Source: Flammeovirgaceae bacterium
Lineage (GTDB): Bacteria > Bacteroidota > Bacteroidia > Cytophagales > Cyclobacteriaceae
Direction: 5' to 3'
DNA length: 64,000 nucleotides
Assembly (NCBI GenBank): GCA_027487845.1
Contig: JAIYCV010000018.1
Coordinates: forward strand, 1 to 64,000
Part shown: piece after piece, positions 1 through 64,000 of the stretch
Layout of the letters: each line of letters begins with the position of its first letter
Numbering within the stretch: position 1 is the stretch's first letter
Notes under the pieces: model-generated
The model's database searches: none
What the model saw: the letters and a program-made list of their open reading frames with translations, nothing else
Told to the model about the DNA's origin: nothing
Translations under genes and position numbers: made by a program

Positions 1-60
1 ATCCAACCCTAACACTCCCCCACTCACTCCTCTTCACAACCCCCAGCCGTTTTGGGAGTG

Positions 61-90
61 CAAAGGTAAACACTCCACAATTAATTCCAA
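61..90 (-). promoter_or_regulatory. Bacteroidetes-type promoter reading off the left edge
   Basis: On the minus strand TTG (88-90) is followed after exactly 19 bp by TACCTTTG (61-68). This matches the Bacteroidetes primary sigma consensus TTG-N19-TAnnTTTG. It points away from purA, out of the window, so it should drive a gene beyond position 1. The 60 bases left inside the window are GC-rich and hold no recognisable gene. Confidence 0.6.
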
Positions 91-117
91 CAACTCTAAC
101 GAAAATGTTTTTTGAGA

Positions 118-1386
118 TTATTTACGGATAATCGTTTGGGTTCTATCGGGGCCTGTAGATACAATGGTAATCGGAACTTGTAACTCCCTCTCTAAAAAGG
201 AGATATAATCGGAAAGTTCAACTGGCATATTCTCTTCTTTAATTCCAGTTAAGGGTATTTGCCATCCTTTCATTTCTGTATAAATTGGAATAATTTTTTC
301 ATTGACAAGCTCGTAGGGGAGGAATTCGGTCAACGTGCCATCTATCAATTGGTATTTTGTGCAAATTTTGATGGTCTGAAAGATGCTCAATACATCTGCT
401 TTCATCATTAAAAGTTGGGTTACTCCATTTATCATAATTGAGTATTTTAATGCGGGCAAATCAATCCAACCACATCTGCGGGGTCTTCCTGTAGTTGACC
501 CAAACTCATTGCCTTCCTTTCGCATCCTCTCGCCTTCTTCATCAAATAGTTCAGTTGGAAACGGTCCGCTTCCAACTCGTGTGCTATAGGCTTTAAAAAT
601 TCCGTAGACTTCTCCAATATGACTTGGTGCAACGCCCAACCCCGTACATGCCCCTGCTGTAACTGTGCTTGAGCTTGTTACAAATGGATAGCTCCCAAAA
701 TCTATGTCTAATAAAGAACCTTGAGCACCCTCTGCCAAAATAGTGGCACCTGATTTCAATTCCTGATTAAGAAAATACTCACTGTCGATGAGTTTAAATT
801 GTTTAAGAAAATCTACTGCATCTAAAAATTGCGCCTCCAGCTCAGGCCAATTATAGGTTAACTCCACATTTTTAAGGATATCAAAATGAAGATCTACCAA
901 CTTTTTAAACTTTTCTTTGAAATTAGGAGAAAGCACATCGCCCACGCGCAACCCCTGGCGGCCAATTTTATCTTGATAGGATGGTCCGATGCCTTTTAAT
1001 GTGGAACCGATTTTATTAATTCCCTTTGCTGCTTCTTGGGCTTGATCCAACAAACGATGAGTTGGTATAATTAAAGTTGCCTTTTTAGATATATATAAAT
1101 TGCTTCTTACCTCTAGGTTGAATTTCTCAAGTTTCCCGATTTCGGTTTTAAAAACAATCGGATCAAGTACAACACCATTACCGATGACGTTTTTTGTTTT
1201 TGCACGGAATATCCCTGAAGGAATTTGATGGAGTACGTGTTTAATACCGTCAAATTCAAGCGTATGACCGGCATTCGGGCCACCTTGAAACCGGGCTACC
1301 ACATCGTATTTGGGGGCCAAAACGTCCACGATTTTGCCCTTCCCTTCGTCTCCCCACTGAAGACCTAGTAACACATCAACTTTCAT
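118..1386 (-). CDS. purA: Adenylosuccinate synthase
   Basis: Cytoplasmic enzyme that joins IMP and aspartate using GTP, the first committed step from IMP to AMP. The N-terminus carries the family signature GLQWGDEGKGK (residues 8-18) with the GTP-binding loop and catalytic Asp, followed by GPNAGHT. Further conserved segments are EGAQGSLLDIDFG and STTGRPRRCGW. The 422-residue length is normal and the ATG sits directly before the signature. It lies 45 bp downstream of the STAS gene on the same strand, so it may be co-transcribed from the promoter in front of the Fur-family gene. Confidence 0.97.
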   Translation of the reverse strand: MKVDVLLGLQWGDEGKGKIVDVLAPKYDVVARFQGGPNAGHTLEFDGIKHVLHQIPSGIFRAKTKNVIGNGVVLDPIVFKTEIGKLEKFNLEVRSNLYISKKATLIIPTHRLLDQAQEAAKGINKIGSTLKGIGPSYQDKIGRQGLRVGDVLSPNFKEKFKKLVDLHFDILKNVELTYNWPELEAQFLDAVDFLKQFKLIDSEYFLNQELKSGATILAEGAQGSLLDIDFGSYPFVTSSSTVTAGACTGLGVAPSHIGEVYGIFKAYSTRVGSGPFPTELFDEEGERMRKEGNEFGSTTGRPRRCGWIDLPALKYSIMINGVTQLLMMKADVLSIFQTIKICTKYQLIDGTLTEFLPYELVNEKIIPIYTEMKGWQIPLTGIKEENMPVELSDYISFLERELQVPITIVSTGPDRTQTIIRK

Positions 1387-1431
1387 AATTTAGTCACTCG
1401 TTTTTTGTTCGACAGATTGCGTGTATCGATC

Positions 1432-1782
1432 TTATTTAATTACTTTTTTTGATTGAGTAATGGCTTCTTCCTCCGTTGCAACAATGTTGAAAATTGAATT
1501 TAGTTTAGTAATAATCAACAGCTTCCTAACACTTTCGGAAGGGTTCAACAAATATACCTCTCCTCCTTTGTTCCTGAATTTTGTAAGGATGGTAATAAGT
1601 ACACCGATGCCACTACTGTTTATGTAGCGTAGTTGAGAGATATCAATTATACAAAGCAGCACATTATGACTCATAGCATCATTTACAGCCGCTACCAATT
1701 GAGTTCCATTATCCTCACCGATTAAATCACCAGAAATATGGAGAATAAGTGCGTTAGATTTTATTTCCTGAGCGAAGTTCAT
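1432..1782 (-). CDS. STAS-domain protein (anti-sigma factor antagonist type)
   Basis: A single STAS domain of 116 residues. The core has the typical strand-helix pattern with CIIDISQLRYINSSGIGVLI at residues 44-63; the Ser pair in NSSG is where SpoIIAA-like proteins are phosphorylated by an anti-sigma kinase. Its ATG overlaps the TGA of the upstream Fur-family gene (ATGA), which implies translational coupling. No anti-sigma kinase or phosphatase is nearby, so the partner is unknown. It could act in partner switching or as a stand-alone adaptor; this part is inference. Confidence 0.85.
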   Translation of the reverse strand: MNFAQEIKSNALILHISGDLIGEDNGTQLVAAVNDAMSHNVLLCIIDISQLRYINSSGIGVLITILTKFRNKGGEVYLLNPSESVRKLLIITKLNSIFNIVATEEEAITQSKKVIK

Positions 1783-2243
1783 ATTGTTTTATTTTCACAA
1801 TTCGATTTGGTGCAAGATGCATACAAAATTAAAGAATGATGAATCACATTAAAATTCATGAGTTCTTCCACCGTGTTTTGGATGGTTTGAATACGCGGGT
1901 CGCAAAACTCAACCACTTTATTACACTCTGTGCAAATAAGATGATCGTGTTGTTTGAAACCAAACGACTTTTCGTATTGCGCTTGGTTCTTTCCGAACTG
2001 ATGTTTGCTTACCAAATCGCATTCTACCAAAAGATCTAAGGTGTTATAGACAGTAGCCCGACTAACATGATACGATTTGCCTTTCATGTTTACATACAAA
2101 CCTTCCACATCAAAATGGCCTTCCATCGAATAAATCTCTTCTAAAATAGCGTATCGTTCAGGCGTTTTTCGCAGCTCCTTCTTTTCAAGATAGGCTACAA
2201 AAATCTTTTTTACCTCTTCGTAAACTTTTGGATTAAATGCCAT
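1779..2243 (-). CDS. Fur-family metal-dependent transcriptional repressor
   Basis: A 154-residue winged-helix repressor. The helix-turn-helix region reads SRATVYNTLDLLVECDLV. It is followed by the Fur-type metal segment HDHLICTECNKVVEFCDP and a C-terminal CTKSNC pair, giving two Cys pairs for a structural zinc. This fits Fur, PerR or Zur; the sequence does not say which metal is sensed. It is the first gene of a likely Fur-STAS-purA unit, with a TATCTTTG box just upstream. The overlap with the STAS gene is four bases. Confidence 0.9.
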   Translation of the reverse strand: MAFNPKVYEEVKKIFVAYLEKKELRKTPERYAILEEIYSMEGHFDVEGLYVNMKGKSYHVSRATVYNTLDLLVECDLVSKHQFGKNQAQYEKSFGFKQHDHLICTECNKVVEFCDPRIQTIQNTVEELMNFNVIHHSLILYASCTKSNCENKTI

Positions 2244-2260
2244 TTACTTTTTGCGGACGA

Positions 2261-2268
2261 CAAAGATA
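2261..2268 (-). promoter_or_regulatory. Probable -7 promoter box for the Fur-family/STAS/purA unit
   Basis: The minus strand reads TATCTTTG here, a perfect match to the TAnnTTTG box, 17 bp before the ATG of the Fur-family gene. No clear TTG is found 19-21 bp further upstream, so only half of the promoter is convincing. Confidence 0.45.
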
Positions 2269-2312
2269 ATGGGATTTTTAGGAAATTGCCTTTTTGGAAT
2301 CCTTAGTGATTT

Positions 2313-4538
2313 TCAGCTCCTATTTACCATTCCAGAATCGAACCTGCTTACTTTCACCACGCCTTCTACGGTTTCTAACTTGCCCAGCAGCAGATCTAGG
2401 TGGCGGGTGTCATTCACATAGAGCATAATTTCGCCATTGAATATGCCATGATCGGAACTGAAGCTGATAGAACTCATGTTCACTTTCAGTTCTTCTGAGA
2501 TGATCTTTGAAACATCGTTTATAAGGCCTACGCGGTCGGTGCCCACAATTTTTAATCCCGTAAGGAAAGCCACCTCGTGCTGGCTTGTCCACTTGGCTTT
2601 AATAACGCGATGGCCGTGGTTGGCCAATAACTCTGCTGCATTGGGGCAATTAGCGCGATGTATTTTTATTCCTTCGCTCACGGTTACAAACCCAAACACA
2701 TCATCGCCCGGTATGGGCGTGCAGCACTTGGCAAGTTTGTACTCTACCATGTCCATGTTATCGCCAATGAGCAGCACATCATCGTATTTGCCTTTGGCTT
2801 TTAACTCTTTGTCAATTTCTTTGGCGCTGGTATCGACAATGGCCGCTTTTGGTTTGGTGGAGATGTTGGCCCTATTCTCTACGAACCGCTTTACATCGGC
2901 AAGGTTTAAAATACCCTTTCCAAACTTATAATGTAAATCTAACTTAGACTTTACATTAAAGTAGGAAATCATTTGTTCGTTCAGTTGGCTGGTGAATTCT
3001 ATTTTTAAGTTTTTTAGCTTTCTAAGCAGTATTTCCTTGCCGTCTTCCGCTACCAGCTTTTTAACTTCCTTTAGTAGGTCTTTAATTTTTGATTTGGCCT
3101 TGGGGCTGATAACAAACCGAAGCCAATCTTCACTAGGTTTTTGCTTAGCCGAAGTAAGTATTTCAATTTGATCACCGTTCTTCAAAACGTGATTAATGGG
3201 TACCAGCTTTTGGTTTACCTTAGCACCAATACATTTCGCGCCAATATCGGTATGGATATCGAAGGCGAAGTCGAGCGCTGTAGACCCCATGGGCAATGTT
3301 CTAAGTTCGCCTTTGGGTGTAAACACAAACACTTCTTCTGTAAAGAGATTACCTCGGAAATCGTCTACAAACTCAAGGGCAGTCAAGTCTTGCCGTTCTA
3401 ATAATTCGCGCACACGCACCAACCACTTTTCCAAATTTGATTCGTTCGAGGCATTGGCGTCTTTGTATTTCCAGTGGGCAGCATAGCCCTTCTCGGCAAT
3501 TTCGTCCATGCGCAAGGTTCTTATTTGAACCTCCACCCATTGCCCATTCTTAGCCATTACCGTTGTATGGAGGGATTCATACCCATTTGTGCGCGGGGTG
3601 CTTATCCAATCGCGCAGGCGATCTGGATTTGGAGTGTAATAATCTGTTACGATGGAATAGGCTTGCCAGCAAAATGATTTCTCTTGATCGATTGGGCTAT
3701 CTACAATGATGCGAATAGCAAATAAATCATACACTTCTTCGAAAGGAATATTTTGCTTTCGCATTTTATTCCAAATAGAAAAAATTGACTTTGGCCTTCC
3801 TTTAATTTCGTAAGGCACTTTGAGTTTATCAAGTTCGTCCTTGATGGGCTGCACAAACTGCTTTATAAACTTTGTTCGCGAGGCCCTGGTTTCATCTATC
3901 TTATCGGCTATTTCCCGGTAAACCGGATAGTCGGTAAAGCGCAAATACAGATCTTCCAGCTCGGTTTTAATAGCATTTAAACCAAGGCGGTGCGCTAATG
4001 GGGCATACAAATAAATGGTTTCGGACGAAACTTTTAGCTGCTTTTGCCGAGGCATGCTATCCAGCGTGCGCATGTTGTGCAACCGATCGGCAAGCTTTAT
4101 TAATATGACCCGCACATCATCGGATAAGGTGAAGAGCATTTTGCGAAAATTCTCTGCCTGTTGAGAGGTTCCATATTCAAATACGCCTCTGATTTTTGTC
4201 AGCCCATCCACAATACTGGCAATCTTTTTGCCGAATATTCGCTCAATGTCTGAAAGTTGAATATCGGTGTCTTCCACCACATCGTGAAGGAGAGCCGAAA
4301 TAATGGAAGTAGTGCCCAGGCCAATTTCCTCTACACAGATTTCCGCCACCGTAAGCGGGTGAAAAATGTAAAGTTCGCCCGACTTTCTGCGCATATCCTT
4401 GTGGGCTTCCAACGAAATAGTGAATGCGCGCTTTATTAAACGGGCGTCTCCTTCCTTTAATATGGGTTTTGCCTTTCGGAGAAGCCTCCGATAGCGGTTA
4501 ATCAACTCTCTTTTTTCTTCTGAGGGATCTATTATCAC
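2313..4538 (-). CDS. RelA/SpoT-family (p)ppGpp synthetase/hydrolase
   Basis: Bifunctional stringent-response enzyme that makes and degrades (p)ppGpp. In order it has an HD hydrolase domain (HDVVED near residues 85-90, intact His-Asp), the nucleotidyltransferase (synthetase) domain with GYESLHTTVM, a TGS domain (VFTPKGELRTLPMGSTALDFAF), a zinc-finger/helical region with CC, and a C-terminal ACT domain. The open frame extends to a TTG at 4637, but those extra 33 residues come from repetitive AGC-rich words and have no family counterpart. I chose the GTG at 4536-4538, giving 741 residues, typical of the family; a TTG at 4557-4559 is the alternative. There is no in-frame ATG before the HD domain. 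Confidence 0.93.
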   Translation of the reverse strand: MIIDPSEEKRELINRYRRLLRKAKPILKEGDARLIKRAFTISLEAHKDMRRKSGELYIFHPLTVAEICVEEIGLGTTSIISALLHDVVEDTDIQLSDIERIFGKKIASIVDGLTKIRGVFEYGTSQQAENFRKMLFTLSDDVRVILIKLADRLHNMRTLDSMPRQKQLKVSSETIYLYAPLAHRLGLNAIKTELEDLYLRFTDYPVYREIADKIDETRASRTKFIKQFVQPIKDELDKLKVPYEIKGRPKSIFSIWNKMRKQNIPFEEVYDLFAIRIIVDSPIDQEKSFCWQAYSIVTDYYTPNPDRLRDWISTPRTNGYESLHTTVMAKNGQWVEVQIRTLRMDEIAEKGYAAHWKYKDANASNESNLEKWLVRVRELLERQDLTALEFVDDFRGNLFTEEVFVFTPKGELRTLPMGSTALDFAFDIHTDIGAKCIGAKVNQKLVPINHVLKNGDQIEILTSAKQKPSEDWLRFVISPKAKSKIKDLLKEVKKLVAEDGKEILLRKLKNLKIEFTSQLNEQMISYFNVKSKLDLHYKFGKGILNLADVKRFVENRANISTKPKAAIVDTSAKEIDKELKAKGKYDDVLLIGDNMDMVEYKLAKCCTPIPGDDVFGFVTVSEGIKIHRANCPNAAELLANHGHRVIKAKWTSQHEVAFLTGLKIVGTDRVGLINDVSKIISEELKVNMSSISFSSDHGIFNGEIMLYVNDTRHLDLLLGKLETVEGVVKVSRFDSGMVNRS

Positions 4539-4539
4539 A

Positions 4540-4640
4540 CGTTTCGGTTTAATTTTCAAAGGCTTCAAGCTACGGGCTACAAGCTTCTGGCCCACTGTGC
4601 CTGATGAACAGCTTGGAGCCCATAGCTGGCAGCCCAAATA
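4540..4640. repeat. AGC-rich word-repeat tract upstream of the RelA/SpoT gene
   Basis: Degenerate repeats of words such as AGCTTG, AGCCC, GTAGC and AAGCTG on the minus strand, with no coding similarity. The tract lies between the tRNA-Leu promoter region and the start of the RelA/SpoT gene, and artificially extends that reading frame. It resembles the other intergenic word tracts in this window in style, though not in sequence. Confidence 0.5.
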
Positions 4641-4684
4641 AATAACTTTTCTACCTCACTTCTTCCTTCTTAACAAATTATATC

Positions 4685-4692
4685 TACATTTG
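4685..4692 (+). promoter_or_regulatory. Probable promoter box of tRNA-Leu
   Basis: TACATTTG matches TAnnTTTG and is followed by GCACTCC, the same bases that follow the promoter at 61-68. It lies 66 bp upstream of the mature tRNA. The -33 element is not clear. Confidence 0.45.
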
Positions 4693-4757
4693 CACTCCTT
4701 TTATTGAAAACCGCGCAAGCTCTTTACATTTAAAGGTTTCAGCCTAAGCTGATAAAT

Positions 4758-4839
4758 GCGGATGTGGCGTAATTGGCAGCCGCGCCAGACTTAGGATCTG
4801 GTGCCGTGAGGCGTGGGGGTTCGAGTCCCTTCATCCGCA
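4758..4839 (+). tRNA. tRNA-Leu (anticodon UAG)
   Basis: An 82-base class II tRNA. The acceptor arms GCGGATG (4758-4764) and CATCCGC (4832-4838) pair perfectly. The anticodon stem CCAGA/TCTGG encloses the loop CTTAGGA with anticodon TAG at 4792-4794, reading CUN leucine codons. A long variable arm and the T-loop GTTCGAGTC are present. CCA is not encoded. A U-tailed terminator follows at once. Confidence 0.96.
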
Positions 4840-4851
4840 CTTCATTCAACA

Positions 4852-4896
4852 AGCCCTCAGTTTCAGAGAATTGTATTCTGAAATTGAGGGCTTTTA
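4852..4896 (+). terminator. Rho-independent terminator after tRNA-Leu
   Basis: A 16-bp stem (AGCCCTCAGTTTCAGA paired with TCTGAAATTGAGGGCT, one G-T pair) closes a short loop and is followed by TTTTATT. It separates the tRNA from the trigger factor gene. Confidence 0.85.
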
Positions 4897-4916
4897 TTAA
4901 ACACAGTTCTATACAC

Positions 4917-6263
4917 ATGACTATCACATTAGACAAAAAAAACGCAACTGACGGTTTGATTAAAATTACGTTAACCGAAAGTGATTACCAACCCAAGGTA
5001 GAAGAAAAACTCAAAGAATATTCGCGGAAGGCAAACATTAAAGGTTTTCGCGCTGGGAAAGTACCAGCGGGGATGATCAAAAAAATGTATGGTAAGTCTA
5101 TTTTGGTAGAGGAAGTAAACCATATTATTTCTCATAAAGTAAGCGACTATATTAAGGAGAATAAACTCTCGATTTTAGGAGACCCACTACCAAACCAAGA
5201 AAAAGCTTTTGGCATTGATTGGGAGGCACAAAAAGATTTTGAGTTCGAATTCCAGATTGGAATGGTAGAGCCTTTTAGTTACGAGCTTTCTTCAAAGGTT
5301 AAACTAACATCTTATGTTATTGAAGTAGATCAAAAGGTGATTGATGAAACCGTAGCCGACATCAAGCAGCGATTCGGCAACGTAACTGCGCCTGAAACCA
5401 GCGAAGTAACCGATAACTTGTTTGGTGATATAACTTCCGCAGATGGGCAATCTAAGTCAGGCTACATTGAAATCGCCAGCATTAATAAAAGTGAGCAAGC
5501 GAAATTTACTCAGTTAAAGAAAGACGATACTATCGAGTTTGATGTAACCAACACATTCAGCGATGAGGGGGCAATCGCGAAAGCACTAAATATCTCCGCA
5601 GAAGAAGCTAAGGTGGCATCGGGCACTTTTACATTTAAAATTTCGAGTATAAGCAGAACTGAACCAGCGGTTATTGGTCAGGATTTGTTCGACAAGGTAT
5701 TCGGAAAAGATGCCGTAAAAAGCGAAGAAGAGTTCATCGCAAAAATAAAAGAGACTATTTCTGGCAACTATTCAAGAGAAACAGAACATTTATTGGATCA
5801 TGAGATTCAGCATTATTATTTGGATAACACACCTGTAACTATGCCTGACGAATTCTTGAAAAATTGGCTTAAAGCCACTAGCAACGGAAAAGTTACCGAT
5901 CAAGTGCTTGAACTTGAATACGATCAATATAAAAGCAGCATTAAATGGGATCTGATCAAAAATAAAATTTCGGAAGACACGAAGATTGTGGTGGAGGGGC
6001 CTGAAGTGAAAGAAAGGGCAAAACAACAAATTGCAGAACAGTTTGGCATGCCAGGCATAGCCGAACAGTTGGGCGATAAATTTGATGCCATTGCAGATAA
6101 CTATCTTTCAGGCCAGGATGGCAAGGGTGAAAATTTCATGAAGCTTTATAATCAGTTAAAACAAGAGAAAATCTTGAAAACGATTAAAAACGCAGCCACC
6201 ATTACTGAAAAGAAAGTTAGTCTAGACGAGTTTAAGAAAATAGTTGAAACGCATAATCACTAG
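4917..6263 (+). CDS. tig: Trigger factor, ribosome-associated chaperone and prolyl isomerase
   Basis: Binds the ribosomal exit tunnel and shields nascent chains. The N-terminal ribosome-binding domain includes the GFRAGKVPAGMIKKMYG signature (residues 45-61, like GFRxGKVP in other trigger factors). A divergent middle domain and a helical C-terminal chaperone domain complete 448 residues. The frame is open upstream into the tRNA, but the ATG at 4917 directly before MTITLDKKN is the only sensible start, as it lies after the terminator. It heads the tig-clpP-clpX series, a conserved bacterial order. Confidence 0.95.
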   Translation: MTITLDKKNATDGLIKITLTESDYQPKVEEKLKEYSRKANIKGFRAGKVPAGMIKKMYGKSILVEEVNHIISHKVSDYIKENKLSILGDPLPNQEKAFGIDWEAQKDFEFEFQIGMVEPFSYELSSKVKLTSYVIEVDQKVIDETVADIKQRFGNVTAPETSEVTDNLFGDITSADGQSKSGYIEIASINKSEQAKFTQLKKDDTIEFDVTNTFSDEGAIAKALNISAEEAKVASGTFTFKISSISRTEPAVIGQDLFDKVFGKDAVKSEEEFIAKIKETISGNYSRETEHLLDHEIQHYYLDNTPVTMPDEFLKNWLKATSNGKVTDQVLELEYDQYKSSIKWDLIKNKISEDTKIVVEGPEVKERAKQQIAEQFGMPGIAEQLGDKFDAIADNYLSGQDGKGENFMKLYNQLKQEKILKTIKNAATITEKKVSLDEFKKIVETHNH

Positions 6264-6333
6264 TGAGTAACGGGTGATTGTTGATTGCCTCCTTGGGCTA
6301 TTTTTTAATTACTAAGGCTTGAACTAAACCACC

Positions 6334-6341
6334 TATCTTTG
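6334..6341 (+). promoter_or_regulatory. Probable -7 promoter box for clpP
   Basis: TATCTTTG is a perfect TAnnTTTG match, 37 bp before the clpP ATG. The upstream -33 box is not obvious. It would allow clpP transcription independent of tig. Confidence 0.45.
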
Positions 6342-6377
6342 CGTCTACTAGGTTGTAAACATAGAAATTCAAAAAAC

Positions 6378-7070
6378 ATGAATAACCACAACGAATTTAG
6401 AAAATACGCTATCAATCACTTGGGCATGAGCAGCAATGCTTTTGATAGCTATGCAAAATCAGTCAATGAAAACCCCTTTACAGTAAGTGCTATGACGCCC
6501 AACGTAATTGAGGAAAGGCAAATGAGAGCCACCGTAATTGACGTTTTTTCACGGCTTATGGCGGATCGAATCATCTTCTTTGGAACAGCGGTGGATGATT
6601 ATGTTGCCAACGTGATTACCGCTCAACTTCTTTTTTTAGAATCAGCGGATCCTAAAAAAGACATCATTATGTATATCAACAGCCCGGGCGGCTCTGTGCA
6701 TGCGGGGCTCAGCATTTATGACACCATGCAGTACGTAAACCCCGATGTAGCTACTATTTGCACCGGCTTGGCGGCTTCTATGGGTTCTGTTTTAATGGCA
6801 GCGGGCGCTCCTAAGAAAAGGTCGGCATTGCCTCACTCAAGGATCATGATACACCAAGTATCTTCTGGCATGCAAGGAACTCTTTCAGACATGGAAATTT
6901 CATTGAAACACACCATAGAATTAAAGAAAGATCTTTACTCCATATTGGCAAAGCACACTGGCCAAACATTCGAGCGAATTGAAAAAGATTCTGACCGCGA
7001 TTTTTGGATGCGCGCCTCAGAAGCGAAAGAATATGGCTTGATAGACGAAGTGTTGGAACGTAAGAATTAA
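6378..7070 (+). CDS. clpP: ATP-dependent Clp protease proteolytic subunit
   Basis: Self-compartmentalising serine protease that degrades proteins fed by ClpX. The catalytic Ser134 lies in GLAASMGS, His159 in RIMIHQ, and the Asp in the DRD segment near residues 206-208. The MYINSPGGSVHAGL segment is typical. The first ATG with a normal propeptide is at 6378 (MNNHNEF), giving 230 residues; the frame extends 39 bp further upstream without family support. clpX follows after 94 bp that contain a strong hairpin. Confidence 0.96.
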   Translation: MNNHNEFRKYAINHLGMSSNAFDSYAKSVNENPFTVSAMTPNVIEERQMRATVIDVFSRLMADRIIFFGTAVDDYVANVITAQLLFLESADPKKDIIMYINSPGGSVHAGLSIYDTMQYVNPDVATICTGLAASMGSVLMAAGAPKKRSALPHSRIMIHQVSSGMQGTLSDMEISLKHTIELKKDLYSILAKHTGQTFERIEKDSDRDFWMRASEAKEYGLIDEVLERKN

Positions 7071-7093
7071 GAATTTTTAAATAGAACATTTGA

Positions 7094-7136
7094 TTAGCCA
7101 ATTAGCCGATTTAGAAAAAAGCGGTTAATTGGCTAA
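7094..7136. repeat. Hairpin of attagcc/aattggc words between clpP and clpX
   Basis: TTAGCCAATTAGCCG (7094-7108) pairs with CGGTTAATTGGCTAA (7122-7136) over 15 bp with one G-T pair and a 13-base loop. No T-run follows, so it is not a typical terminator. It could trim or stabilise the clpP message, or modulate read-through into clpX. Confidence 0.7.
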
Positions 7137-7164
7137 TTTGCATATTGAAATTCAAAAAAAAACT

Positions 7165-8406
7165 ATGGCTGCAGAAGTTACGTGTTCGTTTTGTGGAAGA
7201 AGTAAAAAAGATGTCGATTTAATGATCTCGGGAATCCATGCCCACATTTGCGATAAATGCGTAACTCAAGCCAATACAATACTAGCCGAAGAAAAGAAGA
7301 ATAAAGTAGAAGCTTCCAACTTACCCAACTTCAAGCTGATCAAACCAAGAGACATTAAAAAGTTTCTGGATGAATACGTAATTGGCCAAGATGAAGCCAA
7401 AAAAGTAATGTCGGTTGCCGTCTATAACCACTATAAACGGTTGATGCAGAAGAAGATTGCCGACAGTGATGTGACGATTGAAAAGTCGAACATTATTATG
7501 GTGGGCGAAACAGGCACGGGCAAAACCTACTTAGCTAGAACGCTGGCAAAAATTCTACAAGTACCTTTTTGTATTGCCGATGCTACCGTGCTTACCGAAG
7601 CAGGCTACGTGGGCGAGGACGTAGAAAGTATTTTAACTAGATTACTTCAATCTGCCGATTATAATACCGAAGCTGCAGAAAGAGGAATCGTTTACATTGA
7701 CGAAATTGATAAGATTGCTCGAAAATCAGATAATCCTTCCATTACGCGCGATGTAAGTGGCGAAGGTGTTCAGCAAGCCTTATTGAAATTGTTGGAGGGA
7801 ACCTCTGTTAACGTGCCTCCTCAAGGCGGCCGCAAACACCCCGATCAGAAAATGATCACGGTCAACACCGAAAATATCTTATTTATTTGTGGTGGAGCTT
7901 TTGAGGGGATGAGCAGGGTGATTGCACGAAGATTAAATACGAGGCCGCTTGGTTTTACCGCAGCAGCTGAGCATTCTGAAAACGCATCCGTTGATCGTGA
8001 TAACCTTTTACAGTTTATCTCCGCTCAAGATCTAAAAACATTTGGTTTAATTCCCGAATTAATTGGTCGTTTGCCTGTTCTTTCTTTTTTAAATCCACTC
8101 GACTCAGTGGCGCTGAAAAAAATTCTTACAGAACCGAAAAATGCCTTAGCGAAGCAGTATAAAAAACTGTTTGAAATGGAAGGAATTGAGCTGGAATTCA
8201 AGGAAGGTGCACTTGACTTTATTGTTGAAAAAGCAGCTGACTTTAAGTTGGGCGCTCGTGGCCTACGATCCATTTGTGAAGCCATTATCAACGATGCCAT
8301 GTTCGAACTTCCTTCCGATAAGACGGTAACCAAGCTTGTGATCAATCGCGCTTACGCGGAAGAGAAATTCAGCAAATCGCACTACAGCAAGTTAAAAGTC
8401 GCGTAG
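7165..8406 (+). CDS. clpX: ClpX, AAA+ unfoldase of the ClpXP protease
   Basis: Unfolds tagged substrates and threads them into ClpP. The N-terminal zinc-binding domain has C7-C10 and C29-C32. The AAA+ core has Walker A GETGTGKT (114-121), the GYVGED pore loop, Walker [10 protein letters not shown] and sensor GLIPELIGR. The 413-residue length is normal. The start is the ATG at 7165 ([10 protein letters not shown]); an upstream in-frame ATG at 7129 falls inside the intergenic hairpin and adds residues unlike the family. Confidence 0.96.
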
Positions 8407-8414
8407 ACAAATAA

Positions 8415-9338
8415 CTAATTGCCTACTCGTCTGGTTCCCGAGGCGATAGTCAAATTATTGCTAAAGAAAATCTCGGCTTCCAGAGAAAAATGATCTGATA
8501 AATCTTGATGGCTTTTATGCCATTGCTTTCTGTGTAGTTTCACCTGCTTGTTTTCACAATTTACCATCGCTCCATTGGCTCTCACCAGCACGTAATCAAT
8601 AAGTTCTTTTTTGCTGCCTGCCTCCACATGTAAATCGTTTGCTTCTCTGTCGTAGCTAAATCTTTGTTCACCTCGTATCTCTTCGTCTTTCGCATCTAAA
8701 GAAGCAAGCATAAATTCATAGCTTTCATTGTTCTCCCTGTTTATATTAAAATCACCACAAAGAATTTGCGGAACGCCTGCCTTGGCATTTGGCTTTAGTA
8801 ATCGCTGTGCAAACTCGTTACACTGAGCATGGCGAATCACAGCACCTCCGGCATTCTGCATGTGCGTTCCTGCGATTTGAATGAGTTGCCCGTTCACGTT
8901 TAACTCCACCAGTAAAGCCCCCTTCCTTGAAAAAGCATCAATCCCACTTTTATTCTTAAACGCTATCGACTTTGTTTCCTCAATAGGGTATTTGCTAAAA
9001 ATCCACAGGCCACTATTAATTTTCACGGAAAATTTCCTTTGATTGGCTGGCCCTACCGAATAATGGAACACAGGAGAGAGCAATTCTTTAATTATCTTTC
9101 TTGCCGTTGGGCAAAACGCTTCCTGAAATACAATTACATCGTACTCACTTTTTGCCAGCAGCTCGCCAATGGCGGCCGCCCGACCAGTTTTTGAAGTTAC
9201 ACCCCCAATCGGGCTCGGCAGCATGTAAATGTTCCAAGAAAGTAGTTTGATTTTTTGAGTGGAAGAATAGTTGATGGGTGATTGGGAATACACAGTCGAA
9301 GAGACCAGAAAAAAGATAACCCAAACACTGTTCTTCAT
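8415..9338 (-). CDS. Secreted sphingomyelinase-like endonuclease/exonuclease/phosphatase-family protein
   Basis: A 307-residue exported member of the DNase I/sphingomyelinase C fold. A signal peptide ends near VYSQ (residue 19). The motifs run in order: LSWNIYMLP, VIVFQEAF (metal-binding Glu), IAGTHMQ, LCGDFNIN, LIDYVLV and DLSDHFSLE (catalytic His). The WNIYMLP and THMQ variants are closer to bacterial neutral sphingomyelinases than to nucleases. The substrate is probably a phosphodiester lipid; Bacteroidetes make sphingolipids, but a host-directed role cannot be judged. It lies 74 bp downstream of the MFS gene and converges with clpX. Confidence 0.8.
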   Translation of the reverse strand: MKNSVWVIFFLVSSTVYSQSPINYSSTQKIKLLSWNIYMLPSPIGGVTSKTGRAAAIGELLAKSEYDVIVFQEAFCPTARKIIKELLSPVFHYSVGPANQRKFSVKINSGLWIFSKYPIEETKSIAFKNKSGIDAFSRKGALLVELNVNGQLIQIAGTHMQNAGGAVIRHAQCNEFAQRLLKPNAKAGVPQILCGDFNINRENNESYEFMLASLDAKDEEIRGEQRFSYDREANDLHVEAGSKKELIDYVLVRANGAMVNCENKQVKLHRKQWHKSHQDLSDHFSLEAEIFFSNNLTIASGTRRVGN

Positions 9339-9412
9339 TTCATAAAGGAAAAGAAAAGACAGGTAATCGATGTTACATGATTGTGGTCAATAAATTATCA
9401 ATTTATGAACAC

Positions 9413-10543
9413 CTAGGTGGTTTCCTTTCGATTGATGCTTAGAAATGTCATTAGAACAAAGAGCAACCCCACTACGGCTAATGCGATCCGAAGATTTTGC
9501 CAATCTGCTATGAACCCAATGATGGGAGGCCCGAACAAGAACCCGGAGTAACCAACCGTTGTTACCATGGCTAATGCAACACCAGGCGGCAGGTCCTTTG
9601 AGTTTCCCGCTATACTGTAGGCGACAGGTACAACCACCGAAAGACCCAAGCCCACAATAAAAAAACCGCAAATGGCCACAAATGAATTAATGACTGCAAT
9701 GGCTAAACATAGCCCAATAGTCGAAATTACCCCACATATTATAATAAGTTTTCTATCTCCAAATTTTATTCTGGCAGCATCTCCGATTAATCTTCCGATT
9801 GTCATAGCTAGTGCAAAAGCGAAAAGACCTATTGGAGCAAGCGCGGGGTCAGCCTTTGTTATCACTTCCATATAGTTTGTGCTCCAATCGGCCATAGCAC
9901 CTTCTCCCAGCATACAACAGAAGGCAATTAAGCCAATGCTTACCATGGCTCCGTTCGGTAGTCGAAAAAGTGGCTCAGCAGTTTTCTTGGCTTCGGGTTT
10001 ATCGTTCACTAAATGTTTTACTGACAGGTAGATTGGAACCACACACAAGAGAGATGTAATTGAAAAATGAAGAAGTAACCCAACGCTCAGCTTTGTAAAG
10101 AACGAACCTGCTAAGGCGCCTACCATCATACCAATACTAAATAATGCGTGGAAGGAAGTCATGATGGGTTTGCCCACGTGTTGCTCTACCATTACGGCTT
10201 GCGAATTCATGGAAACATCCAGCATACCGGCCGAAACGCCCAACAAAAAAAATAAAAATAGCAACCCAAAAAAGGATGGCATAATCGGGATGAAAGGGAG
10301 CAGACAGCAATACGAAACCACCGACACGATCCCGATTCTTCTACTTCCATTTTTTATTATCAACCACCCGGTAAAGGGCATGGCAAACAATGCACCAACT
10401 GAAGATGCCAGCAACGTTAACCCAACGAGACTATTGTCGATACTATAAAGCTCTTGTATGCGTGGCAACCTCGCCATGTAATTAGCGTGAGCAAATCCAT
10501 TGAGGAAGAAAATTACTTTTACAGCGATTCGGGAGGGAGGCAT
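9413..10543 (-). CDS. MFS transporter, YbjJ-like
   Basis: A 376-residue inner-membrane protein with about 12 hydrophobic segments. It carries an MFS-type loop after helix 2 (GWLIIKNGSRRIG, residues 59-71) and a second one at the repeat (GRLIGDAARIKFGDRK). The N-terminal segment FLNGFAHANYMARLPRIQ resembles YbjJ-type permeases; the substrate is unknown. It starts 9 bp after the TOPRIM-like gene, so it is probably the last member of the zapA-rny-AAA-TOPRIM transcript. Whether it has anything to do with that pair is open. Confidence 0.82.
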   Translation of the reverse strand: MPPSRIAVKVIFFLNGFAHANYMARLPRIQELYSIDNSLVGLTLLASSVGALFAMPFTGWLIIKNGSRRIGIVSVVSYCCLLPFIPIMPSFFGLLFLFFLLGVSAGMLDVSMNSQAVMVEQHVGKPIMTSFHALFSIGMMVGALAGSFFTKLSVGLLLHFSITSLLCVVPIYLSVKHLVNDKPEAKKTAEPLFRLPNGAMVSIGLIAFCCMLGEGAMADWSTNYMEVITKADPALAPIGLFAFALAMTIGRLIGDAARIKFGDRKLIIICGVISTIGLCLAIAVINSFVAICGFFIVGLGLSVVVPVAYSIAGNSKDLPPGVALAMVTTVGYSGFLFGPPIIGFIADWQNLRIALAVVGLLFVLMTFLSINRKETT

Positions 10544-10552
10544 ATCATCGAG

Positions 10553-11191
10553 CTAAATTCTTTCTGATTTTAAAGCTGAGAAAGCCTGTAGCAAAAAGCT
10601 TTTCAATGGATCTAGTGAGGCAGAATAAAGATTCCAAAGTTCGGGATTAGCAAAGAAATAATCACCTAGCTTGAATTTTTCTTTTTCTGACCTGCTTTTT
10701 GGGAAAGCATCAATGTAAGAATATATCTTCGATTTTCTAATGGGCAAATTATAAATCACTTTGGCATCTGGAAGATTGTGTTTAGCAATACAATCCTCAT
10801 AAGCCGTGAAGCATTTTAGCAATCCATTATGCTTTTGATTGACTATTGCCTCCAAGAGAGTTTCAAAATCCCCATCTGTTTCATTATTGGGAAAAAGAAA
10901 AAGGTCAAAAATGAGCGCGTTCTTGGACTTGATTGCTTCAATGTCTATTCGCCTTTTAGTATAACCACCCTGATTCGATGGGTGATCTGCGTCCAATATA
11001 ACCAAATTGATTCCCCCGAAATCAGAGTTTTCAATGAATGTGTTGTTAACTGTCTCAATATTGGTCCAACCTTTTAAATCAATAAATTCGAAAGATACAG
11101 TTGCGTTTAGATGACCTTCCTTTAGCAAGAATTCAATATACGCTTTTAGAAAAATCTTATCACCTTTTCCTTCAACGAAGATTTTTATCAT
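10553..11191 (-). CDS. DUF3226-like TOPRIM-fold protein, partner of the AAA ATPase
   Basis: A 212-residue protein with a TOPRIM-like pattern: FVEGKGD with Glu7 in the first strand, then LVILDADH with Asp67 and Asp69. These are the metal-binding acidic residues of OLD nucleases and topoisomerase/primase domains. The overall look fits DUF3226. The ATG follows the TAA of the ATPase gene with no gap, which indicates strict translational coupling. The ATPase plus separate TOPRIM protein resembles a split OLD nuclease and the PARIS AriA/AriB pair, although AriB is DUF4435. A nuclease or RNase effector role is inference. Confidence 0.65.
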   Translation of the reverse strand: MIKIFVEGKGDKIFLKAYIEFLLKEGHLNATVSFEFIDLKGWTNIETVNNTFIENSDFGGINLVILDADHPSNQGGYTKRRIDIEAIKSKNALIFDLFLFPNNETDGDFETLLEAIVNQKHNGLLKCFTAYEDCIAKHNLPDAKVIYNLPIRKSKIYSYIDAFPKSRSEKEKFKLGDYFFANPELWNLYSASLDPLKSFLLQAFSALKSERI

Positions 11192-12256
11192 TTATCTGAA
11201 TTCTATATCCTGCTGAATTGAGAAATCAAGTTTTTCAAAATCATATTCATAGACTAAGGTATTATCTCCGGATTTTCTGATGGTATAACTTTTAACTGAT
11301 TCTTTAAAGTCACTCATCTCTGTGTCTACGACTTCTGCTAAGTTTTTAAGAGTCTCATAATTATGAGTGGTGCAAAAAAGTTGAACATTGTAAAATTTAC
11401 ACCCTTCTATAATAGCCTTCCACATGGTTTTCTGGGCACTAAAGTGAAGTCCATTATCAATTTCATCAATAAGAACTATTCCGCCTTTAGCATCGGGCAT
11501 AGTCAAAAGAATTGACAATAAGCGTTTCATTCCATCTCCCAAAAGGTTTATTGGAATCAATCTTGATAAACCTATATCGATGAAAATTATGCCACCTGTG
11601 CCAAGTGAGATACTTTGTATGGCTGGATCAACTTTATTAAGGACATTGACAATTGATGATAATTGTTTGGTAATAATTAAATCCTCTAATTTCTTTTCAA
11701 GATTTAATGCGGTGGTCCAACGTGGAGGCAAAAGGGTGGTTCTAAATTTTTCAACATAGTTTTTTGCATATTCAACCAAAAATGACCCCTGCGAGAAGAT
11801 CAATTTCGAATCCATGGAAACCTTTTGCTTGTGAACCTCTTTATAAGTTGAGTGAAGACTCAATTCAGTTATGGCATCAGAAATGAAACTAGAATCTAAG
11901 GATGAATTATTAATTTGCTTAATATCTCTATTGGAATTCTTATTCGGTTTGATGATTAGTTCACGAAAATGATCGCTTTGATCATAGGTTCCGCTGAGGC
12001 GAAGGGAAGAATTGTAATCAAGATTATTGAAAATGTATCGAAAATCCTCAACATCATTTAAAATGAGATCTCTTTGATTACTTATTTTTAGTATGATCTC
12101 GGGATTCGTCATTCCGCCAAGAAGAAAAATTGACTCAAGAGCAGAAGTCTTTCCTGAGTTATTTTTGCCAACAAAAATATTTACTCGGCCAAAATTGCTC
12201 ATTCTCAATTCTGAAATACCTCGAAAACCTTCTATATCGATGCTCTTTAAATGCAT
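11192..12256 (-). CDS. AAA15-family ATPase of an OLD/PARIS-like pair
   Basis: A 354-residue ABC/SMC-like ATPase. Walker A is GKNNSGKT (30-37), an ABC-type signature LGDGMKRL lies at 239-246, Walker B VLIDEIDNGLH at 261-271, and the H-loop TTHN at 296-299. The start IDIEGFRGI is the classic opening of this group. There is no TOPRIM domain in the chain; that function is supplied by the next gene. The start lies 15 bp after the rny stop. Comparable ATPases occur in anti-phage systems (Gabija, PARIS, retron Ec78-like) but also in uncharacterised housekeeping pairs. Confidence 0.8.
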   Translation of the reverse strand: MHLKSIDIEGFRGISELRMSNFGRVNIFVGKNNSGKTSALESIFLLGGMTNPEIILKISNQRDLILNDVEDFRYIFNNLDYNSSLRLSGTYDQSDHFRELIIKPNKNSNRDIKQINNSSLDSSFISDAITELSLHSTYKEVHKQKVSMDSKLIFSQGSFLVEYAKNYVEKFRTTLLPPRWTTALNLEKKLEDLIITKQLSSIVNVLNKVDPAIQSISLGTGGIIFIDIGLSRLIPINLLGDGMKRLLSILLTMPDAKGGIVLIDEIDNGLHFSAQKTMWKAIIEGCKFYNVQLFCTTHNYETLKNLAEVVDTEMSDFKESVKSYTIRKSGDNTLVYEYDFEKLDFSIQQDIEFR

Positions 12257-12271
12257 TTTTTTAATTTAATT

Positions 12272-13837
12272 CTACTTCGCATACGCCACACTTCTCATTT
12301 CCCTAATCACAGTCACCTTGATTTGCCCAGGATACTGCATGTCTTTTTCTATCTTTTGTGAGATGTCAAAGCTCAATTGGCTGGCGCGTTCATCGGTAGC
12401 TTTTTCAGCATCTACAATAACGCGCAATTCGCGGCCTGCTTGTATGGCATAACATTTCTCTACCCCATCAAAGCTCAATCCCACTTGCTCTAGATCTTTC
12501 AAGCGCTTGATGTATTGTTCCATCACCTCTCTTCTCGCACCGGGTCTTGCCCCGCTAATGGCATCACACGATTGTATGATGGGAGAAAGAATATTGGTCA
12601 TTTCAATTTCATCGTGGTGGGCACCAATGGCATTGCACACTATCGGATGTTCTTTATACTTAATTGCCAGCTCCATACCCACAATGGCATGTGGCTTTTC
12701 TAGTTCTTCTGGCCACACTTTTCCTATATCGTGCAGTAACCCTGCCCGCTTTGCTTGTTTCACGTTAAGTCCTAGTTCGGCAGCCATGATGGCACAGAGG
12801 TTGGCAACTTCGCGCGAGTGCTGCAATAAGTTTTGACCATAAGACGAGCGGAAGCGCATCCTTCCGACCATCTTAATCAATTCTGGAGCAAGCCCGTGAA
12901 TTCCAAGATCAATAACTGTGCGTTCGCCAATCTCGATAATCTCATCGTCAATATTCTTAGTTGTTTTGGCAACGATCTCCTCGATGCGAGCAGGGTGAAT
13001 ACGTCCATCCTGCACCAATCGGTGAAGTGATAACCTGGCGATTTCTCTTCGTACAGGATCAAAGCCCGAAATGATAATGGCTTCTGGAGTATCATCCACA
13101 ATAATCTCTACACCTGTGGCCGCTTCTAGCGCACGAATGTTTCTGCCTTCCCTACCGATGATTTTTCCTTTAATGTCGTCACTTTCAATATTGAAGATGG
13201 ATACACAATTTTCAACTGCGTGCTCGGTTGCCGTGCGCTGAATGGTTTCGATAACAATCTTTTTGGCCTCTTTCGTAGCAGTGAGCTTAGCCTCTTCCAT
13301 GATGTCTTTAATGTAAGAACTTGCCTTTGTATTGGCTTCTTCCTTCATCGACTCGATTAATTGATCTCTGGCTTGGTCGGCACTTAGTTTTGAAATTCCT
13401 TCCAACACAGCCACTTTTTGAGCGTTGAACTTATCAAGTTCTTCCTTTCTCTTTTTAACTAATTCGTGTTGTTGAGCCAAGCTTCTTTTCTCTTCATCTA
13501 AATCAGTTTCTTTCTTTTTCACCTGCTCCAGCTCTTTCGAAAGTTGCGTTTCGCGCTGTTTGATTTTTTGCTCGTTGCTGATGATTTGATTTTTCTTGCG
13601 ATTTGCCTCTTCTTCAAACTCCTGCTTCATCTTTAGGAGCTTTTCTTTGGCATCTAAGATTCTGTCTTTTTTGATGTTCTCTGCTTGAAGTTCTGCTTCT
13701 TTAATGATCAGCGAAGCTTTAGAGGTGGCATTTTGCTCCGTCTTTTTGATTTTACGTTTATACAGCACGTTGCCGACAAGAAAACTTCCTGCAGCCGTAC
13801 TGACAAGGGCCGCGATTACTATTATTATAATATCCAT
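12272..13837 (-). CDS. rny: Ribonuclease Y
   Basis: Membrane-anchored endoribonuclease that starts mRNA decay. One N-terminal hydrophobic helix (residues 2-22) is followed by a long Lys/Glu-rich coiled coil (about 30-150), a KH domain ([15 protein letters not shown]) and an HD domain ([12 protein letters not shown]). The 521-residue length is normal. The ATG at 13835-13837 (MDIIIIV) is the family start; upstream in-frame codons lie in the intergenic region. It follows zapA on the same strand, a common order in Bacteroidetes, but here it is trailed by the ATPase/TOPRIM pair. Confidence 0.95.
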
Positions 13838-13906
13838 TTTAAAAATGTTAGGTGTATAAAAACACCCGAATTGGCCAATCGGCCACAAAAGGCAGGATTG
13901 AAAGGA

Positions 13907-14191
13907 CTAGAGAGCTTGAGAAACTAGCTGATTAAGGTGGTTCATCTTTTCCACCACAGTTTGGTCGATGACTTGCAGATTTTCATCGTCTGCCAGTTTA
14001 TCTATTAAACAATCGAAGGCGGCCATGGCCAACAGATCTTGTTTATCATCTATTCCGAACTGCTCCCGATAGTGTTTGATCTTCTCATTGAGCAACTTTC
14101 CTGCTGACCGCAACCTTTCTTCGTCCTTGCGCTTCACCTTCATGGGGTATTCGCGGTCTGCTATTTTGATCTTAATAGAAAGTTCTTCCAT
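13907..14191 (-). CDS. zapA: ZapA-like cell division protein
   Basis: A 94-residue protein that in other bacteria bundles FtsZ protofilaments. It has the ZapA pattern: short N-terminal strands (IKIKIADREYPMKV), then a helical dimerisation region with LLAMAAFDCLIDKL and a C-terminal coiled coil. I chose the ATG at 14189-14191 (MEELSIK); an ATG 33 bp upstream would overlap the preceding gene. It lies between a coiled-coil protein and rny. Confidence 0.85.
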   Translation of the reverse strand: MEELSIKIKIADREYPMKVKRKDEERLRSAGKLLNEKIKHYREQFGIDDKQDLLAMAAFDCLIDKLADDENLQVIDQTVVEKMNHLNQLVSQAL

Positions 14192-14199
14192 GTATCGGG

Positions 14200-14496
14200 T
14201 TATCTGCTTAAGTGTGCTATGCACTTGTCGATTTCTCGAATATACTCTTCTACTTTCCTTTTCAACTCCGTGGCACTTCCGTCTTCCGGGTTAATTTGGT
14301 CTACAATTTTAGTGATTTTAATCTGATTTTTAAAATTATGCAACTGCTCATCCCTCGCCTTGAGGTTATCTTTCAGATCGTGTGTTTCCAATTTGAGGCT
14401 ACGAATTTCTTCTTTCAATGATTTGTGTTCATTGAGAAGGACTAGGATTTTTCGTTCCAACCCACTCAGGCTAGTTTTTAATGCTTCTTGATCCAT
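14200..14496 (-). CDS. Small coiled-coil protein upstream of zapA
   Basis: A 98-residue protein that is almost entirely heptad-patterned (residues 5-65) with a charged C-terminal helix. No enzyme motif is visible. It stands 8 bp before zapA on the same strand, a position where Bacteroidetes often have a short coiled-coil protein, so a role with ZapA at the division site (ZapB-like) is plausible but not shown. Confidence 0.7.
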   Translation of the reverse strand: MDQEALKTSLSGLERKILVLLNEHKSLKEEIRSLKLETHDLKDNLKARDEQLHNFKNQIKITKIVDQINPEDGSATELKRKVEEYIREIDKCIAHLSR

Positions 14497-14617
14497 GAGT
14501 GAAATTTAAGACTTATATTTTAATTGGCAATAGTTCAGAGAAACAACATTGAAGAAGCAAGTTATCAAGACGAAGCCAGAATTGTTTATCTTTACTTGTT
14601 ATTAAAACCAATGTACT

Positions 14618-14863
14618 ATGAACATAGCGCTAAAAAAGATAGAGCTCATAGAATGGCTGGTAAGGCTGCAAGATGAGAGCCTTATCCAACGGATAGAGAA
14701 CTTAAAAACGAGCTCTGCCAAAGACAGGTATGAACAGAGAACACCAAAAACAATCGATGAGCTACAAACAAGATTGGATAAATCGGCAAAAGATATTAGT
14801 GTGGGAATGGTCCATTCACAACAAGAGGTAGAAGACTACTTTGAGACTAAGTTTAAGTTGTGA
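14618..14863 (+). CDS. Antitoxin of a ParE/RelE-type module (module 1)
   Basis: An 81-residue charged helical protein beginning with a KIELIEWLVRLQDESLIQRI segment, typical of Bacteroidetes addiction-module antitoxins. The C-terminal half, with HSQQEVEDYFETKF, is the likely toxin-binding tail. Its TGA overlaps the GTG start of the toxin by four bases (GTGA). Expression is probably autoregulated, as in other such modules. It lies opposite to pheT and zapA, between genes that are usually neighbours, so it looks inserted. Confidence 0.8.
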   Translation: MNIALKKIELIEWLVRLQDESLIQRIENLKTSSAKDRYEQRTPKTIDELQTRLDKSAKDISVGMVHSQQEVEDYFETKFKL

Positions 14864-15168
14864 AAAAGGCTCACGTTGTCTGGTCAGCCTCGGCATTGGT
14901 AGATCTAGAGACAATCCATGATTTTATTTCAGAAAAATCACAACAGGCAGCTCAGAAAATTACCTTGGCCATTTTGGCTAGAGCGAAGCAACTAGAAACT
15001 TTTCCGGAGTCTGGCAACAAACAAGAAGTAGTCAGTGATGCAAGAGAATATAGGTACCTAGTCGAGGGCAATTATAAGATGATTTACAGCTATCGCGCAG
15101 TTGCCCAAGCAGTATATATAGAAATGATCTTTGATATGCGCTACAATTCTGGCGGTCTTAAAATCTAG
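14860..15168 (+). CDS. ParE/RelE-type toxin (module 1)
   Basis: A 102-residue RelE/ParE-superfamily toxin starting at GTG. Family features are the early VVWSASALVDLETIHDFI helix, REYRYLVEGNYKMIYSYR in the central strands and VYIEMIFDMRYN at the end. Relatives either cleave ribosome-bound mRNA or poison gyrase; the sequence does not decide. It is followed by a 103-bp inverted-repeat element. Confidence 0.85.
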   Translation: MKKAHVVWSASALVDLETIHDFISEKSQQAAQKITLAILARAKQLETFPESGNKQEVVSDAREYRYLVEGNYKMIYSYRAVAQAVYIEMIFDMRYNSGGLKI

Positions 15169-15198
15169 GTATCGTCTCCTTTTTCGGAAGCCTCTTTT

Positions 15199-15301
15199 TA
15201 AGGGGAGTTCTAAAAATTCAATTTTTCGCTTTTACAACCTCATTCCTGTTTCCCCAGAGGGAAAATGATTAGCGGAAATTGAATTTTTAGAACTCCCTTA
15301 A
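15199..15301. repeat. 103-bp inverted-repeat element (MITE-like)
   Basis: Arms of about 30 bp, 15199-15230 and 15271-15301, are near-perfect reverse complements: each outer end reads TTAAGGG, then AGTTCTAAAAATTCAATTT. They differ by an extra G and by TTTTTCG against TTTCCG. The centre of about 40 bases is unpaired. There is no open reading frame. The outermost TTAA could be a target duplication. It occupies most of the 218-bp gap between the toxin and pheT; the rest of that gap shows nothing recognisable. Confidence 0.8.
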
Positions 15302-15386
15302 GTACAAGTCAAAGCTCACCCCTAGCTCTTGCCTAACTTCTTCCCGTTTATGTGGCGAGATGCAGCCTCGCATGACGCATACAAAA

Positions 15387-17831
15387 TTACTTCCTAATCA
15401 ACGCCCCCATTTTTTGCTCAAAGGCAATCATCAATTTGTTCATCACCTTCTCAATCTCTTCGTCTGTCAGTGTTTTTGAGTTGTCAAACAGCGTGAAACC
15501 AAGCGCGTACGCTTTTTTTCCTTCCGGAATTTTATCGCCTTCGTACACATCAAACACGATGATGTCTTTCAGAAACTTCTTTTCTGTTTCATGGATCAGC
15601 CGTTTGATTTCCGCAAAGCTTACACATTTATCCAAGACCAATGAAAGATCTCTCCTTACTTCAGGGAATTTCGAAATCTCCTCCACTCTAAACTTCGGGC
15701 TTGCCGAGCGGAACAGTATCGCAGTATTTAAATCAGCGTAAAAAACTTCTTGCTTCACGCCAAGTTCTTTTGCTAAAGCCGGTTTTACCTTTCCAACAAT
15801 TCCAATCTCAGTTTTTCCCTGCAATAACTTGATTCCATATTCAAGAAGCGGATGATTTTCTAATGTTTCTTGCTTCGCATTATGAATGGTGCATTTCTCC
15901 AAAATATTGGAAACTTGCTGCGCAACGTCATAAAAACTAGTTGGTTTGGTTTTGTTCTGCCAGTTTTCTGCTTCGTTGTTTCCCGTAATGTAAAGGACCA
16001 ATCTTTCTTCTTCCTGATAGTTGAACTTTGAACTTTGAACTTTTAATTCATCGATTGCCTTCCAATACACTTTCCCAAACTCAAATAACTTTAGGTCTTT
16101 TTGTTTGCGGTTGATGTTGTGGGCACATACTTCAAGGCCTGTGAAAAGCATGGTCTGCCGTAAAATGCCTTGCTCTTCGCTGAGCTTATTTAAAATTTCA
16201 ACAGGCTCACCTTGAAAAGTAAGTTTCTGCTTTTGTTGATAAGCAAAATTAGTAAGCGAGTTGGTCAATATTTCATAAAAGCCATTGGCTACCAACATTT
16301 CGCCAATGGTTCTCTTAAACTTGTTGATGTCCTTGGCGGGAAACTCAGAGAGGTAATCAGTGCCGGCAATATTCGATAGCTCAATGTTATTAATTCCATA
16401 GATACGGAGAATCTCCTCAACTATATCAGCCTCACCAACCACATCCACACGATAAGCCGGAACAGAAACAACAAATTTAGTCTCTGTCTTTTCAGTGATT
16501 TGTATGTCTAATCTTTCAAGAAGGGAGAAAATCGTTTCTCTTGGAATTTGTTTGCCGATGAGTCGGTTTACGTTTTTATCTTTTACTTCGAACGTTTTGT
16601 TTTCAATTTTGGTGGGATATACATCGATCACTTCTGAAGAGATTTTGCCACCAGCAACTTCTTGGATTAACAGCGCAGCCCTCTTTAATGCAAACACCGT
16701 CATGTTAGGATCGGTGCCACGTTCGTAACGAAACGAAGCATCCGTTTTTAATTGATGGTGTTGAGAAGTTTTGCGAATGGTGGTAGCCGAAAAATAAGCA
16801 CTCTCTAAAAACACCGATGTGGTAGAGGCTGTTATTCCTGAGGTTAAGCCTCCAAAAACACCCGCGATACACATGCCCTTCTTCTCATTGCAAATCATCA
16901 AGTCATTGGCCGTGAGTGTGCGTTCTTTGCCATCTAGTGTTGTAAATTTTGTTCCGGCTTCAAGTGTCTTTACAATTACTTTGTTGCCTGTTATTTTGGA
17001 TGCGTCAAACGCATGTAGTGGCTGGCCTAATTCGTGAAGGACAAAATTGGTTGAGTCAACCACATTATTGATTGGCGTTAAGCCGATGGAGCGAAGTCTG
17101 TTTTGAAGCCATGCAGGCGATTCTTTTACCGTTATCCCCGAAAGGGTAACCGCAGAATACCGAGGACAAGCTTCGGTGTCTTCCACAACTACATCAATCT
17201 TTAAGTTTGAATCTTGAACCTTGAATTTTTCTAAGCCTGGCAGGCAAATAATTCGGTTTAAAGCCGCCTTAATATCTCTCGCTGTGCCTAGATGCGAAGC
17301 CGCGTCTGCTCGGTTGGGCGTAAGGCCAATTTCAAAAACATAATCCGTTTCAACATTATAAAAAGAAGCGGCTGGCGTACCGTTTGCAACAGTTGTATTG
17401 AGTACAATAATACCTGCGTGTGAAGTGCCAAATCCAATTTCGTCTTCTGCACAAATCATACCTTCCGAAAGCTCGCCTCGTATTTTAGAAACTTTAATGG
17501 CAAATGGCTCTCCGCTTGACGGATGAATGGTGCTGCCCGGCACGGCCACAACTACTTTTTGGCCAGCGGCAACATTGGGCGCTCCGCATACAATGTGAAG
17601 GGCATTTTCTTGACCAACGTCAACAGTGGTAACCGAGAGTTTATCTGCATTAGGATGCTTGGCGCAGGTTAATACTTCGCCAATTACAAGACCTTTCAAT
17701 CCACCCTTAATAGAATCGAATGGTTCTATGCTTTCTACTTCAAGCCCGGTGGAGGTAAGCGTTTTGCCGATTTCTTCGGGCGATTCGGGCAGTGCGATGT
17801 ATTGTTTTAACCAATTGTAGGAAATCTTCAT
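15387..17831 (-). CDS. pheT: Phenylalanine-tRNA ligase beta subunit
   Basis: Beta subunit of the heterotetramer that charges tRNA-Phe. Domains run in order: N-terminal helix (KISYNWLKQYI), EMAP/tRNA-binding domain (residues 40-155), B3/B4 editing domain (about 210-390), B5 (about 400-480), the core catalytic-like module (490-690) and the C-terminal anticodon-binding FDX-ACB domain. Length 814 is normal. Two loops carry a translated heptamer repeat: KVQDSNL at 204-210 and KVQSSKF near 597-603. pheS is not in this window. A strong promoter lies just upstream. Confidence 0.96.
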   Translation of the reverse strand: MKISYNWLKQYIALPESPEEIGKTLTSTGLEVESIEPFDSIKGGLKGLVIGEVLTCAKHPNADKLSVTTVDVGQENALHIVCGAPNVAAGQKVVVAVPGSTIHPSSGEPFAIKVSKIRGELSEGMICAEDEIGFGTSHAGIIVLNTTVANGTPAASFYNVETDYVFEIGLTPNRADAASHLGTARDIKAALNRIICLPGLEKFKVQDSNLKIDVVVEDTEACPRYSAVTLSGITVKESPAWLQNRLRSIGLTPINNVVDSTNFVLHELGQPLHAFDASKITGNKVIVKTLEAGTKFTTLDGKERTLTANDLMICNEKKGMCIAGVFGGLTSGITASTTSVFLESAYFSATTIRKTSQHHQLKTDASFRYERGTDPNMTVFALKRAALLIQEVAGGKISSEVIDVYPTKIENKTFEVKDKNVNRLIGKQIPRETIFSLLERLDIQITEKTETKFVVSVPAYRVDVVGEADIVEEILRIYGINNIELSNIAGTDYLSEFPAKDINKFKRTIGEMLVANGFYEILTNSLTNFAYQQKQKLTFQGEPVEILNKLSEEQGILRQTMLFTGLEVCAHNINRKQKDLKLFEFGKVYWKAIDELKVQSSKFNYQEEERLVLYITGNNEAENWQNKTKPTSFYDVAQQVSNILEKCTIHNAKQETLENHPLLEYGIKLLQGKTEIGIVGKVKPALAKELGVKQEVFYADLNTAILFRSASPKFRVEEISKFPEVRRDLSLVLDKCVSFAEIKRLIHETEKKFLKDIIVFDVYEGDKIPEGKKAYALGFTLFDNSKTLTDEEIEKVMNKLMIAFEQKMGALIRK
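16021..16041. repeat. Three-unit heptamer repeat inside pheT (second site)
   Basis: TTGAACT is repeated exactly three times (21 bp). On the pheT coding strand this reads AGTTCAA and encodes residues about 597-604 in a linker before the ERLVLYITG strand. The three units preserve the reading frame. Confidence 0.9.
17207..17227. repeat. Three-unit heptamer repeat inside pheT (first site)
   Basis: TTGAATC, TTGAACC and TTGAATT follow each other (21 bp). On the coding strand they encode the KVQDSN segment at residues 202-209, a variable linker ahead of the editing domain. Confidence 0.88.
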
Positions 17832-17852
17832 GCGTTTTTAAAAATGCGATTT

Positions 17853-17882
17853 CAAAATTAGCAGGATAATGTGGAATGGCAA
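17853..17882 (-). promoter_or_regulatory. Promoter of pheT
   Basis: On the minus strand TTG (17880-17882) is followed after 19 bp by TAATTTTG (17853-17860), a full match to the Bacteroidetes consensus. The pheT ATG is 21 bp downstream. Confidence 0.8.
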
Positions 17883-17916
17883 GGCGGGGAGACACGCGTA
17901 AAATAAAAGGACGTAC

Positions 17917-18537
17917 CTATTCATGATACACCTTCTCTCCCGCGTAGATAGCAATATTCAAAAAGTTTTCTTTTGGTGGAAACGGGCAACTATAATTGTC
18001 GTTGTAAGCGCAATAGGGATTGTAAGCCTTGTTGAAATCAAGTTCGATTGAATTCGATCCAGGTACTTTTTTTATGTCTAGATAACGGCCAGCCCCATAA
18101 GTTTCGTTGGCACTGGTGTTATCTGCGAAAGCGAGAAACAAAGTTCCTTTCGTGGCGCCCGAGGCTACCAATTCCAGTATCAGTAATTTATTTTGCTTCC
18201 CATTTAATTCAAATTCTGCAAAAGCGTATTCCAAGTATCGCTCTTCTTCTCCCGAACTTGTGCCAAGCAGCATCATTTTTTTAGACGGAATTTCGACCAA
18301 CTTGGCATTCACTTTATAAGCTAGATCGGGCTCGAAATAATTGAGCGGTTTAACTTTTTCTTTCGCTTTTGCAAAAGGTGATTCCTCTGAATTGCGCATA
18401 AACAAGTCTTTTTCTTCGCGCTCTTTTTTTAGCTGGGCTTTGTATTCTTCGGGCGAAAGCCCAGCATTAAATGAATAAATCACGAGGCCAAGAGCAGCTA
18501 GAATGAATAGGGTAAGGAAAATGGTGGAGGGTTTCAA
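17917..18537 (-). CDS. DUF1684 protein, membrane-anchored or exported
   Basis: A 206-residue protein with an N-terminal hydrophobic segment (residues 5-23), then the DUF1684 domain. The family hallmark is FNKAYNPYCAYNDNYSCPFPP, followed by NIAIYAGEK at the end. The function of DUF1684 is unknown. It is transcribed in the same direction as pheT and upstream of it, but separated by the pheT promoter. A TACTTTTG box at 18569-18576 may be its own promoter. Confidence 0.88.
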   Translation of the reverse strand: MKPSTIFLTLFILAALGLVIYSFNAGLSPEEYKAQLKKEREEKDLFMRNSEESPFAKAKEKVKPLNYFEPDLAYKVNAKLVEIPSKKMMLLGTSSGEEERYLEYAFAEFELNGKQNKLLILELVASGATKGTLFLAFADNTSANETYGAGRYLDIKKVPGSNSIELDFNKAYNPYCAYNDNYSCPFPPKENFLNIAIYAGEKVYHE

Positions 18538-18568
18538 CTGTCAAATTTGTTTATTGATGGTTCTGTCA

Positions 18569-18576
18569 CAAAAGTA
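18569..18576 (-). promoter_or_regulatory. Probable -7 box for the DUF1684 gene
   Basis: The minus strand reads TACTTTTG, matching TAnnTTTG, 31 bp before the ATG. No convincing TTG lies at the right distance. Confidence 0.4.
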
Positions 18577-18588
18577 ATTTGGCCTCAA

Positions 18589-18879
18589 CTATGAAAATTT
18601 TAGTTTCGTTGGGTCTTGAAAATTATTCCAAAAGCGAACAATGTAAATTGCATCATCGTCTGTCCTGTAATACATGGTAATGTGTTTAGTGATTACCCCT
18701 TTCCTTATTTGCTTATAACTTGAAATCGGATGCACTGCAGGATTACGAAGAATCAACTGAATTGCGGATTCAACTTTTGCGATAAAATCGGATGCCACAT
18801 TTTCTGGCCATTCCGCGAGCAGATAATTGATGTTTTGAAAATAATCTTCTACTGCATCGTCAGACCAGATGACTCGCAT
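18589..18879 (-). CDS. ParE/RelE-type toxin (module 2)
   Basis: A 96-residue toxin of the RelE/ParE superfamily. It shows the usual VIWSDDAVEDYFQNINYLL helix, NPAVHP, IRKGVITKHITMYYR in the central strands and IYIVRFWNNFQDP at the end. It is clearly a relative of, but not a copy of, the module 1 toxin. It starts 8 bp after its antitoxin. Confidence 0.87.
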   Translation of the reverse strand: MRVIWSDDAVEDYFQNINYLLAEWPENVASDFIAKVESAIQLILRNPAVHPISSYKQIRKGVITKHITMYYRTDDDAIYIVRFWNNFQDPTKLKFS

Positions 18880-18887
18880 TACCTGAA

Positions 18888-19127
18888 CTATTTTACTAAA
18901 CTAGGATACTTCTTTGCAGCTAGTTCATTTACTTGCTCGTGCGTTTTTATGCGACCCTCTTCAATCGCTTTTATGCCCTTATCGATCCATTCTTTTTCCA
19001 AGGCAGTAACAGGAAACGTATTTTCAGTAGCCTGTTTTAGCAATAATAGTTGGTTTATAATTTCACTATTTTCGATCCCTTCCAACCATTTGATTAACGA
19101 TAGTTTTTCTGTCTCAATGTTCACCAT
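18888..19127 (-). CDS. Antitoxin of ParE/RelE-type module 2
   Basis: A 79-residue protein opening with SLIKWLEGIENSEIINQLLLL, the same pattern as the module 1 antitoxin (IEWL...I). The C-terminal half has IEEGRIKTHEQVNELAAKKY, a motif seen in many antitoxins of this group. A TATCTTTG box lies 18 bp upstream (19145-19152). Antitoxin before toxin is the standard order and suggests autoregulation. Confidence 0.8.
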   Translation of the reverse strand: MVNIETEKLSLIKWLEGIENSEIINQLLLLKQATENTFPVTALEKEWIDKGIKAIEEGRIKTHEQVNELAAKKYPSLVK

Positions 19128-19144
19128 CTCAATTTTTTGTTAAT

Positions 19145-19152
19145 CAAAGATA
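19145..19152 (-). promoter_or_regulatory. Probable promoter box of toxin-antitoxin module 2
   Basis: The minus strand reads TATCTTTG, a perfect TAnnTTTG match, 17 bp before the antitoxin ATG. The -33 part is not clear. Confidence 0.45.
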
Positions 19153-19224
19153 ATCACAAATTTTTAGTTGACTGTTTATCCTTGATGATGTAGAAAATGA
19201 GTTTATACCTCAATAAGAATACAA

Positions 19225-20475
19225 TCATTTAATCGCCACTGAAAATGCTCCCCATTCTTTAATATCCTTTTCTTTGGAGGTGTACAATTCAAAGAATTTC
19301 GGGATTGAAAGATCGGCCAAATGGCCAGGTGAGTTGACTAGCACACAAATGGCAATTCGCTCTTTTTGATGGATTGCCACCTCGCTTCTATATCCATTTA
19401 CAAAGCCACCATGATAAAGCAAGGTATCTGTTTTGAAATTAATGACTCGCCAACCCAGTGCATAGTGTGCGGAGGTTATCGACTTCCATTTCCAGAAATT
19501 ATTGTTGCGTGGCACAGCCTTTACAACCGGGGTAAACAACTCCTTTTTTGTTGCTGGTTTCAAAAGGCCATCTTCTTGAGTAAGTGCGAGTAGCCAACGA
19601 GCCATATCAGAAATGCTTGCATTAATGCCGCCTGCCGGCGCCACGTTATAATAAGTGGAAGAAATGGGTGCAGCCCGCCAACCTTTCTTGAAATGATGCG
19701 GCTTTGCAACGTTGCCATTTCGCATAATAGAATCATAAGTGACAGAGGCGCTGCTCATATTCAGTTTATCAAAAACCAATGACTGGAGATTTTCTGCATA
19801 GCTTTTTCCAGTTGCAGCCTGAATTACATCACCTATCAGGCTGAAACCGACATTTTGATAACTATAATACTGACCGGGCTTTCCCAGCAAAGGCAAATCA
19901 CGAAGATGGTACACGAGGGTGTCAAAATTGACGCCCGCATCTACACGATCGGTAAACGAATGACGTGGTAAGCCAATGGTGTGCGAAAGCACGTGCCTTA
20001 GAGTAAGTCCATTTGTTTGCGACACCGTTCGCAATTTAAATTCAGGCAGGTATTGAACTACTTGATCGTTCAACGAAAGAATGTTATTATCAACCAATAT
20101 TCCAGTAAGCACCGCTGCAAAGCATTTCGAAACAGAGGCAATCCTAAAAACGGTGGTAGTATTAATTGAGTCTTTCTTCTTTATGTCTTTCAAGCCAAAG
20201 CCTTTTAAGAAGATGATGGACGAATCCTTTATTATTGCTACTGCGGCCCCTGGCGCAAGGCCATTGCCGATGGCTCGTTCAATAAATTCATTATATTCTA
20301 GCAGCAGTTGGTGTGTGTATGGATTAGGGTCGTTGTAAACGGAAACTGGAGGAATTTCCTTTTTCTCACTGATTAAAAGTGGTGCTGGATTGGGTTTTGC
20401 TGGCTTGTCGCAAAAAGTAAAGACGGAGCAAATACATACAGCACCGAAAAGCCAAGTAAGTGTCTTTCTTTTCAA
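19225..20475 (-). CDS. Serine hydrolase of the beta-lactamase/penicillin-binding family (class C-like), lipoprotein
   Basis: A 416-residue exported serine hydrolase. The catalytic SVSK (Ser114, Lys117) lies in FRIASVSKCF, the second motif Tyr is in YSYQNVGFS, and the third motif is YHGGFVNG near the C-terminus. The N-terminus is hydrophobic with a Cys at residue 22 (VFTFC), a likely lipobox. Such proteins act as esterases, D-aminopeptidases or peptidoglycan peptidases; the substrate cannot be read. The start is TTG, with AGAAG a few bases upstream and no ATG available. It lies 12 bp behind radC, so the two form a probable operon. Confidence 0.85.
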   Translation of the reverse strand: MKRKTLTWLFGAVCICSVFTFCDKPAKPNPAPLLISEKKEIPPVSVYNDPNPYTHQLLLEYNEFIERAIGNGLAPGAAVAIIKDSSIIFLKGFGLKDIKKKDSINTTTVFRIASVSKCFAAVLTGILVDNNILSLNDQVVQYLPEFKLRTVSQTNGLTLRHVLSHTIGLPRHSFTDRVDAGVNFDTLVYHLRDLPLLGKPGQYYSYQNVGFSLIGDVIQAATGKSYAENLQSLVFDKLNMSSASVTYDSIMRNGNVAKPHHFKKGWRAAPISSTYYNVAPAGGINASISDMARWLLALTQEDGLLKPATKKELFTPVVKAVPRNNNFWKWKSITSAHYALGWRVINFKTDTLLYHGGFVNGYRSEVAIHQKERIAICVLVNSPGHLADLSIPKFFELYTSKEKDIKEWGAFSVAIK

Positions 20476-20487
20476 ATTCGCTTCTTT

Positions 20488-21189
20488 TTAAATGAGGCCA
20501 TCATCTGCAAAGCTAAAATATTTTTGGCCAGCAACGATAATATGGTCGAGCAATTGAATTTCTAAAAGTTTGCCTGCCTCCTTTAGTCTTTTAGTTAAAT
20601 CGCGGTCGCTCTGGCTAGGAATCAAATTTCCAGAAGGATGGTTATGCGAAACCACAATTCCACTAGCTAGTTCCTCAAGTGCAAGTTTGAAGATAATTTT
20701 AGGATCGGCTACCGTTCCGGAAACGCCTCCCTCACCCACTCGCTTCTTTTTTATTACCCTATTCGCTTTGTTTAAAAACAGCACCCAAAATTCTTCGTGA
20801 GGCAAATCCATCAAATCGCCTTTTATTAAATTGTGGGCATCTGACGAGGTGCTTATCTTCGGTTTTTCTGTTGGTTCGGTGTCTTTCCTCCTTCTCCCTA
20901 GCTCTAATGCAGCCACAATAGATATGGCTTTTGCTTCCCCAATACCTTTCACTTTCATTAAATCTTTTACTGAAAGTTTTGCAAGGGCATCGAGATTATT
21001 GGCAACCGACTGCATGATTTTTTTGCCTACGTCTACCGCGCTGAGCGAAGAAGTTCCGGATCCAATTAAAATGGCAATTAATTCAGCGTCTGAAAGGGAG
21101 TAGGTCCCTTTCAACAAAAGTTTTTCCCTTGGCCTGTCTTCTTCAGCCCAGCTTTTTATATTAAGTGGTTTCGACTCCTCAATTTTCAT
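20488..21189 (-). CDS. radC: RadC/MPN-domain JAMM-fold protein
   Basis: A 233-residue RadC protein: N-terminal helix-hairpin-helix region (DLMKVKGIGEAKAISIVAALELG) and a C-terminal MPN domain with the JAMM motif, SHNHPSGNLIPSQSD, intact. The family is named for DNA repair, but its biochemical role is still unsettled. The length is standard. It heads a probable two-gene unit with the serine hydrolase. Confidence 0.95.
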   Translation of the reverse strand: MKIEESKPLNIKSWAEEDRPREKLLLKGTYSLSDAELIAILIGSGTSSLSAVDVGKKIMQSVANNLDALAKLSVKDLMKVKGIGEAKAISIVAALELGRRRKDTEPTEKPKISTSSDAHNLIKGDLMDLPHEEFWVLFLNKANRVIKKKRVGEGGVSGTVADPKIIFKLALEELASGIVVSHNHPSGNLIPSQSDRDLTKRLKEAGKLLEIQLLDHIIVAGQKYFSFADDGLI

Positions 21190-21194
21190 TTACA

Positions 21195-21277
21195 TCCAAA
21201 GTTCAAAATTCAAGGTTCAAAATCAAATCTATGAGGCCAAAAATGCGATCGTCAATATTGACCCTTGAATTTTAAAT
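21195..21277. repeat. TTCAA heptamer tract between rpsT and radC
   Basis: TTCAAAA, TTCAAGG and TTCAAAA follow each other at 21202-21222, and a TTGAATTTTAAATT remnant lies at 21264-21277. Same heptamer family as the two sites in pheT. It lies just upstream of radC in the 170-bp gap between radC and rpsT. Confidence 0.85.
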
Positions 21278-21284
21278 TGTCATA

Positions 21285-21320
21285 AATAAAAAAACCCTCC
21301 CCCGATTGCTCGCGGAAGGG
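21285..21320 (-). terminator. Terminator of rpsT
   Basis: Read on the minus strand, CCCTTCC...GGGAGGG forms a GC-rich stem around CGAGCAA and is followed by TTTTTTTATTT. Confidence 0.75.
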
Positions 21321-21359
21321 AAAAATGATTTTTTAAATATCGTTATGCGAAATAGCCCG

Positions 21360-21614
21360 TTAAGCCAGTGCGTTTACCTTTTTTGTCAATTTGCTTTTTT
21401 GATTGGCAGCTTTTTTCCAATGGATCACGTTCTTTTTTGCCAATTTATCGATCATAGAAGAAACCTCTTTCAAAAGTTCTTGAGCTTCGTCCTTCTTTGT
21501 AGTAGAAACAAGCTTTTTGATAACCGTGCGAGTAGTTTTGGCTTGGTAGCGATTTCTAAGCCTTTTTGTCTCGTTTGCACGGATTCTTTTCTCTGCTGAT
21601 TTGTGATTTGCCAT
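21360..21614 (-). CDS. rpsT: 30S ribosomal protein S20
   Basis: An 84-residue Lys/Arg-rich protein that binds 16S rRNA early in 30S assembly. It starts MANHKSAEKRIRANETKRLRN, typical of S20, and continues with amphipathic helices. It is transcribed alone, between a consensus promoter and a terminator. Confidence 0.96.
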   Translation of the reverse strand: MANHKSAEKRIRANETKRLRNRYQAKTTRTVIKKLVSTTKKDEAQELLKEVSSMIDKLAKKNVIHWKKAANQKSKLTKKVNALA

Positions 21615-21635
21615 GGTTTTTTCTCAAATGGATTG

Positions 21636-21665
21636 CAAAGGTAACTGCAAAGACCAGATTTGCAA
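21636..21665 (-). promoter_or_regulatory. Promoter of rpsT
   Basis: On the minus strand TTG (21663-21665) is followed after 19 bp by TACCTTTG (21636-21643), a full match to the Bacteroidetes consensus, 21 bp before the ATG. Confidence 0.8.
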
Positions 21666-21684
21666 AAATTGATTTCTAAATATC

Positions 21685-21714
21685 TTGACGAATTTGGGGT
21701 TTTTGATAATTTAG
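21685..21714 (+). promoter_or_regulatory. Possible promoter of the phospholipase C-like gene
   Basis: TTG (21685-21687), 19 bp and TAATTTAG (21707-21714) match the consensus except for one base in the -7 box. Transcription would begin at or next to the ATG at 21719, making the message essentially leaderless. Confidence 0.4.
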
Positions 21715-21718
21715 CTCC

Positions 21719-22792
21719 ATGTCGGGAAAATTCAATAGTTCAAAAGTCAGTATATTCCAGAAGTCAGCCTGCAGGTTAAATAGTCCGAAAGTCTGCAAAG
21801 CCAGGGAGTCAGCACGTAACTCAACGGTCATAGCTCGCAGCTTTTTACTCCTTTCCACCTGTCTGCTGTTGAGTGGGTGGGGTTTTTTTGCCCACAAAAA
21901 GATAAACGGACTTGCGGTTTTTACACTTCCGCCAGAAATGATAGGCTTTTACAAAAAGAACATCAATTACCTAACAGAAGCGGCTGTCAACCCCGACAAG
22001 CGAAGATACGCAGTTGCAGATGAGGCACCCAAGCATTACATAGACCTGGATGATTATGGAGATAGCGCGGCAGTTAAATTACCTCGTTATTGGAATGATG
22101 CCGTCCGGAAATTCGGGAAAGACTCATTAATGCTTCGCGGCATTGTGCCTTGGCATATCAATCGGGTCTATTATCAATTGAAAGATGCATTTGTTGTTAA
22201 AGATCCAAAGGCGATCCTTCGCCTCTCGGCAGATTTGGGGCACTACATTGCAGACGCCAACGTGCCGCTTCACACAACAAGTAATTACAATGGTCAAAAA
22301 TCAGATCAAATCGGGATCCACGGTTTTTGGGAGTCGCGCTTGCCCGAATTATTCTTTTCGGAATATGATTTTTTTGTGGGAAAGGCTACTTATCAGAAAA
22401 ATGTTCAGTTAACGGCCTGGAGCGCAATCGCGAAAGCCCATGCTGCTTTAGATTCAGTACTTCGTTTTGAAAAAGAGCTTTTCAAAAAAGAAAGTGGCAA
22501 AAAATTTAGTTTTGAAACCAAGGGCAAGCAAACACAGAAAGTTGTTTCGTTTGTATATTCAAAAAAGTATCACCATCTCCTTTCTGGGATGGTAGAACGC
22601 CAAATGCGAGCGAGCGTAAAAATGGTGGGCGATATTTGGTTTACGGCTTGGGTGGATGCAGGCCAGCCTGATTTGAATTCGATTATAGATTACAAACCAA
22701 GTCAGGATGAAATCGCAACGCGGAGGCAAGAACTTAAGGAATGGAAACGGAAATTATTCGAAGCACGCAGCCATGAAACGGATAGTATTTGA
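21719..22792 (+). CDS. Zinc-dependent phospholipase C/S1-P1 nuclease-like exported protein
   Basis: A 357-residue protein. After a hydrophobic segment (FLLLSTCLLLSGWGFFAHKKI) come the Trp and His of the mature zinc site, then HINRVYYQL, LSADLGHYIADANVPLHTT and IHGFWESRLPE. These are the His/Asp ligands of the phospholipase C/P1 nuclease fold. The first 38 residues are unusual: they are encoded by a tract of words like TTCAA and AGTC and have no family look. No alternative ATG or GTG exists before the hydrophobic segment, so the ATG at 21719 is kept. Substrate lipid or nucleic acid is unknown. Confidence 0.75.
   Translation: MSGKFNSSKVSIFQKSACRLNSPKVCKARESARNSTVIARSFLLLSTCLLLSGWGFFAHKKINGLAVFTLPPEMIGFYKKNINYLTEAAVNPDKRRYAVADEAPKHYIDLDDYGDSAAVKLPRYWNDAVRKFGKDSLMLRGIVPWHINRVYYQLKDAFVVKDPKAILRLSADLGHYIADANVPLHTTSNYNGQKSDQIGIHGFWESRLPELFFSEYDFFVGKATYQKNVQLTAWSAIAKAHAALDSVLRFEKELFKKESGKKFSFETKGKQTQKVVSFVYSKKYHHLLSGMVERQMRASVKMVGDIWFTAWVDAGQPDLNSIIDYKPSQDEIATRRQELKEWKRKLFEARSHETDSI
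21722..21838. repeat. Word-repeat tract forming the 5' end of the phospholipase-like gene
   Basis: Recurrent words AGTTCAA, AGTCAG, AAAGTC and AGTCCGAAAGTC in a degenerate series. It encodes the atypical N-terminal 38 residues of the gene that contains it. Confidence 0.55.
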
Positions 22793-22793
22793 T

Positions 22794-23084
22794 TTACTTT
22801 TTCATCAATAATTCGGCAACGATGCGCTCCCACTCTTCAGCCAATGAAACGGTTGGCATCTGTCTTTTGGCTTTACTATACCAGTAAGCGGCATTCGACA
22901 AGTCACCTTCTTTTCTGTGAAGGTAGGCATGCACCCACGAACCCTCGCTGGAAAGCACATCTTGTGCAATTTCATGAGCTCTTTCCCAATTACCCTTCCC
23001 ATCCTGCCAAAGGGCGTTTAATAGCGGATTTGAAAAAGAAGAAAATTCATTTTCTAATGAGGATTCGAATTCGGTGATCGTCAT
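22794..23084 (-). CDS. Conserved small protein of unknown function
   Basis: A 96-residue protein starting at the ATG at 23082-23084 (MTITEFESSL). The segment WERAHEIAQDVLSSEGSWVHAYLHRKEGD followed by NAAYWYSKA looks like a conserved helical pair resembling a TPR unit. Many bacteria have short proteins of this kind; no function is known to me. It converges with the phospholipase-like gene (1 bp apart). Confidence 0.75.
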   Translation of the reverse strand: MTITEFESSLENEFSSFSNPLLNALWQDGKGNWERAHEIAQDVLSSEGSWVHAYLHRKEGDLSNAAYWYSKAKRQMPTVSLAEEWERIVAELLMKK

Positions 23085-23275
23085 AAGCAATAGATCGTCA
23101 AGATATAATTGGTTTATACCACAAAAGTGTGTGAACTCGCCCCACTTCGTATTTTGTCGGTTTTTATGTCGATGAAACTTAGCGACTTCAAGTTAGCAAA
23201 ATTATATCAAAACAAACGATTGCATTTGTCCTTTAAAATTCAAAAATTGTACTTCAAAATAAAACCTAACCCCTT

Positions 23276-23728
23276 ATGATTATTTTCAACGACCCAAAAA
23301 GAATTCCTGAAGACTACGGTATTCGAATTGCAGGCGGCTGCATAATCTATTTTTTTGTCATGCGCCTCTTTGGCCTTGAGCAATATTACGAGTTGCGTTA
23401 CCTTAATGGCCTCATTCAAGTGGCCGGTATTTATCTGGCACTAAAGAAATTTAAAGCAACACACGGCCAGCACCTCAATTATTTTCGTGCACTGGCAGTT
23501 GGAGTTGCCACAGCCGCGGTAGGTTCGCTGCTTTTCGCTGGCTTTTTATTTATCTACATGAATACCCATCCAGACTTGCTAAAAAATGTGATTGATAATG
23601 AGCCCATGGGGCAATACCTAAACGCCTATATGATTTCGTTTATCGTAGCATTGGAAGGCTTCTTTCTTGGTTTGCTGATGACCTTCGTTTTGATTAACTA
23701 TTTAAATACTGACGAGGTAGCTGGCTAG
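23276..23728 (+). CDS. DUF4199-like integral membrane protein
   Basis: A 150-residue protein with four hydrophobic segments (about 18-35, 46-58, 70-92 and 118-142). The arrangement fits DUF4199, a Bacteroidetes membrane family of unknown function. It is expressed alone and followed by a strong terminator. The 185-bp region before it is AT-rich and shows no clear promoter box. Confidence 0.7.
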   Translation: MIIFNDPKRIPEDYGIRIAGGCIIYFFVMRLFGLEQYYELRYLNGLIQVAGIYLALKKFKATHGQHLNYFRALAVGVATAAVGSLLFAGFLFIYMNTHPDLLKNVIDNEPMGQYLNAYMISFIVALEGFFLGLLMTFVLINYLNTDEVAG

Positions 23729-23770
23729 TCTAGAGTGTAACAGCAACTACCTTTAATTACTCTAATCACT

Positions 23771-23806
23771 AAGCTCCAAGTTTATTAACTTGGAGCTTTT
23801 ATTTTA
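23771..23806 (+). terminator. Terminator after the DUF4199-like gene
   Basis: Perfect 12-bp stem AAGCTCCAAGTT/AACTTGGAGCTT with a 4-base loop, followed by TTATTTTAA. Confidence 0.88.
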
Positions 23807-23818
23807 ATAACAAAAAAC

Positions 23819-25117
23819 ATGAGGTATTCACCAATAGGCAAAGAACTGTTTATTGCAAACAGAAAAAGATTAGTCGCCCAATTAAAAAAGGGTTCGGTGG
23901 CAATTTTTAATTCAAACGATATAATGCCCTCCAATGCTGACGGCACACTGGGTTTCAAGCAAAACTCCGATTTATTTTATTTGACGGGAATTGAGCAGGA
24001 AGAAAGCATGCTCGTGGTTTTTCCAGCGTTTCCTGACAAAAAATTTAGAGAAGTACTATTATTGCGCGAGCCAAATGAGCTGCTAGAAAAATGGGAGGGG
24101 CATAAACTCACCAAACAAGAAGCCAAAGACATTTCAGGAGTTGAAACGGTGGTTTGGCTTCCTGATTTTAAGAAGCTATTTCATCATATGATGGTGATGG
24201 GTGGTGCAGAATTTGTTTACCTAAACACCAACGAGCATTACCGATCGGATATAGTGGTAGAAACGCGCGATGCCCGTTTTATTAATTGGTGCAAGGCCAC
24301 TTATCCATTGCATAAATTTGAAAGAGTGGCTCCTTTAATGAGCACTTTAAGAAGAGAAAAACAAAAAAAAGAAATTGAACTTTTGCAACGTGCTTGCGAT
24401 ATTACTGAACTTGGCTTTAGACGGGTGTTAAACTTCACTAAGCCAGGTGTTACAGAATATGAAATTGAAGCCGAGTATGTTCACGAGTTTATAAGAAATG
24501 GCTCAAAAGGGTTCGCGTACGCGCCCATCATCGCTTCTGGCGCGAATGCAATAATTCTTCACTACACTGAAAACAGCCAAGTGTGTAAGGAGGGTGACTT
24601 GATATTGTTAGATGTGGCAGCGGAATATGCCAATTACAATGCCGATTTAACGCGCACTATACCGGTTAACGGAAAGTTTACAAAACGGCAAAAAGAAGTG
24701 TACAATTCGGTCTTGAAAATTCAGCGCGAAGCAGCAAAAATGCTTCGGCCATCGGTGGTATATTTTGATTACCACAAAGAAGTTGAAAAGCTAATGCAAA
24801 GCGAACTACTTAAGTTAAAGCTCATCGATAAAACCGATATAAGAAACCAAAAACCTGAAAACCCAGTGTTCAAAAAGTACTTTTATCATGGCACTGGGCA
24901 TATGCTTGGGTTAGATGTTCACGATGTTGGAAATATGCACGAGAAGGTTCAGGTGGGTTCAGTGTGGACGATAGAACCAGGGATTTATATTAAAGAAGAG
25001 GGCTTCGGGGTTAGACTTGAAAATAATTATGTGATTGAAAAATCAAGAAATGTAGATCTGATGAAGAACATTCCTGTTGACGTGGAAGAAATTGAAGAGT
25101 TGATGAATGAACAATAA
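23819..25117 (+). CDS. Xaa-Pro aminopeptidase (aminopeptidase P family)
   Basis: A 432-residue cytosolic metallopeptidase that removes N-terminal residues before proline. The creatinase-like N-domain (residues 1-170) is followed by the pita-bread domain with metal ligands in LLDVAAEYANYNADLTRTI (two Asp), GTGHMLGLDVHD (His), TIEPGIYI (Glu) and GVRLENNYVI (Glu). All five ligands are present and the length is standard. It lies 17 bp upstream of the DUF4198 gene in a probable pepP-DUF4198-ridA unit. Confidence 0.93.
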   Translation: MRYSPIGKELFIANRKRLVAQLKKGSVAIFNSNDIMPSNADGTLGFKQNSDLFYLTGIEQEESMLVVFPAFPDKKFREVLLLREPNELLEKWEGHKLTKQEAKDISGVETVVWLPDFKKLFHHMMVMGGAEFVYLNTNEHYRSDIVVETRDARFINWCKATYPLHKFERVAPLMSTLRREKQKKEIELLQRACDITELGFRRVLNFTKPGVTEYEIEAEYVHEFIRNGSKGFAYAPIIASGANAIILHYTENSQVCKEGDLILLDVAAEYANYNADLTRTIPVNGKFTKRQKEVYNSVLKIQREAAKMLRPSVVYFDYHKEVEKLMQSELLKLKLIDKTDIRNQKPENPVFKKYFYHGTGHMLGLDVHDVGNMHEKVQVGSVWTIEPGIYIKEEGFGVRLENNYVIEKSRNVDLMKNIPVDVEEIEELMNEQ

Positions 25118-25134
25118 TTTAGTGTAGAAATGCG

Positions 25135-25932
25135 ATGAAAAAGAAAATTATCTGCGCGCTGATGCTCATTGCCTTTTCGGTTGCTATTCAAGCACACGAA
25201 TTTTGGTTGCAGCCACTTCAATTTCGTTATCAGGTGAATGAAGAAGCTTCCATCGAATTTATGGTAGGTGAAAGTTTTACAGGCGAGCAATGGGATTTGA
25301 AAAAGCATAAAGTGGAATTACTTGATTGGCACACCGCCACCTCAAAAACAGATTTAACTTCACAGATTAAAAATATAAAGGGCTTTCGCTTGTTGCAAAA
25401 GTTACCCGCGGAGGGCACGCAGTTATTTGCCATGAAAAGCAATACAGCTTATATTGAATTACCCGCGGAGAAATTTAATGAATACTTAAAAGAAGATGGG
25501 CTAGACGATGTATTAGAAGAGCGCAAAAAGAAAAATCTGCTAAATCGCCCATCAACCGAAAATTATACCCGCTTTACAAAGTTGTTGCTCCAAGCCGGAA
25601 ATACCAAAGACGATACCTACAAAAAGAATGTTGGTTTTCGCATAGAGATTATACCTCAAAGCAATCCTTACACATTGAAGTCGGGCGATTACCTGCAATG
25701 CTTGGTGTTATTTGAAGGCAAGCCCTTGCCGCACGCGTTGGTCAAAGTTTGGAGCAGGCTTAACAACACCACTTTTCTTCAAAACATTTATACCGAAAAA
25801 GACGGAATGATTAAATTTCCGATCAGCACTAAGGGCGCTTGGATGGTAAGTACCGTGAAAATGATTTCAAGTGATTTGCCCACCTCGCAATATCATAGTT
25901 TGTGGGGAAGTTTAGTTTTTGGAATAGAATAA
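25135..25932 (+). CDS. DUF4198 exported protein
   Basis: A 265-residue periplasmic protein with a signal peptide ending at IQAHE. The mature start HEFWLQP, then VGESFTGEQWDL in the first domain, and a C-terminal immunoglobulin-like part (KPLPHALVKVWSR, EKDGMIKFPISTKGAWMVSTVKM) fit DUF4198, a family often found near nickel or cobalt uptake genes. No transport genes are adjacent here, so the role is open. The next gene starts 1 bp after its stop. Confidence 0.82.
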   Translation: MKKKIICALMLIAFSVAIQAHEFWLQPLQFRYQVNEEASIEFMVGESFTGEQWDLKKHKVELLDWHTATSKTDLTSQIKNIKGFRLLQKLPAEGTQLFAMKSNTAYIELPAEKFNEYLKEDGLDDVLEERKKKNLLNRPSTENYTRFTKLLLQAGNTKDDTYKKNVGFRIEIIPQSNPYTLKSGDYLQCLVLFEGKPLPHALVKVWSRLNNTTFLQNIYTEKDGMIKFPISTKGAWMVSTVKMISSDLPTSQYHSLWGSLVFGIE

Positions 25933-25933
25933 T

Positions 25934-26350
25934 ATGGCAATGGATATTTCTGCTGACCAAGCACCGGAACCCGTAGGCGCCTATCCCCACGCAAAGCGGG
26001 TCGGTAATCTCCTATTTTTATCGGGAGTGGGGCCACGTAAAAAAGGATCGAAAGAGATTCCTGGCGTAACGCTAAATGAGGTGGGGGAAATTGTTGCCTA
26101 TGATATTGAAATCCAATGCCATTCAGTTTTTAAGAATGTGAAATTGATTTTGGAAGCGTCTGGTTCTAAATGGGAAAATTTGGTGGACGTTACCGTTTAT
26201 CTAACCAACATGAAGAAGGACTTTGCTACCTTCAATCGAATTTATGCGGATTACTTTACGATCAATCAACCTTGTCGAACCACTGTGGAAGTAAACGCAC
26301 TGCCAACGCCCATCGCTATTGAATTGAAGTGTATAGCGGTGATTGAGTAA
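25934..26350 (+). CDS. RidA-family (YjgF/YER057c/UK114) deaminase
   Basis: A 138-residue RidA-fold protein. The conserved active-site Arg is in PCRTTVEVNALP, with DVTVYLTNMKKDF ahead of it. The N-terminal PVGAYPHAKRVGNLLFLSGVGPR is closer to the 2-aminomuconate deaminase subgroup than to classic RidA, so it may act in kynurenine or aminophenol breakdown, or simply destroy reactive enamines. Other genes of either pathway are not in this window. Confidence 0.88.
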   Translation: MAMDISADQAPEPVGAYPHAKRVGNLLFLSGVGPRKKGSKEIPGVTLNEVGEIVAYDIEIQCHSVFKNVKLILEASGSKWENLVDVTVYLTNMKKDFATFNRIYADYFTINQPCRTTVEVNALPTPIAIELKCIAVIE

Positions 26351-26397
26351 TTCTAGCATCGAGAATATTTTTATAACTTTACTTGAAACGTGCAGTA

Positions 26398-26982
26398 ATG
26401 GAAACAATTATTTTGAGAGACCGCGTCACCAATAGAATGTCTGACGAGGAATTTTTGTGGTTTTGCCAAGAGAATAAAGACTTGAGAATTGAGCGAAATA
26501 GTAAACTTGAAATAATACTGATGACACCCGTAACAACTAAATCTGGTTTGCAGAATGGAGCAATTTTCGGCCAATTATATGCTTGGAATTTGCGTTCAAA
26601 AGCGGGTGAAGTATTTGATTCTTCTACTGGATTTACACTGCCAGATAGATCGATTTTATCTCCCGATGCTTCGTGGATTGCAAATGAAAAGTTTGCTGCA
26701 CTGAGTGACGAGGAAAAGGATCGATTTGCAGCAATATGCCCTGATTTTGTTATTGAATTGCGTTCAAAAAGTGATAGCTTAGTTGAGCTTCAAAACAAAA
26801 TGATTAGCTGGATAAAGAATGGCGTTGAACTAGCTTGGCTAATTGATACTAAAGGGCAAACATCATACATTTATCGGTCAAAAAGCCCTGATGTTGAAAC
26901 CATTCAAGGTTTCAACGCGAAATTAATTGGCGAAGGCCTCATGGATGGATTTATTCTTGACCTCTCGTTGATCAAGCTTTAA
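26398..26982 (+). CDS. Uma2-family PD-(D/E)XK nuclease-like protein
   Basis: A 194-residue Uma2 (DUF820) protein starting at the ATG at 26398. The fold's motif is PDASWI, then CPDFVIELRSKSDSL (Asp, and Glu-x-Arg/Lys as catalytic cluster), then NGVELAWLID. Relatives are abundant in cyanobacteria and Bacteroidetes and their biological role is poorly known. Its last four bases overlap the end of the convergent iscA-like gene. Confidence 0.87.
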   Translation: METIILRDRVTNRMSDEEFLWFCQENKDLRIERNSKLEIILMTPVTTKSGLQNGAIFGQLYAWNLRSKAGEVFDSSTGFTLPDRSILSPDASWIANEKFAALSDEEKDRFAAICPDFVIELRSKSDSLVELQNKMISWIKNGVELAWLIDTKGQTSYIYRSKSPDVETIQGFNAKLIGEGLMDGFILDLSLIKL

Positions 26983-27305
26983 ACCGCAAAACTTTCGCCA
27001 CAACCGCATGTACGGCTCGCATTGGGATTAATAAACTGAAACCCTTTACCATTCAATCCGTCAGAAAAATCTAAAGTTGTGCCTAGCAAATAGAGCAAGC
27101 TTTTTTTGTCCACAAGAATTTTAATGCCTTTGTCTTCAAAAACTTGATCGGCAGGTTTTATGGTATCGTCAAAGCCTAGGTCATACATTAAGCCAGAGCA
27201 GCCACCTCCTTTAACCGATACGCGCACATTATGATTTTCTGTGCGACCTTCTTCCAACCGAAGAACTGCCAATTTTTCTTTTGCTTTATCTGTTACCTGT
27301 ATCAT
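26979..27305 (-). CDS. A-type iron-sulfur carrier (IscA/SufA/ErpA family)
   Basis: A 108-residue protein that delivers Fe-S clusters to apoproteins. The three conserved cysteines are present: one in GGGCSGLMYDLGF and two in RTCGCGESF. The rest of the suf machinery is elsewhere. It starts 19 bp after the upstream 140-residue gene, so these two may be co-transcribed. Confidence 0.94.
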   Translation of the reverse strand: MIQVTDKAKEKLAVLRLEEGRTENHNVRVSVKGGGCSGLMYDLGFDDTIKPADQVFEDKGIKILVDKKSLLYLLGTTLDFSDGLNGKGFQFINPNASRTCGCGESFAV

Positions 27306-27324
27306 AGTATCGATTCAAATTTTA

Positions 27325-27747
27325 TTAAGCCACTGGATTCAATACAACACTAAAAACCGTAATTGTGTTCCTGTCACGACCATAATATAATTTCTCCAAA
27401 GCGTCCAGAATATTGCTTGCCCTGAAATACGATGTATGTAGTTCGCTGTCGCTTTTTGTTACCCACTGAATGGTATATGAGTTTTCCTTTTCTTTAAAAT
27501 TCTTAACATAGTCCCACATTTTGCGCAATGCATCTACTTTATCAGAGCCTTTTTCTGAATGAAATAAAAAGGATTGATTGTGACGGGGGTTAATGGTAAT
27601 CAAATCCAGCTTGGCTTTGCCTTCGTGAAGGCTGTGTTCAAAAATAAGATCGCTGGTTCGCAACCCCAAATAATCTTTGATTTGCTGTTGAATTCTGGCG
27701 GCCTCAACGTGTAAATCGCTGAAGGTTTCGGTCATTACTTTCGACAT
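27325..27747 (-). CDS. Conserved protein of unknown function (140 aa)
   Basis: I do not recognise a named family. The protein is soluble, with alternating strands and two helical stretches; DALRKMWDYVKNF and ASNILDALEKLYYGRDRNTITVFSVVLNP are distinctive. It lies 19 bp upstream of the A-type Fe-S carrier on the same strand. No cysteine cluster or catalytic motif is visible. An association with Fe-S assembly would be inference from position only. Confidence 0.7.
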   Translation of the reverse strand: MSKVMTETFSDLHVEAARIQQQIKDYLGLRTSDLIFEHSLHEGKAKLDLITINPRHNQSFLFHSEKGSDKVDALRKMWDYVKNFKEKENSYTIQWVTKSDSELHTSYFRASNILDALEKLYYGRDRNTITVFSVVLNPVA

Positions 27748-27829
27748 ATTTGCTTTCCTAACTTGCTACAACCCTAAAAAGTTTCTGATCTTCCGAGCAA
27801 AATTAACAAAATCAGCTAAATACAACGTC

Positions 27830-28228
27830 ATGAATAAATTAGAGCATATTGGTATAGCCGTTAGGAATTTGGAGGAATCAAATAAGTTGTTTGCGAAATT
27901 GCTTGGCGTGGAGCACTACAAAATTGAAGAGGTGGGTTCTGAGGGGGTAAGAACGTCTTTTTTCAGATTAGGAGAAGTAAAGATTGAGTTGCTCGAAGCA
28001 ACTCGAGCAGATTCACCTATCGCAAAATTTATTGAAAAAAAGGGTGAAGGTATCCACCACCTTGCTTTCGATGTAAACAATATTAAAGCGAGCATTGCCG
28101 ATTATGCCTCGAAGGATTTTACACCTTTGAATAACGAACCCAAAACAGGTGCGGACGGCAAATTGATTTGCTTTTTGCATCCAAAAACTACAAATGGGGT
28201 GCTGATAGAACTTTGTCAGGATGCATAG
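27830..28228 (+). CDS. mce: Methylmalonyl-CoA epimerase
   Basis: Converts (2S)- and (2R)-methylmalonyl-CoA in propionate metabolism. It is a 132-residue vicinal-oxygen-chelate protein with metal ligands His6 (LEHIGIAV), His77 (GIHHLAFDV) and Glu127 (VLIELCQ). The length is standard. The mutase subunits are not nearby. Confidence 0.93.
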   Translation: MNKLEHIGIAVRNLEESNKLFAKLLGVEHYKIEEVGSEGVRTSFFRLGEVKIELLEATRADSPIAKFIEKKGEGIHHLAFDVNNIKASIADYASKDFTPLNNEPKTGADGKLICFLHPKTTNGVLIELCQDA

Positions 28229-28247
28229 CCATAACATAACGTGAATT

Positions 28248-29525
28248 TTACGCTCCTTTTTGCTTACCCACTTTAATCAGGAAATTAGAGATAGCGATCC
28301 ATAAAAGACACAAGAATAAAAGAGCAACAAGCAGAGGCAATGAAAAAACCAACCAAGCATCGGTTAACCGCGATATGAAATTATCATTTCCAGTTATCCG
28401 TTGAATTATCCAACCAAAGGCGCAGAATGAGATAATCGCTGCCAATGTGTTTTTTAAACTGGTAAAACCTGCCGCTTTACTTATTAATAGCAACCAAGGC
28501 ATGGTTACCGCCATAATAAAAAATTGCATCGCCTCAATTCCAAGATTGAAGGCAAGTACCCTAGAAAACAGATCCAGATATGTTAGTTTAAATTCTTGAA
28601 GTGTCTGCGAAAATGCCAACCCATGTAAGAAGCCGAAGCCTAAGGCGATGAAAACTTCTTTATTATAAAAGATAGGTCTAACGGCATGAACTGCTGAAAC
28701 TACTATTGAAAGAGCAATAGTTACTTCTACCCACTGCGATGGAATTTTAACCCAACCCAAAACGCCAACGAATAAAGTTATAGAGTGCCCGATGGTAAAG
28801 GCAGTTAAAATTTTCACCAGCTTTAACAAGCTTCTTTTTACGCCACCAAATTTAGACCATCTTTTGTTGTTAACCTGTAAACAAGAAGGCAATAGTAACG
28901 TAAGTATAAACAGCAAATGATCTGTGCCTTCGCGAATATGGCGCATTCCTAAATAATACATTTCCTTAAAATCCGCCCAGGCGGAATGATGTTGTAAACT
29001 TATCTTTAAGGGGTGGATTTTTCCTGTTGGAATATTCACCGAAATAACTCCAAGTTGAACGTTTGTGTTTTCTGATAAACTGGTTTTTGTAAAGACGAAA
29101 ATGGATTGATTAGGTATTTGATGAATAATAAGATCGGTGTGCAGCCTAAAATTAGCTAAACTCATTGCATCACTCGGTCTGAGATTAATATATACTTGAA
29201 TTTCTTGGTATTTTCCAATGGCAATATCTACTGATTCTTGACTTTTTATTCTACTAACAGTAACAATCCATTTACTGCCGAGTGAATCTGAAATGGAAAT
29301 ATGAGTTAGAAAATAGTTCTTTAAACTATCTAAACAATTGGGCGAAGCTAAATTGATTTTATTTTTGAATGCGAGCTCCAAAATTTCATAGGGTGTATGG
29401 AATTCTAATTCGACAGATGTTGAGTTTAAAGTTAGCAGGGCTTTACTGTCGGGCAAAGAATGAGCCTGGGTCTGTGTTAATCCCAAGCTCATTAAAAAAA
29501 ATATAATTACAATTGGTAAGCGCAA
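28248..29525 (-). CDS. HupE/UreJ-family membrane protein with periplasmic N-domain
   Basis: A 425-residue protein: signal peptide, periplasmic beta-rich domain of about 190 residues, then six or so membrane helices. The HupE/UreJ hallmark is MRHIREGTDHLLFIL (residues 193-207) and GHSITLFVGVL. In other bacteria HupE/UreJ are nickel permeases, but this long form is uncharacterised. The start is TTG with AAAGGA a few bases upstream. Its start lies 5 bp after the stop of the DUF3500 gene, so the two are surely co-transcribed. Confidence 0.85.
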   Translation of the reverse strand: MRLPIVIIFFLMSLGLTQTQAHSLPDSKALLTLNSTSVELEFHTPYEILELAFKNKINLASPNCLDSLKNYFLTHISISDSLGSKWIVTVSRIKSQESVDIAIGKYQEIQVYINLRPSDAMSLANFRLHTDLIIHQIPNQSIFVFTKTSLSENTNVQLGVISVNIPTGKIHPLKISLQHHSAWADFKEMYYLGMRHIREGTDHLLFILTLLLPSCLQVNNKRWSKFGGVKRSLLKLVKILTAFTIGHSITLFVGVLGWVKIPSQWVEVTIALSIVVSAVHAVRPIFYNKEVFIALGFGFLHGLAFSQTLQEFKLTYLDLFSRVLAFNLGIEAMQFFIMAVTMPWLLLISKAAGFTSLKNTLAAIISFCAFGWIIQRITGNDNFISRLTDAWLVFSLPLLVALLFLCLLWIAISNFLIKVGKQKGA

Positions 29526-29530
29526 AACAC

Positions 29531-31117
29531 TTATCCTTTGGTTCCACCATAATCAGTTAACCGGTCTCTCCATACCGAATGGAAATGCACTCCTGATGGA
29601 ATTACAATACCTCCGGCCACAATAAATTCAATCCATACCTTTTGTCCTGCAATTCTAAAATAATCATTTTTGGTATTCATAGAAGTGGTGCCACTGTAAA
29701 GTATGTAGGTATTATCTAAATCTGCCGTATAGGTGGCAAGAAATGCCGCTGCATTAGCGTCATCAATATCATTGGTGTACGTCTTAATGACGTTAATAAG
29801 AAGTTGCTTCTGGTCGCTGGTCAATGTGTTCCCTTGCAAGCCAACAAAGCTGGTGGGGAACTGCCATTCCTTGCCTGGCGTGAGCACTAAATCAGTAAAA
29901 GTAGAGCTTGATTTTGCCGAAGTCAGTTGCGAGGTAGAAAGGCCTGCTAAAAAAGCTACAAAGGCATCTCTCTCTTGGCTAATAGGCGCAATGGTGGTTG
30001 AGCCCGAAGTAAAGGATATGGGTTCAACGGCCTCAAAATGAGGTGTGGCTCCAACCAACACACCGTTTATATAAGTATTTGCTACTGTTTTATGATGACC
30101 TGTTTCAAGAATTTCGAAAGTACCTGTTTCTGAAGGAGTTCCCAAAAATGCTAGATAGTAATTTCCTGAGCCATACGCACTGCCTCCGCCATTTGCAAGC
30201 AAATAGTCATCGGCTGCCCACACTTGTTGAACTTCGTCCCATCCTTCATTTGCCACGGTCGTGCTGGTAATGGCCTTTATCAATTCTTTCGCTGCGGCTA
30301 ATTGAGTAGAGGTTAAGCTCCCTAACTGGATCCCTATTCGCGGAGACATAGAAGCAGGAAGGTTAGACCATGTTTTAGCTCTTGCAAACGTATAGTCTAA
30401 TTGCAGAGTAGATACTTGACTTGCGGACAGCGTTGCCTTAAAGGCATTTGCCAGACATACTATTTTGGCTATGGGTGTTGTTGCGGTTGAACAATCAGTG
30501 CTGCTAGAAGAAGTAACCGTAAAATCGGAAGTGCTAGTGGCCGCGGTAGTATTTGAATTAACCGTTACCGAGATTTTGCCAGTTGTGGCGCCAGTTGGCA
30601 CTGTGGTTGTTAACTGGGTAGTGGTTGCAGCTGTAACTGTCGCGACTGTGCCGTTAAAGGATATCGTGTTATTACTTGGAGTAGTGCTAAAGTTTGTACC
30701 TGTTACTATTACCGTTGCACCTATCACCCCGCCAGAGGGGGAAAAAGAAGTAATAGAAGGCGGATTTGTTGTGGCGGTTGTAACCGTAAAGTCGGTAGCA
30801 GAAGTTACAGAATTTGAGTTTACCGTAACAGAAATTTTGCCCGTTGTCGCTCCAGATGGAACCACAACCGTAAGTTGGCTGGTAGAGGCTGCCGAAACCG
30901 AAGCATTCGTTCCATTAAATGTAACACTGTTGCCAGAGGCGGTAGTATTAAAATTGGTACCCGAAATAAAAACGGTTGAGCCCACCACTCCACTGCTCGG
31001 AGTAAAACTAGTAATAGTTGGTGTAAGAACCTCATTATCTGTTTTATGACAGGAGGTTACGAAGCAAATTGCGGTCACAAAGAGCGGTAACAAAATTCGG
31101 TACGCGGTTTTTTTCAT
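29531..31117 (-). CDS. IPT/TIG-repeat and DUF3500 exported lipoprotein
   Basis: A 528-residue secreted protein. A lipobox Cys lies near residue 23 (CFVTSCHK). Two tandem IPT/TIG domains follow (about 35-113 and 118-202), each with TSFxPSxGVxGxTVxxxGTNF. The rest is a DUF3500 domain (about 215-528) with TFARAKTWSNLP, NEGWDEVQQVW and SGVHFHSVWRDR. The DUF3500 function is unknown. It precedes the HupE-type gene in a tight pair, so its substrate may relate to that transporter. Confidence 0.85.
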   Translation of the reverse strand: MKKTAYRILLPLFVTAICFVTSCHKTDNEVLTPTITSFTPSSGVVGSTVFISGTNFNTTASGNSVTFNGTNASVSAASTSQLTVVVPSGATTGKISVTVNSNSVTSATDFTVTTATTNPPSITSFSPSGGVIGATVIVTGTNFSTTPSNNTISFNGTVATVTAATTTQLTTTVPTGATTGKISVTVNSNTTAATSTSDFTVTSSSSTDCSTATTPIAKIVCLANAFKATLSASQVSTLQLDYTFARAKTWSNLPASMSPRIGIQLGSLTSTQLAAAKELIKAITSTTVANEGWDEVQQVWAADDYLLANGGGSAYGSGNYYLAFLGTPSETGTFEILETGHHKTVANTYINGVLVGATPHFEAVEPISFTSGSTTIAPISQERDAFVAFLAGLSTSQLTSAKSSSTFTDLVLTPGKEWQFPTSFVGLQGNTLTSDQKQLLINVIKTYTNDIDDANAAAFLATYTADLDNTYILYSGTTSMNTKNDYFRIAGQKVWIEFIVAGGIVIPSGVHFHSVWRDRLTDYGGTKG

Positions 31118-31194
31118 TATTCAAATTTCTACCGTTGACGCAGAAAATCAAAAGCTGGTTGGTTCAATTTTAAAAGCTTTTGGTGGTTTTATGG

Positions 31195-31202
31195 TATTTT
31201 TG
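31195..31202 (+). promoter_or_regulatory. Possible promoter box of thiL
   Basis: TATTTTTG matches TAnnTTTG 17 bp before the thiL ATG. No TPP riboswitch is seen in this 101-bp leader region. Confidence 0.4.
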
Positions 31203-31218
31203 CACAATTGTTGACACT

Positions 31219-32247
31219 ATGCATGAAAAACGTTCAGAAATTGCCCAACTCGGTGAGTTTGGTTTGATAAACAAAATCAAACAAAAGGTTTCTTTACAGA
31301 ATTCATCTTCACTTTTGGGAATAGGTGATGATGCCGCTGTGATTGATGCAGGCGATGATTGCGTGTTGCTTTCTACCGATATGCTTTTGGAAGGAATTCA
31401 CTTCGATCTTTCGTATATGCCTTTGCAGCATTTGGGCTATAAAGCGGTAGCAGTAAATCTGAGTGATATAGCTGCCATGAATGGCAAGCCAGAACAAATT
31501 ACCATAGGGCTTGGATTAAGCAACCGATTTTCTGTCGAGGCGGTTGAACTGCTGTATGAAGGAATTAGGGCAGCCTGCGAAAATTATAATGTAGATTTAG
31601 TGGGTGGCGATACTACCGCATCTGCATCCGGCTTAGTAATTTCTGTGAGCGTAATAGGGCGAGCAAAAAAAGAAAAAATCGCCTATAGAACTGGGGCGAA
31701 AGTGAACGAAATCATTTGTGTAACTGGCGACTTGGGTGGAGCTTACATGGGGCTTCAGGTGCTCAATCGTGAAAAGCAAGTTTTTTTGAGCGACCCTAGC
31801 GCCCAACCCGATTTGGAAGATCATGAATATGTGGTGGGTAGGCAGCTCAAGCCAGAAGCACGCATGGATATTATTCATGAGCTCGCTGACTTAAACATTG
31901 TGCCCACTTCTATGATTGATGTTTCGGATGGTTTAGCGTCAGAAATTTTACATTTAAGTAAAGCCTCTAATGTAGGCGTGAAATTATTTGAAGATAAAAT
32001 TCCGATCGACAACAACACGTTTGATACCGCACTTGAATTTAAGCTTGACCCGATTGTAATTGCCATGAATGGAGGCGAAGATTACGAGTTACTTTTTACG
32101 ATCAACCAAACTGATTTTGAAAAAGTAAAGAATCATCCGGATATCCATTTCATTGGTCATACGCATGATAATGCAAACCAAAATGTGTTGATTTCAAAAG
32201 CAGGAACTGTTGTGCCAATTCAAGCACAAGGTTGGAAGCATTTTTAG
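31219..32247 (+). CDS. thiL: Thiamine-monophosphate kinase
   Basis: Phosphorylates thiamine monophosphate to the active diphosphate. ThiL hallmarks are LGEFGLINKI near the start, GIGDDAAVID (Asp-rich ATP/Mg site), DMLLEGIHFDL, VNLSDIAAMNG, GGDTT and DVSDGLASEI. I use the ATG at 31219 (342 residues); an upstream frame extension from 31180 runs through the promoter. Other thiamine genes are not in the window. Confidence 0.95.
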   Translation: MHEKRSEIAQLGEFGLINKIKQKVSLQNSSSLLGIGDDAAVIDAGDDCVLLSTDMLLEGIHFDLSYMPLQHLGYKAVAVNLSDIAAMNGKPEQITIGLGLSNRFSVEAVELLYEGIRAACENYNVDLVGGDTTASASGLVISVSVIGRAKKEKIAYRTGAKVNEIICVTGDLGGAYMGLQVLNREKQVFLSDPSAQPDLEDHEYVVGRQLKPEARMDIIHELADLNIVPTSMIDVSDGLASEILHLSKASNVGVKLFEDKIPIDNNTFDTALEFKLDPIVIAMNGGEDYELLFTINQTDFEKVKNHPDIHFIGHTHDNANQNVLISKAGTVVPIQAQGWKHF

Positions 32248-32264
32248 TAAAGAATTTTGGTGAG

Positions 32265-32444
32265 TTAACTAACGGCAGTTCCTTCAGATTTTATATCGCG
32301 AGCTCTTACTTTGGTAACTTTTCCGTTTACGGAAATAACCAATTCCCCGTCTTCTTTTTGTGTCTTTTCAATCAGCTTCTGAATAGCTAGTGTAACACCT
32401 TCGGTGATCTTATCCGTTAATTTGTCAGTTTCTACTAAGTTCAT
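32265..32444 (-). CDS. Small protein overlapping the zeta-toxin-like gene; candidate antitoxin
   Basis: A 59-residue acidic protein starting at the ATG that overlaps the upstream TGA (ATGA). The first half is helical (LTDKITEGVTLAIQKLIEK), the second half is a strand pair (ELVISVNGKVTKVRARDI). The frame extends to an upstream TTG, but the coupled ATG is the more natural start. The toxin-then-antitoxin order would be unusual for epsilon/zeta, where epsilon comes first. Its function is inferred from position. Confidence 0.6.
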   Translation of the reverse strand: MNLVETDKLTDKITEGVTLAIQKLIEKTQKEDGELVISVNGKVTKVRARDIKSEGTAVS

Positions 32445-33010
32445 GAAAGCGCTATTATCTTTTGCCAAAGATCAACATTTAATACAGAAAATGCCAAGTT
32501 AGAATTCCCAATTGCTATGGTCGCTGGAATGGCTTTAGAGTTGTCGTAAATCATCCATCGATCAACACTATCCTTGTAAAGACCAAAAAAGTTTTTTACC
32601 CCTGAATAGTATCTTCTTTCGATAATCAATTCTGGTATATCATGTCCTCCTTTCTCAACTCTCGCCTTCACACGTGCCTTCGCTAGTTCAACACTCTCCA
32701 ACCAAAAATAAATTAGGACAACTTTATACCCCAGTTTTTTTGCTTGGTCAATTACACCAATATAGCTTTTGGTAGCGAGCGTTGTCTCAAAGCCGAATTC
32801 TTTTTTTTGTTTGAGTAATTCTTGAATCCGGTTCAGCATGATTCTGCCAGCTTGTATAGCAACTGTTTCTGGCTGGAATGGGGAAAGACCTCTAGCTATT
32901 TCATCAGCATTAACAAACTCTTTGCAGTTGAGTATCTCGGGCAAAACAGTAAAAGAAGTAGTTGTTTTACCAGCACCATTACAGCCAGCTATTATGTAAA
33001 GATTTGGCAT
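32441..33010 (-). CDS. Zeta-toxin-like P-loop kinase
   Basis: A 189-residue P-loop protein: Walker A GCNGAGKTT (9-17), then CKEFVNADEIARGLSP, with the Asp that in zeta toxins acts as catalytic base. Lys/Arg-rich helices VELAKARVKARVEKGGHDIPELIIERRY follow, typical of the zeta/UDP-N-acetylglucosamine kinase group. Many chromosomal members are not proven toxins. Coupled to the 59-residue gene downstream. Confidence 0.8.
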   Translation of the reverse strand: MPNLYIIAGCNGAGKTTTSFTVLPEILNCKEFVNADEIARGLSPFQPETVAIQAGRIMLNRIQELLKQKKEFGFETTLATKSYIGVIDQAKKLGYKVVLIYFWLESVELAKARVKARVEKGGHDIPELIIERRYYSGVKNFFGLYKDSVDRWMIYDNSKAIPATIAIGNSNLAFSVLNVDLWQKIIALS

Positions 33011-33050
33011 GGATACAAGTTAACAAAAATTGGCGTAGCTCCATTTAAAG

Positions 33051-33416
33051 TCAATCCTCCGGATAAGGAATAAATACAAACCGTGTAAATTCCTTATCCA
33101 CAACAAACAGACAGCAAAACTCATCCGGATCTTTGTAAGTTGTTTTAAAATCTTCCTCTTTATCTGGAGCAACCAGTTCACGCTGAACAAATTCGTCCAA
33201 AAAAGAAGCGTAATAATTCCATTCTAAACCAAGATCTTTTTTATCGATAAATAGTTTCCCGATAGGAATATCAGTGCGTGAGATAGAGAAAATGGGAAAG
33301 CTAAATCCTGCCTTTCTAATTTGATACGAAGCTTCTTTTAGATTATCGCTTGCTTTGACAAAGTCCTGCGAAATGGTGCCTAAATACTTGCCGTTAAGTT
33401 CCGGATCGTTGTTCAT
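33051..33416 (-). CDS. Conserved protein of unknown function (121 aa)
   Basis: Not recognised by name. Distinctive segments are FVKASDNLKEASYQIRKAGFSFPIF, GLEWNYYASFLDEFV and EFCCLFVVDKEFTRFVFIPYPED. Similar short acidic proteins are widespread in Bacteroidetes. It stands 40 bp upstream of the zeta-like gene on the same strand but nothing ties it to that pair. Confidence 0.7.
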   Translation of the reverse strand: MNNDPELNGKYLGTISQDFVKASDNLKEASYQIRKAGFSFPIFSISRTDIPIGKLFIDKKDLGLEWNYYASFLDEFVQRELVAPDKEEDFKTTYKDPDEFCCLFVVDKEFTRFVFIPYPED

Positions 33417-33532
33417 GTATCGAAATTAAACCGCTAAAATAATAACAACCCAGCAATCCAAAGAATATTCCTTTTAATGCATGTTATTTTCCTACTTTTA
33501 AGATTACACAACAAGAAAAACTGATTACGGAT

Positions 33533-36334
33533 ATGAAAATTAAACTCCTTCTCTTTTTAGTGACTGTTTCCTCCCTTTGCTTGGCGCAGTCAGAAGAATT
33601 GGTTCTAAAATCAATCGAAACACGAAAACAGCTAGAGTCTTCTTTGTTAGCAGGCTATCCTGCAAGGAATATTGGTCCCACCATTCAAGGTGGAAGGATT
33701 GTTGATATTGACGTGAACCTAAACGACACAAAAGAATTTTATGTGGCCTATGCCTCTGGTGGAATTTTCAAAACAACCAATAACGGCATCACCTTTTCCC
33801 CTGTTTTTGATAATAGTGGCGCCATGGTTGTCGGTGATTTTGCCCTATCGCAATCGGATCCTCAATTACTGTATGTGGGTACTGGAGAAAAAAATGGTAG
33901 CCGAAGTAGCTATGCCGGAAGCGGGATTTATAAAACTACCGATGGCGGAAAAAGCTGGTCACACCTAGGGTTGACTAATACGCAGCACATTAGTCGGGTG
34001 ATGATTGATCCAAAAGATAATAATACCGTTTGGGTGGCTTCACTGGGCGCATTGTATTCAACTAATTCCGATCGTGGAATTTATAAAACTAGTGACGGAG
34101 GCAAAACCTGGAAGAAGACCCTGTTCATTAACGATAGCACAGGTGTTTCTGATTTGATGATCAACCCAAAAAATCCAAAAGAACTATGGGCAGCATCGTG
34201 GGAGCGCACACGCAAGGCTTGGAATTTCAAGGGCAATGGCGTTGGATCTGCCATTTACAAATCAACAGATGGTGGCGAGACATGGAGCAAGTCGGTCTCG
34301 GGCTTTCCGCAAGGAAAATTTACCGGGCGCATTGGCCTTGATATTTGTTGGACGCAACCAAACATTGTTTATGCCATTGTGGACAACCAAGAGGAGGTAA
34401 AAGTTGATAAGAAAGAAAAGCCTTCAGATAAGTATAAAATCACCGACTTTAAAAATATGACAGCGGAAGCTTTTGCCAAGTTAGATGATAAAAAACTAGA
34501 TGAATTTTTAAAAGACAACGACTTTCCGAAGAAATACAGTGCGTCTTTGGTTAAGAAAGAAATTAAAGAAGGCAAATACACACCAAAAGCCATTGCCGAT
34601 TATTATGGCGAAGATGCCAACGCCAATCTATTCAACACAAAAATTAAGGGTGCAGAAGTATATCGGTCAGATGATGGTGGCGTAAACTGGAAGCGCACAC
34701 ATACATACGACATTGATGGGGTTTATTTTTCATATGGATATTACTTCGCAGAAATGCGCGTGTCCCCTGTTGATCCGAATTTACTTTACATCTATGGTGT
34801 GCCGATGTTAAAGTCAACGGATGCAGGCAAGAATTGGGTTGAGCTGGATACTGTTGGCAACGTGCATAGCGATCATCATGCGTTGTGGATTAACCCGAAA
34901 GATCCAAAACACATTATGCTAGGCAACGATGGTGGCTTGTATCAGAGCTATGATGAAGGCGCCAATTGGAATCACATCAACAACATGCCTGCCGGCCAAT
35001 TCTATTCGGTAAATGTTGACATGGAAACACCGTATAACGTTTATGGTGGTTTACAAGATAACGGCACGTTGAAAGGTTCTTCTAAATCGATACCCAATAA
35101 AACAAAACATTGGGAAATGATTTTTGGTGGCGATGGTATGATGGTTGCACCTGATCCTCGAAATAGCAAAATAGTTTACACCGGCTTTCAATTCGGAAAT
35201 TACTTTAGGCAAGAGAGTGGAAAGAACACACGCATCACGCCAAAGCACAATTTAGGTGAAGCTGCTTATCGTTGGAACTGGCGCACACCCATGTTCCTGA
35301 GCAAACATAATCCTGACATTGTATACATGGCCGCCCAAAAGGTGTTTAGAAGTTTTAACAAAGGCGATACGTTTGAAGCAACAAGTCCTGATTTAACATT
35401 AAATAAGAAGCAAGGCAATGTTCCCTTCTCGACCATCTCAGCCTTGTGCGAATCACCCTTGCAATTTGGTTTATTGTATGCGGGTACTGATGATGGAAAT
35501 GTGTGGGTAAGCAAAGATGCTGGTGCGAGTTGGATCGATATTAGCGCAGGCCTGCCAGGCAAGCGTTGGATTAGCAGCGTGTTTGCGTCACCACATGATA
35601 AGGCAACCGTTTTTGTATCGTTGAATGGATATAGGGAAGATGAATTTAAAACCTATTTATTTTTTAGTACAGACTTTGGTAAGAATTGGAAAAGCATTGG
35701 CGGAAATCTTCCTGAGTCGGTAGCGAACGTTATTATTCAAGATCCTGTTAACCCCGATTTATTGTATTGTGGGTTGGATAACGGATCGTACATAAGTCTT
35801 GATAAGGGAGCAAGCTGGTCAGTAGTAAAAGATGCGCTGAATGTGGCGGCTTATGATATGCTAGTGCATGCGAGAGATAATGAATTAGTGATAGGTACAC
35901 ATGGCCGCAGCGTTTTTGTAATGGATGTGAAGCCATTACAGGCATTACGAGACGGAGGGGTTTCGAAGCCAATAGTTGCGTTTAAGGCGAATCCGGAAAC
36001 GCTAAATTATAATGAGAAGTGGGGCGATAAACAATATGAATGGGCCAAAGCCAATACCCCTTCTGTAAGTATTCAGTATTATGTTGGGAAAGCGGGCATA
36101 GTGAAAGCGGATGTATATGATGAGAAGAATACTTTGGTAAGAACATTAGGAGCCGATGGGACTGTGGGATTTCATTTTTTAAGGTGGGATGTGAAAATAA
36201 ACGAAATAGTCAAAGAAGACAAAGCCAGGAAGCAAGTAGGTTCATCTTCTGTCAAGTTTGCTGGAAAAGGTAAATACAAAATCAAGTTTGTGAATGGAAC
36301 AGAGTCGAGCGAGGTATCAACTGAAATAAAATAA
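33533..36334 (+). CDS. Large exported BNR/sortilin-like beta-propeller protein
   Basis: A 933-residue secreted protein with signal peptide MKIKLLLFLVTVSSLCLAQ. It contains about ten BNR-type repeats (SxDGGxxW, for example TTDGGKSWSHLG, STDGGETWSK, STDAGKNWVEL, SKDAGASWID), as in VPS10/sortilin propellers and xyloglucanase-like enzymes. A Lys-rich segment of about 85 residues (285-370) interrupts the propeller. Annotation as glycosyl hydrolase would be a guess, because no catalytic residues are evident. It lies 7 bp upstream of an ankyrin-repeat gene. Confidence 0.85.
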   Translation: MKIKLLLFLVTVSSLCLAQSEELVLKSIETRKQLESSLLAGYPARNIGPTIQGGRIVDIDVNLNDTKEFYVAYASGGIFKTTNNGITFSPVFDNSGAMVVGDFALSQSDPQLLYVGTGEKNGSRSSYAGSGIYKTTDGGKSWSHLGLTNTQHISRVMIDPKDNNTVWVASLGALYSTNSDRGIYKTSDGGKTWKKTLFINDSTGVSDLMINPKNPKELWAASWERTRKAWNFKGNGVGSAIYKSTDGGETWSKSVSGFPQGKFTGRIGLDICWTQPNIVYAIVDNQEEVKVDKKEKPSDKYKITDFKNMTAEAFAKLDDKKLDEFLKDNDFPKKYSASLVKKEIKEGKYTPKAIADYYGEDANANLFNTKIKGAEVYRSDDGGVNWKRTHTYDIDGVYFSYGYYFAEMRVSPVDPNLLYIYGVPMLKSTDAGKNWVELDTVGNVHSDHHALWINPKDPKHIMLGNDGGLYQSYDEGANWNHINNMPAGQFYSVNVDMETPYNVYGGLQDNGTLKGSSKSIPNKTKHWEMIFGGDGMMVAPDPRNSKIVYTGFQFGNYFRQESGKNTRITPKHNLGEAAYRWNWRTPMFLSKHNPDIVYMAAQKVFRSFNKGDTFEATSPDLTLNKKQGNVPFSTISALCESPLQFGLLYAGTDDGNVWVSKDAGASWIDISAGLPGKRWISSVFASPHDKATVFVSLNGYREDEFKTYLFFSTDFGKNWKSIGGNLPESVANVIIQDPVNPDLLYCGLDNGSYISLDKGASWSVVKDALNVAAYDMLVHARDNELVIGTHGRSVFVMDVKPLQALRDGGVSKPIVAFKANPETLNYNEKWGDKQYEWAKANTPSVSIQYYVGKAGIVKADVYDEKNTLVRTLGADGTVGFHFLRWDVKINEIVKEDKARKQVGSSSVKFAGKGKYKIKFVNGTESSEVSTEIK

Positions 36335-36341
36335 TAAAGCT

Positions 36342-36869
36342 ATGAAAAACAACTTAATAATCTCAAGATCAGAATTCTTTAAAGCATCATTAACGCTTGG
36401 CACCGGATTAGTGCTGCCATCTGCTTTGCTGGCTCAGAATCAAGAAAAGCAGCCTCCTGTTAAATTGGAGATTGTAAAAGAATTTGTTGGGGTAGCGCAC
36501 GGAAAATTTGACCGCACAAAAGAGATGTTGGAAAATGATCCTCAACTACTTCATGTTTCCAACGACTGGGGTGGTGGTGATTATGAAAGCGCCATCGAAG
36601 CCGCGGGTCATGTCGGCAATAGGGAAATAGCGGCCTACTTACTTTCGAAGGGAGCACGATACAATGTTTATTTGGCGTGTATGCTGGGCCAAATTGAAAT
36701 CGTAAAGCAAGTCCTGACCGCAAATATGCAATTGCTAAATTCAAAAGGACCTCATGGGTTTACCATGTTGCACCATGCCAATAAAGGTGGCGAAAGTTCT
36801 AAGGCTGTGGTTGAATATTTAACTTCTTTGGGTGCCAAAGAAACAAAGCTTGATTTTTATAAGTCTTGA
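36342..36869 (+). CDS. Exported ankyrin-repeat protein
   Basis: A 175-residue protein. The N-terminus (ISRSEFFKASLTLGTGLVLPSALLAQ) resembles a Tat signal with SRxxFxK but lacks the second arginine, so export via Sec or Tat is open. Two to three ankyrin repeats follow (residues 45-165), for example YESAIEAAGHVGNREIAAYLLSKGA and GFTMLHHANKGG. Its stop overlaps the TTG start of the next gene (TTGA). Confidence 0.8.
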   Translation: MKNNLIISRSEFFKASLTLGTGLVLPSALLAQNQEKQPPVKLEIVKEFVGVAHGKFDRTKEMLENDPQLLHVSNDWGGGDYESAIEAAGHVGNREIAAYLLSKGARYNVYLACMLGQIEIVKQVLTANMQLLNSKGPHGFTMLHHANKGGESSKAVVEYLTSLGAKETKLDFYKS

Positions 36870-39049
36870 GAATCGTATTCGCTTTTGCTTTTTGTTTTTG
36901 TTTTTTTCGGCTAGCTGCTCAGAAGAAAAATGAAGGCTATGTAATTGAAATAAAAAACGCCAGCGCTCCAATCACTATTGATGGTGTGCTATCTCCAGCC
37001 GAATGGGGGTCGGCTTCCGTGGCAAAAGATTTTTTCTCAGTGCTGCCAATGGATACCAGCTTTGCGAAAGTGAAAACCGAAGTGCGATTAACGTATGATG
37101 AGGACAATTTATATCTAATTGCAGTTTGCTTTCATTTATTGCCGGGACCTTACATGGTGGAGTCGCTCAGGCGCGATTTTGCGTTTGGCAAAAATGACAA
37201 CTTCCTTTTGTTTATGGATCCGTTCGAAGACCAGACCAACGGATTTTCTTTTGGAGCCAACGCAGCGGGAGCGCAATGGGATGGTATTATGTTCCAAGGC
37301 GGATCGGTTGATTTAAGTTGGGATAATAAATGGACTTCGGAAGTAAAAAATGATGATGAAAAGTGGGTGTTTGAAGCTGCTATTCCCTTTAAGTCCATTC
37401 GTTACAAAAAGGGCATCGATAAATGGGGCATTAATTTCAGTAGACTGGATTTAAAAACTACCGAGAAGTCGGCTTGGGCTCCCGTGCCGCGTCAATTTCC
37501 TACGGCTTCGCTTGCTTATACTGGCACCCTTGCGTGGGATAAAGCGCCTCCTGTGCCGGGTATCAATATTTCACTAATTCCTTACGGATTAGTTGGCACG
37601 AGTAAAGACTATCAAAAAAATTTGCCTTCCAGCTCTCAGCACGAAATTGGAGCCGATGCTAAAATTTCGTTGACTTCATCGCTCAATCTTGATTTGACAA
37701 TTAATCCAAACTTTTCGCAAGTTGAAGTGGATAGACAAGTTACCAACTTAGATCGCTTTGAATTATTCTTTCCCGAAAGGCGGCAATTCTTTTTAGAGAA
37801 CGGAGACCTGTTTGGAAATTTTGGATATGCTACCGTGAGGCCTTTTTTTTCGCGAAGAATAGGATTGAATGCGCCCATACAATTTGGTGGTAGGGTAAGC
37901 GGTAAGCTAGATAAAAATTGGCGGATTGGTGCCATGAATATGCAGACTGCCAAAGTCGATGACGATCAACTTCCAGCCCAAAACTTCTCGGTGCTTTCCT
38001 TACAGAGAAAGGTGTTTGCGCGATCCAACATTGGTCTATTAGTCATTAACAAAGAAACAATTGATAATAAGCCGAACTCAGATCCTAAAAAGCCAAGTTA
38101 TACTGACTACAATCGAAACATTGGAGTGGAATATAACTTAGCAAGCTCAAACAATCAGTGGCTCGGCAAAGCTTTTGTATTAAAATCGTTTAGTCCCAAT
38201 AAAAACGGTCGAGAGTATACCCACGGTGCTAACCTCACGTATGCAAGCCGAGAGCTAGTCGCATCATGGCAACATGAATATGTGGGTAAGGACTTCGTAG
38301 CAGAAGTGGGCTATGTGCCACGCACTGGCTATGTAAAAATCAACCCTCAGGTGAATTACTTATTCTTTCCAAAAGGGAAAACGATTTTAAGTCATGGCGT
38401 GCTTGCCAGCTCTACTTATTTTTTAGATGAATCGTTCAATCGGTTAGATGACGAAAACTATGTTGGTTATCGTGTTGTTTCGCGAAAGCAAAGTTCGGCA
38501 GGCATTTATCTGAGTCATAATTATGTAAAGCTCTTGAAAGGTTTTGATCCAACTAATTCGGGGCTCGATACTATACCGAGAGGAACTGAACATCAGTGGG
38601 ATGCTGTCAATATTGAATTTGCTTCGAAACCACAAAGCAGGTTTACCTATGCGGCTTCGTTGCGGCATGGAGGTTATTATTTGAATGGAAAGCGCTTTAG
38701 CTTCACCACCGATTGGGGTTATCGCTTTCAGCCGTATGTAAGTCTAGCATTAAGCACTACGTACAATGATATTCAGCTTCTGTTGCCCTGGGGGCATCAA
38801 ACTTTTTGGTTGATCAGCCCTCGGATTGACCTTACATTCACAAACAAATTATTCTTTACAGCCTTTACACAATACAATCAGCAGCAAAATAATATTAATC
38901 TGAACGCGCGTTTTCAATGGCGGTACAAACCCGCTTCTGATTTATTTGTTGTTTATACCGATAACTATTTGCCCGAAAGCTTTTCGGTTAAAAACAGGGC
39001 CTTGGTGGTTAAGCTAACCTATTGGTGGGGCTTGAATATCAGACGATGA
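36866..39049 (+). CDS. DUF5916 outer-membrane protein with N-terminal CBM9-like domain
   Basis: A 727-residue exported protein. A signal peptide (residues 1-19) is followed by a CBM9-like domain (IDGVLSPAEWGSASVA, DPFEDQTNGFSFG) up to about residue 210, then a DUF5916 beta-barrel-like region with DLTINPNFSQVEVDRQVTNLDRFE, FFPERRQFFLENGDLF and many Tyr/Trp-rich strands. The start is TTG, overlapping the previous TGA by four bases. It is the third gene in the propeller-ankyrin-DUF5916 unit. Its last 36 bases overlap the end of the convergent acpH-like gene. Confidence 0.85.
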   Translation: MRIVFAFAFCFCFFRLAAQKKNEGYVIEIKNASAPITIDGVLSPAEWGSASVAKDFFSVLPMDTSFAKVKTEVRLTYDEDNLYLIAVCFHLLPGPYMVESLRRDFAFGKNDNFLLFMDPFEDQTNGFSFGANAAGAQWDGIMFQGGSVDLSWDNKWTSEVKNDDEKWVFEAAIPFKSIRYKKGIDKWGINFSRLDLKTTEKSAWAPVPRQFPTASLAYTGTLAWDKAPPVPGINISLIPYGLVGTSKDYQKNLPSSSQHEIGADAKISLTSSLNLDLTINPNFSQVEVDRQVTNLDRFELFFPERRQFFLENGDLFGNFGYATVRPFFSRRIGLNAPIQFGGRVSGKLDKNWRIGAMNMQTAKVDDDQLPAQNFSVLSLQRKVFARSNIGLLVINKETIDNKPNSDPKKPSYTDYNRNIGVEYNLASSNNQWLGKAFVLKSFSPNKNGREYTHGANLTYASRELVASWQHEYVGKDFVAEVGYVPRTGYVKINPQVNYLFFPKGKTILSHGVLASSTYFLDESFNRLDDENYVGYRVVSRKQSSAGIYLSHNYVKLLKGFDPTNSGLDTIPRGTEHQWDAVNIEFASKPQSRFTYAASLRHGGYYLNGKRFSFTTDWGYRFQPYVSLALSTTYNDIQLLLPWGHQTFWLISPRIDLTFTNKLFFTAFTQYNQQQNNINLNARFQWRYKPASDLFVVYTDNYLPESFSVKNRALVVKLTYWWGLNIRR

Positions 39050-39640
39050 TGAATAATTTGCATCAAGCCATTCTGCAGAGTACTTCTTTAACTCAGGGAA
39101 GAATGTCGTAAACTCGGTTTGGTATGCATCATAGAAAAGATTCAGGTCAGTAACAGCTTCTTCCATTTTAGATTCGAAAGGTGTTCTTCTCGCCATTCCA
39201 GAAAGCGCACGGTGCAGCCCAGCTTCAGTGCTATAACCAACGAGCCAATCATGAGTGGTCATAAAGGGCAACATCTGTTTGGCCTCTTCTGGTAGTAGTG
39301 CAGTGTTTCGGTTGAGCATGTTATAAATGGATTGAGAATAATCCGCCAATGGAATGGGATGAAAGTCTGACCATTGACTAGCCAAAAAATGATCGTAAAA
39401 CATATCTACGATTACCCCCGAATAGTGTCGGTATTTTGGTGTTAACCTGGATTTACTTTGTTTAACAATGGGATGGTTGTCGGTAAATGAATCGATTGCT
39501 CTGTGCAAATGGATTCCAACTGCAATTTCAGCGTCATAGTTTGCCAAAGCAGCTTTTCCTTTTACAAAATCAGCTATGAAGTTCCCAATCAGGATTTTCT
39601 CAATGTTACCAGAAAGTTGAAGATGTGCGAGGAAGTTCAC
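39014..39640 (-). CDS. acpH: ACP phosphodiesterase (AcpH/DUF479 family)
   Basis: Removes the 4'-phosphopantetheine arm from acyl carrier protein. A 208-residue protein with the characteristic N-terminus MNFLAHLQLS, then NFIADFVKG and GIHLHRAIDSFTDNHP, which carry the metal-binding Asp/His residues. It starts at GTG. The 3' overlap with the convergent DUF5916 gene is unusual in length (36 bp). Confidence 0.9.
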   Translation of the reverse strand: MNFLAHLQLSGNIEKILIGNFIADFVKGKAALANYDAEIAVGIHLHRAIDSFTDNHPIVKQSKSRLTPKYRHYSGVIVDMFYDHFLASQWSDFHPIPLADYSQSIYNMLNRNTALLPEEAKQMLPFMTTHDWLVGYSTEAGLHRALSGMARRTPFESKMEEAVTDLNLFYDAYQTEFTTFFPELKKYSAEWLDANYSSSSDIQAPPIG

Positions 39641-39731
39641 GTGTGAAAAAGGTAATATTACTTTCTATTTTAGTAGGAAACAAAGGACTGTTTTTTGATC
39701 TTTCGAAAGAAAGAATCCAAAAGTAAAAGAC

Positions 39732-40133
39732 ATGTCAATAGATACAAATTTAAAGCTCCTTATAAACTTAGCGCGCATTGATGGCGATGTCGATCCAAAA
39801 GAATTAGAGCACATAAAAAATATTGCCCTAGCCAGTGGCATCTCGAAAGCTGAGCTCGATTTTTTAGTAAGCCAAAGTCACAATGTTTTGATACCTCAAA
39901 ATCTAACAGACGAGCAACGGTTTGAATGCATTTTCAACTTGGTTCAACTAATGAAAATTGACGAGCGGCTATTTGAAAACGAAATGAAATACTGTTCTCA
40001 AATAGCGTATAAGCTGGGCTACAACCAAAGCGTGATGTTTGAACTGATGCTCAATGTAAAGACAGTGAAAATGGAAAAAAGTGAAATTGATAATCTCCGA
40101 AGATCTACCATTAAGCACCTAAGGGAAGAGTAG
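39732..40133 (+). CDS. TerB-like helical protein
   Basis: A 133-residue all-helical protein. The start LKLLINLARIDGDVDPKELEHIKNIA and the repeat-like LMKIDERLFENEMKYCSQIA contain paired acidic residues as in TerB/tellurite-resistance-like domains. No other tellurite genes are adjacent, so the resistance name should not be taken as function. It stands alone. Confidence 0.75.
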   Translation: MSIDTNLKLLINLARIDGDVDPKELEHIKNIALASGISKAELDFLVSQSHNVLIPQNLTDEQRFECIFNLVQLMKIDERLFENEMKYCSQIAYKLGYNQSVMFELMLNVKTVKMEKSEIDNLRRSTIKHLREE

Positions 40134-40201
40134 GTTTATTTATAACACGCAAATCGTATTAAGAAAAATTAATCCCTAGTTAAGGCTATCTTTAGAAGGT
40201 G

Positions 40202-40222
40202 ATTTTACTTTTGAAGTAAAAT
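40202..40222. promoter_or_regulatory. Hairpin in the leader of the 404-residue exported protein gene
   Basis: ATTTTACTT/AAGTAAAAT form a perfect 9-bp palindrome with TTG loop, 8 bp before the ATG. It could be a binding site or could mask the ribosome entry region. No T-run follows. Confidence 0.5.
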
Positions 40223-40230
40223 TACTTGAT

Positions 40231-41445
40231 ATGCGCCTTTTTATCATTTCCTTTTTACTTTTTTCAAAGTCTATTTTACTTGCTCAAGTCACTTTTGAGG
40301 TAAGAGACTATGTTGGTGTGGTAACTGCTATAGAGCCTGGTAAGACCTTTCAACTTTCGCGGTTGATGCTGCGCGTAGACGGCAGGGAGGAGCCTTTTGT
40401 GTTTAATCCTATTTACGGACGGTTGTTTTTAGAAAAGCTAAAAGTTGGCAGTAGAGTTATTTTAAAGGCTACTATTAATGCCAAGGGGAGGGAAATGTAC
40501 CATACTGCAAGTTCTGATTTAAAGGACTTTATCAGAAACTTTATTCAGGATGTGATCATCGAACTCACCGTTGGAAATGAAATTTTTAAGCTAAGGCCGT
40601 TGGAGTCTGATTTTTATGAACGGGTGGAGACGGAAAGACCTAGAATATTTGTCGACAAAAAAGTTGTCGCCTTTTATAGTGAAGAGAATGTTCGAAAAGC
40701 GCTACTATTCGAAAATGGGTTGGTGGCTTTCAATAAAGGAATAAATACACTTCACAAACCCTTGGAAAATTTGGCGCTAGGAGATTCAATTTCGTTTACC
40801 GGGTTTAAGCTCGATCATTTTGAGGGCGGCAAATACCCAGTTGATGGAGTAAAAGAAGTGTATACACTCGGCCTTTTAAATAGGTTCACTGGGAGGTTGA
40901 AGTCTTTTTTGTTTAAACAAAATGAGGTCTGTATCGGAGTAAAATTCTCAACACCCTCAGGAAATGAAATCAAATTATCCTTTCCCAGCGATAAGGCAGA
41001 AAAAGTAAAAAAGTTTTTAAAACCTGATAGTGATTTAAAAATCTACCACGGCCGCGTTTATGATCTATCAAAACTAGATTTGCCAGAACTCCAAGCGGTC
41101 ATTCAAGGAAAGGACACACTTTATATTGAAGAATTTGGTTTTTTTGGTGGAGCGGATGTTGAGCATGAACATAAGCCTGTAGAGTTAAGTGGAAAAATCA
41201 CTCGAATAAACAAAACAGGTAGAGGCTCGATTGTAAGTATTATTGTAGCCGGTAAATATTATTTTGAACCTGACCCAGGGATAGCCGACCAGATTGGTAT
41301 ATTACTACAACGGGGTAAGGAAGTGATAATTCAAGGTAAAGAAAGGATTAAAAAGAAGGGAGAAATTTATAAGAAAGAGTATACAATAGTTGTTCCTTCA
41401 AAAATTATTTTAGACGGCAAAACCTTTTTCAGCGATCAACCATAA
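40231..41445 (+). CDS. Exported protein of unknown function (404 aa)
   Basis: No family recognised. A signal peptide ends near ILLAQ (residue 19). The rest is strand-rich with repeated openings such as VGVVTAIEPGKTFQLSRLML, FTGRLKSFLFKQNEVCIGVKF and LSGKITRINKTGRGSIVSIIV, suggesting three small beta-barrel (OB-like) modules. A HEHKP stretch near residue 313 might bind metal. It is 63 bp upstream of a two-component system and on the same strand, so it may be part of what that system senses or controls; this is inference. Confidence 0.7.
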   Translation: MRLFIISFLLFSKSILLAQVTFEVRDYVGVVTAIEPGKTFQLSRLMLRVDGREEPFVFNPIYGRLFLEKLKVGSRVILKATINAKGREMYHTASSDLKDFIRNFIQDVIIELTVGNEIFKLRPLESDFYERVETERPRIFVDKKVVAFYSEENVRKALLFENGLVAFNKGINTLHKPLENLALGDSISFTGFKLDHFEGGKYPVDGVKEVYTLGLLNRFTGRLKSFLFKQNEVCIGVKFSTPSGNEIKLSFPSDKAEKVKKFLKPDSDLKIYHGRVYDLSKLDLPELQAVIQGKDTLYIEEFGFFGGADVEHEHKPVELSGKITRINKTGRGSIVSIIVAGKYYFEPDPGIADQIGILLQRGKEVIIQGKERIKKKGEIYKKEYTIVVPSKIILDGKTFFSDQP

Positions 41446-41508
41446 ATTGATTGATCATCAAAATGTGTTAGTAGGCGAATCAGGTGACCCTAAAACCAAA
41501 TTAACAGA

Positions 41509-42189
41509 ATGAAAATATTGTTGATCGAAGATGAACCTCGTTTAAATGACTTTATAAAAAAAGGTCTTGAGCAAAATGGCTACGTAGTTGATGCCACGAC
41601 CAACGGAAGCACTGGCCTAGAAATGGTATCCGTAAATGAGTATGACCTTTTGCTACTTGATATAATGTTGCCCGGCCAAAGTGGACTTGAAGTACTAGAC
41701 AACATGAAGCGTTTCAATGTGAAAGTGCCCGTAATTATTGTTAGTGCGTTGACTAATTCAAATAATGTAATTGATGGGTTGGACAAGGGCGCTGCTGATT
41801 ACATCAAAAAGCCTTTTGACTTTGGTGAATTACTGGCAAGGATAAGAGCTGTTACTAGAAAGAAAAATCAGGGTAGTTGTTCAATATACAAAGTTGGTGA
41901 TTTAGAAATGAACCTGATGCAACGAAAAGTGACCGTAGCAGATGAATTTGTTCCATTAACAAATAGAGAATTTTTGCTGCTTGAACTCCTGCTTGCCAAC
42001 TGTAATCGGGTAGTAACCAAGACGGAGATGGCAGAGAAAGTGTGGGAAATTGCCTTTGATATGGGTAGTAACGTAATAGAAGTGCACATTTCTCAATTAA
42101 GAAAAAAGATCGAAAAAACTAGTCAATCTATGATTCAAACGAAAGTGGGAATGGGTTACTATATTGAGGGAGAGTTAACGTGCAAATAG
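41509..42189 (+). CDS. OmpR/PhoB-family response regulator
   Basis: A 226-residue DNA-binding regulator. The receiver domain has the acidic pair at IEDE and the phospho-acceptor Asp51 (LLLLDIMLPG), with Lys in YIKKPF. The C-terminal winged helix (about 130-226) has TNREFLLLELLLANCNRVVTK and VIEVHISQLRKKI. The sensor kinase starts 1 bp after the stop. Confidence 0.94.
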   Translation: MKILLIEDEPRLNDFIKKGLEQNGYVVDATTNGSTGLEMVSVNEYDLLLLDIMLPGQSGLEVLDNMKRFNVKVPVIIVSALTNSNNVIDGLDKGAADYIKKPFDFGELLARIRAVTRKKNQGSCSIYKVGDLEMNLMQRKVTVADEFVPLTNREFLLLELLLANCNRVVTKTEMAEKVWEIAFDMGSNVIEVHISQLRKKIEKTSQSMIQTKVGMGYYIEGELTCK

Positions 42190-42190
42190 A

Positions 42191-43534
42191 TTGAAATCAT
42201 ATTTTTTTTCAAGTGTCAGAACCAAAACGTCCTTGTTGTTCTTTGGCGTATTTCTAATTATCATTTTGCCTATCAATTACATCATCTATCAAAAAATCAA
42301 AAAAATCTTGGTAGAAGCAGATATAAAAGAACTAAAATTTGAAGCGGAAAAACTCATAGATCAAGTGAGGCTCGATCCGCGCGAAATTCCATTACCTAAA
42401 GCGGGCTTCAGAGAGAAGATTCAATTGAATAAAGAAATTTATTTTGAAGAACTTTTTTCTTCACCCTCCTTTCCACCACTCGACCAGTCGTTCTACTTTG
42501 TAGACTATTTTCAGCAAGATACGCTCGCTTTTGTAACGGTAAAACGAAAGATTGAATACTCATCGAGTGTTATCCTTCTAACATTAATGCGAAGCAATAA
42601 TCAGCTTCAGTCTTCTTTGGCCGAACTAACGAGCTATCTTTTTTATGCTACTTCAGCATCGATATTGCTGGCGGGTGTCTTCGTTTATATCATTACCGGC
42701 TTTAGCCTTTCGGCAGTAATGAAAATAGTGGCAGCAAGCACGCGAGTAAATGCATCCAACAGTATTGAACGAGTACCGGTACCGAAAGCAAAAGATGAAT
42801 ACCAAGAGCTTGCTAGGGCAATTAACTCAATGCTGGAGCGTATCGAATTGTCCATAAAAAATCAAACAAATTTTTTTGCCTCAGCGGCACATGAATTAAA
42901 AACTCCGCTCACGGTTATGAAAGCGGAGCTTACGTTGGCACTAAGAAAAAGCCCTGGTTCGGACGTGGCAAAAATACTCGATAGCAATTTGCGCGAGGTG
43001 GAGCGGCTCGATCATATTATCCACAACTTTCTTTTAATCAGTCAGCTAAAAACCGAAACTATTTCGCTGAACAGAAAATTATATGAGTTTAACGAGATTG
43101 TTTTTTCAGCAATGAAAAAAATTAAGTACTTAGCTCAAGATAAAGGAAGTTCCATTCAAGTTAGTTTGGAAGAGAAAGATATGAGCGTAGGTATCGATTT
43201 CGATATGATGGAAACTGCCGTTGTTAATCTGCTGGAGAATGCTGTGAAATACTCCCCTTACGGCTCAGTCATAACAGTGCAACTATTGCAAATAGAGGAA
43301 AGCTTGCACGTAAAGTTTATGAACCCAATACTGAAACCACTCTCATCGTTGGATCGGCTAAAGGAAGAATTTTATAAAGCAGAGCCTCAAAGCAGCGGCT
43401 TGGGGTTAGGGCTTTGGATTTGCAATAGAATTCTAACGATGCACCAATGTGAGTTTTCACTTTCTCAAGGTGATAAGAGCTTCTGTGCCTTGATTTCAAT
43501 GAAACTGGTTCAGGCAGATGATTTTACTTCTTGA
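42191..43534 (+). CDS. Sensor histidine kinase partner of the OmpR-type regulator
   Basis: A 447-residue membrane kinase. Two membrane helices (about 13-32 and 148-172) enclose a periplasmic domain of about 115 residues. HAMP-like region follows, then the phospho-acceptor His234 (AAHELKTPL), N-box NLLENAVKYSP and the G-box GLGLGLWICNRI. The start is TTG, directly after the regulator stop; no ATG is available. The signal is unknown. Confidence 0.92.
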   Translation: MKSYFFSSVRTKTSLLFFGVFLIIILPINYIIYQKIKKILVEADIKELKFEAEKLIDQVRLDPREIPLPKAGFREKIQLNKEIYFEELFSSPSFPPLDQSFYFVDYFQQDTLAFVTVKRKIEYSSSVILLTLMRSNNQLQSSLAELTSYLFYATSASILLAGVFVYIITGFSLSAVMKIVAASTRVNASNSIERVPVPKAKDEYQELARAINSMLERIELSIKNQTNFFASAAHELKTPLTVMKAELTLALRKSPGSDVAKILDSNLREVERLDHIIHNFLLISQLKTETISLNRKLYEFNEIVFSAMKKIKYLAQDKGSSIQVSLEEKDMSVGIDFDMMETAVVNLLENAVKYSPYGSVITVQLLQIEESLHVKFMNPILKPLSSLDRLKEEFYKAEPQSSGLGLGLWICNRILTMHQCEFSLSQGDKSFCALISMKLVQADDFTS

Positions 43535-43596
43535 TCGATAGCGTACATTTTTTTCAAAATGTGATTAAGTTTGATTTTATTTAATCGCAAAAGAAA

Positions 43597-44610
43597 ATGA
43601 AGAACCTATTTTCTATTTACCTGTTTTTATTTTCTGTACTAATTGCTTGCGGCAATAACAGTGATTGTTGTGCACAACCCTCAACAACGAAACCTATTTC
43701 TGTAAGTATTGGCTTGACGGGCGATGCTGCAGATGTGAAAACGACAACTCAATTTGGTGTTGTGTTAATGGGTGGCAGCACTGACGTGGACGAGGCCATT
43801 CAATGGATGATCAGCAAAAGTGGAGGTGGCGATTTTGTGATTATCAGGGCGTCTGGTTCAACGGGGTATAACGAGTACATAAAAAGTTTAGGAAACTTAA
43901 ATTCTGTTGAAACACTCTTAATCGATTCGAAGGAGAAAGCAAATCTTAACGAAACAAGAGATAAAATAAGAAATGCCGAAGCCCTTTTTATTGCCGGAGG
44001 CGATCAAGGTGACTATGTAAAATTTTGGACTGACACGGAGGCATCAAAAGCAATTCAATATCTGATTGACACGAAGAAAGTACCCATCGGTGGAACGAGT
44101 GCAGGATGTGCAGTTTTAAGCGAGTATGTATTTGACGCAAGAAATGGTGGCGTTGTTTCGGAAGAGGCGCTGGCCAATCCCTACAACTCATTAGTAAGCA
44201 TCAGTAAAAGTTTTATTTCTATTCCCGTTCTGAAAAATGTGTTTGCCGACCAGCATTATTCGCAAAGAACCCGCCAAGGAAGACATGTCGTTTTTTTGGC
44301 TAAAGCAATTAAAGATTTCAACTTAGTATCTCCACTTGGCATTGGTGTTGACGAAAAAACAGCCGTCCTCGTAGAAGAAAATGGGAACACAAAAATAGTA
44401 GGAGCAAACAATGCCTACTTTTTACAAAGTAATAGTGCTCCAGAGCAATGCCAGTCGGAAAAAAAATTGATTTGGAATCAACAAGGGAAAGCTATAAAAG
44501 TGTATGTGCGTAATTCCGCTTCTATTGACCAGTTGAACGTTTTCCAAAACAACGTTTCCGCGGTGGATCAATATTGGTCTGTAGCGGATGGCGTATTAAA
44601 GACTCGTTAG
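43597..44610 (+). CDS. Peptidase S51/cyanophycinase-like lipoprotein
   Basis: A 337-residue exported protein with a lipobox (SVLIAC, Cys18). The S51 serine nucleophile is in PIGGTSAGCAVLSE, and the family motif FADQHYSQRTRQGRHVV carries the conserved His. Relatives cleave cyanophycin or aspartyl dipeptides; true cyanophycinase is cytoplasmic, so this exported form may use scavenged peptide polymers. The gene stands alone after the kinase. Confidence 0.87.
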   Translation: MKNLFSIYLFLFSVLIACGNNSDCCAQPSTTKPISVSIGLTGDAADVKTTTQFGVVLMGGSTDVDEAIQWMISKSGGGDFVIIRASGSTGYNEYIKSLGNLNSVETLLIDSKEKANLNETRDKIRNAEALFIAGGDQGDYVKFWTDTEASKAIQYLIDTKKVPIGGTSAGCAVLSEYVFDARNGGVVSEEALANPYNSLVSISKSFISIPVLKNVFADQHYSQRTRQGRHVVFLAKAIKDFNLVSPLGIGVDEKTAVLVEENGNTKIVGANNAYFLQSNSAPEQCQSEKKLIWNQQGKAIKVYVRNSASIDQLNVFQNNVSAVDQYWSVADGVLKTR

Positions 44611-44636
44611 TTTTTACCTCTGCAAAAGGCAAGAAG

Positions 44637-45809
44637 TCATTTCAACCCCAGCGAGATGAGTATCCCTTCATCGGTTTCCGGTTTCGACCGATCATTGTTA
44701 GAATAGGTTGTTAGCCCAAATCCATTATCATATTCCCACATAGCCCAAGGTATATTGTTTTGCTCTAGTGCCAAACGCATGTCGCGAATCCATGCCAGCC
44801 GGCTGGAGCGGCTAGTGAAGGGTTTATACGCACCAAATTCATTGCAGGTGACTAGTACGTTGTATTTCTTCGCCCAAGTATCAACCGGTTTTGCCCAGTT
44901 TTTCATACTGTCTAAATTGTAATTTTGCTTTCCATACCATGTGAGCGCATCTTTTAAACTTTGAACGGAGGTTGATTTAACAAGCGAATCGATCACTGAT
45001 TGTTTGCTCGGGTAAGGGACAGCTCGCGCGGTAATTGCCGGCTCCCAACCAGCCCAGGTTGCTCCTTGATGCGTGAACAAAAATGGATCATAGGTATGAA
45101 AATTATAGATGATGTTTGTTTCCCCGTAAGGAACCATCGAAATCAGGTTGGTTCGTCCATTCCATTCTTCAGCTCCCGCGATGATGTAATGGTTGGCAGT
45201 AACCTGGCGGATGGCTCGAACAAGTTTCAATTGAACTGGCCACCACCAAGTTACATTCAAATTGTTAAATTTCGATGTGCCTACATGCGGTTCATTGTAC
45301 ACTTCAAAGTACATCTTATCGGTAGGATATTTGGAAAAGTATTGAGCCAGAGCTTTCCAATAGGCTATTGCTTTTTCATCGTAGCCAGCGCTGGTGGCAA
45401 GATTTTTCTCAAAAGCTTCATCCGAATTATGAATGCCATCAAAGACTACAGCAAGACCTGCATCAATAATTATTTTGACAGCATTATCAACGTAGGCAAG
45501 ATTGATTGCCGTTAATTGCGAGGGGTTGTTAGCTTGAAATAATACATTGGTGGCTATGGGCAGGCGCACATAGGTAAAACCCTGCGCTTTGATTCGCGCC
45601 ATATCCACAGAATTGAAGCGAGTGCTATATTGACTAGAGCTCGAATAATCGTTAAACCAATTTTCTAGGTTAATTCCTTTGGCCAGGGCTTTTCTGACTG
45701 TCTCCGCAGTTATAGGTGTGCCAATGTTATTATTGATTATTTCTGTGGGCTTTTCACATGACGCAAAAAGGGTGACTAGCAGTATTAGAAAAGTAGTTAC
45801 GTTAATCAT
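44637..45809 (-). CDS. GH5 family glycosidase, lipoprotein
   Basis: A 390-residue cellulase-like (GH5) enzyme. The acid/base Glu is in MYFEVYNEPHVG, the nucleophile Glu in LVTCNEFGAYK, and the strand motifs YVRLPI and IIYNFHTYDPF fit the clan A TIM barrel. The N-terminus has a signal and lipobox (LFASC). I use the ATG at 45807-45809; an upstream TTG codon lies inside the promoter box. Likely substrate is a beta-glucan or mannan. It lies alone and not in a polysaccharide locus. Confidence 0.9.
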   Translation of the reverse strand: MINVTTFLILLVTLFASCEKPTEIINNNIGTPITAETVRKALAKGINLENWFNDYSSSSQYSTRFNSVDMARIKAQGFTYVRLPIATNVLFQANNPSQLTAINLAYVDNAVKIIIDAGLAVVFDGIHNSDEAFEKNLATSAGYDEKAIAYWKALAQYFSKYPTDKMYFEVYNEPHVGTSKFNNLNVTWWWPVQLKLVRAIRQVTANHYIIAGAEEWNGRTNLISMVPYGETNIIYNFHTYDPFLFTHQGATWAGWEPAITARAVPYPSKQSVIDSLVKSTSVQSLKDALTWYGKQNYNLDSMKNWAKPVDTWAKKYNVLVTCNEFGAYKPFTSRSSRLAWIRDMRLALEQNNIPWAMWEYDNGFGLTTYSNNDRSKPETDEGILISLGLK

Positions 45810-45812
45810 ATT

Positions 45813-45820
45813 CAAAGATA
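45813..45820 (-). promoter_or_regulatory. Promoter box of the GH5 gene
   Basis: The minus strand reads TATCTTTG, a perfect match, ending 3 bp before the ATG. If used, the transcript would be nearly leaderless. Confidence 0.4.
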
Positions 45821-45876
45821 GAAGGGCAGGACAGATTATCGGTCAATTTTCATCCTAAAAATAGCTGAAAATCCGC

Positions 45877-45884
45877 TACCTTTG
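45877..45884 (+). promoter_or_regulatory. Promoter box of lepA
   Basis: TACCTTTG matches TAnnTTTG, 31 bp before the lepA ATG. The -33 element is unclear. Confidence 0.5.
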
Positions 45885-45915
45885 CCGCTTAATAAACTAT
45901 TGTTTTAGCGTAGGT

Positions 45916-47700
45916 ATGGAAAACATCCGCAATTTTTGCATCATAGCACACATCGATCACGGAAAAAGCACGTTGGCCGATCGGCTTCTAGAGTTTACAG
46001 GCACGGTTACTAACCGCCAAATGCAAGCGCAAGTACTTGATAATATGGATTTGGAGCGCGAAAAGGGCATTACCATAAAAAGCCACGCTATCCAAATGAA
46101 CTATAAGCAAGATGGAAAAGAATTTATCTTAAATTTAATTGATACCCCTGGCCACGTTGACTTTTCTTACGAAGTTTCTCGATCCATTGCGGCCTGTGAA
46201 GGAGCTTTGTTGATTGTAGATGCCGCTCAAGGCATTCAGGCTCAGACCATTTCCAACCTTTATTTGGCATTGGAACATAATCTGGAAATCATTCCAGTGA
46301 TGAACAAAATCGATCTTCCATCGGCAATGCCCGATGAAGTGGCCGATCAAATTGTTGAGCTTATTGGGTGCGACCGCGACTCCATAATCAAAGCAAGTGC
46401 AAAAGAAGGCCGCGGTATTGAAGATATTCTGAAAGCGGTAGTGGCCAGAGTGCCAGCACCAAAAGGCGATCCAAAAGCCCCGCTGCAGGCAATGATTTTT
46501 GATTCCGTTTTCAATTCCTTCCGGGGCATAGAAGTTTATTACCGTGTCTTCAACGGCACCATGCGTAAAAATGACCAGATCAAATTTGTAAATGCCGATA
46601 AGCAATATGGTGCCGATGAAATTGGTGTTTTAAAGCTGGATAAATTTCCAACCAACGAGATCAGCGCGGGCAATGTTGGCTACTTGATTTCAGGTATTAA
46701 AGTGGCGAAAGAGGTGAAAGTGGGTGATACGATCACGCTGGTGGCGAATCCGGGCGAGGCGATAAAAGGTTTTGAAGATGTAAAGCCAATGGTGTTTGCG
46801 GGTATTTATCCGGTCGAGACTTCCGAGTTTGAAGAGCTTCGCGCTTCCATGGAAAAACTGCAATTAAACGATGCCAGTTTAGTATGGGAGCCCGAAACAT
46901 CGGCTGCACTTGGCTTTGGCTTTCGATGCGGCTTCTTGGGGATGCTTCACATGGAAATTATTCAGGAGCGTTTGGAACGCGAGTTCAACATGACGGTGAT
47001 CACCACAGTGCCATCCGTGCAATTCAAAGCCACGCTTACCAATGGCAAAGTGCTTGACATTAATGCGCCCTCTGAAATGCCCGATCCCACTACAGTGGAT
47101 TTTATTGAAGAACCGTTTATTCGGGCGCAAATTATTTCTAAGTCTGAATTCATTGGGCCGATTATTGGACTTTGCATGGACAGACGTGGCCAGATTAAAA
47201 ATCAAATTTACCTAACCTCCGACCGTGTTGAACTTACCTTTGAAATGCCGTTAGCTGAAATTGTGTTTGACTTTTTCGATAAGTTGAAAACAATTTCCAA
47301 AGGCTATGCTTCATTAGATTATCATTTGATGGACATGCGCGAAAGCGATATGGTAAAGTTGGATGTGCAATTAAATGGGGAAAAGATTGACGCGCTCTCG
47401 GCTATTGTGCACCGCCAAAAAGCCCAAGAGTGGGGGCGCAAGCTGTGTGAAAAATTAAAAGAGCTAATTCCTCGCCATATGTTCGAGGTGGCCATACAGG
47501 CTGCTATCGGCCAAAAAATCGTAGCGCGTGAAACACTGAGTGCCATTCGTAAAAACGTGTTGGCAAAATGTTATGGTGGAGATATCTCGCGTAAGCGCAA
47601 ATTGTTAGAGAAGCAAAAGAAGGGAAAGAAACGCATGCGCCAAGTGGGCAATGTAGAGATCCCTCAAGAAGCATTTATGGCGGTGCTGAAGATTGAGTAA
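45916..47700 (+). CDS. lepA: Elongation factor 4 (back-translocating GTPase)
   Basis: A 594-residue ribosome GTPase. G1 is [10 protein letters not shown]3 DTPGHVDF and G4 NKIDLP; G2 lies in [12 protein letters not shown]. The EF-G-like domains II, III and V follow. The LepA C-terminal domain ends with [27 protein letters not shown]. It heads a series of closely spaced plus-strand genes. Confidence 0.97.
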
Positions 47701-47718
47701 GGACAAATTTTGATTCTG

Positions 47719-48009
47719 ATGGAAAGGAATTTTGATGAAGTAATTGCTGACATGTTGATCCAGCTGGCTAACATCGAGACCCGAAGAGAAGCAGAGGATA
47801 GAAGGATGGAAGCTTTTGATGGGCGAATGCGTGCATTTGACAAAAGACTAGAACTGACTATCAAGCGCATGGTAAAAATCGAGACCCGGCTGGAGCAGGG
47901 TGAAAAAAGAATGGAACTGTTTGATGAGCGATTGAAGCAATCTATTGAATCTCAAAATGAAATAAACAAATATTTTTTGGACTACATAAAAAAGAATCCA
48001 ATCAAATAA
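47719..48009 (+). CDS. Small coiled-coil protein
   Basis: A 96-residue charged protein from the ATG at 47719. A heptad-like repeat of RxxAFDxRM(R)AFDKRLEL type with Arg/Glu runs from residue 22 to 75. Short proteins like this are common in Cytophagales and often sit near DNA or division genes; no function can be assigned. The gap to lepA is 18 bp. Confidence 0.65.
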   Translation: MERNFDEVIADMLIQLANIETRREAEDRRMEAFDGRMRAFDKRLELTIKRMVKIETRLEQGEKRMELFDERLKQSIESQNEINKYFLDYIKKNPIK

Positions 48010-48010
48010 C

Positions 48011-48256
48011 ATGGCAAAAGCGAAGTCTTCAAAACCGAAAGTTGAGAAAGCTAAACCTGCCTACTTGGTTGAACTAAAAAAGGCCGAAGCCGCCCTGAAA
48101 AAAAAGCAGGAAGAACTAGTGAAGGCAAAGCTTTTACATAAAAAACTGGCGGGCGAGTTTATCGAGCACTGGTTGGTAGTGAGAAGGATTAAAAAGAAAC
48201 ATGGCTTAGTGCCTGGTATGCCAAAAGAATTTTTAAAGGGAACAAACAGTAAATGA
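48011..48256 (+). CDS. Small Lys-rich protein
   Basis: An 81-residue basic protein (about one third Lys) with a helix AYLVELKKAEAALKKKQEELVKAK and a tail HWLVVRRIKKKHGLVPGMP. It may bind nucleic acid, by composition only. It starts 1 bp after the coiled-coil gene and overlaps folD by four bases (ATGA). Confidence 0.65.
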   Translation: MAKAKSSKPKVEKAKPAYLVELKKAEAALKKKQEELVKAKLLHKKLAGEFIEHWLVVRRIKKKHGLVPGMPKEFLKGTNSK

Positions 48257-49140
48257 CAGAAGTAACAACTTACTCACTGATAGACGGTAGAAAAGTTTCC
48301 ACCGAGATAAAAGCTGAGCTGTCTGCAAAAGTAGCTGAGCGAAAAAAGCTAAATAAAAAAATTCCACACCTAGCCATTATTCTGGTAGGCGATGATGGAG
48401 CGAGCCAAACCTATGTTGATCATAAGGTGAAGGCTTGTAAAGAAGTTGGTTTTCACTATACCATGATGCGCTTTGCTGACACCATTAGCGAAGAGAAGTT
48501 AATGAAGCACATTGACCATGTAAACGATGATGAAGATGTAGATGGCTTTATTGTTCAGTTGCCATTACCACCTCATATTTCTGTTGAACGTATTACCGAA
48601 AGAATACGCTCCGATAAAGATGTGGATGGATTTACCAATCATAATTTTGGAAGTATTATTTCTAAAAATCCTTTGCTAATGCCAGCAACACCATTTGGCG
48701 TGATGGAATTATTGCGCAGATATAATATTGAAACACGGGGCAAGAATTGTGTGATTGTTGGTGCAAGTAGATTGGTGGGAGCACCATTAAGCATGATGCT
48801 CGTTCAACAAGGCCACGCAACAGTTACCATTTGCCATAAGTATACAGTTGATTTAAAAAGTATTACTCAGCAGGCAGATATTCTTGTAGTTGCCGTTGGT
48901 AAACCAGGCCTTATTACCGCTGACATGGTGAAAGAAGGAGCAGTAGTAATAGATGTAGGAACTACCCGTGTTGAAGGGTCGCAATTTAAAAACGGCTATG
49001 CTTTAAAGGGCGATGTGGATTTTACAGAAGTCGCTCCTAAATGTTCATTTATAACGCCAGTACCTGGAGGCGTTGGCCCCATGACCATTGCCTCGCTACT
49101 ATTGAATACATTGAAGGCAACAGAAAACTTGAATCCCTAA
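48253..49140 (+). CDS. folD: Bifunctional methylenetetrahydrofolate dehydrogenase/cyclohydrolase
   Basis: Interconverts methylene-, methenyl- and formyl-tetrahydrofolate. The 295-residue protein has YVDHKVKACKEVGF, DGFIVQLPLPPHI, KDVDGFTNHNFG and the NADP-site GASRLVGAPLSMML. Length normal. The ATG overlaps the stop of the Lys-rich gene. A tract of TTGAA words separates it from queE. Confidence 0.96.
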   Translation: MTEVTTYSLIDGRKVSTEIKAELSAKVAERKKLNKKIPHLAIILVGDDGASQTYVDHKVKACKEVGFHYTMMRFADTISEEKLMKHIDHVNDDEDVDGFIVQLPLPPHISVERITERIRSDKDVDGFTNHNFGSIISKNPLLMPATPFGVMELLRRYNIETRGKNCVIVGASRLVGAPLSMMLVQQGHATVTICHKYTVDLKSITQQADILVVAVGKPGLITADMVKEGAVVIDVGTTRVEGSQFKNGYALKGDVDFTEVAPKCSFITPVPGGVGPMTIASLLLNTLKATENLNP

Positions 49141-49158
49141 AAAGTTTGGCCTTTAGAT

Positions 49159-49225
49159 TTTGAACGTGAAATTTTGAATTTGAAATACCCTTGAATCTTG
49201 AACCTGCAATGTTGAATTTGAAATT
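49159..49225. repeat. TTGAA-word heptamer tract between folD and queE
   Basis: A degenerate row of seven-base words (TGAAATT, TTGAATT, TGAAATA, TTGAATC, TTGAACC, TGCAATG, TTGAATT, TGAAATT). It runs across the queE start codon, so the words encode the first residues MLNLKL. Same family as the pheT and radC tracts. Confidence 0.85.
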
Positions 49226-49814
49226 ACCAGTAATGGAACATTTCTACACCATTCAAGGAGAAGGGAAATTTCAAGGCCACGCGGCATATTTTATTCGATT
49301 GGGCGGTTGTGATGTTGGCTGTGTTTGGTGCGATGTGAAAGAATCGTGGGATGCTACTTTACATCCACAACTTGAAATAAACCAGCTGGCAACAACAGCT
49401 CAGCAGTCAGGGACTAAGATGGTGGTCATTACGGGAGGAGAACCCGCCATGCATAACTTGAGTGCTCTTACTCGCCAGTTAAAAGAAAAAGGATTGCGCA
49501 CTCACATTGAAACTTCGGGGGTTTATCCCTTAACCGGAGAATGGGACTGGGTTTGCTTTTCACCCAAGAAATTTAAGTCGCCAGATAACTCTGTTTTTAA
49601 ACGTGCTCATGAGTTGAAAGTAGTCATTTATCACCCAAGTGATATTGCGTGGGCTGAAAGTTTTACTGGATTGCTTAACCCAGCGTGTGAACTTTTTATT
49701 CAGCCCGAATGGTCGAAAGAAAAACAAATCACTCCCCTGATTGTAGACTACGTAAAAGCGAATCCAAAATGGAAGATATCACTTCAGACCCATAAGTACA
49801 TGAACATTCCATAA
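49209..49814 (+). CDS. queE: 7-carboxy-7-deazaguanine synthase (radical SAM)
   Basis: Makes the 7-deazaguanine core of queuosine. A 201-residue protein with the variant radical-SAM cysteine motif CDVGCVWC (C-x3-C-x2-C) directly after YTIQGEGKFQGHAAYFIRLGG. A GGEPAM motif follows. I chose the ATG at 49209 (MLNLKLPVMEHF). The alternative MEHFYT start at 49233 is possible, because the first residues come from the repeat tract. pabB starts 3 bp after its stop. Confidence 0.92.
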   Translation: MLNLKLPVMEHFYTIQGEGKFQGHAAYFIRLGGCDVGCVWCDVKESWDATLHPQLEINQLATTAQQSGTKMVVITGGEPAMHNLSALTRQLKEKGLRTHIETSGVYPLTGEWDWVCFSPKKFKSPDNSVFKRAHELKVVIYHPSDIAWAESFTGLLNPACELFIQPEWSKEKQITPLIVDYVKANPKWKISLQTHKYMNIP

Positions 49815-49817
49815 TGA

Positions 49818-50795
49818 ATGACTAAGCATGAATTTATAGAAACATTAAATCATTGGGGGAGGAGTAAAACTCCCTTCTTATTTTTGGTTGATTTTGAAAT
49901 TCAAAAACCTGTTGCCATTAAACTCAGCGAAGTTAATCCAAGCGAAATTTTGTTTTGGATGAACGGCTTTACTAATGAGGTTAAAGTAGACTTAATCTCA
50001 ACGGAGAAAAAACTGAAACTGGATCAACGCAGTTTACTTTTCTCTGATTATAAAACCAAGTTCGACATCGTTAAAGAACGACTAATTTATGGTGATTCTT
50101 TTTTGACTAATTTGACTGTCAAGATTTCAATTAGTTCAAATTATTCGCTCAAGGAAGTCTATTCATTGGCTAAAGCCAAATATAAGCTTTTGTACCACGA
50201 TGAATTCTTGGTGTTCTCACCAGAGACTTTTATAAAAATCCATAACGGAAAAATATTTTCTTATCCAATGAAAGGCACTATTGACGCATCTATTGATAAT
50301 GCGCGAGAAATCATTTTAAACGATCGCAAAGAAATTGCAGAGCATACTACAATTGTCGATCTTATTAGAAATGATTTAAGTTTAGTTGCTACTGATGTGA
50401 CTGTGAAGAGGTTTAGGTATTTAGAAGAGCTAAAAACAACCTCAAAAAATTTGCTTCAAGTAAGCTCTGAAATTGAAGGCAATCTGCCAGTGGATTATTT
50501 GTCAGATCTTGGAAATATAATTGTTTCCTTGTTGCCTGCAGGGTCTGTCAGCGGTGCTCCCAAAAAGAAGACGCTTGAAATTATTGCTGAAGCAGAAGGC
50601 GTTGAAAGAGGATACTATACGGGCGTTGTTGGCCTTTTTAATGGTGAATCGCTAGACAGTGCCGTAATGATACGTTATATTGAAAAACAACATGGCAACT
50701 TGTTTTACAGAAGTGGTGGTGGTATCACAGCACAAAGTGAGATAGATAAAGAGTATCAAGAAATTAAGGATAAGATTTATGTCCCAATTGATTGA
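49818..50795 (+). CDS. pabB: Aminodeoxychorismate synthase component I (PabB-like)
   Basis: Chorismate-binding enzyme that forms 4-amino-4-deoxychorismate for folate. It has the Lys of the PabB-type motif YPMKGT (Lys152; TrpE has Ala there), IVDLIRNDLSLVA and PAGSVSGAPK. The 325-residue length is short because the N-terminal non-catalytic domain is reduced, as common in Bacteroidetes. It overlaps the next gene by 17 bp. The glutaminase (PabA) is not adjacent. Confidence 0.9.
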   Translation: MTKHEFIETLNHWGRSKTPFLFLVDFEIQKPVAIKLSEVNPSEILFWMNGFTNEVKVDLISTEKKLKLDQRSLLFSDYKTKFDIVKERLIYGDSFLTNLTVKISISSNYSLKEVYSLAKAKYKLLYHDEFLVFSPETFIKIHNGKIFSYPMKGTIDASIDNAREIILNDRKEIAEHTTIVDLIRNDLSLVATDVTVKRFRYLEELKTTSKNLLQVSSEIEGNLPVDYLSDLGNIIVSLLPAGSVSGAPKKKTLEIIAEAEGVERGYYTGVVGLFNGESLDSAVMIRYIEKQHGNLFYRSGGGITAQSEIDKEYQEIKDKIYVPID

Positions 50796-51375
50796 ATCGA
50801 TTTATTTGAAGGGTGGAGTTTTCAGGAATTTAGCCTACCACGAAAGTAGACTCAACAATGCTCGCCTGGCGCTGTTTTCAGCAGAAAAAACAATCAATAT
50901 TGCTGCTCTCTTAGAAGAACAGCGAATTCCGAAAAAGGGACTATTTAAATGCAGAATTTTATACGGCCTTCAAATAGAAAGCATCGAGTTTCATCCTTAT
51001 GTTTTACATCCGACAAAATCTTTAAAATTAGTAGACGATGATAGTATTGAATATCATTTTAAATACAGCGATAGAAAAAGGATAGATGAGTTGTATGGGT
51101 TAAGAGGCGAGTGCGATGATGTTTTGATTGTAAGGCAGGGCTTGATTACCGATACGTCATACGCGAACATTGTGTTGAAAAAAGGTGACCAGTGGATAAC
51201 GCCCGCAGCACCTTTGCTGGCTGGTACTATGCGAAGCTTCCTGCTAGAAAAAAAGACACTTATCGAAGAAGAGATAAAATCAAAAGATCTTAGCAAATTT
51301 GTTAGCTTTAAATTGATCAACGCCCTTATTGGATTCGATATGCCAGAGATTGCAATTGATAACATAAAAAAGTGA
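50779..51375 (+). CDS. Class IV aminotransferase-like protein, probable aminodeoxychorismate lyase
   Basis: A 198-residue short form of the fold-type IV PLP enzymes. Family motifs are CDDVLIVRQGLITDTSYANIVL and TPAAPLLAGTMRSFLL; the PLP lysine is probably in the HFKYSDRKR segment. Classical PabC has about 270 residues, but this short version is the usual Bacteroidetes partner of PabB. The 17-bp overlap with pabB supports coupled synthesis. Confidence 0.82.
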   Translation: MSQLIESIYLKGGVFRNLAYHESRLNNARLALFSAEKTINIAALLEEQRIPKKGLFKCRILYGLQIESIEFHPYVLHPTKSLKLVDDDSIEYHFKYSDRKRIDELYGLRGECDDVLIVRQGLITDTSYANIVLKKGDQWITPAAPLLAGTMRSFLLEKKTLIEEEIKSKDLSKFVSFKLINALIGFDMPEIAIDNIKK

Positions 51376-53297
51376 TGAACAAAAAGTCGATTTGCCTCGC
51401 CATTTTGATGAGTTTTTTATGGGTTTTAGCGGCCAAGTCGCAGAGCCAATATAGCACGACATCAAAAAAGGCAATAGGGTTGTTTTTAGAAGCCGATAAT
51501 TTTAGGGTGAAGGGAGAGTACGACAAGGCAATAGACTTATTAAATCAAGCACTTAGCAAAGATAAAAATTTTGAAGAGGCTTATTTCCGATTGGGGCTCA
51601 TCTACCGGGCGAAGCAAGAACTTACTCATTCTACCAACTATTTGGAAGAAGGGCTTGCCTTAGCGAAGGATGGAAAGCATCGAAGGGAATATCTCTATGA
51701 ATTAGGTGATAACTACCTTCGTTTGGGGAAGTATGAAGAAAGCAAAACGAAACTTGGACTATTCCTGAACGAAGAGAAAATTAATAGCACTAAAATTGGA
51801 CGAGCTTCAGTTTGGCTGCAGCAAGCGGAGTATGGAATACAATACAGAGGTGAGAAGTTGGATTACGTTTACACACCCCTTAATGATTCGGTAAACAGCT
51901 ATCCCAATCAATATTTTCCCGTTCTCACTGCCGACAATTCTCAGTTGTTCTTTACTATTCGCTATGGTTCTGGCGTAAATGAAAATGAAGATATTGTGTT
52001 CACGTCTAAAAATAATCGCGGAGACTGGCGAAAGCCTGCTTCTGTTTCAGATAACATAAACTCAAACTTGCAAGAAGGTGCTTGCTCTATCTCAGCGGAT
52101 GGCAGACAGCTGATTTTTACCATGTGTGGTGGCATTACTTATGGACGGTGTGATTTATTTGAAAGCAAAAGGGTTGGGAATGATTGGACAAGGCCAGTGA
52201 ACCTGGGGCCGTTGGTAAATGGCAGTGAATGGGAAGGTCAGCCTTCCCTTTCGGCAGACGGCAGAGTGCTTTACTTTTCATCAAGCCGAAAAGGTGGGCT
52301 TGGCGGTTACGACCTTTGGATGACCAAGAAGGACGAAGCGGGAAAATGGACTAAAGCCCAAAATCTTGGGAATTCGGTGAATACAAAATTTGATGAGATC
52401 GCTCCCTTTATGCATGTTAATGGTCAAACCCTTTATTTCTCCTCGAACGGCTATCCTGGTTACGGTGGTTACGACATCTATCAATCCGAAAAATTGAAAA
52501 ATGGTTGGACTTTGCCTAAGAATCTGGGGGCACCCTTAAATGATTTCGAAGATCAGTTTTCTTTTTTTGTCACTTCAGATGGCACAGAGGCCTATTTCTC
52601 TAAAGCCGATGTCAATAATCATGGGCTTTCGAAGATTTACACTACATCCATTCCAAAAGAAAAACAGCTGGCAAAGAAAAGCTTTTCGGTAAAAGGAATA
52701 GTTACAGACATCGAAACCTCCAAACCAGTTAAGGCAACTATCGAACTCTCAAACCAAAAGGAAAGTGAAAAAGTAGCATTGGTTGAAAGCGATTCTATAA
52801 ATGGATCTTATCTTTTTGTGTTAAGTAAAGGCGCCAACTATTCATTATTCGTTTCGGCAAAGGGGTATCTTTTTAAAACCTATAATTTTGAAATCGATTC
52901 AACCAAAGCGGTAAAACCGATAATACTAAATATCGAATTGAAACCTATAAGGCAAAGAGCATCAGCCCTATTAAACAATATCTTTTTTGACTACGATAAA
53001 TACGAGATTAAGGCAGAATCTCATCCAGAACTGGCTAATGTGGTAAAATTTTTAGTCGATAACCCTGCACTTATAATAGAAGTGACTGGCCACACGGATA
53101 ACAAGGGCTCGGAAGAGTATAACATCAAGCTTTCGCAAAAAAGAGCACAGTCAGTGATCGATTTCTTAGCAGCTAAAGGGGTTGATAAGGGTAAAATGTC
53201 TGCCAAGGGTTACGGAGCGTCAAAGCCTTTGGTGGATAATAATTCGGAAACAAACAGGCAATTAAATCGAAGGATAGAGTTTGTAATTGTGAAGTAA
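51375..53297 (+). CDS. OmpA-family protein with TPR and PD40 repeats
   Basis: A 640-residue envelope protein. A signal peptide ends near AAKSQ. Then come TPR helices (about 28-155), a PD40/WD40-like propeller (about 180-430, with YFSSSRKGGLGGYDLW and YFSSNGYPGYGGYDIY), a carboxypeptidase-regulatory-like domain (about 440-525) and an OmpA C-terminal peptidoglycan-binding domain with TGHTDNKGSEEYNIKLSQKRA. Such proteins are tied to type IX secretion or envelope attachment in Bacteroidetes. The ATG shares a base with the upstream TGA. Confidence 0.88.
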   Translation: MNKKSICLAILMSFLWVLAAKSQSQYSTTSKKAIGLFLEADNFRVKGEYDKAIDLLNQALSKDKNFEEAYFRLGLIYRAKQELTHSTNYLEEGLALAKDGKHRREYLYELGDNYLRLGKYEESKTKLGLFLNEEKINSTKIGRASVWLQQAEYGIQYRGEKLDYVYTPLNDSVNSYPNQYFPVLTADNSQLFFTIRYGSGVNENEDIVFTSKNNRGDWRKPASVSDNINSNLQEGACSISADGRQLIFTMCGGITYGRCDLFESKRVGNDWTRPVNLGPLVNGSEWEGQPSLSADGRVLYFSSSRKGGLGGYDLWMTKKDEAGKWTKAQNLGNSVNTKFDEIAPFMHVNGQTLYFSSNGYPGYGGYDIYQSEKLKNGWTLPKNLGAPLNDFEDQFSFFVTSDGTEAYFSKADVNNHGLSKIYTTSIPKEKQLAKKSFSVKGIVTDIETSKPVKATIELSNQKESEKVALVESDSINGSYLFVLSKGANYSLFVSAKGYLFKTYNFEIDSTKAVKPIILNIELKPIRQRASALLNNIFFDYDKYEIKAESHPELANVVKFLVDNPALIIEVTGHTDNKGSEEYNIKLSQKRAQSVIDFLAAKGVDKGKMSAKGYGASKPLVDNNSETNRQLNRRIEFVIVK

Positions 53298-53342
53298 CGC
53301 CAGAATTTCATCCCATCGCTCAAAACTAATATAACCTCTAAT

Positions 53343-53377
53343 ACCCAAAAGCACTCATGGATTAGTGCTTTTGGGTT
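53343..53377 (+). terminator. Terminator after the OmpA/PD40 gene
   Basis: Perfect 13-bp stem ACCCAAAAGCACT/AGTGCTTTTGGGT with an 8-base loop. The T-tract is weak, so it may act in both directions. The remaining 166 bp before the SusC gene are AT-rich and show no clear promoter box. Confidence 0.65.
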
Positions 53378-53543
53378 GACCAGAGCCTCAAGAAAATATA
53401 ACGTGCTAATAAAAACGCAAGCAGTAGTTTTCTTTTGATCTTCATTTCAAAATAATAGTAATACTTTAACATTATTTTGATTTACCGTTTCTGTTTTCTT
53501 ATTATTGTGAGTATTAATTAATTATTAACTAACCTAAACTATT

Positions 53544-56500
53544 ATGAAGAAATTTTTACTTACGAAATTTCTCTTGCTGTTGCTAATTAGCAGTGCTGCA
53601 TGGGCGCAAGAGAAAACGGTATCGGGTAAGGTCACTTCGTCTGAAGACGGAACTGCTTTGCCGGGTGTGAGTGTGCTTTTAAAAGGCACAGCAAACGGAA
53701 CTGTTACAGACGCAGAAGGCAAATATAGCCTTTTGGTGAGCGGTGGCGGGAGTCAATCTTTGGTTTTTTCGTTCATCGGTCTAAAATCCACCGAAGTTGA
53801 GATCGGTGAACGTTCAGTGGTGGATATTTCGTTAGGCTTAGACGTGACGCAACTTTCGGAAGTAGTGGTAGTGGGTCAAGGAGCTGCCAAAGAAAAGAAA
53901 GCCTTGGGCTATGCCGTGTCGACAGTTGGTGCTGACCAGCTTGCTGCCCGCCCACAGCAAGATGTTGCCAGAATTTTGCAAGGAAAAATTCCAGGAGTCA
54001 ATATCTCGCCTACTGGTGGTACTTCCGGATCGGGATCAAGCATAAACATTAGAGGGTATAGTTCTTTGAGCGGAAGCACGCAACCTCTTTTTGTCGTGGA
54101 CGGTGTTCCGTTTAACTCGGGAACTAACAATGGGTCTGATTTTGCTACAGGTGGAGCCGCAGGTACTCCAAGTCGCTTTAGTGATCTAGACCCGAATAAC
54201 ATACAGACGTTAAGTGTGCTGAAAGGATTGGCGGCAACCGTGCTATATGGAGATCAGGGACGAAATGGCGTGATTCTTGTCACAACAAAATCTGGAAAGG
54301 GTAAAAAAAACGCAGAGCTGACTGTTCAACAAACGGTCAATATTACAGAGGTGGCCTCATTGCCGAAATTTCAAAATTCTTGGGGAAACGGATTTCAAGG
54401 TCTATACGGGGCCTTTTTTAGCAATTGGGGTCCTGGCTTTTCTGAGATTGATTCGGTAGGGCATCCATATCAATTTTTAGGCTCAGCCTCACTTCGAGAT
54501 GCTTACCCACAATACCTTTTCAATAGAATCAAATATGACCCAGCACAAGATATCAGCAAATTCTTTCGCAAGGGAGTTGCTTCTAATACGTATGTGAATT
54601 TTTCTGGCGGAAGCGATAAAGTTGGATTCAACTCTTCTGTTTCTTATACGAAGGAGCAGGGTTTTGCTCCAGGCAACGATCAGACAAAACTAAATCTTAG
54701 TTTAGGTATTAACGCCACAATAACAAGTAAATTAACTCTACAGAATAGCATTCTGTTTTCGGTAAATAATGTGATCCAGCCGCCTCTGAATGGAGCCACA
54801 GGTGGTGGTGGAACGTTCAATGGAGTTCCCTCATTGTATGGGCAATTCTTATATACCCCACGTAACTTAGATATATTTGATTGGCCGAGTGCTACACCAG
54901 ATAATAGAAGCATTTACTACAGAGGAGGAAATGATATTGCTAATCCGCTTTGGATTGCGGACAATTACAAAGAACTGAATAATACGACAAGGGTATTTAA
55001 TTCAACAACATTGTCGTATGATTTAACTGATAATTTAAGTTTTTCATACAGAATGGGTTATGATACTTACACGGAGGCCCAAGAACGGAAATTTAATAGG
55101 GGAGGGGTGCAAGGTCCCAACATCATTAACGGTGTTTACCAAACTCAGACGGTTCGTAACCTGATTTTTAATCAGGATTTCATTGTTAGTTTCAATAAGG
55201 AATTGAACCAAAATTTTAACTTATCTGCCCGTGTTGGATTTAATGCACGGAATGATCAATTTAAGCGCGATGGTTTATATTCTGAGGGTCAGGCGATCGA
55301 TAACTTATTTAGGCATTACAATTTCTCCACTGCATCCGCGAGAAGTATTGGATTTTCGGATACTCCTGCCAATGCCCGAATCTTGAATAGGGAGACAGAG
55401 GAGCAACGAATGGGGGTGTATGGAGACTTTTCCTTAGACTATAAACAGTATCTTTTTTTAAACCTTGCTGGTAGAAATGATTGGACCTCAACCCTAGAAA
55501 CTGCCAATAACAATATATTCTACCCAAGTGCTTCGGTTTCCTTTATACCCACAGAAGCTTTCGCGGGAATCAAATCGAGCACTTTGAGCTATTTGAAATT
55601 CAGATTCGGTTATGGAACTTCGGCCGGATTTGCCCCTTTCCCATATGGGACGAGATCAGTTGCTTCCTTAAACACGCGTGGTTTTGTTGATTTAACTGGC
55701 GCACCCACAACAGTAAACTCAATCGGGAATTTCTTGGGAAATGCAAATTTGAGACCTGAGCTACAACAAGAAATTGAAGTAGGTTTAGATGCGAAGTTGC
55801 TGAACGATCGAATTGGAGTAGATCTAACCTTCTATGATCGCAGCACAAAAGATTTGATCACAGAAGCGCCATTAGACCCTTCCACTGGCTATACTAGAAC
55901 GTTAACTAATGTCGGGAAGCTAAGCAATAAGGGTGTTGAATTGGGTCTTAACGGAAAGATCTTAAATGGAGGTGCGTTTCGTTGGGATGCTACCCTAAAT
56001 TTTAATATTGTTCGACCTGAAATAATTGAGTTAGGAAGCAGCTTGTCTGAGGTAGTTATTGCTGGATTTTCAAATCGGGGCAATTTTGCAATTCCAGGCC
56101 GCCCCTACAATATTATCAAGGGTAACGCAGTAAGGAAATCACCTGATGGACAAAGAATAGTGAGGGATAACGATGGTCTTTATGCTGTCGACCCGATTAT
56201 TCAAGAGATCGCGAATCCTAATCCAAACTGGACTACTTCCTTATTCAATACCTTCACCTATAAAGGTTTTGCACTAAACATTCAGGTGGATTACCGTCAA
56301 GGTGGTCAAATGTATGCTTCCACACCTTCGGCAACAATTGGTCGTGGTACAGTATCTACCGATGTCGAATATGGCTACGATCAAACATTTATTCTACCTG
56401 GAGTTCTTGAATTTACTAACGCAGATGGAACGCTAGGATATCGCAAAAACGATAAGCAAGTTACTGCCTCAGACTATGGATTCAATGTCCAGTTCAACGG

Positions 56501-56780
56501 AACAGATGATACCTCCATTTTTGATGGCACTACAATTCGTTTACGTGAAGTTTCATTAGCCTACGAATTACCTAAAACGATATTCGGCAAAACTCTTTTC
56601 AAATCGGGTTCTATTCAGCTTAATGGAAATAACCTGTGGTTCAGGGCAGTCAATGTACCGGCAAACGTCAATTTCGATACTGAGGTATTAAGCACTGGTG
56701 TAGGTAACGGTGCCGGATTTGATTATTTGACCGGCCCCAGTGCAAGGCGATACGGTGTCGTGCTGAAACTTACTTTCTAA
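53544..56780 (+). CDS. SusC/RagA-type TonB-linked outer-membrane transporter (system 1)
   Basis: A 1078-residue outer-membrane receptor. Signal peptide (1-22), carboxypeptidase-regulatory-like domain (about 24-110, with VSGKVTSSEDGTALPGVSV), plug domain (about 125-235, with DVARILQGKIPGVNISPTGG) and a 22-strand barrel ending in aromatic LKLTF. It imports oligomers captured by the SusD-like lipoprotein encoded 20 bp downstream, powered by TonB. No glycosidase is coupled, so the substrate is unknown. Confidence 0.93.
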   Translation: MKKFLLTKFLLLLLISSAAWAQEKTVSGKVTSSEDGTALPGVSVLLKGTANGTVTDAEGKYSLLVSGGGSQSLVFSFIGLKSTEVEIGERSVVDISLGLDVTQLSEVVVVGQGAAKEKKALGYAVSTVGADQLAARPQQDVARILQGKIPGVNISPTGGTSGSGSSINIRGYSSLSGSTQPLFVVDGVPFNSGTNNGSDFATGGAAGTPSRFSDLDPNNIQTLSVLKGLAATVLYGDQGRNGVILVTTKSGKGKKNAELTVQQTVNITEVASLPKFQNSWGNGFQGLYGAFFSNWGPGFSEIDSVGHPYQFLGSASLRDAYPQYLFNRIKYDPAQDISKFFRKGVASNTYVNFSGGSDKVGFNSSVSYTKEQGFAPGNDQTKLNLSLGINATITSKLTLQNSILFSVNNVIQPPLNGATGGGGTFNGVPSLYGQFLYTPRNLDIFDWPSATPDNRSIYYRGGNDIANPLWIADNYKELNNTTRVFNSTTLSYDLTDNLSFSYRMGYDTYTEAQERKFNRGGVQGPNIINGVYQTQTVRNLIFNQDFIVSFNKELNQNFNLSARVGFNARNDQFKRDGLYSEGQAIDNLFRHYNFSTASARSIGFSDTPANARILNRETEEQRMGVYGDFSLDYKQYLFLNLAGRNDWTSTLETANNNIFYPSASVSFIPTEAFAGIKSSTLSYLKFRFGYGTSAGFAPFPYGTRSVASLNTRGFVDLTGAPTTVNSIGNFLGNANLRPELQQEIEVGLDAKLLNDRIGVDLTFYDRSTKDLITEAPLDPSTGYTRTLTNVGKLSNKGVELGLNGKILNGGAFRWDATLNFNIVRPEIIELGSSLSEVVIAGFSNRGNFAIPGRPYNIIKGNAVRKSPDGQRIVRDNDGLYAVDPIIQEIANPNPNWTTSLFNTFTYKGFALNIQVDYRQGGQMYASTPSATIGRGTVSTDVEYGYDQTFILPGVLEFTNADGTLGYRKNDKQVTASDYGFNVQFNGTDDTSIFDGTTIRLREVSLAYELPKTIFGKTLFKSGSIQLNGNNLWFRAVNVPANVNFDTEVLSTGVGNGAGFDYLTGPSARRYGVVLKLTF

Positions 56781-56800
56781 CTTAAATTAAGATATTCATT

Positions 56801-58918
56801 ATGAAGCACTTTAAATCATTTTACATAGCAGTTTTAATAATCTTGGCTACTTCGTGTAAGCTAGATTTGTTAGACGATCCAAACGCAGTAAAGCTTACTT
56901 CCACTGGACCGAGCCTATTGCTGAATAATATTCAAATCGATTTGGCGGATTTTTTTAACAGAGCCAGTACTTTTGGAATGCAAATGACACGCCTTCAAAA
57001 CTCAGGAGGCTCTGTCTATGAGAATTTCGCAAACCCGCAGTCTTTTGACCAAATGTGGTCTATTGGCTATGCTAACGTGTTGACGGATTGTGATATTTTG
57101 ATTAAGCAGGCGGATGAAAATCGTTTTACCGTTCATGCTGGGATGGCTCGCATTATGCAAGCCTATACGTTATCCGTTTTAGTCGATTACTTTGGAAACG
57201 TCCCTTTCTCGGAATCTTTTAAGGGACTTGAAAATCTTAATCCAAAGGTTGACAAAATGGAGGATTTGTATCCTGCCATTATCGCAATTCTAGACAAATC
57301 TCTTTCAAATTTAGCAACAACAACAGTGCCCAACGCATTGGCTCCCGCAATAACCGATTTCTACTATGGAGGAAGTATAGCGAAATGGAGAACATTAGCC
57401 AATTCTTTGAAATTGAAAATGGGACTCAATTTGAAAAAGGTGGACCCTACGCGAGCGGTTAAAACAATTAATGAAGCCTTGACCGCAGGTGTAATGAGTG
57501 CCCAAGGAGACAGTTTTGTATTTAGGTATGCAACCAATAATGCTGATCCAGACGTTAGGCATCCTAGATTCACCGGGAATTATATTACTGGCGCGGGAGA
57601 CTATATGGCCAATTACTTAATGTGGCAGATGTTTTACGGGTATGACATGACTGATCCGAGAATGAGATTTTATTTTTACCGGCAAAGAGGGGCTAATTCA
57701 TCCGATCCTAATGAAATTCGATGCGTGGCTCAGACGGCTCCGACTCATTATCCATTCTCTACAGGAACTGCCATTGTGTACTCACCAACTCCTGGAGATC
57801 CTACCAGAGTACCTCCCGGTATTTCCTCAAATCCAGGGAGTCCAGCGTGGAGTAGAACATTTTGTTTCCCGACCCCAGTAGGCTATTGGGGTCGTGAACA
57901 CGTGGATCCTCAAGGTATTCCTCCTGACGGATTAGCTCGGACAACATGGGGTTCATACCCTGCAGGTGGTCGCTTTGATGCAAATGTAAACGGGGGCGCT
58001 AACAATCCTGCCTTGGGTATGAGGGGTGCCGGAATTCAGCCGATTTTAATGCGCTCAGCTATAAATTTTATGCGCGCTGAGATTGCATTGTCTCCCGAGT
58101 TGGCTGGCGCTGCAACCGCTGGGCCAGCAGAAACTCAGTTTGATTTGGGTGTCAAAAACTCATTGGCTGATGTGCGTGATTGGGCAATCAACGGTACTCT
58201 CGGGACAAATGCATTCGGTGCAGCGCCAGCCGAGACAGCCACAATCAACGGTTTTTTTCCTGTTACCGGAACGGTTCTCACAAACGTACGTGTAGCTACT
58301 ACTGCGAATTTGGCGACCAGATCGGGATTATTAACCGTAGATGGAGTTACCTTGGCTGAGGGTGATCGTGTATTAGTGAAAGATCAAACGACAGCCAGTC
58401 AGAATGGGATCTATGTTGCAGCGGCAGGTACATGGACTCGATCATCAGATGCCGACACAGGAGCAAAACTACTTTCCGCGACTGTTACCGTTTCAGAAGG
58501 GACAACCAACCGCACGGCTCGATTCGTTCAGATAACAACGGGTACTATTAATGTTGATACTACTACTCCTGCGGCTACCGCGATTAATTGGAGGTCTCCG
58601 TTGGCGGATGAAATTGCAAGATACACCGCGCGTGCCAATGCTGCCTTTGCTGGTGCAACGTCCAACGCGAAGATGGATTTTGTTGCGAGAGAGTATTGGA
58701 TTTCACTCTTTGGTTCTGGTGTTGAGGCATATAACCTTTACAGGCGCACCGGGTTGCCCAACGGAATGCAACCTACTGTTAACCCCTCACCTGGAGCATT
58801 TCCAAGGACTTTTTGGTACCCAGCATCTTTTGAGGGCAGAAACTCTGAAGTTCAGCAGAAAACGAACCTTACTGGTAAAGTATTCTGGGATACATTTGAT
58901 ACTAAACTTGACTTTTAA
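56801..58918 (+). CDS. SusD-like lipoprotein with an inserted phage-tail-like domain
   Basis: A 705-residue substrate-binding lipoprotein (lipobox LATSC, Cys19) of the SusD-like_2 type: FFNRASTFGMQMTRLQNSGG, GMARIMQAYTLSVLVDYFGNVPFS and the C-terminal EYWISLFGSGVEAYNLYRRTGLPNGMQPT. The family is normally about 450-550 residues. Between the Ala/Gly-rich linker near 470-490 and the ADEIARYTARANAAF helix (602-616) there is an extra segment, residues 496-600, unlike SusD and like domains of phage tail or structural proteins. Confidence 0.9.
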   Translation: MKHFKSFYIAVLIILATSCKLDLLDDPNAVKLTSTGPSLLLNNIQIDLADFFNRASTFGMQMTRLQNSGGSVYENFANPQSFDQMWSIGYANVLTDCDILIKQADENRFTVHAGMARIMQAYTLSVLVDYFGNVPFSESFKGLENLNPKVDKMEDLYPAIIAILDKSLSNLATTTVPNALAPAITDFYYGGSIAKWRTLANSLKLKMGLNLKKVDPTRAVKTINEALTAGVMSAQGDSFVFRYATNNADPDVRHPRFTGNYITGAGDYMANYLMWQMFYGYDMTDPRMRFYFYRQRGANSSDPNEIRCVAQTAPTHYPFSTGTAIVYSPTPGDPTRVPPGISSNPGSPAWSRTFCFPTPVGYWGREHVDPQGIPPDGLARTTWGSYPAGGRFDANVNGGANNPALGMRGAGIQPILMRSAINFMRAEIALSPELAGAATAGPAETQFDLGVKNSLADVRDWAINGTLGTNAFGAAPAETATINGFFPVTGTVLTNVRVATTANLATRSGLLTVDGVTLAEGDRVLVKDQTTASQNGIYVAAAGTWTRSSDADTGAKLLSATVTVSEGTTNRTARFVQITTGTINVDTTTPAATAINWRSPLADEIARYTARANAAFAGATSNAKMDFVAREYWISLFGSGVEAYNLYRRTGLPNGMQPTVNPSPGAFPRTFWYPASFEGRNSEVQQKTNLTGKVFWDTFDTKLDF
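58286..58600 (+). other. Domain insertion resembling phage tail/structural protein modules, inside the SusD-like gene
   Basis: Encodes residues 496-600. The run VRVATTANLATRSG, then TVDGVTLAEGDRVLVKDQT, ASQNGIYVAAAGTWTRSSDAD and a closing strand region matches the pattern I know from phage tail-fibre and other structural proteins. The match rests on recall of the family pattern; no database was searched. In frame, no stop, no repeats at the edges. Confidence 0.65.
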
Positions 58919-58938
58919 GTGTCTTAAATCTACATAAA

Positions 58939-60072
58939 ATGAAATTTAGAAAATATACGTTATTGACAGCATTTCTATTAGCTGTTGTAGTGATTGGTTG
59001 CAGAGACAAAGATTTGTATCCACTTCCGTATGATGACAGGGAAGTCGGTGCTTACATGCGTTTGTATTCGTTAACATCGAACATCATTGATTTGAATGAC
59101 CTCGCAAATAGTGGATTGGACGCTACTTTTGAAGCCGTAGATGATAATGGCGGAAACAATCTGCAGGAATTCAGAATATTCGTTTCACACAGAAGGAGTA
59201 CTGCGTTGTCAAAGGAAGTACTTGTAAAGACCATTCCTGGTTCAGCTTTCACAAAAGTGCCAGAACCCACTTTCTCAGAGTACACTCGGGCTAAAGTCAG
59301 AGTTTCAGCAGCCGAATCACTTACAGCGCTTGCTTCATCTCAAAATTCGGGCTTTCCTGGTGCTTTTGCCAATGCGGATCAGTTGACTTATCGAGGTGTC
59401 ATGGTTCTTAAAGATGGGCGAGAATTTACCAGCACGAATACTACGCCAAACATCACCGGGGGTCAGTTTTATAGTGCTTCATTCTTGTATACTCTGACGA
59501 TTAGAAATCAAACTACCGCGAATTCATGGATAGGGCAATATTCACTGGCGCAAACTGCAATTTGGTCTCCAAATCACTCACCCGCTTTGCATGCAACACC
59601 ACAATTCCCTGCTTATCTTGCTGAGCGTTTGTTTCCTAATCAAACTGTTACACTAAGTATCCCCGCGGGAGGTTTGTCTACAGAAAGGCAATTCACTGTA
59701 AATTATAAAGGACAAAACGTAACTTTGAGGTTTAACTTGGAGCCCGCTCCAACCGCAGCTGCACCCACCACTGGATCGGTATTTATTCCGTTACAAAACT
59801 CGACTGTGGATTGCAGCTCTGAAAGGGAATTGTATTGGACAATGCCGACCGCAGGTTCTTTCGGAAGTACTGCTTCACCTCCGCCAGCGTATACAAATAC
59901 ACTTCTGCCCGGGGGAGTAACTGCTAACCAAGGATCTTACAACACCTCTCAAAACGGCTTGGCGGTGGGTAATTCACTGAGCATTGGCTTAGATGACGAT
60001 GCAGACGAGTATGGAAGACGAAATGGTTATTGCACCTGGACTCGAAGAGTGCGGTTAACTTTGACTAGATAG
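58939..60072 (+). CDS. Third gene of SUS system 1, lipoprotein of unknown function
   Basis: A 377-residue lipoprotein (VVVIGC, Cys21). The protein is strand-rich and has a Ser/Thr- and Pro-rich C-terminal half. It may be a surface glycan- or peptide-binding accessory, like the extra lipoproteins in other SUS operons, but no domain is recognised. It is 20 bp behind the SusD-like gene and is followed by a strong terminator, so it closes the operon. Confidence 0.72.
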   Translation: MKFRKYTLLTAFLLAVVVIGCRDKDLYPLPYDDREVGAYMRLYSLTSNIIDLNDLANSGLDATFEAVDDNGGNNLQEFRIFVSHRRSTALSKEVLVKTIPGSAFTKVPEPTFSEYTRAKVRVSAAESLTALASSQNSGFPGAFANADQLTYRGVMVLKDGREFTSTNTTPNITGGQFYSASFLYTLTIRNQTTANSWIGQYSLAQTAIWSPNHSPALHATPQFPAYLAERLFPNQTVTLSIPAGGLSTERQFTVNYKGQNVTLRFNLEPAPTAAAPTTGSVFIPLQNSTVDCSSERELYWTMPTAGSFGSTASPPPAYTNTLLPGGVTANQGSYNTSQNGLAVGNSLSIGLDDDADEYGRRNGYCTWTRRVRLTLTR

Positions 60073-60100
60073 AATAGGTTTAGGTTCTCGTTAGATAGGA

Positions 60101-60134
60101 AAGAGCCCTCTAAATGAGGGCTCTTTTCATTTTA
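60101..60134 (+). terminator. Terminator of SUS operon 1
   Basis: Perfect 10-bp stem AAGAGCCCTC/GAGGGCTCTT with loop TAAAT, followed by TTCATTTTAG. The next 158 bp before the second SusC gene are AT-rich without a recognised gene. Confidence 0.88.
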
Positions 60135-60292
60135 GTCAAAAATCGCAAATTATTTTTTTTACATAAAAACCCTCCGAAATCGGTAGAATATTTGCTTTCT
60201 AGGTCTATTTACGACAGCTTATTTTTAATAATTTGGTAATGTTAGGCAGTATCCCCTATATTTCAGCCTATTTTAACCTAAATTTATTTATT

Positions 60293-63200
60293 ATGAAGAA
60301 AACTCTACTAAGAAGAATCTTCTTTGTGCTTTCACTGCTGATATGCAGTTCAGCATGGGCACAAGAGAGGACGGTGACTGGCAAGGCCACTTCGAAAGAT
60401 GATGGCAACGGTAGCCCCGGGGTAAGCGTCCAAGTAAAAGGAACTACCGTGGGAGCTATTACAGATGCAAGTGGAAACTACGCAGTTTCAGTTCCCGCGG
60501 GAGCAAACACATTGGTGTTCACTTTTATTGGCTACAAAACAGCCGAAGTTGAAATTGGCGACCGAACTGTCGTTGACGTAGTTCTTGAAACGGATGTAAC
60601 TCAACTAAACGAAGTTGTAGTCAGCGGGTTGGGCTGGCAGGCAGATACCCGCACGTTGGGATATTCCGTTGCGAATGTAAAAAACGAAACCTTGAATCAA
60701 GCCAAAGCCTTAAACGTGTTTACGGGTCTGTCAGGGAAAGTTGCGGGTCTTCAGATCAGAACAACTGGTAACGGTATAAATCCCTCTACGCGGGTTACGT
60801 TGCGCGGTAATCGGTCGTTGACAGGTAATAATCAAGCACTTGTAGTGTTGGACGGCATCATAGTTCCTAACGGTACGCTCAATTCGATCAACAACAATGA
60901 CATTGAGAACGTGACTATTTTGAAAGGAGCAAGTGCTGCCGCAATTTATGGTTCGGATGCTGCCAATGGCGTTCTTCTTGTTACTCTCAGAAAAGGAACT
61001 GGCAAAACACCAGAGATAAATTTCTCGAATACCACGCAATTAGAAACAGTGAGCTATTTACCAGCTTTTCAAACAGGCTGGGGAGCAGGAACAAATGCAT
61101 ACAGCCGAGGCTACATTCCTTATGAGAACCAGTCTTATGGGCCAGCATTCGATGGCTCTATAGTTGACTTAGGAAAGCCGAGAGAAGACGGTACCATCCA
61201 AAAAGGCATTTATTCGGCTAAGCCAAATGCAAAACGAGATGTTTGGAACACGGGTGTTACTCAACAAAACTATTTGTCTTTTTCTGCGGGCGATGAAGAT
61301 AGCCGCTTTGATATGTCTTTGCAAAATGTTTCTCAAACAGGCGTGGTTCCTGGAGATAAATACACTAGAACGGGTGGTCGCTTTGCAGGGTCACAAAAGG
61401 TAGGAAAGTTTCAAGGTTCATTTAGTGCCCTGTACAACGCTACTCAGACCGATCAAAACGCCAACTTCGGCCTAAATAACAACGGCTCTACGTTCGTCAA
61501 TGTGGGAGGCAATGGTTTCTATTGGGATGTGATTAATTCGGCAGCGAATATTGATTTAAATTCTTATCGCAACTGGAGAAACTTCAAAAATGACGATGGA
61601 TCCCTCAATGACGGCAATCCGAATAATTATTTCAACGACTATTATGCGAATCCATGGGTAGGTTTAGATTCCTATCGCGCAAAATCTACAGGAAGCGAGT
61701 TTACAGGTAATGCACAAATTAATTTTAAAGCAACTGATTGGTTGAATTTAACCTACCGGGTGGGCTTAACAAGCAACTCCACTTTTGGAAAAGCAACTAG
61801 TGAGCAATTTAATTACCGTGATTATGCGGCTAAAACTATTTACATAGCACGCGCAAATGTGCCTGGTTACGTTGGCGAGAACTCATTTAATCAAAGACGC
61901 ATTCAGTCCGATTTTTTTGCCTCTTTTAACAAGACTTTTAGCAAACTTGATGTGCAATTAATTTTAGGTACTCAAGTAACGGATGACTTGACGAAAGGCA
62001 TCAACATCGCTTCGACTAATTTGGTTGTACCTGGAGTTTATAACGTGAGCAACAGGACGGGCGAACCAATCGCGAGCGAGGTCAATTTTAATTCTCGCAA
62101 GTTTGGTGTGTTCACCGATTTTTCGGTCACTTACAATAATCTTTTAACTCTGCATTTCGCAGGGCGAAATGATCAGACATCTTTGTTGGCTAAGGGTAAC
62201 AACACCTATTTTTATCCTGCGGTAGATATGGCCTTTATTGCTACTGATGCATTTCCAGCTTTAGCTAAAGGTAATATTCTCAGTTATGCAAAGTTAACTG
62301 CTGGGTTCGCTCGAGTTGGCCAAGTAACTGTATTACCCTATTCACTTGAACCTGTTTTCAATCAGGGAGGTGGGTTTCCATACGGTGGCCGGGCTGGTTT
62401 CTCTATCGGAAACAATTTGCCTGACGGAAATTTAAAGCCAGAATTTACTAGCAATATTGAATTTTCTGGAGATTTTAAATTGTTTGACAATAAAATTGGA
62501 TTGAACCTGACTTACTACAAGCAAAATTCCACTAATCAAACAGTAAATATCGCTACATCTTCAGCTACTGGATATACAAGTGCTACAATTAATGCTGGTG
62601 AGATTGAGAATTCGGGAATTGAAGTTGAAATTGACGCAAAGATCGTTAAAACTCCAAAGGGTTTCGAATTTGGCGCAAATTTGAACTATGCAAATAGAAG
62701 CACGTTAGTAGTTTCACTATATCAGGGCCTAGACGAGTTGAATTTGGGGAATAATATTTTTGCTGCCGTAGGTCAGCAATACCCAATTGTAAAAGTCGAT
62801 GCGTACAAAAAAGATAATCAAGGAAGAGTAATTGTAGACTCCAAAACTGGCTATCCGCTCAACAACACAACGGGTCTAGTGAATGGTGGACAAACTGAGC
62901 CTAAGCATGTCTTTGGGATTTCCCCTTATCTGAAGTACAAAGGGTTTAGATTGGATTTCACCGCAGAATATAGAACTGGTAATGTTATTTGGAACAATAG
63001 TGGGGAGTCCATGACATTTACGGGCGTTTCAAAAATCAGTGATAGTTATGGAAGGGAGAGATTTATATATCCTAATTCCGTTTTGGAGACGGTCAATACA
63101 GATGGATCATCCACCTACACACCAAACACAAGTGTTGCAGTTGAAGATGGAGGTTTAGGTTTCTGGGATAACCATTTTGATGATGTTTCACAGAATTTCG

Positions 63201-63460
63201 TGACCAGCGCAGCATTTTGGAAATTAAGAGAAGTTTCTTTTTCTTATTCATTGCCAAAATCGCTACTAGGTAAAACAAAACTCATCAAGAAGGCCTCAAT
63301 TGGCCTAGTGGGTAGAAATTTGCTCATGTTTTTACCGAGCTCTAATCTCTACACCGACCCTGAGTTTAACTTAGGAACAGGCAACTCCGTGGGTGTTAAT
63401 AGTATATCCATCACTCCTCCCACAAGAACGTACGGGATTAATTTGGACCTAACTTTTTAA
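60293..63460 (+). CDS. SusC/RagA-type TonB-linked outer-membrane transporter (system 2)
   Basis: A 1055-residue receptor with the same layout as system 1: signal peptide (to SSAWAQ), carboxypeptidase-regulatory-like domain (VTGKATSKDDGNGSPGVSVQ), plug (LNVFTGLSGKVAGLQIRTTG) and barrel ending in LDLTF. The N-terminus is close to that of system 1, while the barrel differs, so they are paralogues rather than a recent copy. I use the ATG at 60293; the frame upstream to 60233 lies in the leader. Confidence 0.93.
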   Translation: MKKTLLRRIFFVLSLLICSSAWAQERTVTGKATSKDDGNGSPGVSVQVKGTTVGAITDASGNYAVSVPAGANTLVFTFIGYKTAEVEIGDRTVVDVVLETDVTQLNEVVVSGLGWQADTRTLGYSVANVKNETLNQAKALNVFTGLSGKVAGLQIRTTGNGINPSTRVTLRGNRSLTGNNQALVVLDGIIVPNGTLNSINNNDIENVTILKGASAAAIYGSDAANGVLLVTLRKGTGKTPEINFSNTTQLETVSYLPAFQTGWGAGTNAYSRGYIPYENQSYGPAFDGSIVDLGKPREDGTIQKGIYSAKPNAKRDVWNTGVTQQNYLSFSAGDEDSRFDMSLQNVSQTGVVPGDKYTRTGGRFAGSQKVGKFQGSFSALYNATQTDQNANFGLNNNGSTFVNVGGNGFYWDVINSAANIDLNSYRNWRNFKNDDGSLNDGNPNNYFNDYYANPWVGLDSYRAKSTGSEFTGNAQINFKATDWLNLTYRVGLTSNSTFGKATSEQFNYRDYAAKTIYIARANVPGYVGENSFNQRRIQSDFFASFNKTFSKLDVQLILGTQVTDDLTKGINIASTNLVVPGVYNVSNRTGEPIASEVNFNSRKFGVFTDFSVTYNNLLTLHFAGRNDQTSLLAKGNNTYFYPAVDMAFIATDAFPALAKGNILSYAKLTAGFARVGQVTVLPYSLEPVFNQGGGFPYGGRAGFSIGNNLPDGNLKPEFTSNIEFSGDFKLFDNKIGLNLTYYKQNSTNQTVNIATSSATGYTSATINAGEIENSGIEVEIDAKIVKTPKGFEFGANLNYANRSTLVVSLYQGLDELNLGNNIFAAVGQQYPIVKVDAYKKDNQGRVIVDSKTGYPLNNTTGLVNGGQTEPKHVFGISPYLKYKGFRLDFTAEYRTGNVIWNNSGESMTFTGVSKISDSYGRERFIYPNSVLETVNTDGSSTYTPNTSVAVEDGGLGFWDNHFDDVSQNFVTSAAFWKLREVSFSYSLPKSLLGKTKLIKKASIGLVGRNLLMFLPSSNLYTDPEFNLGTGNSVGVNSISITPPTRTYGINLDLTF

Positions 63461-63478
63461 ATCCAAAAGAAACTAACT

Positions 63479-64000
63479 ATGAAACTAAAAATATTTTTAT
63501 TAAGCGTAATGACGCTTTCGGTGTTTAGTTGTGACGACTTTGTCGACATCAACAAAAACCCAAATCAAACCACCACCTCCACTCCAGAGCTTGTTCTATC
63601 TGCTGCTTTGAATGCAACAAGCAGTCAATTGTTTTTCAATCAAATGGGTGCTTTCTGGGCTGGTCAATGGTGTCCTTCGGGCGATGTGTCTGGATTTATT
63701 GCCGAAAAGACCTATGACCTCAATAATACCTATGGCACAGGAATCTGGACCGGTGTTTACGATAATCTTATCGACTACAAATACATTGTTACCGAGTCGC
63801 AAAAGACAACTGGCAAAACAGCTATTGGTGCCATTGCACGAATCATGACTGCCTTGCTTTATCAACGTCTTGTAGACACCTATGGCAATGTTCCTTATAA
63901 AGATGCTTTGCAAGGAACCGAAGTTATACGTCCAACTTATGATGATGCAAAAACGGTCTACGAAGCCAATATTGAGGAAATAGACGCAGCAGTTGCTATT
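63479..64000 (+). CDS. SusD-like lipoprotein (system 2), truncated by the window end
   Basis: The first 174 codons are present, starting with the ATG 18 bp after the SusC stop. A lipobox (SVFSC, Cys18) is followed by DFVDINKNPNQTTTSTPELVLS, a typical SusD-like_2 start, and VDTYGNVPYKDAL. It runs off the right edge, so its length and any insertion like that of system 1 are unknown. Confidence 0.9.
   Translation, partial: MKLKIFLLSVMTLSVFSCDDFVDINKNPNQTTTSTPELVLSAALNATSSQLFFNQMGAFWAGQWCPSGDVSGFIAEKTYDLNNTYGTGIWTGVYDNLIDYKYIVTESQKTTGKTAIGAIARIMTALLYQRLVDTYGNVPYKDALQGTEVIRPTYDDAKTVYEANIEEIDAAVAI

Follow-up and report, generated by a model that had tools for sequence, protein, structure and literature searches.

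A phage-type beta domain at one site of a SusD-like lipoprotein, present and absent among related alleles

A SusC-SusD operon and the segment within its lipoprotein

The window, which is the whole stretch of 64,000 nucleotides that was analyzed, contains a SusC-SusD operon whose lipoprotein partner carries a segment of unusual character (Table 1). The SusD open reading frame is intact. By the features tested, its product is a SusD-like_2 protein with a domain known mainly from the phage virion. The whole protein matches Pfam SusD-like_2 at 3.4e-44 (151.8 bits against a cut-off of 27; best stretch, residues 32 to 294) and also Pfam SusD-like (best stretch, residues 71 to 304). Its core has the fold of solved SusD proteins, the SusC gene lies directly upstream, and Cys19 is likely, judging from the sequence, to be the lipid anchor. 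The protein resembles the known SusD-like_2 and SusD-RagB lids (PF12771 and PF12741; BT2259, 4q69; BT2263, 5fq4) in Pfam assignment, SusC partner, and core fold, and differs from them in having about 105 phage-type residues in one loop.

Table 1. Features of the SusC-SusD locus in the window
Feature	Position	Strand	Evidence
SusC/RagA-family TonB-dependent transporter, SusD partner	53544..56780	+	TIGR04056, 2.8e-168; Plug and beta-barrel Pfam
SusD-like_2 lipoprotein, 705 aa, bearing the inserted domain	56801..58918	+	
Phage-type beta domain insert, residues 496-600	58286..58600	+	PHROGs, 9nx3, pLDDT, BFVD
377-aa lipoprotein gene, next after SusD	58939..60072	+	No family match

A SusC match was found at all of 29 related loci, whether the slot for the domain was filled or empty, and tblastn gave a relative of the 377-residue lipoprotein in 24, a protein for which the Pfam and PHROGs scans returned no match. 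Ten neighboring open reading frames yielded no structural PHROG families, and hence no phage or prophage gene cluster surrounds the window SusD; their PHROG matches were only to elongation factor, folate, QueE-like, chorismate-binding-type, and OmpA-type families. No degrading enzyme was found among the operon neighbors scanned, and no substrate is indicated by the genes scanned around SusD. A second SusC/SusD pair lies directly downstream (window positions 60233 to 64000), and the second SusD of the contig (L176:3480-5036), complete at 518 residues, belongs to SusD-like_2, lacks the insert, and has no PHROG match. The minus strand encodes a GH5 cellulase-family gene at positions 44637 to 45815, far upstream of both SusCD pairs.

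Residues 496 to 600 had originally been predicted, from sequence motifs that are indeed present there, to be a phage tail-like domain interrupting the lipoprotein. The PHROGs scan and an AlphaFold model both bear out a separate segment. In the model, helices at residues 479 to 485 and 601 to 618 flank a beta domain, so the predicted borders were right to within a few residues, and pLDDT is 86 to 95 in each 10-residue block across residues 501 to 600. The segment alone also folds in prediction, at a pLDDT of 92.2. A self-contained beta domain is thus seen in the models of the whole protein and of the isolated segment, as expected for an independent domain. Against Pfam, the segment alone gave only two matches, both under the cut-offs, and no carbohydrate-binding family was matched. 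The domain has no Pfam model, though a search with the segment alone matched 4741 proteins at E<=0.001, with SusD Pfam domains in 17 of the 120 listed.

Kinship of the segment with phage and viral domains

The proposed relationship to phage tail-fiber and structural proteins proved strong in PHROGs, in the solved structure 9nx3, in a phage collection, in viral contigs, and in BFVD. Ten PHROG families were matched by the whole SusD protein, and all of these matches begin at residues 475 to 496. The best were to tail fiber family 11518 (8.3e-25), virion structural family 24595 (1e-24), and head decoration family 2647 (7.8e-17). The PHROGs scan of 13 SusD proteins that lack the domain, among them the contig's second SusD, gave no match at 0.001. 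A single solved relative was recovered by sequence at E<=0.001, the capsid decoration protein 9nx3 (1.6e-6).

The domain matches 91 records of the phage collection, only one of which reaches 80% query coverage. The best record, a Synechococcus phage tail fiber, shows 64% identity over 71% of the query, and ORF 074 of cyanophage P-SS2 shows 56% identity over 76%. The latter is named a capsid decoration protein in PMC2784084. The domain is thus like the phage tail-fiber and head-decoration domain, represented by these three PHROG families, 9nx3, and P-SS2 ORF 074, in both sequence and predicted fold. Of the 600 candidate stretches listed from viral contigs, 599 code for a relative. BFVD yielded 86 viral structures at E<=0.001, the best superposing with a TM of 0.89 and an rmsd of 1.0 (predicted folds). 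The BFVD matches include proteins named Mimivirus, Indivirus, and Marseillevirus, so the domain is not confined to phages. The window SusD has one copy of it, while 103 non-SusD proteins among the matches listed, in a listing that favors multicopy proteins, have two to four each.

Eight non-SusD open reading frames from the genome samples were compared with PHROGs, and all match domain-bearing families. Two of them (L170 and L174) match further phage families outside the domain; for most of the others the PHROG matches run through the domain, and the phage label therefore leans on it. At loci L041, L042, and L043 of family-level genomes, the domain is again found in open reading frames. Next to these lies a putative Tc-toxin A-type reading frame in L041 and L042 and a putative injection-system baseplate-type reading frame in L043.

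Presence, absence, and exchange among SusD alleles

The segment is no ordinary part of the SusD-like_2 fold, as had been anticipated. A homologue search scored on residues 20 to 470 only, which keeps the domain from biasing it, yielded 352 proteins. Within the best 120 of these 352, the domain is present in 32, as one copy at one site, and absent from 88; it is likewise absent from 24 of the 29 related loci. A query spanning the slot, which is biased toward carriers, added 54 proteins, two of which were dropped because they had no SusD domains. In the combined set, 52 of 172 proteins are carriers with one copy each, and by alignment the site is the same in 52 of 52, a count limited by the fact that predicted proteins cannot reveal broken copies of the domain.

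It had also been proposed to look for the domain in related species, where it proved to be present in SusD genes of other assemblies and absent from most relatives. Of 62 genomes of the genus, 17 gave a match to the SusD at E<=1e-80. The full domain is found in the window's own assembly and four others, 11 matches end before the domain, and in one (G1078) a contig end cuts inside it. A scan of genome contigs gave 29 loci, with the full domain in four (L045 to L048), one cut by a contig end (L059), and none in 24; the five domain loci come from the same assemblies as the five genus relatives, and the two counts are not independent. The recurrence of the segment in SusD genes of other assemblies shows that it is no artefact of one assembly. 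The domain is rare in wider, mutually overlapping genome samples: it occurs in 4 of 395 genomes of the class sample, 9 of 390 of the family sample (five in SusD), and 6 of 395 of the phylum sample (two in SusD).

Filled and empty slots occur in close alleles. Identity over the N-terminal core (N-core) between a protein with the domain and one without it is 94.3% for P0009 and P0125, 90.1% for P0117 and P0126, and 87.8% for P0172 and P0201. Core trees were built with the domain columns cut out, as quick trees with one support value. On the tree of 120 proteins there are 13 presence changes, 12 of them forced by starred branches, and on the tree of 169 proteins (three short rows excluded) there are 25, of which 23 are forced. 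Presence is nonetheless clustered on both trees, none of 500 shuffles being as low. Within 51 carriers, identities correlate at 0.75 between domain and N-core, at 0.84 between N-core and C-terminal core (C-core), and at 0.91 between the two halves of the N-core. The clustering and these correlations indicate that alleles inherit the domain and that much of its history is vertical.

Exchange is evident in mosaic alleles. P0009 is 96 to 100% identical to the domain-free P0125 over residues 20 to 420. Over residues 421 to 660 it is instead 86 to 97% identical to the domain-bearing P0008, with P0125 at 55 to 79% where comparable outside the domain. Over residues 661 to 705 it returns to 98% identity with P0125, against 60% with P0008. 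P0009 is a plain mosaic, a domain-bearing tract within the backbone of a domain-free lineage. The tract extends past the columns cut out for the core tree; the core itself thus recombines, which is a limit of the core trees. The second case is the window SusD and P0115, which are 94.6% identical in the N-core, 100% in the C-core, and only 71.9% in the domain (25 differences in 465 positions of the N-core against 27 in 96 of the domain; p 1e-9). With a domain:core ratio of 5.2 they rank first among the 496 pairs of the 32 carriers, for which the median is 1.10 and the 5 to 95% range is 0.77 to 1.66. P0009, P0125, P0008, and P0115 are single proteins known without their DNA, for which a chimeric assembly is possible.

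The domain exchange with a prophage that the original prediction had raised is therefore correct as to exchange; the pattern suggests that it ran mostly from SusD allele to SusD allele, and not from phage each time. Within its own genome, the domain gave one match at E<=1 (an assembly of 4.55 Mb in 51 contigs, from which an unassembled repeat could escape), and no further copies that might act as a silent donor or shufflon cassette were found in this assembly. With one copy in the genome, other strains are a likelier source of exchanged sequence than silent copies are.

The mosaics also bear on the idea that the domain was gained once, long ago, and has since only been lost, many times over, with no exchange. 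The SusD copies do lie close together on two of the trees of the domain itself, needing one change on a tree of 258 rows (support 68) and one on a tree of 96 rows (72/86). Both P0009 and the window SusD/P0115 pair nevertheless need exchange, and the empty loops of distant clades, by reading of the alignments, share a short motif resembling FYPAA.YTTDV. We regard this simple history as very improbable.

Two further domain trees, a larger one of 366 rows and a smaller one of 64 rows, need three changes (one forced) and two changes, respectively, and no domain tree strongly supports one SusD clade. One to three changes on these trees, against 25 on the core tree, point to one to a few captures and to donors that were mostly other SusD genes. 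Several separate captures from phages, all into one SusD loop, would agree with the 64-row tree, where one SusD clade appears in 0 of 200 bootstrap trees, and with flanks that differ between subtypes. It would also agree with the position of P0237, P0239, and P0243, longer SusD proteins of 760 to 768 residues with their own domain subtype, which adjoin a viral copy in the 366-row tree. In the 64-row tree, though, the group lies amid other SusD copies and a single clade is compatible with the data (AU p 0.49), and so few changes are needed on all four trees that repeated capture seems improbable. The domain of P0237, P0239, and P0243 is possibly a separate capture. The probable history is one or a few acquisitions from phages, followed by transfer mainly between SusD alleles.

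A possible role on the outer face of the lid

Our preferred explanation as a whole, to which we assign a probability of roughly 60%, joins phage capture and allele exchange with an outer-face module that changes what docks. A phage virion domain would have entered one loop of a SusD-like lid, by a single capture or a few, in a Cyclobacteriaceae-like group of Bacteroidota, the direction of transfer presumably being from phage to SusD. Afterwards it would have become an optional cassette, inserted into empty alleles, removed, or replaced by another version. The swaps would come about as SusD alleles recombine in the SusD sequence flanking the domain on either side, leaving the SusD fold and the SusC-SusD operon unchanged throughout. 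The capture and exchange part, taken alone, is highly probable, and it has direct support in the phage kinship, the independent fold of the model, the one fixed site, the presence and absence in close alleles, and the mosaics.

The closed SusD lid over SusC encloses the substrate (PMC7782687), and the most likely place for a folded insert of about 100 residues is therefore the outer face of the lid. There it would alter docking, whether as accessory capture, as a spacer, or as a cover against phages. The role that we favor, as a guess, is that of an accessory module on the outer face, affecting the docking of nutrient, particle, or phage, with selection presumably keeping both filled and empty states. 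Capture of nutrients or particles, protection from phages, and a mere passenger are indistinguishable on present evidence.

The added glycan- or surface-binding function originally suggested is possible. Accessory capture would mean that the domain attaches to glycan, protein, or particle surfaces and supplies SusCD, its use being limited by substrate and its presence patchy as a result. The domain lies within the substrate-capturing lipoprotein of an intact SusC-SusD operon, and the SusC partner persists at every related locus. In addition, one pair of loci (L047 and L048) indicates purifying selection, with dN/dS of 0.094 in the domain, 0.04 in the N-core, and 0.024 in the C-core, thin evidence from the one pair among those tried with unsaturated synonymous sites. 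The lack of a carbohydrate-binding Pfam match and of a degrading enzyme among the operon neighbors scanned weighs on the other side, and we hold this role as tentative. A tolerated, useless insert that hitchhikes on SusD recombination would account for the many losses and gains and for the majority of relatives without the domain. A single site in all carriers, as far as predicted proteins can show, and the low dN/dS of the domain in the one usable pair speak against it, and it is in our judgment improbable.

The domain might otherwise shield or alter SusCD against phage docking, fluctuating phage pressure keeping both alleles. Presence that switches often on the core tree and an origin in surface-contacting virion parts would suit such a cover, as would the inversion of clusters with SusD-like proteins in Bacteroides intestinalis (PMC8375218). 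The domain is not faster-evolving than the core in general, however, as the median ratio of 1.10 shows, and we think a cover unlikely. To the same degree we doubt the more specific proposal that a phage-derived fiber or decoration domain serves as removable camouflage of the receptor, polymorphic because phage docking on SusCD changes. Frequent gain and loss fits changing selection; the domain itself changes at a moderate rate, which fits strong diversifying selection on it poorly.

Variation of SusCD-type receptors has precedents. RagAB of Porphyromonas gingivalis, a receptor of this type, and so one like the family of the window SusD, varies between strains (PMC11817032), and the inverting Bacteroides clusters mentioned above contain SusD-like genes. 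What varies here, by contrast, is whether one site holds an entire foreign domain, of which no second copy was found in the window's own genome. No description of a phage domain in SusD was found in the literature searched, which was covered in part, so that an earlier report is possible; PMC10316084, as far as its available text goes, is not about a SusD insert. The findings suggest that bacterial surface receptors can take up a piece of a phage as an optional module, and the repeated gain, loss, and swapping among relatives is more striking than the insertion itself. A slot filled or empty in close alleles would directly exemplify the reuse of virion parts on a bacterial receptor, and receptor change would then come by domain insertion and allele exchange, not by point mutation. 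Near-identical lids with and without the domain are natural pairs for testing an extra surface domain on SusCD. For the window SusD, the nearest empty homologue in the set is P0123, with an N-core identity of 76.8%.
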